Positions 1-64,000 of a stretch of 64,000 nucleotides of DNA are shown here, one piece after another. Numbering within the stretch: the stretch's first letter is position 1; each line of letters opens with the position of its first letter. Origin of the DNA: Gammaproteobacteria bacterium (GTDB lineage Bacteria; Pseudomonadota; Gammaproteobacteria; Steroidobacterales; Woeseiaceae); the NCBI GenBank assembly GCA_029863125.1, contig JAOTWB010000007.1, positions 1 through 64,000 on the forward strand, read 5' to 3'. Under the pieces are notes generated by a model. That model searched no databases and was not told the origin of the DNA. It saw only the letters and a program-made list of their open reading frames with translations. The translations under genes and the position numbers were made by a program.

Positions 1-2
1 TG

Positions 3-386
3 CACGTCGCGATCTGGCCCGGCAGCGCACGCAATACCGAGGACATCACGCGCTTCATGGCGCGCGAGAGCCGCTCATTCGTCGTTTCGGTTTCGGGGCT
101 GATGCGAAAACAGGATATCGACCCCGTACTGCCGCACGCCGAGCTCCTGATCGAGTCCGCCGAGGACACGATGGCCAACGGCGGATCTTGCGCGGCGACA
201 CCTGCGGGGGAATGGCTGCTCAAGCCGGTAGTTGACAAAGAAACACTTGAGGTCGTCGAACTCGATCATCGCAGCGTACTCGAAGAACGCCACAGTCTCG
301 ATCCGGTCGGCCACTATTCGCGCCCGGATGTCACGCGACTCATCGTGAACCGCAAGCGACAGACAACGGTCAAATTCAATAACTGA
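3..386 (+). CDS. Carbon-nitrogen hydrolase (nitrilase-like), C-terminal part, 5' truncated by window
   Basis: Frame open from window start: HVAIWPGSARNTEDITRFMARESRSFVVSVSG...; nitrilase-like C-terminal sequence. Confidence 0.7.
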   Translation, partial: HVAIWPGSARNTEDITRFMARESRSFVVSVSGLMRKQDIDPVLPHAELLIESAEDTMANGGSCAATPAGEWLLKPVVDKETLEVVELDHRSVLEERHSLDPVGHYSRPDVTRLIVNRKRQTTVKFNN

Positions 387-387
387 T

Positions 388-756
388 TCAGGCCGCGACG
401 TAAATCAGAAAGCCACCGAAGGCGAACGCAAAAACGGCAGACAGGCGCAGCAAGCCGTCTGACCGGGAAAGCCACCAGCCGATGAGACCGTCAAGGCGGT
501 CGCGCCCCGTGAACAGGATTCCAATGGCGGCAAAGATGCTGATGGCAGCGATAATTCGCATGACCTGCGGAAACCGCAGCTCGTCGGCAGCGATCCAGAA
601 AATTACGCCGATGACCAGCCGCACGATGACGGCGGCCAGGAAGCGCGTCTGACTCGTCATGCGCTTGAACAGGCCACGAAAGCGGTCCGGTGCCAACAGG
701 CCGACCAAGCCGATCAAGACACCAAAAAGACCAATCCCGGCAACGATGATCCGCAT
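388..756 (-). CDS. Small hypothetical membrane protein
   Basis: 122-aa ORF with several hydrophobic segments (IIVAGIGLFGVLIGLVGLLA, FLAAVIVRLVIGVIFWIA). Confidence 0.6.
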   Translation of the reverse strand: MRIIVAGIGLFGVLIGLVGLLAPDRFRGLFKRMTSQTRFLAAVIVRLVIGVIFWIAADELRFPQVMRIIAAISIFAAIGILFTGRDRLDGLIGWWLSRSDGLLRLSAVFAFAFGGFLIYVAA

Positions 757-783
757 ATCAAGGTCCTGAAACAGCCCGCACGG

Positions 784-1245
784 CTATTCGTCGAAAAAGT
801 ACATGCCGAGAGTCTCGGCGACGCAGGCCGGTTTGCGCGCGCCTTCCATTTCCAGCCTGACTTCCGACGTCAAGAGCAGCGCGCCCGCCCTGCGCCTCGC
901 CTGCAGAACCTTCGCCCTGGCACGCAGGCGTGCGCCTACCGGGACGGGTGCATAGAAGCGGACTTTGTTCAGGCCAAAGTTGATTGCGCGCGCCAGGTTT
1001 TCAACCTCTATAAAGTTAACGGTCAGTGCGGGTATCAGCGCGAGCGTGAGATAACCGTGAGAGATCGTCTTGCCGTCGGGCATTTCTCTGGCTGCCCGTT
1101 CGGTATCCACATGAATCCACTGGTAGTCGCCCGTCGCCTCGGCAAACTGATCAATGCGGTGCTGATCGATGACGACCCAGTCGGACAGCCCGACCTCCTC
1201 ACCCTCCAGCTTCTTGGCATCCTCAACGGATTTTACGAGCCGCAA
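784..1245 (-). CDS. MaoC-like acyl dehydratase
   Basis: 153 aa; hot-dog/MaoC features DWVVIDQHRIDQFAEATGDYQWIHVD...ISHGYLTLALIP; TTG start. Confidence 0.85.
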   Translation of the reverse strand: MRLVKSVEDAKKLEGEEVGLSDWVVIDQHRIDQFAEATGDYQWIHVDTERAAREMPDGKTISHGYLTLALIPALTVNFIEVENLARAINFGLNKVRFYAPVPVGARLRARAKVLQARRRAGALLLTSEVRLEMEGARKPACVAETLGMYFFDE

Positions 1246-1330
1246 TCACTATGTCCTGTCCCCAAGCCAGCGGCTAGTGATACCTGATACATCAGCAATC
1301 TGCAATGGCAGTAGCTTTGCGCCCCGCGAC

Positions 1331-1765
1331 TCAGTCCTGTCGGTGCTCGGCACAGCGTTCGCAGTTGACCCAGCCAGAATCACCGTTGGTGTAATGCTCC
1401 TTCTTCCAGATCGGCAGTCGCACCTTGATCTCGTCGATGATATATCGGCAGGCTTTGAAAGCTTCCTCACGATGGGCCGACGCAACCCCGACCCAGACCG
1501 CCAGATCGCCAACTTCGAGCAATCCCGTTCGATGCACGCAGCGCGCCGCCAGGTACGGGAAACGCTGCCGAGCTTCTGCCAGCACCTTTTTGCCTTCGGC
1601 GATCACCAGCGGCTCATACGCCTCGTACTCGAGCCGCCGAACGGACCGGCCGTCATTTTCGTTTCTGACCCAGCCTTCGAAGCTGCAGAAACCACCTGCG
1701 CCGGGATGCAGCAGTTCGGCTTTGAGCTTCCCCGCATCGATCGCGTCGGTGCTTACCTCGATCAT
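1331..1765 (-). CDS. moaE: Molybdopterin synthase catalytic subunit MoaE
   Basis: GAGGFCSFEGWVRNENDGRSVRRLEYEAYEPLV...VGVASAHREEAFKACRYIIDEIKVRLPIWKKE; internal ATG preferred over ORF start. Confidence 0.92.
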   Translation of the reverse strand: MIEVSTDAIDAGKLKAELLHPGAGGFCSFEGWVRNENDGRSVRRLEYEAYEPLVIAEGKKVLAEARQRFPYLAARCVHRTGLLEVGDLAVWVGVASAHREEAFKACRYIIDEIKVRLPIWKKEHYTNGDSGWVNCERCAEHRQD

Positions 1766-1766
1766 T

Positions 1767-2021
1767 TCAGCCGCCGGCAACCGGTGGAAACAGCAGCACC
1801 GTGTCGCCATCATTGACCGGCGAAGACCAGTCGGCCATCTCATCGTTGATGGCTACCTTGCAGTGGCCGTTGGGCTCGCTCGACCCATGCCGCAGACGCG
1901 TTCGTTCGAATACGTCTTTTGCCGTCGCAACACTCAGGCTCAAGGTTTCTTCGCCGATGCCTGCGTGTTCGCGGAACACCGCGAAGTACCGCACGGTGAT
2001 GGTTTTCTCTGGCGGGCTCAT
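1767..2021 (-). CDS. moaD: Molybdopterin synthase sulfur carrier subunit MoaD
   Basis: 84-aa ubiquitin-like protein ending in GG, directly upstream of moaE. Confidence 0.88.
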   Translation of the reverse strand: MSPPEKTITVRYFAVFREHAGIGEETLSLSVATAKDVFERTRLRHGSSEPNGHCKVAINDEMADWSSPVNDGDTVLLFPPVAGG

Positions 2022-2626
2022 GAGGCTATCTCGAGGCGGCTGTTTTTCAGATCGTCCGGCGTATTCACGTTATCGAGCGAACGCGGATCCGGTTGTTCGA
2101 GTAACAGCGTATCGGAACGAATCAGGATCTTTCGCGGACAGTGAACACCAGCCGCGACGAATCCCCGCACGATTTCGGCGCTGGCTGACGTGTAGATCGC
2201 GCAAAGTGGCTCCGGAAGACCATCATGGCTGCTTCTGTAGGCCGAAAACGGCTGATCCTGCGAGCGATGCTCCAGGAGATGAGAAACGGTTAACGCGTCA
2301 ACATTGGGCAGGTCGCAGGCAACAACCAGCCAGTCAGTATCGGGGTGCTCATCCATTGCCGAGAGAATCCCGGCCACCGGGCCCATGTCCTGGTACCGGT
2401 CAATAATCTGGTCGAATCGGCGGCGCTCCGCTTCTCTCTTCTGGTCTGCCCGGGTCGAAACGAAAACGCGGTCGACCAGTGGCTCGAGGAGCCGCGCTAT
2501 ATAGGCAAGCTGCGACTGCCCGTTCCGCCTGAGCCGGGCTTTGTCCTGCCCCATGCGTCGACTCTTGCCGCCCGCAAGGACCAGCCCGTAGAGCGATTTT
2601 TTCGAGCTACGAGCGGCCACGATCAA
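2018..2626 (-). CDS. mobA: Molybdenum cofactor guanylyltransferase
   Basis: LYGLVLAGGKSRRMGQDKA nucleotidyltransferase motif; located in moa cluster. Confidence 0.88.
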   Translation of the reverse strand: MIVAARSSKKSLYGLVLAGGKSRRMGQDKARLRRNGQSQLAYIARLLEPLVDRVFVSTRADQKREAERRRFDQIIDRYQDMGPVAGILSAMDEHPDTDWLVVACDLPNVDALTVSHLLEHRSQDQPFSAYRSSHDGLPEPLCAIYTSASAEIVRGFVAAGVHCPRKILIRSDTLLLEQPDPRSLDNVNTPDDLKNSRLEIAS

Positions 2627-3086
2627 AATCCTCTTTGCCGCCGGTCTTGGCCATCAAGCGCGTTTCGCTGATAACGATGTCGTGAGACATCGCTTTCAGC
2701 ATGTCGTAAATCGTCAGCGCGGCAACGCTGGCACCCGTCAGCGCCTCCATCTCGACACCGGTCCTGTGCACCACTTTGCAGCGACAGTCGACCACCGCAT
2801 TGTTGCCGTCCATTGTGATCGTGATCCGGCAGTCGTCGAGTCCGACCGGATGACAAAATGGAATAAGTTCATGTGTCTTTTTCGCGGCCATCACACCGGC
2901 AATGATCGCAGTCGCAAAAACGGGGCCTTTCTTTGTGCCGATCTCATCGCCCGAAATATGCTGCGCAATTTCAAGCGGCAATTGTACGGTGGCCCGCGCG
3001 TGCGCTTCACGAACAGTCTCTTTCTTGTCGCTGACATCGACCATCGTCGGTCGATTGTCCGCATCGATGTGACTGAGTTTGCTCAA
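2607..3086 (-). CDS. moaC: Cyclic pyranopterin monophosphate synthase MoaC
   Basis: LSKLSHIDADNRPTMVDVSDK...LIPFCHPVGLDD...VHRTGVEMEALTGASVAALTIYDMLKA; TTG start at 3086. Confidence 0.92.
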   Translation of the reverse strand: MSKLSHIDADNRPTMVDVSDKKETVREAHARATVQLPLEIAQHISGDEIGTKKGPVFATAIIAGVMAAKKTHELIPFCHPVGLDDCRITITMDGNNAVVDCRCKVVHRTGVEMEALTGASVAALTIYDMLKAMSHDIVISETRLMAKTGGKEDFDRGRS

Positions 3087-3087
3087 G

Positions 3088-4149
3088 CTATCCCCCGATT
3101 CGGTACATCTCGACTTTGCGCTGCATGTGTGCTTCGGCAAGCTCGGGGCTGCGAAGTTCACTGTAGCGATCCGCCCTCTGCAGCCAGATGCGAGACAGGA
3201 TGTCGGTCAGCTCTTTTTCGTCGGCGCCGTTTCTGATCGCCTCACGCAAATCGGTGCCATGGCTTGCAAACAGGCAGGTATAAAGCACGCCGTCTGCCGA
3301 TAAACGCGCACGACTGCAGCCGCCACAAAAAGGCTCCGTCACCGAGGAAATAAACCCAATCTCGCCCTGGCCGTCTATATACTCGTAGCGCCGCGCGACT
3401 TCACCCGGATAGTTCTGGTCGATGCGTCGAACTGGCCACCGTCTGCCAACCTGTTGCAACAACTCCCGGGACGGAACGACCTGTTCCATGCGCCAGCCGT
3501 TGCGATTGCCCACGTCCATGTACTCGATCAGCCGGACGATATGGCCGCTGCCGCGGAAATAGTCCAGCAGATCCATCACCGTATGGTCGTTCATGCCGCG
3601 TTCGACCACGACGTTGATCTTGATCGGAGAAAGCCCGGCCCGTTCGGCCGCGTCGAGCCCGGCAAGGACTCTCTGCAAGTCTCCGCGCCCACCGCTCATC
3701 ACGCTGAAAACGTCTTCGTCCAGGCTGTCAAGGCTGATTGTCACGCGGTGCAAACCGGCTTCGGCCAGTTTTTCGGCGAGCGGCGCCAGCAGCATGCCGT
3801 TCGTCGTCAGCGCAAGGTCGTCGACTCCGGGCAAGCTCGCAAGGCCCACAACCAGATCGGCCAGGTTCCTGTCCAGCAGCGGCTCGCCGCCGGTGAGTCG
3901 AATCTTGCTGACACCAAGCCCGGCGGCAACCCGCGCCACCCGGAGTATTTCGTCATAAGTCAGGCGCTGCTGCTTGCGCAGGAATTCGTAGTCGGCGTGA
4001 AATTCTGCTTCCGGCATGCAGTAGGGGCAGCGGAAATTGCACTGATCGAGCAAGGAAATACGCAGATCGTGCAGCGGCCGGCCGAGCGCGTCCCTTGTCT
4101 CCACCGGGGCCGTGACCGGTATTCGCTTTGGCGTCGATTTCAGACTCAT
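3088..4149 (-). CDS. moaA: GTP 3',8-cyclase MoaA (radical SAM)
   Basis: CNFRCPYCMPE radical SAM motif; TGGEPLLD; C-terminal FCGGCSRARLSADGVLYTCLFA. Confidence 0.94.
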   Translation of the reverse strand: MSLKSTPKRIPVTAPVETRDALGRPLHDLRISLLDQCNFRCPYCMPEAEFHADYEFLRKQQRLTYDEILRVARVAAGLGVSKIRLTGGEPLLDRNLADLVVGLASLPGVDDLALTTNGMLLAPLAEKLAEAGLHRVTISLDSLDEDVFSVMSGGRGDLQRVLAGLDAAERAGLSPIKINVVVERGMNDHTVMDLLDYFRGSGHIVRLIEYMDVGNRNGWRMEQVVPSRELLQQVGRRWPVRRIDQNYPGEVARRYEYIDGQGEIGFISSVTEPFCGGCSRARLSADGVLYTCLFASHGTDLREAIRNGADEKELTDILSRIWLQRADRYSELRSPELAEAHMQRKVEMYRIGG

Positions 4150-4249
4150 CGCACCATTCTGCCCTAAGTAGCCAGTGTTACAAACCACAACAGACGAAAG
4201 GCCCGGGGTTTGCTAAGCTGCGGCGCTCGCCACACAGGGATTACTTGAT

Positions 4250-5449
4250 ATGCACGTTACTTTCAGCCCTGAGGAGCTCGCGTTTCAGGAAGAGGTGCGA
4301 GCGTTCTTCCGCGACGAATATCCTGAGGACATCCGCGAGAAGCGGGACAATGGAATGGAACTCGAGCCCGAAGACCAGATCCGCTGGCAGCAGCTGCTTT
4401 ACAAGAAGGGCTGGGCCGGCGTCAACTGGCCAGTGGAGTATGGTGGCACGGGTTGGACACCGGTTCAGAAGTACATTTATGCCACCGAAGAGGCCAACGC
4501 CAATGCGCCGCTGGTGATTCCGTTCGGCCTGAGTATGGTCGGCCCCGTTATCTACACCTTTGGCAACGAGGAACAGAAGCAGCGTTTCCTGCCCGACATA
4601 CTCGCGAGCAGGGTCTGGTGGTGCCAGGGTTATTCGGAGCCCGGCTCAGGATCCGATCTTGCTTCCCTCAAGACACGCGCCGATTGGGTCGGCGACCATT
4701 TTGTCGTGAACGGTACCAAGACGTGGACAACGCTCGGCCAGCATGCGGACTGGATATTCTGCCTTGTACGAACGAACACTGACGTCACGCGCCGTCAGGA
4801 AGGCATTAGCTTCATCCTGATCGATATGAAGTCGCCCGGCATATCTGTCAAACCCATCATCCTTCTGGACGGTGTTCATGAGGTCAACGAAATCCATTTC
4901 GACAATGTCGAGGTACCGGCTGAAAATCTCGTCGGCGAGGAGGGCAAAGGTTGGACCTACGGCAAAGTGTTGCTGCAGCACGAACGCGCAAACATCGCCG
5001 GCGTCGCACGTTCACGATATCGCCTGCGGCGGCTGCGCAAACAGGTAAAGACATCAGTACGGGGCGCTGACCCGCTGATCGGCGACAACAATTTCATGCG
5101 CAGATTAGCCGCCGTCGAAGTTGAATTAAAAGCACTCGAGTACACGGAGTTGCGCACCCTCGCTGCCGTCTCATCCGGTAGAGCGCCCGGCCCGGAATCT
5201 TCGATTCTCAAGGTCAAAGGCACCGAAATTCAGCAGGCAATAGATATGCTGTATCTGCAGGCCGCCGGTTACTACGCGCTCCCGTATGTACCCGACCAAT
5301 ACAAGCCCGATTTCGCCGACCAGTACGTTGGCGAAGAAGCGGAAACCCAGTCTTCGCTGCGGTATTTCAACTACCGCAAAGCGTCGATTTACGGCGGCTC
5401 GAACGAAATACAGAAAAATATTATCGCCAAGCACGTACTTGGGCTTTGA
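4250..5449 (+). CDS. Acyl-CoA dehydrogenase
   Basis: 399 aa; QGYSEPGSGSDLASLKTRA, SIYGGSNEIQKNIIAKHVLGL. Confidence 0.92.
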   Translation: MHVTFSPEELAFQEEVRAFFRDEYPEDIREKRDNGMELEPEDQIRWQQLLYKKGWAGVNWPVEYGGTGWTPVQKYIYATEEANANAPLVIPFGLSMVGPVIYTFGNEEQKQRFLPDILASRVWWCQGYSEPGSGSDLASLKTRADWVGDHFVVNGTKTWTTLGQHADWIFCLVRTNTDVTRRQEGISFILIDMKSPGISVKPIILLDGVHEVNEIHFDNVEVPAENLVGEEGKGWTYGKVLLQHERANIAGVARSRYRLRRLRKQVKTSVRGADPLIGDNNFMRRLAAVEVELKALEYTELRTLAAVSSGRAPGPESSILKVKGTEIQQAIDMLYLQAAGYYALPYVPDQYKPDFADQYVGEEAETQSSLRYFNYRKASIYGGSNEIQKNIIAKHVLGL

Positions 5450-5458
5450 GGAAGGACA

Positions 5459-6583
5459 ATGGATTTCTCACTCAACGAAGTACAGGAGATGCTCGCCGAC
5501 AGCATCGAAAAGTTCATCGACAATGAGTACGCGTTTGATACCCGCCAGAAATATGCGGCCAGCGATGAAGGTTTCAGTGCGAATGTCTGGAGTACTTTCG
5601 CCGAGTTGGGCTGGACGGCCGTGCCGTTTGCCGAAGACGAAGGCGGATTCGATGGTGACCAGATCGATATCATGATCATGATGCAGCGCTTCGGTCGCGG
5701 GCTCCTGGTCGAACCTTATCTCGCCAACATCGTGCTTGCCGGCGGCATACTCAAGCGCGTCGGCAGCGCGTCGCAAAAGCAGCAGTGGCTGCAGCCGATC
5801 ATCGCCGGCGAGCTGCAGGCGACGCTGGCGTTTACCGAGCCGCAGGCCCGCTATGACACTGCAAATATCGCTACGAAGGCAACTGAGGATGGCTCTGAGT
5901 GGGTCCTTAACGGCCAGAAAGGCGTCGTCTTCAACGGTGGGACTTCTGACCTGGTGATCGTGCCCGCAAGGACCTCCGGCAACCAGACCGACAGGAACGG
6001 CATCACGCTGTTTGCCCTCCCGACCGACGCGGCCGGCATGTCGATCAACGCTTATCACACGGTTGACGGCCTGCGGGCAGCCGAGCTGACTCTGAATGAC
6101 GTCCGCGCCAGCGCTGACGCCGTCCTCGGCGCCATCGGTGAAGGCTATGCGGCACTTGATGCGACTATCGACGACGCGACCCTGGCCGTCTGTGCCGAAG
6201 CAGTCGGCATCATGCAGATTCTGAAGGACAAGACGGTCGAGTATTCCAAGAGCCGCTCGCAGTTTGGCGTACCGATAGGCAGCTTCCAGGCATTGCAGCA
6301 CCGCATGGTCGATATGCTGACCGCCTGCGAACAGGCACAGTCGCTGCTACTGTGGGCGACAATGACTGTTGCCGAGGGAAGCGATGAAGCCAAGCGCGCT
6401 GTGAGTTCGATCAAGTACCTCATCGGCACGAGCGGTCAAACAGTCGGCGAGGAGGCGGTGCAGCTGCACGGCGGAATGGGCGTAACCTGGGACCTCGATG
6501 TCGCGCATTACTTCAAGCGCCTGACTGCAATCGGTCAGCTGTTCGGCAATGCCGACTGGCATCTCGACAAGCTGGCTGCCTGA
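5459..6583 (+). CDS. Acyl-CoA dehydrogenase (second paralogue)
   Basis: 374 aa; ACAD fold, EEAVQLHGGMGVTWDLDVAHYFKRL. Confidence 0.9.
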   Translation: MDFSLNEVQEMLADSIEKFIDNEYAFDTRQKYAASDEGFSANVWSTFAELGWTAVPFAEDEGGFDGDQIDIMIMMQRFGRGLLVEPYLANIVLAGGILKRVGSASQKQQWLQPIIAGELQATLAFTEPQARYDTANIATKATEDGSEWVLNGQKGVVFNGGTSDLVIVPARTSGNQTDRNGITLFALPTDAAGMSINAYHTVDGLRAAELTLNDVRASADAVLGAIGEGYAALDATIDDATLAVCAEAVGIMQILKDKTVEYSKSRSQFGVPIGSFQALQHRMVDMLTACEQAQSLLLWATMTVAEGSDEAKRAVSSIKYLIGTSGQTVGEEAVQLHGGMGVTWDLDVAHYFKRLTAIGQLFGNADWHLDKLAA

Positions 6584-6604
6584 CAATCTGTCGCGCAGAG
6601 TACG

Positions 6605-7357
6605 GTGTTTCCACAAGCGGTCGTCGACTTTTACTCGGCTAACCAGGAGCTACTCTGGCTGACGACGCTGTTTGCGGACCTGGGGTTCACGGTCCTGCTT
6701 TATCGGCTGTTCGGCAAAGCCGGGCTGCAGGTCGCAATCGCAACGGCAATCATCCTTGCCAACCTGCAGGGCCCCAAGCTGACCGTTATTTTCGGGCTGC
6801 AGACCAGCCTGGGCGTCATCTTCTATTCGAGCATATTCTTTGCAACCGACATGCTCAGCGAAATCTACGGCAAGGCCGCAGCAAACAAAGCGGTTCGCAT
6901 GGGGTTTGTCGTAAGCGTCATCGTTCTGGTAATGCTCAGCCTTGCGCTGCTCTACGTGCCGAGCGACAGGCCCGCGACGGCTGAATTCTCAGCCTCGATC
7001 CACGACGCGTTTGCGACCATCGTCAACTTCACGCCGCGCTTCATATTCGGATCGCTGCTCGCGTACTACATCAGCCAGCACTTCGACGTCTGGGCATTTC
7101 ACAAGATCAAGTCGGTGACAGGCGAGCGCTGGCTGTGGTTGCGCAACAATCTTTCCACCATGAGTTCGCAGGTAGTCGACACCGTGATTTTCTCACTGGT
7201 TACCTGGTGGGGTATTGTGGACCTGGAAACAGCGCTTGCCCTTGGCGCCGCGAAGTACCTATTCAAGGTCGTCATTGCTATGATCGACACCATATTCATC
7301 TACTGGGCAAAGCAAAGCTACAGGATGACCAACCCATCTCCGCAAACGGCCGCGTGA
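6605..7357 (+). CDS. Queuosine precursor transporter (YhhQ/QPT family)
   Basis: 250-aa polytopic protein; ANLQGPKLTVIFG, FFATDMLSEIYGK, RNNLSTMSSQVVDTVIF. Confidence 0.85.
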   Translation: MFPQAVVDFYSANQELLWLTTLFADLGFTVLLYRLFGKAGLQVAIATAIILANLQGPKLTVIFGLQTSLGVIFYSSIFFATDMLSEIYGKAAANKAVRMGFVVSVIVLVMLSLALLYVPSDRPATAEFSASIHDAFATIVNFTPRFIFGSLLAYYISQHFDVWAFHKIKSVTGERWLWLRNNLSTMSSQVVDTVIFSLVTWWGIVDLETALALGAAKYLFKVVIAMIDTIFIYWAKQSYRMTNPSPQTAA

Positions 7358-8153
7358 GCAAAGTGATCCCGTCGGGCGTCATAACCATCACGACCGATTT
7401 CGGGCATAAAGGCCCATTCGCAGGAGTGATGAAAGGCGTCATCCTGTGCCGGTTTCCCGAAGCCCGGATTATCGACCTCGCTCACGACATCCCCGCGCAG
7501 TGGCCGCCTGAGGCAGGGTTTTGGGTTAGCCGATCGTATTCCTGGTTTCCCGCCGGCACGGTACACATGGCTATCGTCGACCCCGGTGTCGGAACCGAAC
7601 GGGACATTCTCCTCGTTGAAGCGGATGGCCACGTTTTCATCGCGCCCGATAACGGGCTGCTGGCACCATTACTCGACAATGCCCAATCGCCGCGCGTTTT
7701 CAGGCTGCTTCCGAACGAGGCCGGGACACTGAAGCTGGTGGCGCCCAGCGCAACATTCCACGGCCGCGATATTTTCGCGCCGGTTGCAGCGGAGATTGCG
7801 GCGGGCCGCGTTGCTCTCGATGACATCGGCGAATCGATAAGCGAATGGACACCGGGCTGGCTCGATGAACCGGAGGTGAAGGTCGGCAAAGTCACTGGCG
7901 TCATCGTCACGATCGACACGTTCGGCAACCTGATCAGCAATATCGACGCAAAATTAATCCAGGACTTCAAAGAGCCTGTTGCCGAAATCGCCGGTCACCA
8001 GATCGCCATGCTGCAGACTTATGGGCGCGCCAGGCCTGGCGAGCTGCTGGCGCTCGTGAATTCATTCGGTGTCGTCGAAATAGCGAAGGCGGAAGGCAGC
8101 GCGGCAGAAGGGCTCGGCTCGGCTCGAGGCGCCCCGCTCCTCGTGAGCGACGG

Positions 8154-8166
<13 letters not shown>
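7354..8166 (+). CDS. SAM hydroxide adenosyltransferase / DUF62 family
   Basis: [52 protein letters not shown] start at 7354 overlapping previous stop. Confidence 0.88.
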
Positions 8167-9845
<1,679 letters not shown>

Positions 9846-9964
9846 CGATATTGTTCTTGCTGGTTCCGGAAGAGGCGGTATTGTACGCGAACAGCTCCAA
9901 TTGGCGTACAATAACGCGCCGTGCCGGCTGGCACAGCGAAACTCTGCAAGCAACAGTCTGGATC

Positions 9965-11878
9965 ATGCCGAAAATTACCTTACCTGACGGCTCCGAGCGA
10001 CGGTTCGATGCCGCGACCAACGGTGCCGAAATTGCAGCGGCCATCGGCAAGAGCCTGGCGCGCGACGCAGTTGCCGTACGCGTAGACGGTGCCCTTTGGG
10101 ACCTCGGCCGCGAAATAACGGCCGATGCGCAGGTTGAAATCTTGACGCGAGATTCCGACGAAGGCCGCGAATTGCTGCGCCACGATGCGGCCCATGTGCT
10201 GGCCGAAGCCGTCAAGGAACTGTGGCCCGACACACAGGTGACGATCGGACCGGCAATCGACAACGGCTTTTACTACGACTTTTCCCGCGACGAGGCATTT
10301 ACCGAAAATGACCTTGAAACAATAGAAGCACGCATGAAGGACATCGTTGACCGGGACGAGCCCGTCAAACGCGAAGTCTGGGAGCGCGACAAGGCGGCAG
10401 AGTTCTTTCGTGGCATCGGCGAAGTTTATAAAGCGGAAATTATTGAGAGCATTCCATCCGACGAGGACCTCACGCTCTATCGTCAGGGCGAATTTATCGA
10501 CCTTTGCCGCGGCCCGCACCTTCCGTCAACCGGCAAGCTGGGCAAAGCATTCAAGTTGACGCATGTCTCCGGTGCCTACTGGCGAGGCGACTCCAACAAC
10601 GAAATGCTGCAGCGCATCTACGGCACCGCCTGGTCGAATGAAAAACAGCTGCGGCAATATCTACACATGCTCGACGAGGCCGAGAAGCGCGATCATCGTC
10701 GACTGGGACGCGTCATGGACCTGTTTCATTTTCAGGAAGAAGCGCCCGGTGCCGTGTTTTGGCACCCGAAAGGATGGAACCTGTTTCAAAGTCTTATAAA
10801 TTTCATGCGTGAGCAACAGAATGCCGCGGGATACCAGGAAATCAATACGCCCGAGATCATGTCGAGATCGCTGTGGGAAGCATCGGGACACTGGGACACG
10901 TTCGGCGATAATATGTTCACGACCGAAACGGTCGACGGCAGGCAGTTTGCGATCAAGCCAATGAACTGCCCCGGCCACGTGCAGGTATTCAAACAGGGCA
11001 TTACAAGTTACAGAGACCTGCCGTTCCGGCTCGCCGAATTCGGCAAGTGTCATCGCTACGAACCGTCAGGCGCATTGCACGGCATGATGCGAGTGCGCGC
11101 TTTCACGCAGGACGATGCGCACATCTTCTGCACGCCCGAGCAAATTACTGAAGAATCGATCGCCGTTTGCGACCTGATTCTAGGCATTTATCGCAACTTC
11201 GGATTCGATGATATTCGCATCAAGTTTGCTGATCGACCTGACGTGCGGGTTGGCGAAGACGCGGTGTGGGACCAGGCAGAGGCGGCGCTGGTCAAAGCAC
11301 TCGACGTGGCGGGCCTCGACTACACGCACAATCCCGGCGAAGGCGCTTTTTACGGACCCAAACTCGAGTTTGTCCTGCGCGACGCCATCGGCCGCGACTG
11401 GCAGTGCGGAACCCTGCAGGTCGACCTGAATATGCCTGGACGTCTGGGCGCAACCTACATCGGCGAAGACGGCGACAAACACCTGCCCGTGATGCTGCAT
11501 CGCGCAATATTCGGCTCGCTGGAACGCTTCATTGGCATACTGATCGAACATCATGCAGGTAACCTGCCGCTGTGGCTTGCGCCGGTGCAGGTCAAGGTCC
11601 TTACGATCACGTCTGACGCAGATCAGTATGCCGCGGAAGTCACAGCGCTTATGCGTTCGAAAGGACTGCGGGCCGAAACCGACTTGCGCAACGAGAAGAT
11701 CTCCTACAAGGTCCGCGAACACAGCGTCGCCAAGATCCCGGTGCAGTTCGCCGTTGGCCAGCGCGAGCTCGAGAACCGAACGGTGGCGGTTCGCCGGCTG
11801 GGCTCGAAAAAACAGGACGTGCTGCCGCTGGGCGCGGCCGTGGCCGCGCTCCAGGAAGAGATCGATACGCGGGCCTGA
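9965..11878 (+). CDS. thrS: Threonyl-tRNA synthetase
   Basis: [31 protein letters not shown] domain; class II core [34 protein letters not shown]. Confidence 0.95.
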
Positions 11879-11887
11879 CCGGCGAAC

Positions 11888-11924
11888 GTGACGCGCCTTC
11901 CTCGGTCATTGTGCGGCGCGTCAC
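11888..11924 (+). terminator. Hairpin downstream of thrS, possible terminator
   Basis: GTGACGCGCC-17nt-GGCGCGTCAC perfect 10-bp stem just after thrS stop; no obvious U tract. Confidence 0.4.
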
Positions 11925-12032
11925 AGAATCGAAATTCAGTCTCCGGGTACCGACAATTTCAGATCGAGCCGAGGATATACTACCCTGACAGAAAGGCCGC
12001 ACGATTCGACATAAGACCCTAGAGGAGGCGAG

Positions 12033-14792
12033 GTGCCACTGGACCAATTCAAAACCCAGGTTTTGTTACTGCATAGCGAGCAAAGCACCCTCGACAATCT
12101 GAGTGCAGGGTTCGACGACAGCTATACGGTACATTGTGCAACCAGCGGCAGCGAAGCCCTGAATACGCTTGTCGAGACTCCGATAAACGTCATTGTCTCG
12201 GCCCATGATCTGCCGGGCATGAGCGGCCTCGAGGCCCTCCGCGAAGCCAAAAAGCGTTCGCCGCAGACGATCGGTATCCTGTTGGCCGGAAATGCCGACG
12301 CCGGCCTGGAAGCGCTGGTCGGGGACAAGGAAGTGTTTCAGGTCGTTCGCGGTAATGTTACAGGCGAAACGATCCTCAAGCTTGTCGGCGACGCGACGCA
12401 GCAGATGCGCCTGATGACGTTGGCCGAATCCGCCAACGACACGGCCGCCAATGTCGAAGATACGATTGGCGAGCACATTGTCATGGAGACTTCGGAAAAC
12501 GGTGCCACAATTATAAGCGACGGCACCGGGCGCCTGAGGGCGCTGGATCCCGAAAAGGTGTCGGCCGCAGCGGCGATTGGTTCGCGGTCCGTCGACCTGC
12601 TGGTTTTGACCCAAGACCAGGACTTTCTCGCTACGATCAAGAGTTCGTCGCGTGGAATGCACACAGTCCACTACGCCAATACGCTCGCCGAGGCTGTTGA
12701 GACGATTCGCAAGTTCAAGGTCGGCGTCGCCATCGTCGACGCGGCCATGGTCGGCGAGAGAATCGAGCAGCTGACCGAACACCTGCGCAAGGGATCCGCG
12801 CGCCTCGTGTCGATTGTCGCGGGTCGTCGTGACGATGGCGAAATGCTCATGGACCTCATCAATCGAGGCAAGGTTTATCGCTTCCTGCTGAAACCGGTAT
12901 CGCCGGGTCGCGCGAGGCTGGCCGTAGAGGCATCCGTCAAATATCACCTCGAAGCGCCCGACGCGGCGTTCAAGGCAAAAAACGCGGCGCCTGGCGCGCC
13001 TGCTGCGAGACCCCCGGCAAAAGCAGCAGCGGACCCGAAGCCCGAATCGAGACCCGAGGCCGCAGCAACGCCTGCATCGAAGACACAAGCAGCCGCGCCG
13101 CAGTCCGGCGCTGCAGCGGATCCGGCGCCCGAGAGAAGGACCGGCTCCGGCGTCGAGTCAGAGATCAACGACAGCCTTGCGGATGCATTTGACGGCGATG
13201 ACTCGAGCTTCACGGAAACGATAAGCGGACTGTTCAGCAGCATCGGCAGAAAGAAGTCGGCTGAGGAAGACACCGGGCAACCGGATAAGAAAGCGGTCTC
13301 GTCCAAAGCGGCAGCCGCATCCGGCAGCTCGCTGCTGCGAAACCCGAAAATGCTTGGCGTCGCTGCCGCAGCGCTCGTTGCGATTGCCGCGACCCTGTTC
13401 TGGTTCACGGGCGGCCCCGACGAAGCCGTTACAAGAGACGAACCCGTTGTGGCTGTCCCTTCTACGGCATCCCCGGAATTTGAGGCGCCTCCGGAAGTTG
13501 GAGCCGGCGCCGATGTACAGCTTACGGACGGGCTGGTTGCGGAGGCGCTCGATCTTGCCGAGACCGCGTTGCTCGAATCCCGTCTCGACGATGCGAGCGA
13601 ACAACTGCGGCGTGTCAGCGCCGCGGACCCGGAGAATACGCGATTGCCGTTCCTGACAGCACAGCTGTCACAACTGCAGCTGCGCGCGCTACTGAGCGAT
13701 GCTCGCACAGCGATTCGCGAATCGCGATTCGAGGATGCCGAGGAGTCGCTCGCAAGCGCCCGTGCAATGGACGCTGCAGACGCTGCAGAGATCGATGCAG
13801 TCGTCGATGAGCTAACTGCCGCGCGCAGCGCACGGCAGGCGGAAGACATTCTGGCAATGGCCAACGCCCGTATCGAGGACGGCAGCCTGATCAGTCCGCC
13901 AAACGACAACGCCCGCTATTATTATGAGCTGGCGTTGTCGAGCGACCCCGAAAATACGGTGGCGCAACAGGGACTAACTGTTGTGGCCACCAAACTCGCG
14001 CTACAGGCTCGCGCAGAAATTGACAGCGGCAACCTGGATTCGGCCGAGAAGCTGCTCGGCGCCGCGAACGCGATCGATCCCGCCAACAGCGATCTTGCTG
14101 TGGCGGTCGATGCACTCTCGGAAAAGCGCGCGGCGATCCTGGAGGAACGGCGGCAGGCCCTGGCACAACGTCGTGCCGAGGACAGGCGGCGTGCTGAAGA
14201 GGCGGCGAAAATCGCGGCGGAGAAAGAGGCTGCCGAAGCGGCCAGGGTCGCAGCGGAGAGGAAGGCAGCAGAAGAACAGGCTGCTGCTGCAGCACCGCAG
14301 AAGGCCGCCGTCCAGCTTCCGGCGGGCGTGGCAGGCACCGCGGCGTCTGACTCTGATACGACTACACCTGACCCGGGGTCGGCGGGCGTGGCAAGCACCG
14401 CGGCATCTGACTCCGATACGACTACACCTGACCCGGGGTCGGCGGCCGCGGTTGACGGGCCGCAAGCCGAGACAATTGCGGAGACCGCAAATCGGCAGCC
14501 TGATGCTCCGGCGCCAGCCCCCGCCAGCTCCATGAAACGGATCAAGTATGTTGCTCCGAAGTACCCGCGCGCGGCGCAGAGGCGTAACCTGTCGGGCTGG
14601 GTAGACGTTATTTTCACTGTCAGCACCGACGGAACGGTCAAACATGTCAGCGTTCGCGATTCCGAGCCCGGTGACATATTCGTCACTGCCGCGACCAAGG
14701 CGGTCGAAAAATGGGAGTTCGAACCCGCGGTTGAAAACGGTTCCATCGTCGAAAAACGTATCGGCGTACGCTTGATGTTCGCGCTCGAATGA
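12033..14792 (+). CDS. Receiver-like domain(s) / TM / helical repeat / TonB C-terminal domain chimera
   Basis: N-term TQVLLLHSEQ...NVIVSAHDLPGMSGLEALREAKK (REC-like); second REC-like block SVDLLVLTQDQDFLATIK...RVYRFLLKPVSP; TM LGVAAAALVAIAATLFWFTGG; C-term YVAPKYPRAAQRRNLSGWVDVIFTVSTDGTVKHVSV (TonB_C). Confidence 0.8.
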   Translation: MPLDQFKTQVLLLHSEQSTLDNLSAGFDDSYTVHCATSGSEALNTLVETPINVIVSAHDLPGMSGLEALREAKKRSPQTIGILLAGNADAGLEALVGDKEVFQVVRGNVTGETILKLVGDATQQMRLMTLAESANDTAANVEDTIGEHIVMETSENGATIISDGTGRLRALDPEKVSAAAAIGSRSVDLLVLTQDQDFLATIKSSSRGMHTVHYANTLAEAVETIRKFKVGVAIVDAAMVGERIEQLTEHLRKGSARLVSIVAGRRDDGEMLMDLINRGKVYRFLLKPVSPGRARLAVEASVKYHLEAPDAAFKAKNAAPGAPAARPPAKAAADPKPESRPEAAATPASKTQAAAPQSGAAADPAPERRTGSGVESEINDSLADAFDGDDSSFTETISGLFSSIGRKKSAEEDTGQPDKKAVSSKAAAASGSSLLRNPKMLGVAAAALVAIAATLFWFTGGPDEAVTRDEPVVAVPSTASPEFEAPPEVGAGADVQLTDGLVAEALDLAETALLESRLDDASEQLRRVSAADPENTRLPFLTAQLSQLQLRALLSDARTAIRESRFEDAEESLASARAMDAADAAEIDAVVDELTAARSARQAEDILAMANARIEDGSLISPPNDNARYYYELALSSDPENTVAQQGLTVVATKLALQARAEIDSGNLDSAEKLLGAANAIDPANSDLAVAVDALSEKRAAILEERRQALAQRRAEDRRRAEEAAKIAAEKEAAEAARVAAERKAAEEQAAAAAPQKAAVQLPAGVAGTAASDSDTTTPDPGSAGVASTAASDSDTTTPDPGSAAAVDGPQAETIAETANRQPDAPAPAPASSMKRIKYVAPKYPRAAQRRNLSGWVDVIFTVSTDGTVKHVSVRDSEPGDIFVTAATKAVEKWEFEPAVENGSIVEKRIGVRLMFALE
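14321..14440 (+). repeat. 60-bp x 2 in-frame tandem repeat
   Basis: ggcgggcgtggcaggcaccgcggcgtctgactctgatacgactacacctgacccggggtc repeated with few substitutions at 14381; encodes GVAGTAASDSDTTTPDPGSA twice. Confidence 0.95.
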
Positions 14793-14887
14793 CGCCAAAA
14801 GTGTCTCTATGAGTTCCCCGCAGCCCTAATACGTTCTTTCCGAGGTACATCGAGTCTAAGAATCCCGCTAGTCTAGATCGGACTCTC

Positions 14888-15568
14888 TTGTTGGCGAAAA
14901 TAGTGTCAAAGGAAACCGATCCGAGGGCCGACAGGCCGACGCGAAAGCAACAGCAACGCAGCGTGGTAACGCAGCATAAGCTGCTTGATGCCGCGATACT
15001 GGCTTTCTCCGAGAACGGTTTCAAAGGAACGTCAACGCGCGAGATCGCCGAGCGGGCCGGCGTTCATCATCCGCTGATAACGTATCACTTCAAGAACAAG
15101 GATCAGCTGTGGCGCGCTGCCGCGGACAAGATCTTTAGTGAATTCAGGAGTTCGCTGGCCACCGCGCTTGAGAATAACAACGAGGATTGCCCGAAGCGCC
15201 GCATGGCATCGCTGATTCGCGCGTACATCGACTATGCCAAGAGCCGGCCTGCACTGCACAAGGTCATGATTCAGGAAGCCAGCGTTCCGGGCCCGCGCCT
15301 GGATTGGTTGATCGACACACACCTCAAGCCGTTTTTCGAAGCGACGTTCGTCATGATTGAAGAGCTGCAGGAGCTGGGCGTAGCGCCTCCCGGAAACGCG
15401 AGAATTCTGTTTAACATGATCCGCCTTTCTTCGGGCGGCATGCTCGCGCTGGGCAATGAGCTCAAGGCGTCCAGCGGTATTGATATCGATTCGCACGAAA
15501 CGCTCGACGAACTCGCGGAGATCATTGTCAACGTCTTCCTCCCCGGTGAGGTCCGCTCGACAGCCTGA
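14888..15568 (+). CDS. TetR/AcrR family regulator
   Basis: LDAAILAFSENGFKGTSTREIAERAGVHHPLITYHFKNKDQLW HTH. Confidence 0.9.
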   Translation: MLAKIVSKETDPRADRPTRKQQQRSVVTQHKLLDAAILAFSENGFKGTSTREIAERAGVHHPLITYHFKNKDQLWRAAADKIFSEFRSSLATALENNNEDCPKRRMASLIRAYIDYAKSRPALHKVMIQEASVPGPRLDWLIDTHLKPFFEATFVMIEELQELGVAPPGNARILFNMIRLSSGGMLALGNELKASSGIDIDSHETLDELAEIIVNVFLPGEVRSTA

Positions 15569-15569
15569 T

Positions 15570-16850
15570 TCAAAGGCGGTCCTTCACGCGCAAATACAGC
15601 ATGCCCAGTGCGAGCGCCGGATTGGCAAACCACCGGCCACCCGGCAGTCGCCGGTGCCTGATTTTCGAAAACACATCGAATTGTTCCGAATCACCTGCCA
15701 CGATATCGGCGAGAATCTTGCCGGCCAGATGGGTCGGCGCGACGCCGTGGCCTGAATACCCCTGCGCGAAATAAGTGTTGTTTTCGATCCGGCCCAGCTG
15801 CGGTATACGATTCACGCTGATGGCGATATTGCCGCCCCACTCATAGTCGATCCTCGTATCCGCAAGCTGCGGAAATACCTTCAGCATTTTCGGTCGAAGC
15901 GCACCCGCAATACTCCGCGGCACGCGACCCGAATAATTGCACATGCCCCCGAACAACAGCCTCTTGTCCGCTGACAGGCGAAAATAGTCCAGCGCAGCGC
16001 GCTGATCACAGCACGCCATATCGTGTGGCAGCAGATTCCTCGCCAGCGCATGTGACAGGGGCGCGGTCGCGATGATATAGCTTCCCGCCGGAATGACAGA
16101 ACCCGACAATTTTGATTCGACTCCTCCAAGGTAGGCATTTCCGGCCAGCAATATTTTGCCGGCGCGTACGGTGCCTGTTGCCGTTTGGACCTGCGGCGCG
16201 GCGCCATTCCGGATACGCGTGACCGCGGAGCGTTCGAAAATTCGGGCACCCAGGTTCTCGGCTGCAAGTGCTTCACCGATACAGAGATTCAGCGGATGCA
16301 GGTGGCCGTTTCCCAGGTTCACAAGACCGCCGAGGTAGCGATCCGAGCCGATGTACTCCTGCATTTCTTCCTTTCTTATCAGCCGGACCGCGTGCGGATA
16401 TGCAGCCTTGATCTTTGCGTCGATCGTTCTTTCGAAGTCGCGCATATCACTGTCGCGAAGCGCGAGGTCGAGATAGCCGTACTTGAGATCACAGTCGATC
16501 GCGTATTTCTCGATGCGCTCAATGACAATATCACGGCACTCGAGTCCCATCTCATAAGCAACCTTTGCGGCGTCGGCCCCCAATCGTTGTTCGATCTTGT
16601 CTTCCTCGACAAATCCGTCGATGAGCTGGCCGCCGTTGCGGCCCGACGCACCCCAACCGATACGATTCGCTTCGAGCAGCATGACGTCGTAACCGCGTTC
16701 GGCAAGATGTAACATCGCCGATACGCCGGTAAAACCACCACCGACGATTACAACATCGCAGCGGTGCTCGCCTTCGAGGCGCGCAAAATTCGTGTCAACG
16801 TTAGCCGTCGCCGCATAGTAGGACCGGGTGTGTTCTCCGCCGTCACTCAC
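15570..16850 (-). CDS. puuB: FAD-dependent oxidoreductase (gamma-glutamylputrescine oxidase-like)
   Basis: CDVVIVGGGFTGVSAMLHLAERGYDVMLLEANRIGWGASGRNGGQ DAO-fold; next to PuuA/PuuD genes. Confidence 0.8.
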   Translation of the reverse strand: MSDGGEHTRSYYAATANVDTNFARLEGEHRCDVVIVGGGFTGVSAMLHLAERGYDVMLLEANRIGWGASGRNGGQLIDGFVEEDKIEQRLGADAAKVAYEMGLECRDIVIERIEKYAIDCDLKYGYLDLALRDSDMRDFERTIDAKIKAAYPHAVRLIRKEEMQEYIGSDRYLGGLVNLGNGHLHPLNLCIGEALAAENLGARIFERSAVTRIRNGAAPQVQTATGTVRAGKILLAGNAYLGGVESKLSGSVIPAGSYIIATAPLSHALARNLLPHDMACCDQRAALDYFRLSADKRLLFGGMCNYSGRVPRSIAGALRPKMLKVFPQLADTRIDYEWGGNIAISVNRIPQLGRIENNTYFAQGYSGHGVAPTHLAGKILADIVAGDSEQFDVFSKIRHRRLPGGRWFANPALALGMLYLRVKDRL

Positions 16851-16862
16851 GAATCGGACGCT

Positions 16863-17813
16863 TCACTTCGCCGGACGGCAGGCGTACAGGTACAGCATTT
16901 CCATCGCGATGTGGCTGGCAGCGAGCGCCGTGATTTCGCCGACATCGTAGGCCGGAGCAACTTCGACCACATCCATGCCGACGACATCGATACCTTTAAG
17001 CCCGCGCAGGATCGACATCGCCTGATGACTGGTCAGGCCGCCGCAGACCGGCGTCCCGGTTCCCGGTGCAACGCTCGGGTCCAGGCAATCGATGTCGAAG
17101 GTTACATACACGGGCCGATCACCGAGGTGCTTTAGCGTCGCTTCGATGACGGCATCTATGCCGTGCTCATGTACCCAGGGCGCGTCGATGACGTTAAATC
17201 CCAATGTGTCGGGGTTGGTCGTGCGCAGACCGATCTGAACGGACGTGGCCGGGTCGATAATCCCGTATTTCGCTGCCCAGTAGAACATCGTGCCATGATC
17301 GATACGATCGTTCTTATCCGCCCAGGTATCACTATGCGCATCGAAATGCAACAGTGATAGCGGCGCGGAAAACTTTCGCGAGTGTGCCTTCAGCAGCGGA
17401 TACGCAACAAAGTGATCGCCGCCCAGTGTCAGCAGGCCGGGGCCTTCGTTAATGACATTCCAGGCATGTTCCTCGATTTGTTCGGGCACGTTCTCCGGCC
17501 GCCCGAAGTCGAAGAAACAGTCGCCGACGTCCGCGACGGCGAGCTTGTCGAATGGATCGAACTCCATGCCATACGGTCTTTCCCATGCCATGATCGACGA
17601 TGCGCTGCGAATGGCACGCGGACCGAAACGGGCGCCCGGCCTGTTCGTCGTTGCCGTATCGAGCGGAATGCCCATAACGGCCACATCAACGCCGGCCAGG
17701 TCCTTCGTATACTTGCGGCGCATGAATGACGTAATGCCCGCATACGTCGGTTCGGGCGTTGTGCCATACAAGCTGTCGCGGGTAATGGCTAAGTCGCTGT
17801 CGTGCTTGTCCAC
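16863..17813 (-). CDS. Agmatinase / ureohydrolase family protein
   Basis: GGDHFVAYPLL, HFDAHSDTW, FDIDCLDPSVAPGTGTPVCGG metal-binding motifs; GTG start 17813. Confidence 0.88.
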   Translation of the reverse strand: MDKHDSDLAITRDSLYGTTPEPTYAGITSFMRRKYTKDLAGVDVAVMGIPLDTATTNRPGARFGPRAIRSASSIMAWERPYGMEFDPFDKLAVADVGDCFFDFGRPENVPEQIEEHAWNVINEGPGLLTLGGDHFVAYPLLKAHSRKFSAPLSLLHFDAHSDTWADKNDRIDHGTMFYWAAKYGIIDPATSVQIGLRTTNPDTLGFNVIDAPWVHEHGIDAVIEATLKHLGDRPVYVTFDIDCLDPSVAPGTGTPVCGGLTSHQAMSILRGLKGIDVVGMDVVEVAPAYDVGEITALAASHIAMEMLYLYACRPAK

Positions 17814-17835
17814 GGTCCGTCTCCTTGTCGTCTTC

Positions 17836-19209
17836 TCAGGCGGACAGGGCCTCCTGCAAACGATCCAATGTCGCGATGGCCTTGTCGATGAGTTCGTCCG
17901 CTTCGGCATGCGAAAGTATGAAAGGCGGCGCGCAAATAATCGTATCGCCAACCGCCCGCATGCATACGCCGTCCTCGATCAACAGGTCACGGAAAGCTAC
18001 ACCGGCGCCTTGCTTTTCCTCGAACCGCTCGACGGGGTCTTTGCTCCTGACGATTTCGAATGCGCCCATCAGCCCGACCATCCGGGTATCCCCGACAAGC
18101 GCGTGTTCACCCAGCGCACTCCATTTTTCCTGCAGATACGGTCCTATGTCGGTTCTGATGCGTTCAACGAGGTTCTCGCGCTGCAAGAGCTTGATATTGG
18201 CAATCGCGACAGCGCAGGCGACAGGGTGTCCCGAATAGGTATAGCCGTGGAAAAACTCACCGCCTTTTTCAATCAGGACATCAGCTACGCGATCGCTTAC
18301 GAACACGCCGCCCAGGGGCAAGTAGCCCGAGGTCACGCCCTTGGCGAATGTCATGAAATCCGGCCGCGTGTCGAAATAGTCGGCGCCGAACCACTCGCCG
18401 AGTCGTCCGAAGCCGGTGATCACTTCGTCCGAGATCAGGAGGATGCCGTACTTGTCACAAATACGCTGCACTTCCGGCCAGTAGCTGTCCGGTGGCACGA
18501 TGACGCCGCCGGCACCCTGGATCGGTTCTCCGATAAACGCGGCAACCTTGTCGGCTCCCACTTCTTGTATCTTGTCTTCAATTGCCCGGGCCGCCGCGAG
18601 CCCGAATTCGTCTGGCGACAGACTGCGGTCGCTGCCGAACCAGTAGGGCTGATCGACATGCACGATGCCGGGGATCGGCAGGCCGCTTTGCCGGTGCATC
18701 GGCTTCATACCGCCGAGGCTTGCGGCAGCAACCGTGGAGCCATGGTAGGCATTGTGGCGACTGATAATCGTGTGTCGCTCGGGCTGGCCCATCAGGTCCC
18801 AATAGGTGCGAACCATACGCACAATCGTGTCATTCGACTCCGAGCCGGAGCCGGCAAAAAACACGCGGTTGAACTGCGGCGGGCTGATTTCCTGGAGCAG
18901 CGACGCGAGTTCAATGGACGGCGGATGGGCGCACTGGAAAAAATTGTTGTAGTACGGCAACTCGTTCATCTGCGCGGTCGCCGCGTCAACAAGCTCGCGG
19001 CGGCCATAGCCTGCATTGACGCACCAGAGGCCCGACATGCCGTCGAGGATCTTGCTGCCATCCGCGTCATAAATGTACACACCATCGGCCCGTGCAATAA
19101 TCCGTGATCGCTTCTTGTGCAGGCTTTTGTGATCCGTGAACGGATGCAGGTGATGGTCTTTGTCGAGTTCCTGCCAGGCCTCGCGGGACCGCTTTTCAAT
19201 TGCTGCCAT
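17836..19209 (-). CDS. Class III aminotransferase (putrescine/diamine-pyruvate type)
   Basis: PLP motif LLISDEVITGFGRLGEWFGAD ... TFAKGVTSGYLPLGGV; polyamine gene neighbourhood. Confidence 0.88.
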   Translation of the reverse strand: MAAIEKRSREAWQELDKDHHLHPFTDHKSLHKKRSRIIARADGVYIYDADGSKILDGMSGLWCVNAGYGRRELVDAATAQMNELPYYNNFFQCAHPPSIELASLLQEISPPQFNRVFFAGSGSESNDTIVRMVRTYWDLMGQPERHTIISRHNAYHGSTVAAASLGGMKPMHRQSGLPIPGIVHVDQPYWFGSDRSLSPDEFGLAAARAIEDKIQEVGADKVAAFIGEPIQGAGGVIVPPDSYWPEVQRICDKYGILLISDEVITGFGRLGEWFGADYFDTRPDFMTFAKGVTSGYLPLGGVFVSDRVADVLIEKGGEFFHGYTYSGHPVACAVAIANIKLLQRENLVERIRTDIGPYLQEKWSALGEHALVGDTRMVGLMGAFEIVRSKDPVERFEEKQGAGVAFRDLLIEDGVCMRAVGDTIICAPPFILSHAEADELIDKAIATLDRLQEALSA

Positions 19210-19237
19210 TACTCACCTCGCGTTAGTAATTGACGCG

Positions 19238-20569
19238 TTATACATTGAACATCAGGATCTCGCGCTCGTATGGCGTGATGATTTCCTGAAACTCCCGGTT
19301 TTCGTCGTCTTTCAATGCCGTGTACAGGGTCACGAACTCGTCACCGAGCATGCTTCGCATTGCGTTGCTATCACGCATCGCCTCGATCGCCGAATAGATA
19401 TGCCGATGCAGCTCGAACGGCCTGCCGTAAGCGCTCCCTACAACCGGCGCAGTCGGCTGCAGTCCCTCCACCATGCCGAGATAGCCGCACGCCAGCGAGG
19501 CGGCTATCACGAGGTACGGATTCACGTCTGAGCCAGCAAGCCGGTTCTCGACACGCCTCGCATTGGGCTCTGAATCCGGAACGCGCAGTCCCACGGTCCG
19601 ATTGTCAACCGCCCACGCAAGGTTCACCGGCGATGAATCGGGGTTCAGGAATCGCCGGTAGGAATTGACATAGGGCGCAAAAATCAGCATGGCTTCCGGC
19701 ATGTAGTGCTGCAGACCGGCGATAAAGCCGTGGAAGAGCTCGCTGGCCTCGCCGTCGGGGTTCGAAAATATATTGTTGCCCTGCTTGTCTGTGACGCTGT
19801 GGTGGATATGCAGCGCACTGCCTGCTTCTTCGGCCATCGGCTTTGCCAGGAACGTCGCGTGCATTTCATGTTCAATGGCGGCCTCCCGGATCGTACGTTT
19901 GAATAAAAATGCCCGGTCGGCATTATCGAGCGCATTGCCGTGCAAAAAATTGATTTCAAACTGCGCGGGGCCCATTTCCTGTGACAAGGTGTCGATACGT
20001 ATGCCCTGTACCTCGCAATATGCATACACATCGTTAATGAACGGATCGAAATCGTTCATCGTGTCGATGCTGTAGGGCTGGCGAGCGCCCTCGGTCCAGC
20101 CGAGACGGCCTTCGGGCGGTTCGGCTTCTTCGTTGGGGTCCGAATGCGGGCTCAACAAGTAGAACTCGACTTCTGGTGCGACAACCGGTATCCACCCTCG
20201 CGCTTCATACTTCGCAAGGACATTGCGCAAGACACTGCGCGGAGACTGCGCAACGGCCGACCCGTCGCGATGATAACAGTCGACAAATACCGATGCGGCC
20301 GGATCGGATGCCCACGGAACGGGGCGCAATGTCGCGGGGTCAGGCACGAGCAGCATGTCCCGATCCTCGACGTTGTTGGCATCGTCGATGTAGTCGCCCG
20401 ATATTGTCTGCGAGAAGATAGCTTCGGGCATTTTCATTTCACCCGACCCAAACTTGTCAGCTGGCACGACCTTGCCGCGGGCCGAGCCCGCCATGTCCGG
20501 CACGAACGCCTCAACATCCTCGATCTTGCGTTCTCTTAACCACTGTTGAAATACGTTGTTGTTACTCAC
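19238..20569 (-). CDS. puuA: Glutamine synthetase family, gamma-glutamylputrescine synthetase-like
   Basis: GSALHIHHSVTD, NSYRRFLNPDSSPVNLAWAVDNRTVGLRVP, ENRLAGSDVNPYL; GTG start 20569. Confidence 0.85.
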   Translation of the reverse strand: MSNNNVFQQWLRERKIEDVEAFVPDMAGSARGKVVPADKFGSGEMKMPEAIFSQTISGDYIDDANNVEDRDMLLVPDPATLRPVPWASDPAASVFVDCYHRDGSAVAQSPRSVLRNVLAKYEARGWIPVVAPEVEFYLLSPHSDPNEEAEPPEGRLGWTEGARQPYSIDTMNDFDPFINDVYAYCEVQGIRIDTLSQEMGPAQFEINFLHGNALDNADRAFLFKRTIREAAIEHEMHATFLAKPMAEEAGSALHIHHSVTDKQGNNIFSNPDGEASELFHGFIAGLQHYMPEAMLIFAPYVNSYRRFLNPDSSPVNLAWAVDNRTVGLRVPDSEPNARRVENRLAGSDVNPYLVIAASLACGYLGMVEGLQPTAPVVGSAYGRPFELHRHIYSAIEAMRDSNAMRSMLGDEFVTLYTALKDDENREFQEIITPYEREILMFNV

Positions 20570-20570
20570 G

Positions 20571-21329
20571 TTACACCTGTCGCCGGTTCGCGCGCACCCT
20601 GCACGCGTCGCCGAACGCCTCGAATATTGCTTTCGAAAAATCGTTTTCCGTGACCCGCCATTCGGGGTGCCACTGCACGGCCAGCGCAAAGGCCGGCCCG
20701 CTGTCGATTTGAAACGCTTCAATCAGTCCGTCATCGGCAACGGCTTCGACAGTGACGCCGGGCGCGAGCTTCGCGACGCCCTGTGCATGCAGGGAATTGA
20801 CCATGACGGTATCCGACCCCGCCAGTTGTCGCAGCAGGCCACCGTCGGCCAGGTTGACTGGATGCGAAGGACCGTACTGTTGTTCGAGCGGATCGTCTTT
20901 GTTTTCAAGATGGTTGTGATAGCCCGCTACCTCGTGGACCTTTTGATGCAGCGTTCCCCCCAGCGCAACGTTCAGCTCCTGGAAACCACGGCACACGGCA
21001 AGCAGAGGTACGCCGATCTCCAGCGCTCTTTTTGCCAGCGGCAGTGTGACCGCGTCGCGATGCGGGTCATGCAGCGTCCCATCCTCGCTCGGCGAGCCGT
21101 TGTAGTGATGCGGTTCCACGTTGGAGTAGCTGCCGGTAAGAAAGATGCCGTCGAACTGCTGCAATAGCGCGTCAATATCGACATCGCCGGGTAACACCGG
21201 CGTGATCAGCGGCAGGGCTTCGGATCCCTTGATGAGTGCGTCGAGGTATTTCTCCCCCACCATATGAAACGGGTGAGGATCGATAATTCGCCGGTCCGCC
21301 GGCACACCTACGAGTGGTTTCGGGTACAT
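20571..21329 (-). CDS. puuD: Gamma-glutamyl-gamma-aminobutyrate hydrolase family (class I GATase)
   Basis: DGIFLTGSYSNVEPHHY, PLLAVCRGFQELNVALGG nucleophile elbow, VQWHPEW. Confidence 0.88.
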   Translation of the reverse strand: MYPKPLVGVPADRRIIDPHPFHMVGEKYLDALIKGSEALPLITPVLPGDVDIDALLQQFDGIFLTGSYSNVEPHHYNGSPSEDGTLHDPHRDAVTLPLAKRALEIGVPLLAVCRGFQELNVALGGTLHQKVHEVAGYHNHLENKDDPLEQQYGPSHPVNLADGGLLRQLAGSDTVMVNSLHAQGVAKLAPGVTVEAVADDGLIEAFQIDSGPAFALAVQWHPEWRVTENDFSKAIFEAFGDACRVRANRRQV

Positions 21330-21386
21330 AAAATACGCTTACGCCTTACCGGCACCTTGCCGGGGATACTAACATCTCGTTCCTGC

Positions 21387-22154
21387 TCAAAAGGTCGGCT
21401 GGAGGCGCTCTGCGGCCTTGCAAAGGGTCGCGCCCAAACTCGCCCTGCGCTCTGCCGAAAAGCGCTGGGTCGGCCCACAGATCGACAGGGCGCCGAGTAC
21501 CTGCCCGACGCTGCCGCGGACAACGGCGGCCACGCCGGAAAAACCGTCTTCAAGCTCATCGACGGTTTCGGCAAACCCGCGCCGGCGAACCTCCTCGAGC
21601 TGTGCGTGCAGTTGGTCGCGCTCCGTAATCGTCCGGGACGTCAGTGGCACGAGGTTGCCCACAAGTCGATCCATACCCTGCTCGTCGAAAGCGATTAGCG
21701 CTTTGCCGGTCGACGTTGCGTAAATCGGCCAGCGTGTGCCGACGTTGCCGGCAGCGCCGACGAAGTGGCTGCCTGTCACTTCGTCGAGAATCAGCATCAT
21801 GTCGTCAATGGGCACTTCGAGCGTCGCCGTTTCGCCGGTTTCCTCGGCCAGGCGATTGAGCAGGGGCCGTGCTCGAATCCTGAGATCGTTGCTCGACAGC
21901 GCCTGTATGCCGAGCGCCATCAGCGCCGGTCCGAGACGATACGCCCCGTTGCTCGCGTTCCTGTCCAGCATCGATTCGCTGTGCAGCGCCTGCAGCAAAC
22001 GATGCGTCGTGGTCTTGTTGAGACCGGAGTGCCGGCTGATTTCGGCGAGCTGCTGTTCCGGTCGTTCGGGAGTAAACAACTTGAGCAGCCGGAGTGCGCG
22101 CAGAGCGGCCTGGGCGCCTTGTGGCGGAGTTTTGTCGCGTCTGACTAATTCCAT
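21387..22154 (-). CDS. IclR family regulator
   Basis: ALRLLKLFTPERPEQQLAEISRHSGLNKTTTHRLLQALHSESML; IclR effector domain. Confidence 0.9.
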   Translation of the reverse strand: MELVRRDKTPPQGAQAALRALRLLKLFTPERPEQQLAEISRHSGLNKTTTHRLLQALHSESMLDRNASNGAYRLGPALMALGIQALSSNDLRIRARPLLNRLAEETGETATLEVPIDDMMLILDEVTGSHFVGAAGNVGTRWPIYATSTGKALIAFDEQGMDRLVGNLVPLTSRTITERDQLHAQLEEVRRRGFAETVDELEDGFSGVAAVVRGSVGQVLGALSICGPTQRFSAERRASLGATLCKAAERLQPTF

Positions 22155-22238
22155 ATTGTGCCCCGATATTTCATATTATGATAACAGTTCCCTGGTTGCG
22201 GCGCATCACGAAATCGTCGATGCTCGGACGCTCGGTAT

Positions 22239-23651
22239 TTGGCGGCTTCAGGTAACCCGATGGCAAAATCGATCGCGAGCAAACTGCACGCCGAACTGCG
22301 CGGCTGTCAGCAGAAGCACGGCCAGTTCCAGGGCATGGAGCTGCTGATTCCGGATCTCAACGGCGTTCTCAAGGGCAAGCGCATTCGCCAGGATGACTTC
22401 GCCAAAGTTATCGAGGACGGCTTTTTCTTCTGCGGCGGTGCGACCTTGCTGACCGTGCTCGGCGAGACCGTGACCGGCATTCCCTTTGGCGAGGGCGATG
22501 GCGATCCCGACGTCTTTGCTGAACTCGTACCCGGCAGCATCGCACCGATTCCCTGGTCAAAGCGATCGATGGGCCAGGCGCTGTTTCGCCTGTACGAGCA
22601 GCCCGGCGTGCCGATGTTCTCGGATCCGCGAAACGTGCTTGAACGGGCCATGCAGCCACTGAAGAAAATGGGCCTCAAGATGGTCATGGCCACCGAGCTC
22701 GAATTCTATCTGCTGGATGCAAAAACCGATCGCCCGACCGTTGCGCTGCCACACGTACCCGGGGTCGGTCGCCTGCAGCCGGGCGCGCAGGTCTACCATC
22801 CCGATGACCTGTGGGAAATCGAAGAATTTCTGAACGACGTTTACGACTACTGCGACGCGCAGAACATTCCGGCCGATTCCGCAATCTCCGAATACTCGCA
22901 GGGCCAGTTCGAGATCAACTTGCAGCATGTCGATGACCCGGTGCTGGCCTGTGACCATGCTGTGCTGCTAAAGCGAGCCGTCAAAGCGGCGGCGCAGAGG
23001 CACGGCTTTGTCGCCTGTTTCATGGCGAAGCCGTTTGCAGAGGATGCCGGCAGCGGCCTGCACATTCATATGAGCCTCGTGGACCGCAAAGGCGCCAATT
23101 ATTTCTCACAACAAAAAGACAGCCTGTCGAGTCCGCCCTTTTCGGCCAGGCTGCGTCACGCCGTCGGGGGCCTACTGAAAACCATGCCCGAGACGACGGC
23201 GATCTGCGCGCCCAACGCCAACTCGTATCGCCGCCTGCGGCCCGACATGTTTGCGCCCGTAGAGTGCAACTGGGGTGTCAACCATCGGGTCGTCGCGATA
23301 CGAATCCCCCAATCGGACGCGGATAATCTGCGCTTCGAACATCGGACGGCAGGCGCCGACGCAAACCCCTATCTCGTAACCGCGGCCGTCGTTGCCGGCG
23401 TGCACTATGGCCTCAAGAACAAGTGCGATCCCGGAAAGCTCGTCGAGCAGGGAGCTCATATCGTCCCGAAGCTGAATATTCCGCACCGCTGGGATGCGGC
23501 GATCGACAGGTTCGAGCGCGGTAAAGTACTTCCACAGTATCTCGGCAAAGACTACTGCAGGTATTTTGCGATGAATCGGCGCGAGGAAAGCCGGCAGTTC
23601 CACAACACGGTAAGCCAGCTCGACTTCGACTGGTATCTTCGTTCCGTCTGA
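22239..23651 (+). CDS. Second glutamine synthetase family protein (PuuA-like)
   Basis: 470 aa; GSGLHIHMSLVDRKG, NSYRRLRPDMFAPVECNWGVNHRVVAIRIP, EHRTAGADANPYL. Confidence 0.85.
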   Translation: MAASGNPMAKSIASKLHAELRGCQQKHGQFQGMELLIPDLNGVLKGKRIRQDDFAKVIEDGFFFCGGATLLTVLGETVTGIPFGEGDGDPDVFAELVPGSIAPIPWSKRSMGQALFRLYEQPGVPMFSDPRNVLERAMQPLKKMGLKMVMATELEFYLLDAKTDRPTVALPHVPGVGRLQPGAQVYHPDDLWEIEEFLNDVYDYCDAQNIPADSAISEYSQGQFEINLQHVDDPVLACDHAVLLKRAVKAAAQRHGFVACFMAKPFAEDAGSGLHIHMSLVDRKGANYFSQQKDSLSSPPFSARLRHAVGGLLKTMPETTAICAPNANSYRRLRPDMFAPVECNWGVNHRVVAIRIPQSDADNLRFEHRTAGADANPYLVTAAVVAGVHYGLKNKCDPGKLVEQGAHIVPKLNIPHRWDAAIDRFERGKVLPQYLGKDYCRYFAMNRREESRQFHNTVSQLDFDWYLRSV

Positions 23652-23672
23652 AACCGTCCCGGCCGGTGTTCG

Positions 23673-24923
23673 CTAGGGCAGCACTACTTTGAAAATGAAG
23701 AAGAACACTATGGCGAGGAAGGCGCCAGCCGGAATCGTCACGACCCACGATATAAAGATTCTCGCTACAACACGCAGGTCGATGGCTTCGATACCGCGAG
23801 CCATACCGACCCCGAGCACCGCGCCAACGAGCGTGTGCGTCGTGGAGATCGGTATACCGGTACCCGACGCAATAACGATCGTCGTTGCCGCTGCCAGTTC
23901 GGCCGCGAAGCCGCGGCTCGGAGTCAGCTGCGTAATACTTTCGCCCACGGTAGCAATGACGTGCCGTCCGAAGGTCGCGAGACCGATGACGATGCCGCCA
24001 CCGCCGAGCATCAGCACCCATATCGGTAGTGCCGACTTGGCGGCGATCGCGCCCGTGGTCGCAATGCCAATGACCGCGGCTAGTGGGCCAATTGCGTTGG
24101 CCACATCGTTCGACCCATGCGCGAACGCCATGGAACACGCGGTAACGATCATGAGCACGCCAAATACACGCTCAACCGTGTAAAAATGCTCTTTCTTCTC
24201 GGCTTTGCGATCCGGCTCTATGCGCCTGATAAAGAATGCCCCAATTAGCGCTACGCCAGCAGCAACCGCAGTTGCGAGCAAATAACTGTCAACCAGGGCG
24301 ATGTCCAGGCCGACGTGTTTGAGGCCCTTCACGATCGTGACCAGCGTAATCGTAAACGCCGCGAGAAAAATGTAGACAGGGACATAACGCTTGGCTTTGG
24401 TCAGCGGATCGTCCTGGCTGAGAATCAGTCTTTGCACGCTGCGATAGATCAGGTAGGCGATAAAGCCGGCCGTCAACGGCGATACGACCCAGCTCATCAC
24501 GATAGTGCCAACCTTGGACCATTTCACGGCATCCACTCCAATGCCGACGGCCGCAAATCCTACGATTGCACCAACGATCGAGTGTGTCGTCGATACGGGC
24601 CAGCCGTTTTTCGACGCGATCAGCAGCCAGGTGGCGGCCGCCAGCAGTGCGGCCAGCATGCCGTAAACAAGAAGTTCGGGCGTGTCGGCAAGCAGGTTGG
24701 CATCAACAATACCCTTGCGAATGGTGCTCGTTACTTCACCGCCGGCAAGAACCGCACCGGTGAATTCGAATATGGCGGCGACAAGAATCGCCTGCTTGAT
24801 GGTCAGGGCTTTGGAGCCAACCGATGTTGCCATCGCGTTGGCCACGTCGTTTGCACCGATGCCCCAGGCCATAAACAGGCCGAACGCTGCTGCAAGGCCG
24901 ATATAAACGTATTGAGCTTCCAT
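23673..24923 (-). CDS. Inorganic phosphate transporter, Pit family
   Basis: GIGANDVANAMATSVGSKALT and FAHGSNDVANAIGPLAAV repeats. Confidence 0.92.
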   Translation of the reverse strand: MEAQYVYIGLAAAFGLFMAWGIGANDVANAMATSVGSKALTIKQAILVAAIFEFTGAVLAGGEVTSTIRKGIVDANLLADTPELLVYGMLAALLAAATWLLIASKNGWPVSTTHSIVGAIVGFAAVGIGVDAVKWSKVGTIVMSWVVSPLTAGFIAYLIYRSVQRLILSQDDPLTKAKRYVPVYIFLAAFTITLVTIVKGLKHVGLDIALVDSYLLATAVAAGVALIGAFFIRRIEPDRKAEKKEHFYTVERVFGVLMIVTACSMAFAHGSNDVANAIGPLAAVIGIATTGAIAAKSALPIWVLMLGGGGIVIGLATFGRHVIATVGESITQLTPSRGFAAELAAATTIVIASGTGIPISTTHTLVGAVLGVGMARGIEAIDLRVVARIFISWVVTIPAGAFLAIVFFFIFKVVLP

Positions 24924-24976
24924 TATGCGCCTTTGGGGCGAATCGCCCCGCCCCGTTATTTTTATGATTTTTTTGC

Positions 24977-25651
24977 CTAATTAGCGAGCAATAACTCGAG
25001 CCGACGGCCAACGCGTTCAGCCATGTCTGCAATCTCACCGATTAGAGAGACAACTTCGTACAGGAACATTGCGTCGATCGGATCCAGCGTCTTTTCAATT
25101 TCAAACAGCGCCCCGCGAAGAACCGCCTGTTGTTCGTCCGTGTGTGTTTCGATTTGATCCAGTTTTTCGATCATGTCCTCTACGAGTGAGACCTCAGCAC
25201 CCCGGAAACCTGCCGTAAACAGTTCGTCCAGTTCACGAACACTTTTTCTCGCCTGTTTCGCCGCGTCGATATTGCGGTCAACGAATTCAACAAGCTTTTC
25301 GGCGATACTCTCCGGAATTTTCATCCTGCGACCGACGATAACGCCCGATACGTCTTTGGCGCGGTTGGCGATTTTGTCCTGCACGAGCAGCAGTTCCAGC
25401 AAATCCTCGCGCGGAACCGGCATGAACAGACTTTTGGGCATGTTCAGACGAATCTCTTTCTTGAGATCATCGGCTTCGTGTTCGAGCGCCTCGATTTCCG
25501 CCCGGGCCTCAAGAGCCCTGTCCCAGTCGTTGGCTATAACGGCCTCGAAAAGGGGCCTCAACTGCTTGGCGCAGCGAAATGCAATTTCGATGTGCTTTTC
25601 GAGCGGCATGACCGGCGAGGAGCCGAAAATATTAGCCAGTATATTGGCCAT
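24977..25651 (-). CDS. DUF47 / PhoU-like phosphate transport regulator
   Basis: EALEHEADDLKKEIRLNMPKSLFMPVPREDLLELLLVQDKIAN; adjacent to Pit gene; start ATG 25651. Confidence 0.88.
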   Translation of the reverse strand: MANILANIFGSSPVMPLEKHIEIAFRCAKQLRPLFEAVIANDWDRALEARAEIEALEHEADDLKKEIRLNMPKSLFMPVPREDLLELLLVQDKIANRAKDVSGVIVGRRMKIPESIAEKLVEFVDRNIDAAKQARKSVRELDELFTAGFRGAEVSLVEDMIEKLDQIETHTDEQQAVLRGALFEIEKTLDPIDAMFLYEVVSLIGEIADMAERVGRRLELLLAN

Positions 25652-25787
25652 CTGAACGTTCCCTTTTAAAATCGCGCGACGCTGCGCGAGGCGCAATGCT
25701 AACACAGCGTTCGCGAGCGAATCATACGCCTCGAAAGTGCTAAACTTCGCAGCCCCGTGGTCTCGAGTCAATCCGTAGAATCATCAA

Positions 25788-26240
25788 ATGACATACTGGT
25801 TAATGAAGTCAGAGCCCGATGCCTACAGCATTGATAACCTCGAGCGCGATGGCCGCGAGATGTGGGACGGTATTCGCAACTACCAGGCGCGCAACATGAT
25901 GCGCGACGACATGAAAATCGGCGACGAAATCTTCTTTTACCACTCAAGCTGCAAGGAGCCCGGCATCGTCGGTATCGCGAGGGTTGCCAGCGAGCCTTAT
26001 CCGGACCCCACCCAGTTCGACAAGAAATCGAAGTACTTCGATCCGAAAAGCGATAAGGACAACCCGCGCTGGTGCCTCGTCGATATCGAATTCGTTCGCA
26101 AAACAAAGAGGAACATAACGTTGGCGGACCTCAAGGCACAGAAAGGCCTCGATGACATGATTTTGACCCGAAAAGGCAATCGCCTTTCCATCATGCCTAT
26201 TAGCAAAAAGCACTGGACGAAGATTTTGAGTCTTGAATAG
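25788..26240 (+). CDS. EVE domain-containing protein
   Basis: YWLMKSEPDAYSIDNLERDG...WDGIRNYQARNMMRDDMKIGDEIFFYHSSCKEPGIVGIARV. Confidence 0.92.
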   Translation: MTYWLMKSEPDAYSIDNLERDGREMWDGIRNYQARNMMRDDMKIGDEIFFYHSSCKEPGIVGIARVASEPYPDPTQFDKKSKYFDPKSDKDNPRWCLVDIEFVRKTKRNITLADLKAQKGLDDMILTRKGNRLSIMPISKKHWTKILSLE

Positions 26241-27198
26241 GTCACGCACAGCCATCGTCGTGCTGTTGATGATCGTAGCGGCACTCTGGATTCTCACGCC
26301 GGCGAAGCTGCAGCCCGCGATTGAAGAACTCGTCCTGCCGGATGACCTGGTCACGTGGCTGCAGCAGACGGAACAGCAGGCGTCTGACCGCTATGGCCTG
26401 GTGCCCGGGACGGAAAAACGCATCACCTGGGTCGGCGAGCAGAAACAGACGCCCTACTCGGTGCTGTATTTGCACGGCTTTTCGACGACTCGCCAGGAGA
26501 CGGCGCCGCTGGCTGAGATCGTCGCAGCAAAGTTGGGCGCCAATCTCTTCGAAACGCGCCTTACCGGTCATGGACGCGAGCGCGAACCGCTCGCAGGCGT
26601 TCGCGCTGAAGACTGGCTGCAGGATGCGATCGAAGCATTGACGATCGCAGCCCGGCTCGGAGAACGGGTTGTCGTTATCGGCACGTCGACCGGTGCAACA
26701 CTCGCCGCGGCGATGCTCGGCCATCCGGTCATGGACGCTGTCGACACGCTGATCATGATCTCGCCAAATTTCGCACCGCGTGACACCAATGCACTGTGGC
26801 TGACACGGCCGGCGGGTCCGCTCCTGGCGAAAATGCTCGTCGGCGATACGCGTAGCTGGGAGCCGCATAACGAGCAGCAGGCACGCTACTGGTCGACGAG
26901 CTATCCGACGGATGCAGCGATAGAGATGATGCGCCTCGTGGGCCTTGCTAATCGTCACCTGCCGGCCGACATCGAACAACGGCTCCTGATGTTTTATTCG
27001 TCCAGGGATGCTGTCATTGCGCCGGCGGCCGCCCTGTCGGTCTTCGAGCAGACCGGCGCGCCTCAAAAAGCCGCGATAGAAATCGGCGACGTCGGCGATC
27101 CCAGCTACCATGTGCTCGCCGGGGACGTACTGTCTGGCCCGACGACGCAGCAGATCGCGGATGAAATCGTCGAGTTTATCTTGCGCCCATCGCCTTGA
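26233..27198 (+). CDS. Alpha/beta hydrolase
   Basis: SVLYLHGFSTTRQE, VVVIGTSTGATLA nucleophile region; TTG start. Confidence 0.8.
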   Translation: MNRSRTAIVVLLMIVAALWILTPAKLQPAIEELVLPDDLVTWLQQTEQQASDRYGLVPGTEKRITWVGEQKQTPYSVLYLHGFSTTRQETAPLAEIVAAKLGANLFETRLTGHGREREPLAGVRAEDWLQDAIEALTIAARLGERVVVIGTSTGATLAAAMLGHPVMDAVDTLIMISPNFAPRDTNALWLTRPAGPLLAKMLVGDTRSWEPHNEQQARYWSTSYPTDAAIEMMRLVGLANRHLPADIEQRLLMFYSSRDAVIAPAAALSVFEQTGAPQKAAIEIGDVGDPSYHVLAGDVLSGPTTQQIADEIVEFILRPSP

Positions 27199-28855
27199 GT
27201 TTTTCCTGCACGGGCCGCGCGCCGCCAAGTGCCAGCATGATGATCAGATCGCCCGGGCCAACGCGGTCAACGGCGTACATGAATGACTCCATTTCGGTTT
27301 CGAAGTGCGCTATTTGTGATGGCCTGGCGCCCAGCCGCAGCAGCTCATCCCTGATGATGCCGTAGACCTCGCCATGCTCGCGCCCCCGATGGTATGGGGC
27401 AAGTTCCGAGACGACGACGTGATCGAGTCCAATTGCCCAGGCGTCGCGGGCAAGTTCACGAATCAGTTCGTCCGTGCGATCACCGGCCTGCCCGAAGCAG
27501 AGCACCCTGCGCGTCGCCGGGATCACGCTTGCCATATCGAAGAGCGCCGACATCGCGGCCGGGTTGTGTGCAAAATCGACGAGGATCTTGCAGCCATCGA
27601 GATCGTAGATGTTGCAGCGTCCCGGGTTTTCATCCTGCACCATCGTCGTCAGGCCACTCCGTATGTCCGCGACGCTTGCGCCCAGGCACCAGGTAATCGC
27701 CGCAGCGGCCAGTGCGTTCGCCACATTGTGTCGCGCTGCACCGCCAAGCGCGATCGGAATCTCGTGACTGAGACAAATCAGCTCGCGGGCACCGGCGTCG
27801 AGTTTCAGCAGTTCCTGACCGTCAAGCACGAACGCAAGTCCGCCACCAGCAATGTGCTTTTTGATTGTTTCAGTGCCGCCATCCAGGCTGAACCACGCGA
27901 GTTCGCCTTTGTAGTCCCGCGACTTCGCGCACAGCCGCGCGTCATCGGCATTGAGGATCAGCCGTCCTGATGCTTCTACCGCGCGGCTCACGATCCACTT
28001 GACGGCCAGCAGCTCGTCGAGATCGCGCGAGCCGAAATCGCCGAGGTGATCCTCGCTGATATTGGTGATCAGGGCGGCGTCCGCACGCTCGACACCGAGC
28101 CCGCGACGCAGCAATCCACCACGTGCCGTTTCGAGCACCGCAACGTCGACGGTTGGTTCACGCAAGACGGCGCGGGCACCGCCGGGTCCCGACCAGTCAC
28201 CGCGATCAAGCACCTCGCCGTTCACGGCAATCCAGTCGGTGGAACTCATGCCGACGGTTTTCCCGGCCGCCTGCAGGATGTGCGCCGCAAAGCGCACCGT
28301 CGTCGTCTTGCCGTTGGTGCCCGTCACTATTCCCACGGGAACATCGTGAAGGCTGTCCCAATCGAGCGAATCCGGAATCTCGCCGACCGACCAGGTTTGC
28401 GATCCGCAGCCGAGACCGACGGAGACCTTGTCGTCATCCCAAAGCAGGGTCTTGCCATGCGCGGCCGCCTCGTCGACGAGCCACATCAGCTCGGCGTTAG
28501 CCTCTTCCGCGGCCGATGCGCGAATCGCTTTTAAGGATTCTTCAAAATCCGGCTTTTCAGCCACGGCGCCGAATTCGAATGCGCTTGCGGACCAGGCCCA
28601 TTCGTTGATTTCCGAGGCCGCGTAGAGCGCATCGATCGGCGCCGAGAACGCCAGGCTGACACCGCCCAACAGCTGTCGCGACGAGAATGTCGCGGAAGGC
28701 CAGTCGAGCGCTTCGAGCATTCTCGTGACGTGATCGGACCAAACGGGAATGAGCTTGTCCGCCTCGTCCGGCGTGCAGCTAATGTCCAGGATCGAACCGG
28801 GCCCGTCGAACATCAGGCTGGGTCCGGTCAGTCTGCGGGCATCGAGGAACTCCAT
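27176..28855 (-). CDS. Mur ligase family protein, CphA-like paralogue lacking the ATP-grasp domain
   Basis: GIVTGTNGKTTTVRFAAHIL, TARGGLLRRGLG, ITNISEDHLGDFG, NIYDLDGCKILVDFAHNPAAM; resembles C-terminal half of the adjacent cphA. Confidence 0.85.
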   Translation of the reverse strand: MEFLDARRLTGPSLMFDGPGSILDISCTPDEADKLIPVWSDHVTRMLEALDWPSATFSSRQLLGGVSLAFSAPIDALYAASEINEWAWSASAFEFGAVAEKPDFEESLKAIRASAAEEANAELMWLVDEAAAHGKTLLWDDDKVSVGLGCGSQTWSVGEIPDSLDWDSLHDVPVGIVTGTNGKTTTVRFAAHILQAAGKTVGMSSTDWIAVNGEVLDRGDWSGPGGARAVLREPTVDVAVLETARGGLLRRGLGVERADAALITNISEDHLGDFGSRDLDELLAVKWIVSRAVEASGRLILNADDARLCAKSRDYKGELAWFSLDGGTETIKKHIAGGGLAFVLDGQELLKLDAGARELICLSHEIPIALGGAARHNVANALAAAAITWCLGASVADIRSGLTTMVQDENPGRCNIYDLDGCKILVDFAHNPAAMSALFDMASVIPATRRVLCFGQAGDRTDELIRELARDAWAIGLDHVVVSELAPYHRGREHGEVYGIIRDELLRLGARPSQIAHFETEMESFMYAVDRVGPGDLIIMLALGGARPVQEKLKAMGAR

Positions 28856-28860
28856 GACAC

Positions 28861-28896
28861 CTAGTGTCCTGCTTGATTAATCAAACAGGACACTAG
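28861..28896. repeat. 36-bp near-perfect palindrome in cphA / cphA-like junction
   Basis: CTAGTGTCCTGCTTGATTAATCAAACAGGACACTAG: self-complementary except one pair. Confidence 0.95.
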
Positions 28897-31679
28897 TCGC
28901 CCTCTTCCCTTGCAATGCGCACCCCGCGCTCGTCGCTGATGATCTCGAGATCGTCACTGAGTTCAAAACCAACCGTATCGGGAAGCTCGACGGCCGCGGC
29001 CGGTTTCTTGTTCGAATCGACCACCCTCGCGCCCGAGTTAAAGTAGATGATCTGCTTCCAGGCACGCGTCGTGTTGTCGCCCAGGATGAGGATCAGATCC
29101 CCGCTTACCGCCATCTCGAGCGCCCGGGTGGTTGCTTCCTGCTCGTCCGGGATCACCTCGATCCGGTCGGCTGAAACGCCGGACTCCAGCAGCTTGTTCT
29201 TTAGCATGACGGCGACTTCGTCATGGCCCCGTCCGCGACGATTGTCGTCGCAGCGACAAATGAAGTAATCGAAATGAGCGGCTGCGATTTCAGCAATGTT
29301 CCGGATGTCTTCGTCGCGACGATCGCCGGGCGCTGCCAAGACGACAATGCGCCGACCGTCTACGTCGAGGCGATCGACAAGCAGGCACATGGCCCTGACG
29401 GCCGCCGGATTATGCGCGTAGTCGAGGATGACGCGGAAAGGATGCTCATCGTAGATATTCATGCGACCCGGCGCCTGGAAGAAAGTCGAACCAAACGTCC
29501 TGAGACCCTGGCGAATATCTTCGAGACCGATGTGCATATTGTGGGCAAGAGCCGCCGCGAACATCGCGTTCTGTACATTGTGTAATGCACGTCCCTCGAT
29601 CGTCGCCGGGATCAGGTGCGTCCAGACTAGCGGCGTGTGCGTTTCGTTGTCATAGATCGTGATCAGGTGACCGTTCATACCCTGTTCGAGAACGAATGCC
29701 TGCCCGCCGGCCTGTATATGCCGCTTGACCAGCGGGTGCGACGGATTCATCGTGACGTAGCTGAGCATTGCGGCATCGGTGTAGTCGGCCATCTGCAGGC
29801 ACAGTGGGTCGTCCGCATTCAGCACGGCTGCGTCAGTCGCAATCTCGATCGGCACGCGTTTGACCTCGGCCAGATCCTCGAGGGTATCGATGCCACTCAA
29901 GCCCAGGTGATCCGCCGACACATTGAGACAGGCGGAAACATTGCATTCCTGGAAACCGAGGCCGCTCCGCAGCATGCCCCCGCGTGCCGTTTCCATGACC
30001 GCCGCGTCAACGGACGGATCACGCAGGATCATCTGTGCCGAGACCGGCCCGGTCATGTCCCCGGGCACGCTCAGCTTGCCGTCGATATACACGCCGTCCG
30101 TCGACGTCAGGCCGACCGTACGGCCGGACATTTTGAGAATATGCGCCAGCATACGCGCCGTCGTCGTCTTGCCGTTCGTGCCGGTGACTGCAGCGATCGC
30201 AATTCGGCTCGGCTTGTCGGGCGGGAACAGCATGTCGATGACCGGGCCTGCAACGTCACGCGGCGTTCCTTCACTTGGCGCAACGTGCATGCGGAATCCA
30301 GGGCCGGCGTTCACCTCGCAAATTCCACCACCCGCCTGCCGATAAGACTCGGTTATGTCCCTGGTCAGGAAATCGACACCGCCTATGTCGAGGTCGATGG
30401 CACGGATCGCCCGAATTGCCATCTCACGGTTATCGGGATGTATGACGTCGGTGACATCGATGGCCGTGCCGCCGGTCGAGAGATTCGCCGTGGACCGCAG
30501 GTAAACGATTTCGCCTTTCGCAGGAACCGTCTCCTTGCTGTAGCCGAGCTTTGCCAGCAGCCGTTCCGCCTGGTGGTCGAACTCGAGGCGCGTCAAGACT
30601 TTCTCGTGACCAACTCCGCGACGCGGATCCTCGTTTACGATTTCAACGAGACGCTCGATTGTTGTTTCCCCGTCACCAACTACATGACCCGGCACACGTT
30701 TCGCTGCGGCAACCAATTTGCCATTTACAACCAGCAGGCGATGATCGAATCCGTCGATGTAGCTTTCGACGATGATCGTTTGGCCGTGCTCGCTCGCCTT
30801 GGCGAAACCCGTTTCAACTTCCGGAGCCGTGCGCAGGTTGATCGAAACGCCGCGCCCATGATTGCCGGAAAGCGGCTTGACCACGACCGGGTAGCCAATT
30901 TTCTCGGCAGCACGCACCGCATCCTGCGCCGTGCGCACCAGCACCTGCGCAGGCACCGGCAAGCCGAGATCACGCAAGATTCCGTTGGTCTCCTGTTTGT
31001 CCGACGCCAGTTCTACAGCGATATTGCTCGTGCGCCCGGTCGTTGTCGCCTGGATTCTCTGCTGGTATCGGCCCTGGCCGAACTGCACGAGGCTGTAACC
31101 GTTCAGGCGCAACCAGGGAATGTTGCGCGCTTCGGCCGCTCTGACCAGCGATGCCGTACTCGGCCCGAATTCGCGGCGCTGCGCAAAGCGAATAAACTGA
31201 TCCCGCGCCGCGGCAAAATCCCAGTCCGGAGGCGGCGCTTGTGCCGGCTTTATGTCCGCCGGTAACAGGCTATGCAGCAGGTCCAGCGCAAGCGCGCTCG
31301 CTGCACGCCCGACCGTTGCATCCTTGTACTGGAACACCATGTTGTAAAAACCGGGCCTGCCGTCGATCGAGCGAGTGCGTCCGAACGTGACATCCGAACC
31401 GGCGACGTTCTGCAGCTCGAGCGCCACGTGCTCCATCACGTGGCCAAGCCACGTGCCCTCGTCTTCGTACATGCGGCGAATAAAACCGCCGGGTTCACGA
31501 TAGGAGCAGCCGTGGTCGTGCAGGCCCGGCAAATAGGCCAGCAGCGGATTCAGGAAATCGTCACCCAGTCTCGTGGTCGGCCAGTGCTCCAGCTCTCCGA
31601 GATCCAGGATGTGTCGGATGACGGGAAAGCGGGCAAACATGTTCGGCCCGACGAATACATTGGTGCTCTCAATTTTCAT
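28893..31679 (-). CDS. cphA: Cyanophycin synthetase
   Basis: 928 aa: N-domain, ATP-grasp (VVKPLSGNHGRGVSINL), Mur ligase (AVTGTNGKTTTARMLAHILKMSGRTVGLTSTDGVYIDG; LDYAHNPAAVRAM). Confidence 0.95.
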   Translation of the reverse strand: MKIESTNVFVGPNMFARFPVIRHILDLGELEHWPTTRLGDDFLNPLLAYLPGLHDHGCSYREPGGFIRRMYEDEGTWLGHVMEHVALELQNVAGSDVTFGRTRSIDGRPGFYNMVFQYKDATVGRAASALALDLLHSLLPADIKPAQAPPPDWDFAAARDQFIRFAQRREFGPSTASLVRAAEARNIPWLRLNGYSLVQFGQGRYQQRIQATTTGRTSNIAVELASDKQETNGILRDLGLPVPAQVLVRTAQDAVRAAEKIGYPVVVKPLSGNHGRGVSINLRTAPEVETGFAKASEHGQTIIVESYIDGFDHRLLVVNGKLVAAAKRVPGHVVGDGETTIERLVEIVNEDPRRGVGHEKVLTRLEFDHQAERLLAKLGYSKETVPAKGEIVYLRSTANLSTGGTAIDVTDVIHPDNREMAIRAIRAIDLDIGGVDFLTRDITESYRQAGGGICEVNAGPGFRMHVAPSEGTPRDVAGPVIDMLFPPDKPSRIAIAAVTGTNGKTTTARMLAHILKMSGRTVGLTSTDGVYIDGKLSVPGDMTGPVSAQMILRDPSVDAAVMETARGGMLRSGLGFQECNVSACLNVSADHLGLSGIDTLEDLAEVKRVPIEIATDAAVLNADDPLCLQMADYTDAAMLSYVTMNPSHPLVKRHIQAGGQAFVLEQGMNGHLITIYDNETHTPLVWTHLIPATIEGRALHNVQNAMFAAALAHNMHIGLEDIRQGLRTFGSTFFQAPGRMNIYDEHPFRVILDYAHNPAAVRAMCLLVDRLDVDGRRIVVLAAPGDRRDEDIRNIAEIAAAHFDYFICRCDDNRRGRGHDEVAVMLKNKLLESGVSADRIEVIPDEQEATTRALEMAVSGDLILILGDNTTRAWKQIIYFNSGARVVDSNKKPAAAVELPDTVGFELSDDLEIISDERGVRIAREEGD

Positions 31680-31697
31680 GGCGTGCGCCTGTCTTTC

Positions 31698-32573
31698 TTA
31701 GCGTTGTGCGGCGTGTGCTTCGCGGGTGGCGATGTCGAATCGCCCGCCCGCGATCAGTACGTGCAGTACCACGCCAATCAGGCTGACCGGGTCGCCACGG
31801 CGCGCGATATCCATGGACGAATAGGTCAGGTGCGTCGGGTCGATGATCGTAATGCCGCCGCTGCCAACCACTTCCAGCTCATCACCCGGACGAATAAAAG
31901 CAGCCGTATTTTCATCGAGTCCGATACCGACCGCAAAGGGATTGTAGGCCAAAGCGGTCAGAAGCCGACCGAGCCGGTCGCGCTCGCGAAAATGCTGGTC
32001 GATGATGAACGCATTGGTAAGTCCCAGCCCTGGCGCCATCGTCACCATGTCCGGCCTCGGCGTAGACCCCTCCATGCCGCCCGCAATCATGTGTTCCGGC
32101 ATGAAGGCCGCGCCGGCCGAAGTGCCCGCAACGTGCATGCCGTTGGCATTGCGACGGCGAATCAGCTGCGCAACCGCCGTGCCGCCCAGCGTCGTCGATA
32201 AGCGCAGCTGGTTGCCGCCGGTCATGAACACGCCGTCGCATTTTTCAACGTACTGCACGTCGCTGCCCGACTGGCAGTCCTCGCGCGTAATGAACGGCAG
32301 GACCCGCGCATGTTTGACGCCGATCTTTCGAAACAGCTTTTCGTAGTTGCGCCCCGTGTCGTCCAGTTCCGACGCGGTGGAAATGATGCCGATCCGCGAT
32401 TCCTTGCCGCCGCAGAGATTGATGAAGCGGTCGAGAATCTCGGGATGGTGCAATTTTTCTTCGGCGCCGCCTATCGGAATGATGTAGCCGCGGTTGGAAC
32501 TATTGCTGCCGTTTGCAGGACTCATTAATTCGTAAACCCGTGTGATTGGCCCGCCCCGGTTGTTAGCTGCCAT
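31698..32573 (-). CDS. cphB: Cyanophycinase
   Basis: GYIIPIGGAEEKL, GVFMTGGNQLRL, VAGTSAGAAFMPEHMI catalytic Ser motif; beside cphA. Confidence 0.93.
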   Translation of the reverse strand: MAANNRGGPITRVYELMSPANGSNSSNRGYIIPIGGAEEKLHHPEILDRFINLCGGKESRIGIISTASELDDTGRNYEKLFRKIGVKHARVLPFITREDCQSGSDVQYVEKCDGVFMTGGNQLRLSTTLGGTAVAQLIRRRNANGMHVAGTSAGAAFMPEHMIAGGMEGSTPRPDMVTMAPGLGLTNAFIIDQHFRERDRLGRLLTALAYNPFAVGIGLDENTAAFIRPGDELEVVGSGGITIIDPTHLTYSSMDIARRGDPVSLIGVVLHVLIAGGRFDIATREAHAAQR

Positions 32574-32720
32574 AATGGCTGTTCGAAGGGTGCGCTACCA
32601 TTGCCCGGAAAGGCCGGCCATTTTACACAAGATTGACGCAATTCCCGCGTATCCTGGGGCAAATAACCGCGCGCATGGCGGCTGCAGGCGACGATAACCC
32701 GACCAACAGGGACGGACTTC

Positions 32721-33539
32721 TTGAAAACTCGCAAATTACCGCTTGGCAGGGAAACCGACTATCCGGACAAGTACGCACCGGACCTGCTGTGCCCGATTTC
32801 GCGCGCGGAAAGCCGCGCTTCCCTGGGGCTTTCCGACGCGCTGCCTTTCCATGGCGTCGATATCTGGAACGCCTGGGAGTTGACCTGGCTCGGCGACGGC
32901 GATTTGCCGGCCGCGGCAACTGCCGAGATCACCGTGCCCGCCGATTCGATGTGCATTGTCGAGTCGAAATCCCTGAAGCTCTATCTGAATTCGTTTTCAA
33001 TGAGCCGCTTTCCTTCGTCGACCGCGGTCGCTGAAGCCATCGCCACTGACCTCAGCGCCTGTACTGGCGGCCGCGCCAGGGTCAGGGTGCAGCCGGTTGC
33101 CGCCACGGAAGCCCGCCACGTTTCGAGACTTGCCGGTACCTGCCTGGACTCGATGTCCGTCGCCTGCAGCGACTGGGAGGTCGATGCGGATCTGCTGCGG
33201 GCGGATCGTAACGCGGTGGTCGATGAAGACCTGCATACTCACCTGCTGAGAAGCCTCTGCCCGGTCACATCTCAGCCGGATACGGGAAGCCTGCAGATCA
33301 GCTATCGCGGGCCGAAGATCGACAGGGCGGCTCTATTGCGTTACATCGTTTCGTACCGTCAGCACAGCGACTTTCACGAAGCCTGCGTCGAGAGAATGTT
33401 CGTCGACCTGATGGCACGCTGTGCGCCAGAAAAGCTGGGTATCCATGCACGCTATCAGCGACGGGGAGGCATCGACATCAATCCGTATCGCAGCAATACC
33501 GACGAGTGTCCCATGAACCTGCGTCTCTGGCGCCAGTAA
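32721..33539 (+). CDS. queF: NADPH-dependent 7-cyano-7-deazaguanine reductase
   Basis: ESKSLKLYLNSFSMSRFPS, SLCPVTSQPDTGSLQISYRGPKID; long bimodular form. Confidence 0.93.
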   Translation: MKTRKLPLGRETDYPDKYAPDLLCPISRAESRASLGLSDALPFHGVDIWNAWELTWLGDGDLPAAATAEITVPADSMCIVESKSLKLYLNSFSMSRFPSSTAVAEAIATDLSACTGGRARVRVQPVAATEARHVSRLAGTCLDSMSVACSDWEVDADLLRADRNAVVDEDLHTHLLRSLCPVTSQPDTGSLQISYRGPKIDRAALLRYIVSYRQHSDFHEACVERMFVDLMARCAPEKLGIHARYQRRGGIDINPYRSNTDECPMNLRLWRQ

Positions 33540-33551
33540 GGCCCGCCCGAA

Positions 33552-34370
33552 TCAGTCGGAGCCAATGTCTTCGGGCGAGAGCTCGTGACCCCATTTCTGC
33601 TTGGCGCTCAGGTAGCGGCGGTTCTTGTCGCCGACGCCCGTTACGTGTTTAACGCGCGTGATACCCGTCAAACCCAATTGCTCGAGGTCATGCACTTTCT
33701 TGGGGTTGTTGGTCAGCAGCCGAAACGGTCGGTCCTTGACAAAGAACTTCAGTAACGAGCCTGCATCGCTGAAGTCTCTTGAGTCGTCCGGCAGGCCGAG
33801 CGAACGATTGGCTTCGTAGGTGTTTTCGCCGGCATCCTGCAACAGGTAGGTCGCCGCTTTCGCCCACAGCCCGATGCCGCGGCCTTCGTGTCCGGACATG
33901 TAGATCAACATGCCGCCCTCCCGATCCTGCCGGATCCGCTCGAGTGCAACCTGCAGCTGCGGGCCGCATTCACAGCGCTCCGACCCGAATACGTCACCCG
34001 TCAGGCAGCTCGAATGCACGCGCACCAGGGGGTTCGTCCAGCGGGCCGGATCGCCAATGATCAGGACGCTGTTGACGGCCATCGACGACGCCAGCGTGGC
34101 GAACAACGCCTGGCCGTGCTGGGCCCGCAATTCGTCCGCGATTTCCTCGATTTTGCCGAGTTCGGTCCTGCGGACGCAGGCATACCACTCAACGTCAATT
34201 GCCCGGTCAGCCAGCTTCAGCGGCATCGGAATCGGCCCGAGCACGCTGATTCCGGCGCCATCGGCCGGCATCTGATCGGCCGGCACCTGCTCGCCGTTGC
34301 GGTCGATCTGGAACAGTTTGCCTTGCGCCACTAGACGTTTGCGCACGGTGGGATCGATGTAGGTAAACAT
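33552..34370 (-). CDS. ribA: GTP cyclohydrolase II
   Basis: VRVHSSCLTGDVFGSERCECGPQLQ, GMLIYMSGHEGRGIGL, RLLTNNPKKVHDLEQLGL. Confidence 0.9.
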   Translation of the reverse strand: MFTYIDPTVRKRLVAQGKLFQIDRNGEQVPADQMPADGAGISVLGPIPMPLKLADRAIDVEWYACVRRTELGKIEEIADELRAQHGQALFATLASSMAVNSVLIIGDPARWTNPLVRVHSSCLTGDVFGSERCECGPQLQVALERIRQDREGGMLIYMSGHEGRGIGLWAKAATYLLQDAGENTYEANRSLGLPDDSRDFSDAGSLLKFFVKDRPFRLLTNNPKKVHDLEQLGLTGITRVKHVTGVGDKNRRYLSAKQKWGHELSPEDIGSD

Positions 34371-34419
34371 AGGCCGCGATTATGCGGGAATTGCGCTGCC
34401 GCGCGCCATCAGAGCTTGT

Positions 34420-34433
34420 TGACCGTCCGGTCA
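34420..34433. promoter_or_regulatory. Candidate TetR-family operator
   Basis: TGACCGTCCGGTCA: 6-bp inverted arms, 2-nt centre, in the ribA-tetR divergent gap. Confidence 0.5.
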
Positions 34434-34474
34434 TTAACTATAATAACTGACTCGAAGGTCATCAAGGAGGCCGG

Positions 34475-35083
34475 ATGACGGCACCCCGCTACCAGCGACG
34501 CAAGGAAGACCGGCCGCGAGAAATCAGCGAAGCCGCTTTCGAGGTGTTTGCCGAGAAAGGCTATGCCGCGGCGCGCGTCGACGAAGTTGCGAAGCGCGCC
34601 GGCGTCAGCAAGGGCTTGCTGTATCTCTACTTCGATACCAAGGAAGAACTTTTCAAGGCGGTGATCAAACGCGTGGTCACGCGGCGTATCGACGCACTGC
34701 TGCTCGCCCTTGAAGAAACGGATTTATCGTCCGAGGAGTTCGTTCGCGGCCCGCTGCTCGAATTCATGAAGCAGATTCCGGGGTCCCCTGTCGCCGTCGT
34801 GATTCGGCTGCTCATTGCCGAGGGTCATCGGCACCCGGACCTCGTCAGCTATTACTGGGAAAACGTTGTTTCCAGAGGTCTCGCCGCGATTTCACGTTTT
34901 ATTGAACGCGGCGTCGAACGCGGCGAGTTTCGTGATACGGCGGTGACCGGACTTCCTCAGCTGGTGCTCTCGCCAATGATGCTGTCGATGATCTGGCGGA
35001 TCCTTTTTACGACGCGCGAACTCGATACGGACAGGTTAATGGAAACCCAGATTGAAATGATTCTCGCTTATATCAAAGCGTGA
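34475..35083 (+). CDS. TetR/AcrR family regulator
   Basis: ISEAAFEVFAEKGYAAARVDEVAKRAGVSKGLLYLYFDTKEELFKAV. Confidence 0.92.
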   Translation: MTAPRYQRRKEDRPREISEAAFEVFAEKGYAAARVDEVAKRAGVSKGLLYLYFDTKEELFKAVIKRVVTRRIDALLLALEETDLSSEEFVRGPLLEFMKQIPGSPVAVVIRLLIAEGHRHPDLVSYYWENVVSRGLAAISRFIERGVERGEFRDTAVTGLPQLVLSPMMLSMIWRILFTTRELDTDRLMETQIEMILAYIKA

Positions 35084-35097
35084 ATGGAGCGCTGCTA

Positions 35098-36072
35098 ATG
35101 AACAAACGATCATTGATTGCCCTCTCAGCATGCGCCTTGCTGAGCGCGTGCAGTACCTCGGAAGAGAGCGCTCGCGTCGTCGGAGAACTGGCATCCGATC
35201 GCATTGAAATAAGCGCCGACACAAACGAACCGATTGTCGAAATTCTGGTCTCGGAGGGGCAGTCAGTGACCGCCGGCCGGGTTCTCGTGCGCCAGGATAC
35301 GGCGCGCGCTGCGTCCCGCCTGGCTGAAGCCGAAGCGGCGCTCGCGCAGCAGCAGGCGCGTCTCGACGAGCTCGTGCGGGGTCCACGGCGTGAACAAATT
35401 GCGGCGGCTCGCGCCAGCGTCGAAGGCGCAACGCAGGAACGCGCGTACCGGGAAAGCGAATTAGCGCGCATCCGTGAGGTGCACACCAAGGGACTCGCAT
35501 CGGCCGAGGCGCTCGACGCTGCCAAAGCCGCACTGGACGCGGCGACCGCGAACCACAAGCTGGCGCTCGCACAGCTCGAGGAACGCCTAACCGGCACCAC
35601 GATAGAAGAACTCCAGCAGGCAGAACAGGCCGTAAATCAGGCGGCTGCGCGACGCGACAGCGCGACGGTTGATCTTGAACGGCACACGCTGACGTCGCCT
35701 GTCGATGGCATAGTGGATAGTCGTCTGCTTGAACTCGGTGAAAGACCGATTCAGGGCCAGCCGGTCATGGTGGTTTTGGGCGGCAAACAGCCGTATGCGC
35801 GCGTTTTTGTGCCTGAGGATTTTCGGGTCCGGGTGTCTGCCGGTGTCGACGCGCTGATTCACGTGGATGGATTGACGGCTCCGATTCCCGGGCGCGTGCG
35901 CTGGGTATCCAGCGAGGCGGCGTTCACGCCTTATTTTGCGCTCACGGAACGCGATCGCGGGCGCCTGAGCTATGTCGCGAAAGTCGACATCAACGAAGAA
36001 CGCGATCGGCTACCCGACGGTATCCCCGTAGAAGTGGAGTTCCTGGTCGACAGTGGCAAAGATGCATTCTGA
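35098..36072 (+). CDS. HlyD-family periplasmic adaptor, lipoprotein
   Basis: Lipobox ALLSAC; EPIVEILVSEGQSVTAGRVLVRQD; long coiled coil; HTLTSPVDGIVDSRLLELGE. Confidence 0.88.
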   Translation: MNKRSLIALSACALLSACSTSEESARVVGELASDRIEISADTNEPIVEILVSEGQSVTAGRVLVRQDTARAASRLAEAEAALAQQQARLDELVRGPRREQIAAARASVEGATQERAYRESELARIREVHTKGLASAEALDAAKAALDAATANHKLALAQLEERLTGTTIEELQQAEQAVNQAAARRDSATVDLERHTLTSPVDGIVDSRLLELGERPIQGQPVMVVLGGKQPYARVFVPEDFRVRVSAGVDALIHVDGLTAPIPGRVRWVSSEAAFTPYFALTERDRGRLSYVAKVDINEERDRLPDGIPVEVEFLVDSGKDAF

Positions 36073-36997
36073 ATTCGCCATCGAAGCACGTGGCTTAAGC
36101 AAGCAATTTGGCGAACTGCGCGCCGTGAGCTCGCTGGACCTCGATGTGCCGCGCGGGGAAATTTACGGCTTTCTCGGACCCAATGGATCGGGCAAGTCCA
36201 CGACGATCCGAATGCTGTGCGGGCTACTGACACCGACCGAAGGCAGTGCCACGGTTCTCGACACTGACGTGCCGGAAAACTCGAAGGACCTCAAGCCGAA
36301 AATCGGCTACATGACGCAGAGGTTCTCGCTATTCGGCGACATGACCGTCTTCGAAAACCTGCAGTTTATTGCCGAAATTTACTCCTACCCCTTCGCCGAT
36401 CGCTCGACTCGTATCGGAGAACTTCTTGACCGCTACGATCTCGTCGCGCAGCGGAACCAGCTCGCCGGAACGATGAGCGGTGGCGAAAGACAAAGGCTCG
36501 CGCTCGCCTGTGCCGTGCTGCATCATCCCGAGTTACTGCTTCTCGACGAGCCGACCAGCGCGGTCGATCCGCAAAGCCGCCGCGACTTCTGGGAGAATCT
36601 CTTCCGCCTGGCCGGCGGCGGGACCACGATTCTCGTGTCAACGCATTACATGGACGAAGCCGAGCGCTGCCACCGCCTCGCGATCCTCGATCACGGCGTC
36701 AAAGTCGCAGACGGCACGCCGCAGGAACTGCAGAATCGGACCGGCATGCATGTTCTCGAAGTAATCGCGGACGACCCGTACGCCGCGCAGGGCGCGATTC
36801 ACGAGCTCGAGGCCGTCGCGAGCGTGACACAACTGGGCGTTCGACTGCGTGTTCTCATACCTGATTCCCATGAACACCCCCGGGAGCTCGTCGAACACGC
36901 GCTCGCTGCGCGGAACCTGAAAGCGACGACCCGCCTGACCGCCGCGACGCTCGAAGATGTCTTTGTTGCCGTCACGATGAAGCCTCGGAAAACATGA
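36053..36997 (+). CDS. ABC transporter ATP-binding protein
   Basis: GPNGSGKSTTIRML Walker A; LSGTMSGGERQRLALA; LLLLDEPTSAVD. Confidence 0.93.
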   Translation: MAKMHSEFAIEARGLSKQFGELRAVSSLDLDVPRGEIYGFLGPNGSGKSTTIRMLCGLLTPTEGSATVLDTDVPENSKDLKPKIGYMTQRFSLFGDMTVFENLQFIAEIYSYPFADRSTRIGELLDRYDLVAQRNQLAGTMSGGERQRLALACAVLHHPELLLLDEPTSAVDPQSRRDFWENLFRLAGGGTTILVSTHYMDEAERCHRLAILDHGVKVADGTPQELQNRTGMHVLEVIADDPYAAQGAIHELEAVASVTQLGVRLRVLIPDSHEHPRELVEHALAARNLKATTRLTAATLEDVFVAVTMKPRKT

Positions 36998-38097
36998 TGA
37001 AGCCCCTGTACCGCATCATGGCTATCGTCAAGAAAGAGGTCCGGCAGTTGCGCCGCGATCGACTGACCTTTGGCATGGTCGTGGGGTTGCCCGTGATTCA
37101 GATGCTGCTGTTCGGCTACGCGATCAATACCGACGTCAGGAACCTGCGGACCGCCATCAGCGACCAGGCCGGCACCCATCTTGCAAGACAGTTCGTTGCG
37201 GAATTGCGGCAAACACAGGTCGTGGACATCATTGAATTCGTCGAGACAGCGGAGGAGCTGGAACAACTGCTGCGTGGCGGCAAAATATCGATCGGCGTGG
37301 TCATTCCGCCCGATTTCGACAGACGGGTCAGCGATCAGTCCCGCTCCGCCGTACAGCTGTTGGTCGACGGTACCGATCCGACCATACTCGGCGTCGCCAA
37401 TCAGCTGAAAACGATGCCGATTGGCTTCGACTCGGCCGGTCACGCTGCCGCTTCGCAGCAGTTGCTTGAAGTTCGGCCTTTTTACAACCCGGAACGCCGC
37501 ACGCCCGTCAACATCATCCCGGGGCTGATGGGCGTGATCCTGACAATGACGATGATACTGTTTACGGCAGTCGCCATCGTCCGCGAACGCGAACGCGGTA
37601 ATCTCGAGCTGTTAATCAATACGCCGCTGAGTTCTACCGAGCTAATGGTAGGCAAAGTGATCCCCTATATCGTTATCGGCATGCTGCAGCTGGCCCTGAT
37701 ACTCGCCGTCGGGCGGTTGCTGTTCGACGTGCCGGTACGAGGCAGTATCGCCGATCTGTACCTGGCGGCATCGGCGTTCGTCGCCGCAAATCTGTCGCTG
37801 GGACTGCTGATTTCCACGGCCGCAAAAACGCAGTTTCAGGCCATGCAGATGATGGTATTCGTGCTGCTGCCCTCGATCCTGTTATCGGGCTTCATGTTTC
37901 CGTTCGACGGCATGCCAACCCTCGCGAAGTACATCGGCGAGGTGTTGCCCAATACGCACTTCATCCGCCTGACTCGCGGAATAATGCTGCGGGACGCGAC
38001 GCTCCCAGAGCTGCTGCCGGACCTGTTCTATCTCATCGGCTTTACGCTGGTCGCGATGATTGTGGCTGCAATGCGATTCTCGAAGCGGCTCGACTGA
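36994..38097 (+). CDS. ABC-2 type transporter permease
   Basis: 367 aa; N-terminal TM, large extracytoplasmic domain, RERERGNLELLINTPLSSTELMVGKVIPY. Confidence 0.92.
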   Translation: MMKPLYRIMAIVKKEVRQLRRDRLTFGMVVGLPVIQMLLFGYAINTDVRNLRTAISDQAGTHLARQFVAELRQTQVVDIIEFVETAEELEQLLRGGKISIGVVIPPDFDRRVSDQSRSAVQLLVDGTDPTILGVANQLKTMPIGFDSAGHAAASQQLLEVRPFYNPERRTPVNIIPGLMGVILTMTMILFTAVAIVRERERGNLELLINTPLSSTELMVGKVIPYIVIGMLQLALILAVGRLLFDVPVRGSIADLYLAASAFVAANLSLGLLISTAAKTQFQAMQMMVFVLLPSILLSGFMFPFDGMPTLAKYIGEVLPNTHFIRLTRGIMLRDATLPELLPDLFYLIGFTLVAMIVAAMRFSKRLD

Positions 38098-38184
38098 GAA
38101 TAAACGGCCGGTCAACGGTGGAAATTTCCGGAATTGCTGCGCGAGACTCGCAAAATGGCGCTCTTTCTGGTCCAATCATCGCCC

Positions 38185-38799
38185 ATGGCACCGCAATCCC
38201 AACAAGCGCCCACCGTCTTTATCGTCGACGATGACGCGGCGATCCGCTTTGCGATGCAGGCGCTCATGGATTCTGTCAACCTGAACCACGAGATATTTGC
38301 GTCGGGAGACGAGTTTCTCGAGAAAATGACGGACCAGCGCCCGGGCTGCCTCGTACTCGACATCCGCATGCCCGGCCTCGGCGGCCTCGAACTTCAGGAA
38401 GAACTCATCAAGCGCGGCAACACGCTGCCCATCATTTTCATTACAGGTCACGGCGACGTGCCGATGGCAGTTGAAGCGATGCAAAAAGGCGCTGTCGATT
38501 TTATCCAGAAGCCGTTTCGCGACCAGGAGCTGCTGGACCGGATTCGCGACGCCCTGGCAACCGACGAGGAACGCCGTGAAGCACAGCAGCATCATGCCAA
38601 GGTTGCAGCACGGCTCGACCGGCTAACGAATCGTGAGCGCGAGGTCTTCGACCTAGTGGTTACGGGCAAACCGAATAAGGTTATCGCTTACGAACTGGGC
38701 GTCAGCCAGCGCACGGTAGAAATTCATCGTGCCCGGGTTATGGAGAAGATGCAGGCGAGATCACTCGCGGATCTCGTCAAAATGCACATGACGGCCTGA
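38185..38799 (+). CDS. Two-component response regulator, FixJ-type (REC + LuxR HTH)
   Basis: VFIVDDDAAIRFAMQALMDS...LDIRMPGLGGLELQ...PIIFITGHGDVPMAVEAMQKGAVDFIQKPFRD; LTNREREVFDLVVTGKPNKVIAYELGVSQRTVEIHRARVMEKM. Confidence 0.93.
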   Translation: MAPQSQQAPTVFIVDDDAAIRFAMQALMDSVNLNHEIFASGDEFLEKMTDQRPGCLVLDIRMPGLGGLELQEELIKRGNTLPIIFITGHGDVPMAVEAMQKGAVDFIQKPFRDQELLDRIRDALATDEERREAQQHHAKVAARLDRLTNREREVFDLVVTGKPNKVIAYELGVSQRTVEIHRARVMEKMQARSLADLVKMHMTA

Positions 38800-38801
38800 G
38801 G

Positions 38802-39152
38802 CTATTGGCGCGCGCGGCGCATTTCGTCGAACTCTGCGCAATCGATACACTCATCGGCGTACGGATAGGCCTCGAGGCGCCCTGGCTCGATCGTCGTGCC
38901 GCATTCGGTGCAGGTACCGTAGTCCCCCGAGTCCAGGCGACGCAGCGCTGCGGAAATCTTGGCGATTTCCGCCCGAGCTTCGTTGCCAAGCGCGTCGACG
39001 ACTTCATTATCCTCGAACTCCTTGGCGCGCTCTTTGGAGTCAGCGTCTTTGCCGCGCCTCAGGTTCGCCGATATACGCTCGAGGCGCGCCATCAGCTCCT
39101 GCTTCTTTTGCTCAAGCTCTGCTCGCAGCGCCTCGTGTGATGCGGCCGACAT
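38802..39152 (-). CDS. TraR/DksA-type C4 zinc-finger protein
   Basis: GTCTECGTTIEPGRLEAYPYADECIDCAEFDE. Confidence 0.9.
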   Translation of the reverse strand: MSAASHEALRAELEQKKQELMARLERISANLRRGKDADSKERAKEFEDNEVVDALGNEARAEIAKISAALRRLDSGDYGTCTECGTTIEPGRLEAYPYADECIDCAEFDEMRRARQ

Positions 39153-39345
39153 ACTGTCCTCCTTCCGTCAATACTGCGTCCATCTAATCCTAAAGCAAGG
39201 CCTTTCGAAATGAGTAAATCCACTTACAACGAAATAAGTAGTAACCGAGACAGGCTAGGCATGTCGCCGTATGGCACGGCGGCTTGTCGCGGGTATGCTC
39301 ATGAGGAAGCTCAGTTGACCCCTCGAATCATGCGTCAGGTGTGAA

Positions 39346-40308
39346 ATGAAAGAAATATCAAAAATCCTCGCGGTTGTCGATCCGACAACCGAGGATCAGC
39401 CGGCGTTACGCCGCGCTGCCTGGCTAGCAAAGAAAAATAATGCAGAACTCGAACTACTTGTTTGTTATTACAATGAATACCTGAGTGGCGACCGCTTGTT
39501 CGACTCTCCATCACTCGAAAAAGCGCGCGACGAAGTAATCCAGAGCCATGAAAAACACCTGGAAAAACTGGCCGAACCGCTGCGGGCAGACGGCATCGTC
39601 GTCAAGACCACCGCTCTTTGGGATCACCCCTTGTACGAAGGCGTCGTGCGGCGCGCGGTCGAAAGCAAAACCGACCTGATCTTCAAGGATACGCACCACC
39701 ACTCTGCGGTGGCCAGAGCGTTGCTGACCAACACTGACTGGAACCTGATTCGCACCTGCCCTCTGCCGCTTTGGCTGGTCAAGCCAGTCGAGATTGCGGA
39801 TCCGCCGATTTTCGTCGCAGCAATCGACCCGATGCACCAGCACGACAAACCTGCCGCACTGGACGACGAGATCCTGCATGTCAGCAAGGCACTGGCCAAG
39901 AAGGTCGGCGGCGAATTACATGCATTTCATTCCTATGATCCGCGCATCGCCGTCGCGACCGCGACCGCGAATGCATACATCCCGGTATCACTGCCGTTCG
40001 ATGAGATCGAGAAGCAAATGCATGAAGATCACCAGAAGCGGTTCAAGGAAATCACCGAGTTTCACAAGATCGACGATGACCGCGCGCATCTCGTCGCCGG
40101 CCTGACGCATGAAGAGCTACCGATTATCGCGGAACAGCTGCAAGCGGATGTCGTCGTCATGGGTGCCGTCGCAAGGAATCGCTGGAAGCGCCTGTTCATC
40201 GGCGCAACGGCAGAACGGACGCTCGAGCACCTGCCCTGCGATCTGTTGATCATCAAGCCCGACTGGTTCAAGACCCCGGTCGATCTCGACGCTCACCAAG
40301 CCGCCTGA
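39346..40308 (+). CDS. Universal stress protein (tandem Usp domains)
   Basis: 320 aa; ILAVVDPTTEDQPALRRAAWLAKKN; ADVVVMGAVARNRWKRLFIGATAERTLEHLPCDLLIIKP. Confidence 0.9.
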   Translation: MKEISKILAVVDPTTEDQPALRRAAWLAKKNNAELELLVCYYNEYLSGDRLFDSPSLEKARDEVIQSHEKHLEKLAEPLRADGIVVKTTALWDHPLYEGVVRRAVESKTDLIFKDTHHHSAVARALLTNTDWNLIRTCPLPLWLVKPVEIADPPIFVAAIDPMHQHDKPAALDDEILHVSKALAKKVGGELHAFHSYDPRIAVATATANAYIPVSLPFDEIEKQMHEDHQKRFKEITEFHKIDDDRAHLVAGLTHEELPIIAEQLQADVVVMGAVARNRWKRLFIGATAERTLEHLPCDLLIIKPDWFKTPVDLDAHQAA

Positions 40309-40328
40309 CTCCTACCAGGATCCCAGTA

Positions 40329-40350
40329 GCCGGAGCTTACAAGCTCCGGC
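40329..40350. terminator. Hairpin between convergent genes, possible bidirectional terminator
   Basis: GCCGGAGCTT-AC-AAGCTCCGGC, between the usp stop and the porin stop. Confidence 0.5.
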
Positions 40351-40379
40351 GCGGCACCATTTGTATCGGTGGGCGCCGG

Positions 40380-41606
40380 CTAGTAGCTGGCCGTGAACAT
40401 GATCCAGAACTTGTTCGTATCCGGGTAACTCGCGGTGTCGCCGGAAAAGAACGCCCCCTTGAAAAGAACGCTGTAGTTCTTGCCCAGGCCGCGGCCGACG
40501 GAAGCGTCGATCTCGGTACCATAGTCGCCGCCGCCCGTCTCGGCAGAGAAATCGTGGTAGACCCCCGTGAAGCTCCACGGGCCGAGCCGGTAATTTACCG
40601 TAGCGAACAAGTCGTCAATACCGCCGACGGGTGTCGTCAGAAACAGGTCAGCCCAGCCCTGGAACGCGTGCAGTGTCGCGAGCGGAGTACGGAACATCAT
40701 GCCGGGCTGGCTACCGCCGCCCAGGGATTCATAGCTCAAGCCCAGTGAAAGATCATTCGCAAGAGTGATTGTGCCGTCCAATCGTGCGTACTGCGCATCA
40801 TAGTTAACCGGGTTATTGGCAACGTCGGACTGCGTCGCGAATTCAGCCGTCACGGCAATCCTGTTCTCGCCGGTTTTGAAAGCGCCCGTGAGACGCGCGC
40901 CTGCAGTCGCGGTGGAAAACCCGGCAACGTCCTGGTTGTCAATATGATAGTAGTACGGCGTCAGCGACCAGGCGTCGTTCAGCGCGATCTTCGCGTTCAG
41001 CAAATGCACATCGACATTGTTTTTTCCGGCAGGCACGCGCTCACCCAAAATGCGGCGCACATAGCCAATGTAACTGTATTGCAGGCTGGTCTTTCTTAAC
41101 GCTTTGCTGGAAACCGTAAAGCCATCGTAGGTCTGCTCGTTTTGACGCCAGCCGACGCCACCAACAAAGCGCTGGTCGTCGAGCAGAATGCGCTGGCGCC
41201 CGAAACGCAGGGTCGTTGCATCGCTTGCCTGGTAGTCAAAATAGAGCTGGTTCAGGTCCGATCCTTTCGGATCCAGAACAGCGGGATACTGCGCCTTGCC
41301 GGGACTGGTACCCGCACCGCTGTCAAAGTCACTGAGAACATGGAAAACATAGTCATACTCCGCGAAGCCGGACCAGCCCTGCCAACGGCCGGTCCGGTAG
41401 TTGAAACGCAGCCGAGCCGTCAGCGCATTGGCGTCCTCGGCAACATTGTCGGGGTCGACGTGCTCATAGCGCGCCCGCACATTGACACCGACTTTTCCCG
41501 ACGTGAGCGCCGCACCGAGTTCGTTGCTTTCTGCCGCTCGCACACCGTAGGCCGATAGCACCAGCGAACACGCCGCCATCGGCAAAAACACCCGATTGAG
41601 TTTCAT
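40380..41606 (-). CDS. Alginate-export-like outer-membrane beta-barrel porin
   Basis: Signal peptide; GKVGVNVRARYEHVDPDNVAEDANALTARLRFNYRTGRWQGWSGFAEYDYV; alternating amphipathic strands ending FWIMFTASY. Confidence 0.75.
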   Translation of the reverse strand: MKLNRVFLPMAACSLVLSAYGVRAAESNELGAALTSGKVGVNVRARYEHVDPDNVAEDANALTARLRFNYRTGRWQGWSGFAEYDYVFHVLSDFDSGAGTSPGKAQYPAVLDPKGSDLNQLYFDYQASDATTLRFGRQRILLDDQRFVGGVGWRQNEQTYDGFTVSSKALRKTSLQYSYIGYVRRILGERVPAGKNNVDVHLLNAKIALNDAWSLTPYYYHIDNQDVAGFSTATAGARLTGAFKTGENRIAVTAEFATQSDVANNPVNYDAQYARLDGTITLANDLSLGLSYESLGGGSQPGMMFRTPLATLHAFQGWADLFLTTPVGGIDDLFATVNYRLGPWSFTGVYHDFSAETGGGDYGTEIDASVGRGLGKNYSVLFKGAFFSGDTASYPDTNKFWIMFTASY

Positions 41607-41644
41607 TTTCTTCGCCTCGGTTCCACTCCGCTCGAGAGCCGCCG

Positions 41645-43822
<2,178 letters not shown>

Positions 43823-46003
43823 TTACCAGAACACGTTCAGGCTGAATGACGCACTGCGTCCGGCCTGGGCGAGATAGGGAATAACAGGATCGTTCGGCGA
43901 CAGGCTGCGCACATCGGACCAGTTCCAGTAGGTGCGGTCCGTCAGATTATGCAGCCCGGCGCGCATAACGGCGCGCGAGCCGAGTACTTGCGTCAGGTAC
44001 AGATCGAAGACAGCGTGGCCGGTAGGCTCGAACACGTCGCCGGTTGATTCGTCACGTCGGTCGTAGGCATCGGTAAACGTGCCTTTTAGCCGCAGCTGAC
44101 GCGATTCGTCAGCGGAATACCAGGTAAAACCGGCAGTGAGCTGCGCGGGCCCGACTGAATTCAGCGCCTGGCCGTTGTCCTTGTTCTTGCCGCGCGCATA
44201 GTACGCGGCTCCGTCGAAGCCGAAAGATTCGTTCTTGCCAAAACGGGCCGTCCAGCCCGCCTCGACTCCTTCGATCTCGGTTGCCGAAATATTCTGCGAC
44301 TGAAACAACGTGAAACCGCTCTCAGGATCAAGGCCGAGGTTGATCTTGGACTCAATGAAGTCGTCGTATTCCGTGCGGAATACCGAAAGACGTGCCGACG
44401 CGCGAATGCCGTGCCAGCGGAGTCCAACATCGAACCCATCCGACGATTCCGATCTGAGATCAGGGTTCGGAATTGCGCGATAAGCGAAAAACGGCATGTC
44501 CAGGCTGATGTTTGCATCCGAATACGGCGGTGCCCGAAAGCCGTGGGAATACTGGATATAGGCATCGACGCCCGGCGTCAGGCTATAGATGACACCCAGC
44601 TTGGGCGACAGCTCCGATTCCTCGAGGCTGACGATCTCGTAGCTCGGATAGTCCTCGAGATAGATCGCATCAGGCCGCGGCGACAGATCGAAACGGTCGG
44701 CACGGATTGCGGCAATGATCGTCCAGCTGCCGGCGCTGATCGTATCTTCAACAAACGCCGCTATCTCCGTCGTTGTGCTGACCGGGAAATCGCGTAATGG
44801 AAAAACTTCACCCAGGAGGACGTTGGTCCGGGTGCCTGTTGCCAGATCGGTCGACATTCCATCGCGATATTCCTCGGTATCCCGATCGCGATACTCGAGC
44901 CCGAAGCCCAGGCGATGGGACGCGACCTCGCCGCTGAAGTCTTTCCAAAGGTTCAGCTCGACACCGCGTATCTCCTGCTGGTACGAGAAAAACCGGTCGA
45001 TTGAGACGGGCGTTCTCGCAGCCGCCCGCTCATCCAGCGTGTACTGCTGAATGTCGGCCATTTCGTAATACGCCCGCACGACACCAGCATTGATCCAGCT
45101 TTCGGGCGATCCGAATTCGTAGGCAAGATTGACGACATCCATTTCATAGGAGTCGTCGCCTTCCAGTGCGGTCGTCGATCGATAGCGACCTTCGCCGAGC
45201 ACCGAATTCAGGTCCGACAGCGTATGCGAATCCTGGTGGATGAAGCTGGCTCGCCAGGTCCGGCCCCAGGGATCATCGGCAACGAACTTGATGAGCGCCG
45301 TCTGCCGCCGATGGTCTTTCGTGTCAATGCCGTCCGACGCCGCAGCGGAGTCAAGCTGCTCGCCGTCACGCCAGCTGAAACCGGCCATCAGTCCGAGGGA
45401 GCGGTCTCCCACCGCCAACATCGCCTGTGCGTGCCGGCTTTGATCAGCATCGCGCCACGTGCCCAGAAAGTCACCGCCGCCGCCATTGTCGCCGACAAGA
45501 TCTCCCGGGTCCGGCGTGCGCACGGCGACTACTCCACCGATCGCAGAACTGCCGTAAAGCGCGGAAGCCGGTCCATGCAGAACTTCGATACTCTGAACCA
45601 GGCCGGCGTCGATAAAATCGCGAGTTGCGTTCGAGAAACTGCCCGTATCGAACTGGTCCGTCAGCGGTACGCCGTCGACAAGAATAGCCACACGGTTGCC
45701 GCCGATGCCGCGGATGTTGATGCCTTCCGTGCCAAAGCGCGTACCGGCCGCCTCGTAGTCGACGCCGGGGACGTAACGAAACGCGTCGCCAATCGAAGTT
45801 GCCAGCTCGTTATTAAGCTCTGCTCTGGACAACACCGTGACATTGGCCGCGATTTCGCGGATCGAGCGCTCGTCCTTGTGGGCAACGACGACGATCTGCT
45901 CAACGGGCGCACCAGAGTCGCCAGTCTCCGCCCGGTCGGCCGCGAACACCGTGAACGCAGCGCCCAATACTGCGCCAAGCATGGCTTTCAGAACGGATTG
46001 CAT
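43823..46003 (-). CDS. TonB-dependent receptor (heme/hemoglobin receptor-like)
   Basis: Plug domain EQIVVVAHKDERSIREIAANVTVLSRAEL...INIRGIGGNRVAILVDGVPLTDQFDTG; C-terminal aromatic strand ASFSLNVFW. Confidence 0.88.
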   Translation of the reverse strand: MQSVLKAMLGAVLGAAFTVFAADRAETGDSGAPVEQIVVVAHKDERSIREIAANVTVLSRAELNNELATSIGDAFRYVPGVDYEAAGTRFGTEGINIRGIGGNRVAILVDGVPLTDQFDTGSFSNATRDFIDAGLVQSIEVLHGPASALYGSSAIGGVVAVRTPDPGDLVGDNGGGGDFLGTWRDADQSRHAQAMLAVGDRSLGLMAGFSWRDGEQLDSAAASDGIDTKDHRRQTALIKFVADDPWGRTWRASFIHQDSHTLSDLNSVLGEGRYRSTTALEGDDSYEMDVVNLAYEFGSPESWINAGVVRAYYEMADIQQYTLDERAAARTPVSIDRFFSYQQEIRGVELNLWKDFSGEVASHRLGFGLEYRDRDTEEYRDGMSTDLATGTRTNVLLGEVFPLRDFPVSTTTEIAAFVEDTISAGSWTIIAAIRADRFDLSPRPDAIYLEDYPSYEIVSLEESELSPKLGVIYSLTPGVDAYIQYSHGFRAPPYSDANISLDMPFFAYRAIPNPDLRSESSDGFDVGLRWHGIRASARLSVFRTEYDDFIESKINLGLDPESGFTLFQSQNISATEIEGVEAGWTARFGKNESFGFDGAAYYARGKNKDNGQALNSVGPAQLTAGFTWYSADESRQLRLKGTFTDAYDRRDESTGDVFEPTGHAVFDLYLTQVLGSRAVMRAGLHNLTDRTYWNWSDVRSLSPNDPVIPYLAQAGRSASFSLNVFW

Positions 46004-46101
46004 AAAACTGCCTGCCTTCAGGTCGAGGGCAGCGGGCCTGACAACAGGGCCGGCCATCCCATACCGCAGCCTAAAGCTAGTTCTTCCGGGACGGCGCCGC
46101 C

Positions 46102-46115
46102 TTGATCTGGGTCAA
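46102..46115. promoter_or_regulatory. FNR/DNR-type binding site
   Basis: TTGATCTGGGTCAA (TTGAT-N4-GTCAA) in the divergent gap between the TonB receptor/nirS and dnr-like genes. Confidence 0.7.
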
Positions 46116-46228
46116 GGCACGCCGCCGCGGGTTGTCTATACTTACATCTAAGGCTCAATATCGTGGGGGATACCGTGCTGCAAAACCTCTCAACGCCGGA
46201 AAGAAGCAAGGTGCTAGACTCCCCGGCC

Positions 46229-46912
46229 ATGGAAAATAGCGCCACCAAGATAGCGGCCTTAAAAGAACATTACCTTTTCGCGGGTCTCGATGATACAGAC
46301 TTCGAGTCGCTGATGCAGCGGGCGTCAGTGGTCTGCGTCGAAAGGGCTGCAGTGCTTTTCCATCGCGGCGACAGGGCCGACTGCTTTTACTTCATCGATA
46401 GCGGCCAGGTCGAACTGAATATCATCGCCCCGACCGGACAGAAAAAGGTCCTCGAGGTCGTCGGGCCCGATCGCACTTTCGCCGAAGCGGTTGCGTTCAT
46501 GGGCGGCCACAAATACCCGGTCACCTGCGAGGTGCTGAGCGACGCGGTCCTCGTCCGGATTCCCAACAAGGATTACGTCGACCTCATCTACACCGATCGC
46601 GATGCGTGTATGCGCCTCCTGAGCGACATCAGTCGCCATCTTCATGGGCTGGTCCGGGAGATCGAGCGCCTGACGGTGCAGAATGCAGGCGCCCGGCTCG
46701 TCAGCTATCTGCTGGAACATGTCGTGGACACCGATGAAGATGAGGCGACGATCCGCCTCGAGTTGCCGCGTCACGTTATCGCATCGCGACTGTCGATTAC
46801 GCCGGAGACCCTGTCGCGGCTGTTACGCGAGCTGGTCGATGCGCGCGTGATCACGATCGAAGACCGTGTTATCTTCGTCCACAACCTGTCACGCCTGCGG
46901 CCCTACGATTGA
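46229..46912 (+). CDS. Crp/Fnr family regulator, DNR (NO-responsive) type
   Basis: HYLFAGLDDTDFESLMQRA...FYFIDSGQVELNIIAPTGQKKVLEVVGPDRTFAEAVAFMGGHKYPVTCEVLSDAVLVRI; HTH RHVIASRLSITPETLSRLLREL; no FNR cysteine cluster. Confidence 0.85.
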   Translation: MENSATKIAALKEHYLFAGLDDTDFESLMQRASVVCVERAAVLFHRGDRADCFYFIDSGQVELNIIAPTGQKKVLEVVGPDRTFAEAVAFMGGHKYPVTCEVLSDAVLVRIPNKDYVDLIYTDRDACMRLLSDISRHLHGLVREIERLTVQNAGARLVSYLLEHVVDTDEDEATIRLELPRHVIASRLSITPETLSRLLRELVDARVITIEDRVIFVHNLSRLRPYD

Positions 46913-46926
46913 TCCCGGATGATAAT

Positions 46927-47112
46927 ATGAGCGCGATCTACTTCACTGTCGTAGCCGTCGCGCTTTATTTCGTCTCTGACAAGTTGCTGCAGCTGGTCGA
47001 GGCTCAGGCGGGCCGCCGCTTCGAATACCGCACACTGATTTTTTTCGTGATACTGCTGACCCTTGCATTGATCACGTTTTCCTTCATCCAAGAACTAACG
47101 GGGGTATCCTGA
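46927..47112 (+). CDS. Small membrane protein upstream of putative NO reductase
   Basis: MSAIYFTVVAVALYFVSDKLLQLVEAQAGRRFEYRTLIFFVILLTLALITFSFIQELTGVS; two TM segments. Confidence 0.7.
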   Translation: MSAIYFTVVAVALYFVSDKLLQLVEAQAGRRFEYRTLIFFVILLTLALITFSFIQELTGVS

Positions 47113-47291
47113 TGAGCGATAACAATGTCGGCGAGGGCCGTACGCAGGCGGCCGAGCAAGAACCAGTGCCGCTAATGCAGAGGCTGCTGGATAACCCATT
47201 CTTACTGCTGTTGCTCGGCATCCTCGTGCCGGCAGTGTTCTACATTATCTGGGGGATCATCGAGATCACCCAGATACCGATCGCTGAATAA
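47112..47291 (+). CDS. Small membrane protein, not in supplied ORF track
   Basis: TGATG overlap with previous ORF; MSDNNVGEGRTQAAEQEPVPLMQRLLDNPFLLLLLGILVPAVFYIIWGIIEITQIPIAE. Confidence 0.65.
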   Translation: MSDNNVGEGRTQAAEQEPVPLMQRLLDNPFLLLLLGILVPAVFYIIWGIIEITQIPIAE

Positions 47292-47302
47292 GGAGCAAAC
47301 GC

Positions 47303-47836
47303 ATGGCTATTACACCTCCCAGCGAGCGAATCTGGTGGAAGGAACCGATCGCCAGGGTCGAACTGATCTGGATCATCGTGGCCTTTACGTGGGGCCTCGT
47401 CATGTTCTTCATGATGATCTACTGGCACGGCGCCGGCGAGCAGAACCTCTCCAACGAGGCGTACAAGACGACGCCGGTCAAGTTTTCGCAAAAAGCACAG
47501 ACGATGATCGATGACTATACGGTCAGGCAGGAAGGCAGCTTCCCGGTCGTCCATCCGCCGGCCGGCAGCGACGTCTACCTGATTGCGCGCCTCTGGCAGT
47601 GGTGGCCGATCCTGGAACTCGAAAAGGATCAGAGCTACCGACTGCACTTGTCCTCGATGGACTGGCAGCATGGCTTCTCGCTTCAGCCTGTCAATATCAA
47701 CGTCCAGGTACATCCTGGCTACGACATGGTAGTGACGATCAAGCCCGATCAAGCCGGTGAGTACGGCGTCGTATGCAACGAATTCTGCGGAATCGGCCAC
47801 CACAGCATGGTTGGCAAGATTTACGTGGTTGAATAA
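47303..47836 (+). CDS. CuA-type subunit II of heme-copper oxidase superfamily (putative NorS of sNOR)
   Basis: Single N-terminal TM; CuA motif GEYGVVCNEFCGIGHHSMVGKIYV. Confidence 0.85.
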   Translation: MAITPPSERIWWKEPIARVELIWIIVAFTWGLVMFFMMIYWHGAGEQNLSNEAYKTTPVKFSQKAQTMIDDYTVRQEGSFPVVHPPAGSDVYLIARLWQWWPILELEKDQSYRLHLSSMDWQHGFSLQPVNINVQVHPGYDMVVTIKPDQAGEYGVVCNEFCGIGHHSMVGKIYVVE

Positions 47837-47849
47837 GGAGAACGGCGAC

Positions 47850-49544
47850 ATGGCTACGACAACAGAATTCAGAACCTGTCCGACCACCGGTCTCAAGGTC
47901 TGCCTGGCCGCGGAAAAGCTGATAAAGGCCAACGCAGTGGCTGCGGTCATATTCCTCGCTGTCGGCGGCTTCTTCGGGTTGTTGGTCGCCCTCACCCGCT
48001 GGCCTGCCGTGCATTTCCTGCCAGCCGACTGGTTCTACCTGGCGCTGACCGCGCACGGCCTCGATGTGCTGCTGGTCTGGATCATCTTTTTCGAGATCGC
48101 CGTGCTGTACTTCGCGTCCGCCGTCCTGCTGGGTTCCAGGCTCGCGGCGCCCCGCTGGGCCTGGACCGGGTTCTGGCTGATGCTTGTCGGCGCGGTCATC
48201 ACGAACATCGCGGTCCTGCGCGGCCAGTCGAGCGTCATGTTCACGTCCTACGTGCCCATGATGGCCGAGCCGCCGTTCTATCTCGGCATCATCCTGTTTG
48301 CCGTCGGTGCCCTTCTCGGCTGTTTCGTTTTCTTCGGCACCCTGGTGGTAGCCAAACAGGAGAAAACCTATCAAGGCTCCGTTCCGCTGGTCACCTTCGG
48401 TGCCATTACGGCGGCAATCATTGCCGTATTCACGATCGCATCGGGCGCCATCATCCTGATCCCGACGCTCTTGTGGTCGCTCGGCTTCGTCAGCTATATC
48501 GATCCGCTGGTCTACAAAACGATCTGGTGGGGCATGGGGCACTCGTCCCAGCAAATCAACGTTTCTGCGCATGTCGCCGTCTGGTATGCGATTGCCGCGA
48601 TGGTGTTCGGCGCCAAGCCGCTGTCAGAGAAAGTCAGCCGCATGGCGTTCCTGATGTACATACTGTTCCTGCAGCTCGCGAGCGCGCATCACATGCTCGT
48701 GGAGCCCGGGTTCAGCTCGGAGTGGAAGATCTTCAACACGAGCTATGCCATGTACCTCGCCGTTCTCGGCAGCATGGTCCACGGCATGACCGTTCCGGGG
48801 TCGATCGAGGCGGCACAACGTGCGCGTGGTTTGACCAAGGGTATGTTCGAGTGGCTTCGCAAAGCACCGTGGGGCAATCCGGCATTCTCGGGCATGTTCA
48901 TGTCGCTCGTTTTCTTCGGTTTCATCGGCGGCATTTCCGGTGTCGTCATGGGTACCGAGCAGATCAACCTGATCATGCACAATACGCTCTACGTCCCCGG
49001 GCACTTCCACGGTACGGTCGTCGCCGGCACGACACTCGCCTTCATGGCAATCACGTACCTGCTCGTACCGCTCATCTTCAGGCGTGAGCTGAAGTTCAGG
49101 AAACTGGCCCAGTGGCAGCCGTATGTCTTCGGCATCGGCGTAGCCGGCATCTCGCTGTTCATGATGGGCGCGGGCACACTGGGTGTGGCTCGCAGGCACT
49201 GGGATATGACCTTCGCCGACGCGCAGCTGCCGTTCGACTATCCGTCAGCGGCATTCCTGATGATGGGGCTGAACGGCATGTCCGCCGTGCTTGCCGCGCT
49301 GGGCGGCATCATGTTCATTGTCGTCGTGGTCGGCTCCGTGTTCTTCGGCCGCAAACTCGGCAAAGACGAAAAACCGAGTTATCCGGAAGTACCGCCGCAG
49401 GCGGCGGCCGTCAGCCACTACGGCAGCTCGGAAACCCTCAGGATTCCGGGCACTGTGATGCTGGTTGGCATATTCTTTGTGGCTTTCGTGCTCTATTACT
49501 TTGTCAACTGGAAGTATTTGTCGGAGATATGGCCACTGAGCTAG
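47850..49544 (+). CDS. Heme-copper oxidase superfamily subunit I, putative NO reductase (sNOR/NorY type)
   Basis: 595-aa ORF trimmed to ATG 47850; TAHGLDVLLVWIIFF, ASAHHMLVEPG, LYVPGHFHGTVVAGTT; WWGMGHSSQQ replaces the HPxVY of O2 reductases. Confidence 0.8.
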   Translation: MATTTEFRTCPTTGLKVCLAAEKLIKANAVAAVIFLAVGGFFGLLVALTRWPAVHFLPADWFYLALTAHGLDVLLVWIIFFEIAVLYFASAVLLGSRLAAPRWAWTGFWLMLVGAVITNIAVLRGQSSVMFTSYVPMMAEPPFYLGIILFAVGALLGCFVFFGTLVVAKQEKTYQGSVPLVTFGAITAAIIAVFTIASGAIILIPTLLWSLGFVSYIDPLVYKTIWWGMGHSSQQINVSAHVAVWYAIAAMVFGAKPLSEKVSRMAFLMYILFLQLASAHHMLVEPGFSSEWKIFNTSYAMYLAVLGSMVHGMTVPGSIEAAQRARGLTKGMFEWLRKAPWGNPAFSGMFMSLVFFGFIGGISGVVMGTEQINLIMHNTLYVPGHFHGTVVAGTTLAFMAITYLLVPLIFRRELKFRKLAQWQPYVFGIGVAGISLFMMGAGTLGVARRHWDMTFADAQLPFDYPSAAFLMMGLNGMSAVLAALGGIMFIVVVVGSVFFGRKLGKDEKPSYPEVPPQAAAVSHYGSSETLRIPGTVMLVGIFFVAFVLYYFVNWKYLSEIWPLS

Positions 49545-49552
49545 GACCTTGC

Positions 49553-49577
49553 GGTGCCGGCGGTCGGCCGGCACCGT
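49553..49577 (+). terminator. Intra-operon GC-rich hairpin
   Basis: CGGTGCCGGC-ggtcg-GCCGGCACCG between subunit I stop (49544) and SCO gene start (49586). Confidence 0.5.
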
Positions 49578-49585
49578 AACCACCC

Positions 49586-50371
49586 ATGCCGCTTCGCACC
49601 CCAATTCTCTCCTTACTGCTCGGCGTAATGGTCGCCGGGGCCGCCGCAGTTGCAGCCGACTACGATCGCGACGATGCGCTTGAAACGAGCCAGGGCGCAA
49701 TCGGGCGGGCCGTAACGAATCGGACGTTCCGTGATGTCGATGGCCAGTCTTTCGAGCTGGACAGCCTTCGCGGCAAGCCGCTGGTGATCAGCATGATTTA
49801 TACGAGCTGCCACCACGTCTGTCCAACAATCACGAAGAACCTCGGAAGCGCCGTCGAGATTGCCGGCGAGGCGCTGGGGAAGGACGCTTTCTCTGTTGTC
49901 ACCGTCGGTTTCGACTGGGCCGTCGACACGCCAGATCGTATGCGCCTGTATGCATCCGAGCGTGGCATTGACGAGGCCAACTGGCATTTTCTGGCCGGTG
50001 ACCCGGAATCGATCATGGCGCTCAGCGAAGATATCGGCTTTCTCTTTTACCCCAGCGCCAAGGGCTTCGATCATCTGACGCAAACCACGGTACTTGACGC
50101 AGACGGCGTGGTTTACCGGCAAATTTATGGCGTGGACATCGATCCGCCGGCGCTCGTCGAGCCGCTCAAGGAACTTGTGTTCGACACGCCGCGACAGGCA
50201 GGCTTGTTCGAGCACTGGCTCGATACGTTCCGATTGTTCTGCACGGTTTACGACCCAAACAGCGGTCGCTACAAATTCGATTACTCGATAGCGATGACGA
50301 TCTTTGTCGGCCTTTTCTGCCTGACTGCGATCGCGACGTTCATCATCAGGGAATGGAAGCACGCTCGATGA
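49586..50371 (+). CDS. SCO1/SenC family copper chaperone
   Basis: GKPLVISMIYTSCHHVCPTITKNLG CXXXC motif; C-terminal TM. Confidence 0.88.
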   Translation: MPLRTPILSLLLGVMVAGAAAVAADYDRDDALETSQGAIGRAVTNRTFRDVDGQSFELDSLRGKPLVISMIYTSCHHVCPTITKNLGSAVEIAGEALGKDAFSVVTVGFDWAVDTPDRMRLYASERGIDEANWHFLAGDPESIMALSEDIGFLFYPSAKGFDHLTQTTVLDADGVVYRQIYGVDIDPPALVEPLKELVFDTPRQAGLFEHWLDTFRLFCTVYDPNSGRYKFDYSIAMTIFVGLFCLTAIATFIIREWKHAR

Positions 50372-50387
50372 CTCGCGCCACGAACGC

Positions 50388-51941
50388 ATGCGGATGGCCG
50401 CGCTAAAACGCCTTTTCCGGATTCTGTTCGACAGGGCTGAGGCATTATTTGACCTCGCCTTCGGACAACAGCTCAATCCGTTCGCATGGCTCGGCGCACT
50501 GGGTTGGTATTTTTTCTGGATCGTCTTCGGCTCGGGTATCTATCTCTATGTGTTTTTCGACACGGGCATTACGGACGCGTACACGTCGGTCCAGTACATT
50601 ACCAACGACCAGTGGTACCTCGCCGGCGTCATGCGGAGCTTGCATCGCTACGCTTCGGATGCCCTTGTCGTCGTTGTCGTCCTACATGTCATGCGGGAAT
50701 TCTCTCTGGACCGTTTGCGCGGCAAACGTTTTTTTGCCTGGATAACCGGTATCCCGTCGATATTCTTCATCTACATCTGCGGCATCAGCGGTTATTGGCT
50801 GGTTTGGGACAAGCTCGCGCAGTACATCGCGATAGCAACGACCGAATGGATCGATACGTTGCCCTTTTTTGGTGAACCCATTGCGAATAATTTTCTCAAT
50901 AGTTCGACACTGGGCGGCCGCTTTTTCACCCTGATGGTGTTCATCCATATCTTTGCGCCGTTGTTCATGCTGCTCATGATGTGGATTCACATTCAACGCC
51001 ATGCGCGCGCGCGCGTAAATCCACCGCGGCAACTGGCTATCGGCACAGCCGTCATGCTGGTCGCGTTGTCGTTCCTGCATCCGGCTGTCAGTCAGGCGCC
51101 TGCCGATCTCGATGTCGTACCGACGGAGCTCGGCTTTGACTGGTATTACCTCTTTGCTTATGCCCTGCTCGACTCTATTCCGGGCGGCCAGCTCTGGCTC
51201 ATCATCGTCGGCGGCTTCTCGCTGCTTGCCGTCATGCCGTGGCTGCCACCGGAAAAACGAGCCCCCACCGCGGTCGTTTCACTCGACAACTGCAATGGCT
51301 GCGGTCGCTGCTTCGACGACTGTCCGTTCGGCGCCATCTCGATGGTACCGCGCTCAGACGGCAAAGCATACGACTCGGAGGCAGTCGTCAATGCGGACAA
51401 CTGTCTGAGCTGTGGCATCTGTGTCGGTGCATGTCCAACGGCGACACCGTTCCGGCGAGCGACCGCAATCGTCCCCGGTATAGAATTGCCGGACCATTCG
51501 ATCGTACGGTTGCGCGGCGACACACTGGCTGCGTCAGGCCGCTTTTCCGGCGACGTTCGCGTACTCGTCTATGCCTGCGACCGCTGCGGCATCGGTCCTG
51601 ATGAAGGCAACGGCGCGCAGATAATCACGATGCCGTGTATTGCGATGCTGCCGCCGTCTTTCGTCGACTTCGTTTTGTCACGCGGGCTGGCGGATGGCGT
51701 CGCTATCGCCGGCTGCGCTTCAGAGGACTGCTACTACCGCCTTGGCGACAAGTGGACCGCCCAGAGGCTGCGCGGCGAGCGGGATCCGTACCTGCGCAAG
51801 CGCGTCGACAAATCACGGCTCAGGCACCTGCACGCGCGGCCGACGAGTCGCCGGCAGCACCACCGGTTGTTGCAGGAATTCGCTAGCTCTGTCGCGCAGC
51901 TGCCCCCAAACCCGCCGCGTGGAGGTCGCCGCGATGCATAG
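50388..51941 (+). CDS. Cytochrome b / 2x[4Fe-4S] ferredoxin / MvhD-like domain fusion
   Basis: SLHRYASDALVVVVVLHVMREF and HIFAPLFMLLMMWIHIQRH; CNGCGRCFDDCPFGAI and CLSCGICVGACPTATPF; VRVLVYACDRCGIG...MPCIAMLPPSFVDFVLSRGLADGVAIAGCASEDCYYRLGDKWT. Confidence 0.85.
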   Translation: MRMAALKRLFRILFDRAEALFDLAFGQQLNPFAWLGALGWYFFWIVFGSGIYLYVFFDTGITDAYTSVQYITNDQWYLAGVMRSLHRYASDALVVVVVLHVMREFSLDRLRGKRFFAWITGIPSIFFIYICGISGYWLVWDKLAQYIAIATTEWIDTLPFFGEPIANNFLNSSTLGGRFFTLMVFIHIFAPLFMLLMMWIHIQRHARARVNPPRQLAIGTAVMLVALSFLHPAVSQAPADLDVVPTELGFDWYYLFAYALLDSIPGGQLWLIIVGGFSLLAVMPWLPPEKRAPTAVVSLDNCNGCGRCFDDCPFGAISMVPRSDGKAYDSEAVVNADNCLSCGICVGACPTATPFRRATAIVPGIELPDHSIVRLRGDTLAASGRFSGDVRVLVYACDRCGIGPDEGNGAQIITMPCIAMLPPSFVDFVLSRGLADGVAIAGCASEDCYYRLGDKWTAQRLRGERDPYLRKRVDKSRLRHLHARPTSRRQHHRLLQEFASSVAQLPPNPPRGGRRDA

Positions 51942-52437
51942 CGCGCTGCGATTCCTGTTGCAGGGAGCGGCCTACGTGGCAATGGCGGCATTGCTAGGCT
52001 ACTTTGCGACCCTGCCTCCATACGAATACGGCAATGCGGGCCTGGCCAGCGTCAAGGTCTCGCTGAGCCACGCCGCCAATCGCGTCAGACCGTGCGTGCA
52101 ACTGACGCAGGAGGAGATTGCGGAGTTCGCGGCGAACATGCGCCGCACCGAGACCTGTGAGCGGGAACGGCTGCCGCTGATTTTCGAACTCGACATCGAC
52201 GGTGAGACTATTATTGACCTGCGAGCGGAGCCGTCGGGGCTCTGGAACGACGGCCCGGCCTCGATCTATGAACGCTTCGAGGTGGCACCGGGAACGCATA
52301 CAATCGCAGCAAGGCTGCGCGATACGGCGCGCACCGTGGGTTGGGATTACGCGCGCGAAGAAACGGTCGAGCTGCGGGCGGGCCTGTATTTCACAATTAC
52401 TTTCAAACCGGAAACGCGGGGGTTCAATTTCCAATGA
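51934..52437 (+). CDS. Hypothetical single-TM protein
   Basis: MHSALRFLLQGAAYVAMAALLGYFATLPPYEY...; starts inside end of previous gene. Confidence 0.65.
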   Translation: MHSALRFLLQGAAYVAMAALLGYFATLPPYEYGNAGLASVKVSLSHAANRVRPCVQLTQEEIAEFAANMRRTETCERERLPLIFELDIDGETIIDLRAEPSGLWNDGPASIYERFEVAPGTHTIAARLRDTARTVGWDYAREETVELRAGLYFTITFKPETRGFNFQ

Positions 52438-52826
52438 GCCTTATCGAGTGGAGAGACGACTTCAGCGTCGGCGTCGCGTCGGTGGATCTCGAACACCGTG
52501 AACTGATTGACCTGATCAATGACCTGCACACGCGGATCGGCGATAATGCTTCGGCTGATGACGTTGTCTCCATGCTTGGTGAGATCTTCGCGCAGATCTC
52601 TGCTCACTTTGCGCTCGAAGAGAAATACATACGCGAGACGCGTTATCCATTGCTCGATGCGCACAAAGCCGATCACGAGAACTTGCTCGATGATTTGCGT
52701 GACATCATGGAAAATGTGGACGTCGACGGCAGTTACAACCAGCAGGTTCTGTCGGAAAATCTGCAGCGCTGGTTCACCGAGCACTTCCGCACGCACGACG
52801 CGAAGTTGCACCGACTCGGCCACTGA
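52434..52826 (+). CDS. Bacteriohemerythrin
   Basis: IEWRDDFSVGVASVDLEHRELIDLINDLH...HFALEEKYIRETRYPLLDAHKADHENLL...WFTEHFRTHDAKLHR. Confidence 0.92.
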   Translation: MSLIEWRDDFSVGVASVDLEHRELIDLINDLHTRIGDNASADDVVSMLGEIFAQISAHFALEEKYIRETRYPLLDAHKADHENLLDDLRDIMENVDVDGSYNQQVLSENLQRWFTEHFRTHDAKLHRLGH

Positions 52827-52909
52827 GCGGTGAGCGGTCAATTCCCCGGGGAGGACGCCCTGTACGCTCGCGGTATTCGCCCCCAAATCTTTGCCCTGAT
52901 CGCGCGGCC

Positions 52910-53302
52910 ATGAGCTATCTGATCATCAAGCATATCCACACTCTGCTGGCGCTGCTGACCATCAGCGGTTTCGTCGTTCGAGGCTATTGGATGATGACGA
53001 ACTCTGGCAACTTGCAGCACCGCGTAACTCGCATCGCGCCACACATCCTGGACACGGTGTTCCTGGCATCCGGAATAGCCATGCTGATGCTGCTGTCGCT
53101 GAATCCGTTGTCCCAGAGCTGGCTGCTTGCCAAATTCGCCGGTTTGATCGCTTACATCGTGCTCGGAACGGTGGCCATTCGTCGTGGATCGACACGGCAA
53201 GTCAGGATCCTTGCATTTGTAGGCGCGCTTGCCGCGTTTGCCTACGTCGTGGGCGTCGCTTTGTCGAAATCACCGGCCGGTTGGCTGGCCTACCTTGCCT
53301 AG
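52910..53302 (+). CDS. SirB2-like integral membrane protein
   Basis: 130 aa; LIIKHIHTLLALLTISGFVVRGYWMM ... PHILDTVFLASGIAMLM. Confidence 0.8.
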   Translation: MSYLIIKHIHTLLALLTISGFVVRGYWMMTNSGNLQHRVTRIAPHILDTVFLASGIAMLMLLSLNPLSQSWLLAKFAGLIAYIVLGTVAIRRGSTRQVRILAFVGALAAFAYVVGVALSKSPAGWLAYLA

Positions 53303-55215
53303 TCCTGCGGGACCCGGCCCGTGCGTATCGCGTGCCGCGCCGCGGCGAGCAGCCTTTTGGTATCGATCGGCTTGCTCATGAGCGTGCAGTTGTCGAGCAG
53401 CCGCGCGTCCTTGACGACCTTGGACGTGTCGCCGCTGACGATGAACGCCGGTATCCCGGCCTCATAGAAATCGCGAATGGCGCTAACGGCCTCGGCGCCG
53501 GTCGATCCATCAAGCAGGTGAAAGTCCGAGATCAACAGCTGCGGGATGTCGGCAAGGTGCCGCATCAACGCGCTCGCCTCGGTCGCAGAGGCCGCCGTGG
53601 CAACCCGGAAGCCTTCCCCTTCCAGCAGCAGTCCCCACGCATTCGCGACGTTTACGTCATCCTCGATCAGAATAACCAGGCCACTCGGCGCCGGTTCACC
53701 GCTGGCCGTGACGGCAACTTCCTCATCGCCCGCCGTGAATTCGCCGTCGACGGTGGGAATCGTCACACTGAAACACGATCCCTTGCCGAGCACCGACGCG
53801 ACACCGATCTCCACGCCGAGCAGGTCCGCCAGGCGCTTGACGATTGCCAGCCCCAGGCCAAACCCTTCCTTGCTCGCGCCAGGCGCTTTGCATTGGTGGA
53901 ACTCCCTGAAAATCTCGTCCAGCTGATTTGTATCGATACCGATGCCCGTATCGGCGATTTCGATGCGACAAAAAGCGTCGGCGTCAACGCATCTGAGGGT
54001 CACGCTGCCCTTGTTGGTGTAGCGGATCGCGTTCGACATGAAGTTCTGAATGATTTCAGCGAGCAGGTTAGGGTCGCTAACGACGAGTCGATCGCTTGCT
54101 GACGAAGAAAACTCCAGTCCCTGGTGCTGCGCCTGCCGCGCGAATTCGTCTGACAGTCGATCGATAAGACGGCGTATCGGGAACTCCTCGAGCTCCGGAG
54201 AAACGGCCCCCGCGTCCAGGCGGCTGATATCTAGCAGGGAGTTGAGCAGATTCGTCATTGCGGTCAACGAGTGCTGCTGATAGTCGATCATTTCGAGCGC
54301 TCGCTCGTCCGTGACGGTGCGCCGGAGAGCGCCGTTCAAGAGGCTCAGGGCCTGCACTGGCTGGCGAAGATCATGACTGGCCGCCGCGAGAAACGCGCTG
54401 TTGGCTTTGTTTGCGCGCTCGGCTTCCTGGCGGGCCGCAATGATATCGTCCTCCATGCGTTTCCGTTCGGTGACGTCGCGGATAACGCTCGACACAAAGC
54501 GCCCGCCCGACGCCTGAACCGGGCTGAGGCTGATCTCAACCGGAAACTCGCTGCCGTCCTTGCGCGTCGCGACGAGGTCCATACCCTCCCCCATGGGCCG
54601 CAGTTTCGGGTCGGCCATGAACCTGTCTCGATGTGCAACGTGCCGTTTACGCGCGCGCTCGGGCAACAGGGTCTCTACCGAGCGCCCCAGTATCTCCTGT
54701 CGCTCATAGCCGAACATGTTTTCTGCCTGCGCATTCACGATCGCTATCTTGCCCTGCTCATCGATGATCACCATCGCATCAGGGGCCGACTCGAGCAGGT
54801 TTCGGAAGTAAGCTTCGGAATCATCGATGCTGTTTACGGGGCGAATCGTACTCGTAACGACCAGGCCATCGTCCGTTTCGATCGGGTTGAGGCCAATTTC
54901 GGCACGAAACGTGCTGCCATCCTTGCGGCGGCCGAAGATTTCCAGGCCCGATACCATCGGTCGGGCCCTGGGCGCCTTGTGATAAGAGTCGCGCAGGTGA
55001 TGATGTTTGCCGCGCTGCTCCTGCGGTATCAGTACCTCGATCGGCTCGCCGATGAGTTCATCGGAACCATATCCGAACAGTTCTTCGGCGCTTTTGTTGG
55101 CGACCCGGATTTTGCCGTCCTCGTCCGAGACAATCGTTGCATCCGCGGATGCATTCAGTATTTCGCTGACAATATCGGCCGGCAGCGGGATTTTCTTCAT
55201 GGTTTTCTTCGGCAA
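53299..55215 (-). CDS. PAS-PAS hybrid sensor histidine kinase with C-terminal receiver
   Basis: Two PAS domains; [24 protein letters not shown]-box; [53 protein letters not shown]...[14 protein letters not shown]. Confidence 0.93.
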
Positions 55216-55451
55216 GGTGTCTGGACCCGATTATAGGCCCTAAGGGCGGTCAATCCGGGCATTTGTCGGGCTCCGCGCGCCATACGTATCGTCCCCTATA
55301 CGAAGGATTCGGATGTGTTGATAGCCTGCGGCACGCGTACACGGCTATACTGGCGCATTCAATAAGCAAGAGCCGCGCCTGCCAACGGCCAAATTCGCCG
55401 CTTCGGTATCTCGCAGCCACACAAATCCAACAGCACACAGGGGTCCTTCCA

Positions 55452-56867
55452 TTGGACACAGCAGCTTCTTATAACGACAAAGTCGTGCGTCAATTTTCGA
55501 TCATGGTCGTCGTCTGGGGCATCGTCGGTATGCTGGTCGGCGTAATTATCGCCGCGCAGTTGATCTGGCCGCAGCTCAATTTCGATCTGCCGTTACTGAC
55601 CTACGGTCGTCTTCGACCACTGCATACCAATGCCGTCATATTCGCGTTCGGCGGTTCCGCCTTGTTTGCAACGGCGTACTACGTCGTGCAACGCACCTGC
55701 CACGTGCGGCTTGCGTTCGGCAAGCTTGCGGCATTTACGTTTTGGGGCTGGCAGCTGGTGATCGTGCTGGCGGCAATCACGCTGCCGCTCGGCATCACCC
55801 AGTCGAAGGAGTATGCCGAGCTCGAATGGCCGATCGACCTGCTGATCACCGTCGTCTGGGTCGCGTACGCGATCGTTTTCTTCGGCACGATAGCGAAGCG
55901 ACGGGTTAAACACATCTACGTCGCCAACTGGTTCTACGGCGCATTCATCATCACGGTCGCCGTGCTGCATATTTTCAACAACCTCGCCGTGCCGGTGTCC
56001 CTGCTCAAGTCCTACAGCATATACACAGGAATCGTGGATGGCATGATGCAATGGTGGTACGGCCATAACGCCGTGGGCTTCTTCCTGACGGCCGGCTTCC
56101 TCGGCATGATGTACTACTTCGTGCCGAAACAGGCGGGTCGCCCCATCTACTCCTACCGCTTATCGGTGGTTCACTTCTGGTCGCTCATTGCTATTTACAT
56201 GTGGGCGGGCCCGCATCACCTGCACTACACGTCGCTGCCGGACTGGGCGCAAACTCTGGGCATGGTTTTCTCGATCGTGCTCCTGGCGCCATCCTGGGGT
56301 GGCATGATCAACGGCATCATGACCTTGTCGGGCGCGTGGCATAAGCTGCGGTCCGACCCGATTCTGAAGTTCATGATCGTGGCGCTGTCTTTCTACGGCA
56401 TGTCGACATTCGAAGGACCGATGATGTCGATCAAGACGGTGAACGCGCTGTCGCACTACACGAACTGGACGATCGGCCACGTGCACTCGGGTGCGTTGGG
56501 CTGGGTCGCGATGATGACGGTCGGCTCGATCTACTCGCTGCTGCCTCGCCTCTACAACCGCGAGGCCATGTACAGCACGCGGCTGATCGACGTGCATTTC
56601 TGGACCTCGACCATCGGTGTCGTGCTGTATGCCGTGTCAATGTGGATTGCCGGCATCACTGAAGGCCTGATGTGGCGCGCCGTGAATGATGACGGCACGC
56701 TGACCTATTCGTTTGTCGAGTCGCTCAAAGCTGTCGAGCCGTATCACTACATGCGGCTGCTCGGCGGCCTGGTGTTCTTCTCCGGAATGATCATCATGGC
56801 TTACAACGTCTGGAAAACCGTGAGCGACAAGAAACCGGTGCCCGTCGCGGTACTGGAACCGGCGTAA
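55452..56867 (+). CDS. ccoN: Cytochrome cbb3 oxidase subunit I
   Basis: [31 protein letters not shown]...[14 protein letters not shown]...[29 protein letters not shown] start 55452. Confidence 0.95.
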
Positions 56868-56881
56868 CAGGAGAGCCAGCG

Positions 56882-57490
56882 ATGCGCCACGAGCAAATTG
56901 AAAAAAGTCTGAACCTGATGATCGTGCTTATCATCGTTGCGATCAGTATAGGCGGTTTGGTCGAAATCATTCCGCTGATGTTCAGCTCCGACGCGACCGA
57001 ACCTGCCGAGAACATCGAGCCTTACAGCCCGCTGCGTCTCGCCGGCCGCGACGTATACGTCCGCGAAGGCTGCTACAACTGCCACTCACAGATGATCCGG
57101 CCGTTTCGCAGTGAGACGGAGCGCTACGGTCCGTTTACGACAGCCGGTGAAACTGTCTATGACCGACCGTTCCAGTTCGGCTCCAAGCGGACCGGTCCCG
57201 ATCTTGCCCGCGTAGGCGGCCGCTACAGCGATGAATGGCAGCGACTGCACCTGACCGACCCCCGCGCGCTGGTTCCGGAGTCCAACATGCCGGGTTACCC
57301 GTGGCTCCTCGAGAATACGGTCGACCCCGAGCTGGTCACGGCGAAACTGAAGGCGCTCCAGTGGCTCGGAGACCCGTATACCGACGATCAGATTGCCGGT
57401 GCTGCAGCGGCCGTCGAGGGACGCACCGAAATGGATGCGCTCGTCGCGTATTTGCAGGGGCTCGGCACCAACCGCCGGGACCGCCGGTAA
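56882..57490 (+). CDS. ccoO: Cytochrome cbb3 oxidase subunit II
   Basis: [29 protein letters not shown]. Confidence 0.95.
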
Positions 57491-57496
57491 GCGCCG

Positions 57497-57667
57497 ATGG
57501 ATATCAACGACCTGCGCGGATTTCTCACGGCCGTCATATTCTTTGCCTTTATTGGCATCTGGATATGGGCCTGGAGCAGCCGGCGCAAGAAAGACTTCGA
57601 GGCTTCCGCGGCGCTGCCGCTGGAAGAGGACAAAGCATCAACACACTATGAGCGGGAGAACATCTGA
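57497..57667 (+). CDS. ccoQ: Cytochrome cbb3 oxidase small subunit CcoQ (56 aa, not in ORF track)
   Basis: MDINDLRGFLTAVIFFAFIGIWIWAWSSRRKKDFEASAALPLEEDKASTHYERENI; between ccoO and ccoP. Confidence 0.88.
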   Translation: MDINDLRGFLTAVIFFAFIGIWIWAWSSRRKKDFEASAALPLEEDKASTHYERENI

Positions 57668-58557
57668 TGCCTGCATTCTGGCACTGGTTCGTTGCTGCTG
57701 GCACGATACTTTTCGTCATCTGGTGCGTCTGGCTGGTCAGCTGGTCTGCAAAACAGGGTCCGCAAAACGTCGCCGACGATGACGTCGTCGGCCACAAGTG
57801 GGACGGTGACCTCGAGGAGTGGAACAACCCGGCTCCAAAGTGGTGGTTATACCTGTACATCATCACCATCGCGTGGGCCGTTGCGTACATGATTGCCTAC
57901 CCGGGCCTCGGCAGCTGGGATGGCGCCCTGGGCTGGTCACAGCAGGGCCAGTACGAGGCGGAAATGCAGGCCGCGGCAAGCCGCTACGAACCCATCTACG
58001 CGAAATTCGCTGCCATGGACTTCGAGGAGCTGTCGCAGAATCCGGATGCAAATCAGCTCGGCAAGAGCCTGTATGCGAGTTACTGCACGACCTGCCATGG
58101 CTCGGATGCCCGTGGCGCGCCTGGGTTCCCGAATCTGACCGACGATGACTGGCTGTGGGGTAACAGCGAAGAGGCGCTGACCACGACGCTCAAGAACGGC
58201 CGCAGCGGTGTGATGCCGGTGCTTGCGCCCGCATTGGGTGGCGACAAAGGTATCGATAACATGGTCAGCTACGTGCAGAGCCTGAGCGGAATTGCAGAAA
58301 CGGACGCGGACGCCATGAGCGCGCAGCCGACGTTCCTCGCGCTTTGCAGCGCCTGTCACAATGCCGACGGCACGGGAAATCCGATTTTCGGCGCGCCGAA
58401 TCTGACGGACGACATCTGGCTGTACGGTTCGTCGGACGAGGCAATCCGGACGACCCTTGTCCAGGGGCGTAACGGCATCATGCCGGCTCACGGGCAACTG
58501 CTTGGAGACCACCGCACCAAGATTCTGGCGGCGTATGTCTACAGCCTGGCCAACTAG
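57667..58557 (+). CDS. ccoP: Cytochrome cbb3 oxidase di-heme subunit III
   Basis: VVGHKWDGDLEEWNNPAPKWW; CTTCH and CSACH heme motifs. Confidence 0.94.
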   Translation: MPAFWHWFVAAGTILFVIWCVWLVSWSAKQGPQNVADDDVVGHKWDGDLEEWNNPAPKWWLYLYIITIAWAVAYMIAYPGLGSWDGALGWSQQGQYEAEMQAAASRYEPIYAKFAAMDFEELSQNPDANQLGKSLYASYCTTCHGSDARGAPGFPNLTDDDWLWGNSEEALTTTLKNGRSGVMPVLAPALGGDKGIDNMVSYVQSLSGIAETDADAMSAQPTFLALCSACHNADGTGNPIFGAPNLTDDIWLYGSSDEAIRTTLVQGRNGIMPAHGQLLGDHRTKILAAYVYSLAN

Positions 58558-58570
58558 AGCACGGCCTGGG

Positions 58571-58867
58571 ATGATCAGCGAAGAGTACCGCGGCGCGAAG
58601 CAGTGGGGCCGTGACAAGCAGGCGGTCTTTACGGTCGTCTGGATCTCATTTCTAAGTGCCGCTATCGCCACGATGGTGTTCTTCGCTTTTTTCGATCCTG
58701 TCGAACTCGGCGGAATCCTTGATGAAGACTTCGACATCAGTCGTGACGCGGGCTACGCGATCGGCTTTTTCTTTTTCTGGGTGCTGTGCGCATTTTGCTC
58801 CGGCGTCACCGCGTACCTCGTGCGCACTGCTCCCAGGAAGCGTGACGGCAAACACCGACGGAAATGA
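58571..58867 (+). CDS. Hypothetical membrane protein between ccoP and ccoG
   Basis: MISEEYRGAKQWGRDKQAVFTVVWISFLSAAIATMVFFAFF...; two TM segments; ATG 58571. Confidence 0.65.
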   Translation: MISEEYRGAKQWGRDKQAVFTVVWISFLSAAIATMVFFAFFDPVELGGILDEDFDISRDAGYAIGFFFFWVLCAFCSGVTAYLVRTAPRKRDGKHRRK

Positions 58868-60237
58868 GCAATACAGAAAGTGCCTCGATGTACGAGAGCG
58901 CGAAAAAGATCTATCCGCGTGAAATCGGTGGACGCTTCGACAAGCTCAGTAAGCTCGCGACCGTTACCTTGCTCGGCCTGTATTACGCCGTGCCCTGGTT
59001 ACTGTGGGACGGGCGCCAGGCAGTGCTGTTCGATCTGCCGGAGCGCAAGTTTTACCTGCTCGGACTGACGCTCTGGCCACAGGATTTCCCGTACCTTGCG
59101 TTGCTTCTGATCATCGCGGCTTTGTCGCTGTTTTTTTTCACGGCGCTGGCCGGCCGCCTCTGGTGCGGTTTTGCCTGTCCCCAGACCGTCTGGACAGAAG
59201 CATTCATCTGGATGGAACAATTTACCGAGGGCACGCGCTCACAGCGCATGAAGCTCGACAAAGCTCCGTGGTCATTGACCAAGTTCCGCAAGAAAGCATC
59301 AAAGCAGTTTCTCTGGATCACGTTCTCAATGTGGACCGGCTTTACGTTCGTCGGCTATTTCACGCCAATCCGGGAGCTCGGCCTCGATATCCCCAACCTG
59401 AGCGTTGGCGGCTGGACGTTGTTCTGGGGCCTCTTCTACGGCTTCGCCACGTACGGCAATGCCGGCTACATGCGCGAACAGGTTTGCAAATACATGTGTC
59501 CCTATGCGCGTTTCCAGAGCGCGATGTTCGACAAGGACACGTTGATTATTTCCTACGACGAGAAACGCGGCGAGCCGCGCGGTAGCCGCGGCCGTTCCGT
59601 CGATCGCAAGGAAGCCGGGCTGGGCGACTGCATAGACTGCCAGCTCTGCGTACAGGTGTGCCCGACCGGCATCGATATCCGCGAAGGACTGCAGTACGAA
59701 TGCATTGCCTGCGCCGCATGCATCGACGCCTGCGATTCCATCATGGACAAGATGGATTATCCGCGTGGCCTCGTGCGCTACACGACGGAACACAACCTGC
59801 ACAGTGAAAAGACCCGCGTGCTGCGGCCAAGAATGTTTGTTTACGGGACCTTGCTCGTGATCCTCTGCGCCGCACTGGTGACCTCGATGTCGATGCGCAA
59901 GCCGGTCATACTCGACGTCATCAGGGACAGAAACACGCTGTACCGCGAATTGCGGAACGACCTGATCGAGAACATCTACACGATCAAGATCATCAACCAA
60001 AGCGACGACGCCCGCGGCTTCGCGCTCAGCGTCAGCGGCGTACAGGGTATTACGCTCGACGGCGTGGAAGACGAACTGCTGGTCGATGGCGGCGGCGTAC
60101 TGTCACTGCCGGTTCGAGTCAGGGCGCATCGCGAAAACGCCTACGGCGTCAACGAAATCGAGTTTACGGTCGAGGCCACTGATGACGCGTCGCTCGTAAT
60201 AGGCGAAGATAGCCGCTTTCTCGGCCCCAGCCCCTGA
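58864..60237 (+). CDS. ccoG: Cytochrome c oxidase accessory protein CcoG (RdxA/FixG)
   Basis: CGFACPQTVWTEAFIWME; CIDCQLCVQVCPTGIDIREGLQYECIACAACIDACD. Confidence 0.94.
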   Translation: MSNTESASMYESAKKIYPREIGGRFDKLSKLATVTLLGLYYAVPWLLWDGRQAVLFDLPERKFYLLGLTLWPQDFPYLALLLIIAALSLFFFTALAGRLWCGFACPQTVWTEAFIWMEQFTEGTRSQRMKLDKAPWSLTKFRKKASKQFLWITFSMWTGFTFVGYFTPIRELGLDIPNLSVGGWTLFWGLFYGFATYGNAGYMREQVCKYMCPYARFQSAMFDKDTLIISYDEKRGEPRGSRGRSVDRKEAGLGDCIDCQLCVQVCPTGIDIREGLQYECIACAACIDACDSIMDKMDYPRGLVRYTTEHNLHSEKTRVLRPRMFVYGTLLVILCAALVTSMSMRKPVILDVIRDRNTLYRELRNDLIENIYTIKIINQSDDARGFALSVSGVQGITLDGVEDELLVDGGGVLSLPVRVRAHRENAYGVNEIEFTVEATDDASLVIGEDSRFLGPSP

Positions 60238-60245
60238 TTGCGACG

Positions 60246-60779
60246 ATGATTCGTGAAGATACGCAACCCTGGTACAGGCAGTTCTGGCCCTGGTTCATTA
60301 TCGCGCTGCCGGCGGCGTCGGTCATTGCCGGCCTGACGACCGTCTGGATATCCATGCAGACGACCGACTCGCTTGTCATTGCCTCCGATGACGGCATACA
60401 GGTCGTTGCGGAACGCCGCGTCAGCGCCGAGCAGCTCGCCCAGGAACTCAATCTCGCGGCACTGCTGGAAGTGAATCTTGACAGCGGCGCGGTACAGGTG
60501 GCAATGCGTTCCGGCGATTTCGGCACCGCGCCCGCAGCCCTCGAACTCGAGTTTTCGCACCCGGCGTTCGCCGACCGCGATCACCTCGTTACGCTGCACC
60601 GCGCGCTGCCCGATGCGGTCGGCAACCCGGTCTGGTCCGGTCACTTTGTCGACGTCCCCGACGGACGATGGTACGTAACGCTGAAATCGGGCGACGAATG
60701 GCGTCTCTCCGGTGAATGGCGGGGCGAACCCCGCATGACGCTGCGCCCAGCCGAAACGCGCCATGACGACGGTCGCTAG
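60246..60779 (+). CDS. ccoH: FixH/CcoH family protein
   Basis: PWYRQFWPWFIIALPAASVIAGLTTVWI; between ccoG and ccoI. Confidence 0.88.
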   Translation: MIREDTQPWYRQFWPWFIIALPAASVIAGLTTVWISMQTTDSLVIASDDGIQVVAERRVSAEQLAQELNLAALLEVNLDSGAVQVAMRSGDFGTAPAALELEFSHPAFADRDHLVTLHRALPDAVGNPVWSGHFVDVPDGRWYVTLKSGDEWRLSGEWRGEPRMTLRPAETRHDDGR

Positions 60780-63183
60780 CGGACAGGATACCGGCACCTG
60801 TTTTCACTGTGCGCTGCCCGTTCCCCCTGACTGCAGTCTCGTAGTCGATATCGAGGGCCGGCAACAGCCGGTCTGTTGCCCTGGATGCAAAGCGGTCGCG
60901 GAACTCATTCGCGACTCAGGCATGAGCCGCTACTACAGCCTGCGCGACGCGCCGCAGCCGGGCGTCGGTCGCCCACCTGAGGAGACCACCGAGTGGCAGG
61001 TCTTCGACAGCGAAGACATGCTAGTCGCGTTTGCCGATCGCGGCGACGGCTATGCCGAGAGCACGATTTACGTCGGCGGCATGTACTGTGCGGCCTGCAG
61101 CTGGCTGATCGAGACGACGCTCAAGAAACTGCCGGGCGTTGAATCGGCCGAGGTCAGCCCGGTTACGCACCGCCTGCGTGTGCGCTGGCGCCTGGCTGAC
61201 GCGCGTTACTCGGATCTGCTGGCAACTCTTGCCCGGCTCGGGTACCAACCGCAGCCGCTGGCACCCGAAAACGCCACCCGCCCCGAGCTCGTCGAACAAC
61301 GGATGGCACTCAAGCGCCTGCTGGTCGCGTCACTCGGCATGATGCAGGTCATGATGTTCGCCGTCGGTCTGTATGCCGGCGAATTCCAGGGCATCGACCG
61401 CGAGATGCAGCACTTCCTGCGCCTGGTCAGTTTCGTCGTCACGACACCGGTCGTCTTCTACTCCGCTCGCCCCTTTTTCACCGCTGCGTGGCGCGGGGTA
61501 GCAGCGAGAAAGCCTGGCATGGACCTGCCCGTTTCGATCGCGGTCGGCAGTGCGTATGCGGCATCGGTTTATGCCACGTTTAGCAACGGCGATGCCGTCT
61601 GGTTCGATTCGGTAACGATGTTTGTTTTCTTCCTGACGCTCGGTCGCTTTCTCGAAATGCGGGCCCGTCACCGTTCCATCGACCGCAGCACGGCACTCTC
61701 CGCAAGACTTCCAAATACCGCCACGCGAATCGATGGTGACGATAGGTCCGTTGTGCCCGTAAGCCGCCTGGCCGCCGGTGACCGGGTGCTGATACGCGCC
61801 GGTGACGCCATACCCGCGGACGGCATTATCGAGAGCGGAAGCACGAGTGTCGACGAGGCGCTGCTGACAGGCGAAGCCAGGCCGCAGCTCAAATCCCCGG
61901 GCGACCTGATCGCCGCCGGCAGCGTCAATCTCGACGGACTGATCGAGATGCGCGTGTCGCGAACCGGGGGCGACACCACGCTCGGAACAATCAGCCGACT
62001 CAGCGAACGCGCGCGCTACGCGCGACCCGGTTTCGTCACCATCGCGGACCGCATCGCGAGCTATGTCGTCGTCGCGCTGCTCGGCGTCGCCAGCATCGTT
62101 GCCGCGTACTGGTATTTCGTTGCGCCGGACCGCGCTTTCGTCATCACGCTGTCGGTCCTCGTCGTCACCTGTCCCTGCGCCCTGGCGCTGGCAACGCCGG
62201 CGGCTTTTGCCGCGGCGGGCAGCCGCCTGTCGCAGCTGCGGCTGCTCGTGACCAACGGCAACGCCATAGAATCGCTGTCGCGTGCCACGGCTGTAATGTT
62301 CGACAAGACAGGGACGCTGACGCGCGGCACGCCGGAGATCAGGTCGGTAATGGTGCTCGACCCGTCCATGAGCGAGTACGACTGCCGGCTTGTCGCCGCG
62401 GCGCTCGAAACGGCGTCGGCACACCCGCTCGCAAGGGCTTTTTCCGTGAACGCTTCGCTGCCAAAAGTATCGCGGCAACACGTGGAGGTCGGCCAGGGCG
62501 TCAGCGGCACCATCGAAGGCCGCCACTGGCGTATCGGAAGCGCACGATTCGTCGGCGGCGGCGCCGCAGGTGATCGCGATTCGGCAAGCGCTGCAGGCAC
62601 CGACGTATTCCTCGCTGTCGACGGCAATCTCGTTGCCTGGTTCGACGTCGCGGACGAGCTCAGGCCGGAAGTTGCCGAAACACTCGCAGCGCTCGATCGC
62701 CTCGGGCTCAAAACGGCGCTCCTGAGCGGCGACAACGAGAATGCGGTTGCGGATCTGGCGAAGCGACTCGGCATCACGGACTTTTGCTTCGAGTGCACGC
62801 CGCAGCAGAAGCTCAAGATTATCGAAGCGGCGCAACAGAACGGCGAGCGTGTCGTGATGGTGGGCGACGGCATCAATGATGCGCCCGTACTCGCGGGCGC
62901 CGACACCTCCATCGCACCGGCGCACGGCGCGCTGCTTGCGCAGACCAGTGCCGATGTCATCATGCTGGGTCATTCTCTGCTCCCCGTGACGACCGCCATA
63001 CGCATGTCGGGCAAGACCATGCGTATCGTGCGCCAGAACCTTGCGTGGGCAATCGTTTACAATGCGCTTGCGCTGCCGCTCGCCGCGGCTGGACTCGTGC
63101 CGCCCTGGCTTGCCGCGATCGGCATGAGCGCGAGCTCGCTGATCGTCGTGCTCAACGCCCTGCGTCTCAGTCGATTCAAATAG
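60763..63183 (+). CDS. ccoI: Copper-translocating P-type ATPase CcoI/FixI
   Basis: GGMYCAACSWLIE MBD; VVTCPCALALATPAAF; MFDKTGTLTRG; MVGDGINDAPVLAGAD. Confidence 0.94.
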   Translation: MTTVASGQDTGTCFHCALPVPPDCSLVVDIEGRQQPVCCPGCKAVAELIRDSGMSRYYSLRDAPQPGVGRPPEETTEWQVFDSEDMLVAFADRGDGYAESTIYVGGMYCAACSWLIETTLKKLPGVESAEVSPVTHRLRVRWRLADARYSDLLATLARLGYQPQPLAPENATRPELVEQRMALKRLLVASLGMMQVMMFAVGLYAGEFQGIDREMQHFLRLVSFVVTTPVVFYSARPFFTAAWRGVAARKPGMDLPVSIAVGSAYAASVYATFSNGDAVWFDSVTMFVFFLTLGRFLEMRARHRSIDRSTALSARLPNTATRIDGDDRSVVPVSRLAAGDRVLIRAGDAIPADGIIESGSTSVDEALLTGEARPQLKSPGDLIAAGSVNLDGLIEMRVSRTGGDTTLGTISRLSERARYARPGFVTIADRIASYVVVALLGVASIVAAYWYFVAPDRAFVITLSVLVVTCPCALALATPAAFAAAGSRLSQLRLLVTNGNAIESLSRATAVMFDKTGTLTRGTPEIRSVMVLDPSMSEYDCRLVAAALETASAHPLARAFSVNASLPKVSRQHVEVGQGVSGTIEGRHWRIGSARFVGGGAAGDRDSASAAGTDVFLAVDGNLVAWFDVADELRPEVAETLAALDRLGLKTALLSGDNENAVADLAKRLGITDFCFECTPQQKLKIIEAAQQNGERVVMVGDGINDAPVLAGADTSIAPAHGALLAQTSADVIMLGHSLLPVTTAIRMSGKTMRIVRQNLAWAIVYNALALPLAAAGLVPPWLAAIGMSASSLIVVLNALRLSRFK

Positions 63184-63191
63184 AGAGTCTC

Positions 63192-63482
63192 GGACCCTCT
63201 GATCGATCATTTCGTGACTGCGTTGCGTGCCTTGTTTCGCCGAAACAAGGCGCGGCTTGAAGGGAATGGCCTTAGTCCTTGCCAAATGCCGCAACACCGT
63301 ATCGGCGAAACTGGTGCGCAACCCATTGCCCACTATACTGTCGTTGACAGGGCCGGTGCGGATAGGTCGAATAACATTGTTACGATAGCTCGACAGACCT
63401 ATGGGTATGTTTTCGCCATCGTGCCTCGTTCTGCGACCTATCCGCCTCCGGCGCAGCCACGAAATGATTGATCAGAGGGTCC
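63192..63482. mobile_element. MITE-like or structured element with 31-bp terminal inverted repeats
   Basis: Left GGACCCTCTGATCGATCATTTCGTGACTGCG (63192-63222) vs right CGCAGCCACGAAATGATTGATCAGAGGGTCC (63452-63482), 29/31 complementary; internal 12-bp inverted repeat GCGGATAGGTCG/CGACCTATCCGC. Confidence 0.75.
63229..63251. repeat. Hairpin GCCTTGTTTCG-c-CGAAACAAGGC inside the TIR element
   Basis: 11-bp perfect inverted repeat with 1-nt centre. Confidence 0.85.
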
Positions 63483-63483
63483 A

Positions 63484-63669
63484 ATGTCCATCCTCTACGT
63501 CCTGATCCCGCTTGCGCTGCTGCTGCTCGGCGCCGCTGTATGGGCGTTCTTCTGGGCGGTCGGCAGCGGCCAGTTTGACGATCTGGATACACCGGCCGTA
63601 CGCATCGTCATGGACGACGACAAGAAACCGGACAGCGACGAAAAACCGGACGACGGCGGATCACCATGA
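63484..63669 (+). CDS. ccoS: cbb3-type oxidase assembly protein CcoS
   Basis: MSILYVLIPLALLLLGAAVWAFFWAVGSGQFDDLDTPAVRIVMDDD. Confidence 0.93.
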   Translation: MSILYVLIPLALLLLGAAVWAFFWAVGSGQFDDLDTPAVRIVMDDDKKPDSDEKPDDGGSP

Positions 63670-64000
63670 GCGAGGCCCTGCCCCTGTTCGCGGCGGCGTT
63701 CGTCACCGGCCTGTTGGGCAGCGCGCACTGCTTCGGCATGTGCGCCGGCATCTCGGGCCTGTTCGCGGTCAACGCGAGCGTGGCATCACTGCGATTACAG
63801 ATTCCCAGGGCCATGGCTTACAACGCCGGACGCGTCCTGAGCTACGCGTTCCTCGGCATAGTGGTCGCGACGTTGGGGCAAACGGTCATCAAAGCCATTC
63901 CGGACGCTGCAGCGCCCGTGCGCCTGGCAAGTGGACTGCTGATCGTCGCAATCGGCCTGCAGGTCGCGTTCAACTGGCGCTTCCTCGCCCCGGTCGAGAA
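63666..64000 (+). CDS. Sulfite exporter TauE/SafE-like membrane protein (DsbD_2-like), truncated at window end
   Basis: MSEALPLFAAAFVTGLLGSAHCFGMCAGISGLFAVNA...; ATG 63666 overlapping ccoS stop. Confidence 0.85.
   Translation, partial: MSEALPLFAAAFVTGLLGSAHCFGMCAGISGLFAVNASVASLRLQIPRAMAYNAGRVLSYAFLGIVVATLGQTVIKAIPDAAAPVRLASGLLIVAIGLQVAFNWRFLAPVE

Follow-up and report, generated by a model that had tools for sequence, protein, structure and literature searches.

A single protein that joins a cytochrome b, a ferredoxin with two [4Fe-4S] clusters and a FlpD/MvhD domain, here named CbFdD, is tightly tied to a NOR whose sequence fits the eNOR type. The formation of N2O by enzymes of the eNOR type has received little study, and CbFdD appears to be the near-constant partner of these enzymes across proteobacteria. 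The protein is encoded in the window, by which we mean the whole 64,000-nucleotide stretch of DNA that was analysed, and it lies in an operon with the order CuA subunit, NOR catalytic subunit, SCO, CbFdD, h155 and bacteriohemerythrin. The features of the window referred to below are these.

41645-43822, minus strand: NirS, cytochrome cd1 nitrite reductase (PF02239, 490.6 bits)
46163-46912, plus strand: CRP/FNR-family regulator, upstream of the operon (PF00027 and PF13545)
46927-47112, plus strand: small membrane ORF at the head of the operon (from its translation)
47112-47291, plus strand: small membrane ORF beginning PLMQRLLDNPFLLL, like the ORF that heads the operon of locus L058
47303-47836, plus strand: COX2-like subunit with the CuA-type motif CNEFCGIGHHSM (PF00116, 23.4 bits, cut-off 22)
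47850-49544, plus strand: NOR catalytic subunit of the COX1 family, probably eNOR-type (PF00115, 224.5 bits)
49586-50371, plus strand: SCO1/SenC protein with a C-terminal membrane helix (PF02630, 54.6 bits)
50388-51941, plus strand: CbFdD, the cytochrome b - 2x[4Fe-4S] - FlpD/MvhD fusion (single ORF, 517 aa)
50460-50993, plus strand: cytochrome b N-terminal domain of CbFdD, residues 25-202 (PF00033, Cytochrome_B, 62.1 bits, cut-off 27.2)
51099-51257, plus strand: second cytochrome b part of CbFdD with the Qo-type loop, residues 238-290 (PF00032, 23.4 bits, cut-off 20.7)
51276-51443, plus strand: ferredoxin part of CbFdD with two [4Fe-4S] clusters, residues 297-352 (Fer4_7, Fer4_10, Fer4)
51543-51902, plus strand: FlpD/MvhD domain of CbFdD, residues 386-505 (PF02662, above cut-off)
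51934-52437, plus strand: h155, 167 aa, sharing its first 8 bases with the end of CbFdD
52434-52826, plus strand: bacteriohemerythrin (NF033749, 95.4 bits, cut-off 84)

The original prediction, made from the sequence of this DNA, described the 50388-51941 ORF as one fusion protein. Its coordinates proved exact, and the Pfam models for cytochrome b, Fer4_7 (residues 301-352, 43.1 bits against a cut-off of 27) and FlpD all matched above their cut-offs, while none of the Pfam and NCBIfam models scanned covers the whole protein. An HMM check had been proposed for the MvhD-like domain in particular, and here PF02662 matched residues 410-505 with 41.6 bits, the cut-off being 22.3; a profile built from the FlpD part only also matched MvhD chains in solved structures (9sw2_D, E 8.5e-12; 5odc_D, 4e-11). 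The membrane cytochrome b with paired His residues was likewise confirmed, as the four heme ligands H86, H100, H187 and H201 are invariant in 33 of 33 homologues. The predicted Cys clusters fared well in most respects: the eight ferredoxin Cys and, in the FlpD domain, C397, C417, C443 and C448 are invariant in the same 33 sequences, but C400 of the ACDRC motif is not conserved. The invariance of the His, Asp, Trp and Cys positions is far beyond chance. C417, C443 and C448 align with Cys residues of the solved MvhD, and the four invariant Cys of the domain would be able to hold a putative [2Fe-2S] cluster. The charges of the membrane loops obey the positive-inside rule, which would place the C-terminus, and hence the iron-sulfur module, in the cytoplasm. 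In-frame stops in several homologues were considered as selenocysteine codons; in G191, G239, G180 and G347 what had been read through is an ordinary terminal stop. A genome-wide FlpD search returned, besides CbFdD, one other protein, a QmoB-like flavoprotein adjoining QmoC. The QmoB- and QmoC-like genes lie on another contig of the same genome (C23; L001:234-3357) and suggest sulfur metabolism in the host.

The cytochrome b part of CbFdD extends beyond the heme-binding domain. Residues 236-291 align with residues 256-312 of mammalian cytochrome b, and the PEWY loop of bc1 corresponds to FDWY in CbFdD and to xDW[FY] in the homologues. Asp251 and Trp252 of this Qo-type loop are invariant in the 33 homologues, the Glu of PEWY being replaced by Asp in every one of them, and a GYW[LM]VWD stretch at the position of the cd1 helix is conserved as well. 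The AlphaFold2 model of CbFdD is fairly confident (pLDDT 85, pTM 0.83), and its best matches in the PDB are the cytochrome b chains of bc1, over about 290 columns. A Rieske or cytochrome c1 gene was absent from the CbFdD locus, and a scan for the Rieske motif found none at any CbFdD locus; as a positive control, the scan did pick up the motif at two loci of true bc1 cytochrome b, L115 (G097) and L116 (G091). All six genomes checked, including that of CbFdD itself, carry a normal bc1 cytochrome b. Given the separate bc1 and the lack of a Rieske motif around CbFdD, we reject the idea that CbFdD is the cell's complex III, or a simple copy of it.

As the original prediction had stated, COX2-like, COX1-like and SCO proteins are encoded directly upstream of CbFdD. 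To describe how general this arrangement is, 80 CbFdD relatives were found in genome contigs, 49 of them with enough flanking sequence for neighbours to be counted by targeted tblastn; since the loci were fetched by way of CbFdD, the counts describe its neighbourhood and not its frequency. Both NOR subunits, SCO and h155 are present at all 49 loci, with SCO as the next gene upstream of CbFdD at 45. A hemerythrin lies downstream at 42 loci and CtaB (heme O synthase) is found at 39. A cytochrome-cd1 protein occurs at 23, a count that may include NirN- or NirF-like paralogues, and NosR and NnrS occur at 11 and 7 of the 49, respectively. Many loci have a CRP/FNR-family relative nearby. In the window, the search for FNR boxes gave two matches with one mismatch each, no more than expected by chance, and none directly 5' of the NOR operon. 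Two further observations concern the surroundings in the window. NirS, as read from its translation, carries an additional cytochrome c-like CAACH ahead of the usual CAGCH and the d1 domain. A few kb downstream, at 55263-60237, ORF translations point to a cbb3-type oxidase cluster and a CcoG-like polyferredoxin protein, which places genes for O2 and NO reduction next to each other.

Where our results depart from the original prediction is in the type of the NOR, which had been labelled sNOR. The solved structures nearest to subunit I are ba3 oxidases, and the subunit retains every heme and copper His. The position of the cross-link Tyr of O2 reductases is occupied by Gln, in the motif GHSSQQIN; Gln stands at this position in 21 of 21 subunit I sequences, and the motif is present in all readable loci. 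According to a table in PMC8756737, after Hemp and Gennis, Gln at this position marks eNOR and Asn marks sNOR, and by that criterion the partner enzyme would be of the eNOR type rather than an sNOR. The cupredoxin-type second subunit is as in eNOR, being a COX2-like protein with a CuA motif, although its PF00116 match lies only marginally above the cut-off. The sNOR of Nitrosomonas europaea has even been argued to reduce O2 (PMC6967387).

The constant partner h155 is made of one membrane helix and a beta domain in which two Cys residues are nearly invariant; both are lost in L128 and L130, two of the 27 aligned sequences. Its predicted structure, helix plus beta domain, is of high confidence (pLDDT 95); a fold search returned nothing at E <= 0.001, and h155 had no match among the Pfam and NCBIfam models.

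The association with the NOR is also seen when whole genomes are compared. In each of three samples, the same genomes were searched with a profile for CbFdD (A1) and with one for NOR subunit I (A2), and in these counts the cytochrome may be either CbFdD or a sister protein of the NAD(P)H type, described below. A sample of one order (147 genomes) contained 24 genomes with both, none with the cytochrome only, one with the NOR only and 122 with neither; the single NOR-only genome, G097, has a NOR fragment at a contig end. In the phylum sample (399 genomes) the corresponding numbers were 29, 5, 1 and 364, the five cytochrome-only genomes being at most 82% complete, fragmented or contaminated, and one of them carrying a NOR fragment. 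A second order sample (220 genomes) gave 19, 1, 0 and 200, and here the one cytochrome-only gene sits on a 4-kb contig. Fisher's test, which ignores shared ancestry, gave p values of 1e-26, 8e-38 and 2e-26 for the three samples, respectively, and the samples overlap slightly, with at least G000 and G512 counted in two. Because NOR-linked loci were the source of profile A1 and its threshold was strict, distant fusions elsewhere could be missed. Additional evidence comes from three genomes (G191, G219 and G180) in which one contig carries the NOR with CtaB and SCO and a separate one carries CbFdD with h155, a cd1 gene (nirS) adjoining the latter pair in two of them. These split loci show that the pairing does not arise from adjacency alone, and that the copper and heme maturation genes travel with the NOR and not with CbFdD. 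The link spans Alpha- and Gammaproteobacteria, the former Betaproteobacteria included, and the hosts include Gallionella, Acidiferrobacteraceae, Roseovarius and Bradyrhizobium. In all three genome samples, then, the fusion accompanies the NOR rather than standing beside unrelated systems that lack one, with few exceptions when CbFdD and its sister are counted together, and this supports the proposal that the membrane protein carries electrons in connection with NO reduction.

In the sister protein, CbFNR, the same cytochrome b core is joined to a [2Fe-2S] ferredoxin of the plant type and to a reductase that binds FAD and NAD(P)H (Fer2, FAD_binding_6 and NAD_binding_1). It is found in a betaproteobacterial order and in some other gammaproteobacterial genomes; many genomes have both CbFdD and CbFNR, and some only one of them. 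The slot between SCO and h155 is taken by CbFNR in L140 and L142 and by CbFdD in L143 and L144, so that h155 accompanies the two alike. In a tree with the CbFdD cores, the root of which is uncertain, the CbFNR cytochrome cores form one group (support 95/88). BenC and NqrF, which are relatives of the CbFNR flavin module, accept electrons from NAD(P)H. The simplest reading is therefore that the cytochrome b of the sister receives electrons from the cytoplasm, and CbFdD might likewise be fed by a donor that docks on its MvhD domain. Three features go beyond the original prediction: the sister, the constant partner h155 and the second stretch of cytochrome b, which bears the Qo-type loop.

Some of the operons contain extra genes. 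Tandem pairs of CbFdD genes occur in some genomes (L079:256-3599, L130:7635-10943 and L128:2389-5798), and because the two copies fall in separate groups of the tree, the duplication looks old. A second COX1-family protein of 455-469 aa, HCO2, is present in many operons (for example, L079:4280-5656, L074:8151-9560, L082:8504-9910 and L030:12679-14046), where it accompanies the NAD(P)H-type sister or tandem CbFdD copies. By eye, it keeps the heme His and is without the two adjacent His of helix VII that bind copper; it matched no NCBIfam model, and a sequence search of the PDB returned no relative.

The hypothesis that would best accommodate these results is that CbFdD, as a membrane subunit with an exchangeable cytoplasmic module, feeds electrons into a respiratory branch dedicated to the NOR, and judging from sequence we give this reading an even chance of being correct. 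It is based on the domain content, the invariant ligands, the co-occurrence with the NOR and the pairing across split contigs, and also on the exchange of CbFdD and CbFNR in one slot, the NAD(P)H-type relatives BenC and NqrF and the positive-inside charges. The iron-sulfur module would lie in the cytoplasm, where a soluble reduced carrier would dock on the MvhD domain, and electrons would pass from the [2Fe-2S] cluster through the two [4Fe-4S] clusters to heme bH and on to heme bL. On the periplasmic side they might be handed to a quinone at the Qo-like site or, by way of h155 or a cytochrome c, to the NOR. NirS would be the likely source of NO, which the NOR would reduce to N2O; a role in NO respiration is suggested by the denitrification genes nearby, namely NirS in the window and cd1, NosR and NnrS in the relatives. 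In the relatives with CbFNR, the NAD(P)H-FAD-[2Fe-2S] module would substitute for the MvhD module and do the same job. Several points weigh on this proposal. No donor gene is conserved next to CbFdD, and the direction is deduced from the flavin module of the sister, which could equally run backwards. Moreover, the normal bc1 cytochrome b in the six genomes means that the NOR may not need a route through CbFdD, and proton-motive force would be spent if electrons moved outward to a quinone site on the periplasmic side.

One could also envision that electrons flow the other way, quinol being oxidised at the Qo-like site and the electrons moving inward via bL and bH to the iron-sulfur/MvhD or FAD module, where they would reduce a cytoplasmic carrier or NAD(P)+, the driving force being either the membrane potential or a bifurcation in which NO reduction would form the high-potential branch. 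In bc1 electrons pass between the hemes in this same direction, and the Qo-type loop and cd1 stretch are conserved in CbFdD. Bifurcating Hdr systems use MvhD-type domains as modules for electron transfer, which is also in keeping with this scheme, and some of the hosts are lithotrophs that could make use of it (Gallionella, Acidiferrobacteraceae; QmoB/QmoC in the present genome). We nevertheless regard reverse flow as rather unlikely, because the Rieske motif that accompanies the true bc1 cytochrome b is missing near the CbFdD loci, many hosts, such as Roseovarius and Bradyrhizobium, are heterotrophs, and the relatives of the CbFNR flavin module normally oxidise NAD(P)H. A special case is quinone bifurcation without a Rieske protein at the Qo-like site, NO reduction forming the high-potential branch and the iron-sulfur/MvhD or FAD-NAD(P)H module the low-potential one. 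This appears quite improbable to us; if it were true, ferredoxin-like carriers or NAD(P)+ would be reduced in the course of NO respiration.

Alternatively, CbFdD might be a reductase for the assembly or repair of the NOR, electrons from the cytoplasm being passed through the membrane to reduce copper, thiols or damaged centres, as has been proposed for CcoG and NosR. These are membrane iron-sulfur proteins that serve the maturation of other copper enzymes and so provide a precedent, and the SCO gene directly upstream in 45 of the 49 loci, together with the two nearly invariant Cys of h155, would fit such a function. It seems unlikely, however, since in G191, G219 and G180 it is SCO and CtaB that stay with the NOR while CbFdD and h155 are encoded elsewhere, beside nirS in two cases; furthermore, an assembly factor would not need a conserved quinone-type loop, and the h155 Cys are absent from the L128 and L130 sequences. 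It could also be argued that CbFdD is a passenger, co-inherited with the NOR and working in general quinone or ferredoxin metabolism, given that the co-occurrence statistics take no account of shared ancestry and that the profile derives from NOR-linked loci. Such an explanation would have to contend with a link that persists across Alpha- and Gammaproteobacteria, on separate contigs and through the exchange with the sister, and with the nature of the six genomes that have the cytochrome without the NOR, five of which are poor or contaminated assemblies while the gene of the sixth is on a 4-kb contig. We think that there is very little chance of it being right.

If CbFdD is the electron-input subunit that we propose, it could feed NO reduction straight from cytoplasmic carriers, bypassing complex I and bc1. 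Since MvhD and NAD(P)H modules replace each other naturally on one cytochrome b, where the electrons come from and which way they run can be put to the test: for the NAD(P)H-type form, the donor lends itself to simple assays. In addition, cytochrome b of the CbFdD type is a useful marker for this NOR, even across contigs.

Among known systems, CbFdD resembles the cytochrome b of bc1 and b6f (PF00033 plus PF00032) in its fold, heme ligands, Qo-type loop and cd1 stretch, with a profile alignment spanning residues 18-301, but it ends after the sixth predicted helix and continues into the iron-sulfur/MvhD tail. The best NCBIfam match of its N-terminal half is ExtP, a b-type cytochrome of selenite/tellurite operons (NF040969; 85 bits, far below the cut-off of 290), a family that is without the iron-sulfur tail and belongs to a different operon. 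The tail has the same domain order as the C-terminal module of HdrA2 and QmoB (2x[4Fe-4S] plus FlpD). The HdrA2 model aligns with residues 292-506, although its 58.5 bits are far under the cut-off of 1100, and the QmoB of the same genome is 26% identical over 235 aa; that QmoB has the FAD/thioredoxin-reductase-like HdrA core, whereas CbFdD has a cytochrome b in its place. The MvhD-type iron-sulfur module is best known from methanogens. With the MvhD/VhuD/FlpD delta subunit of [NiFe]-hydrogenase or formate dehydrogenase, CbFdD shares PF02662 and Cys residues at matching places; MvhD, however, is a separate subunit, whereas the CbFdD version is a fused domain in which one Cys of a CxxC is not conserved. 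No NiFe-hydrogenase motif was found in the 150 stretches scanned, and Hdr genes are not among the conserved neighbours. BenC and NqrF are soluble proteins or subunits of a Na+ pump, whereas in CbFNR the same module is fused to a bc-type cytochrome b. A fusion of cytochrome b and FlpD associated with a NOR was not found described in the literature searched, the main eNOR paper (PNAS 2024) lying outside its scope. Every module of CbFdD is already known, and what is new is their combination.
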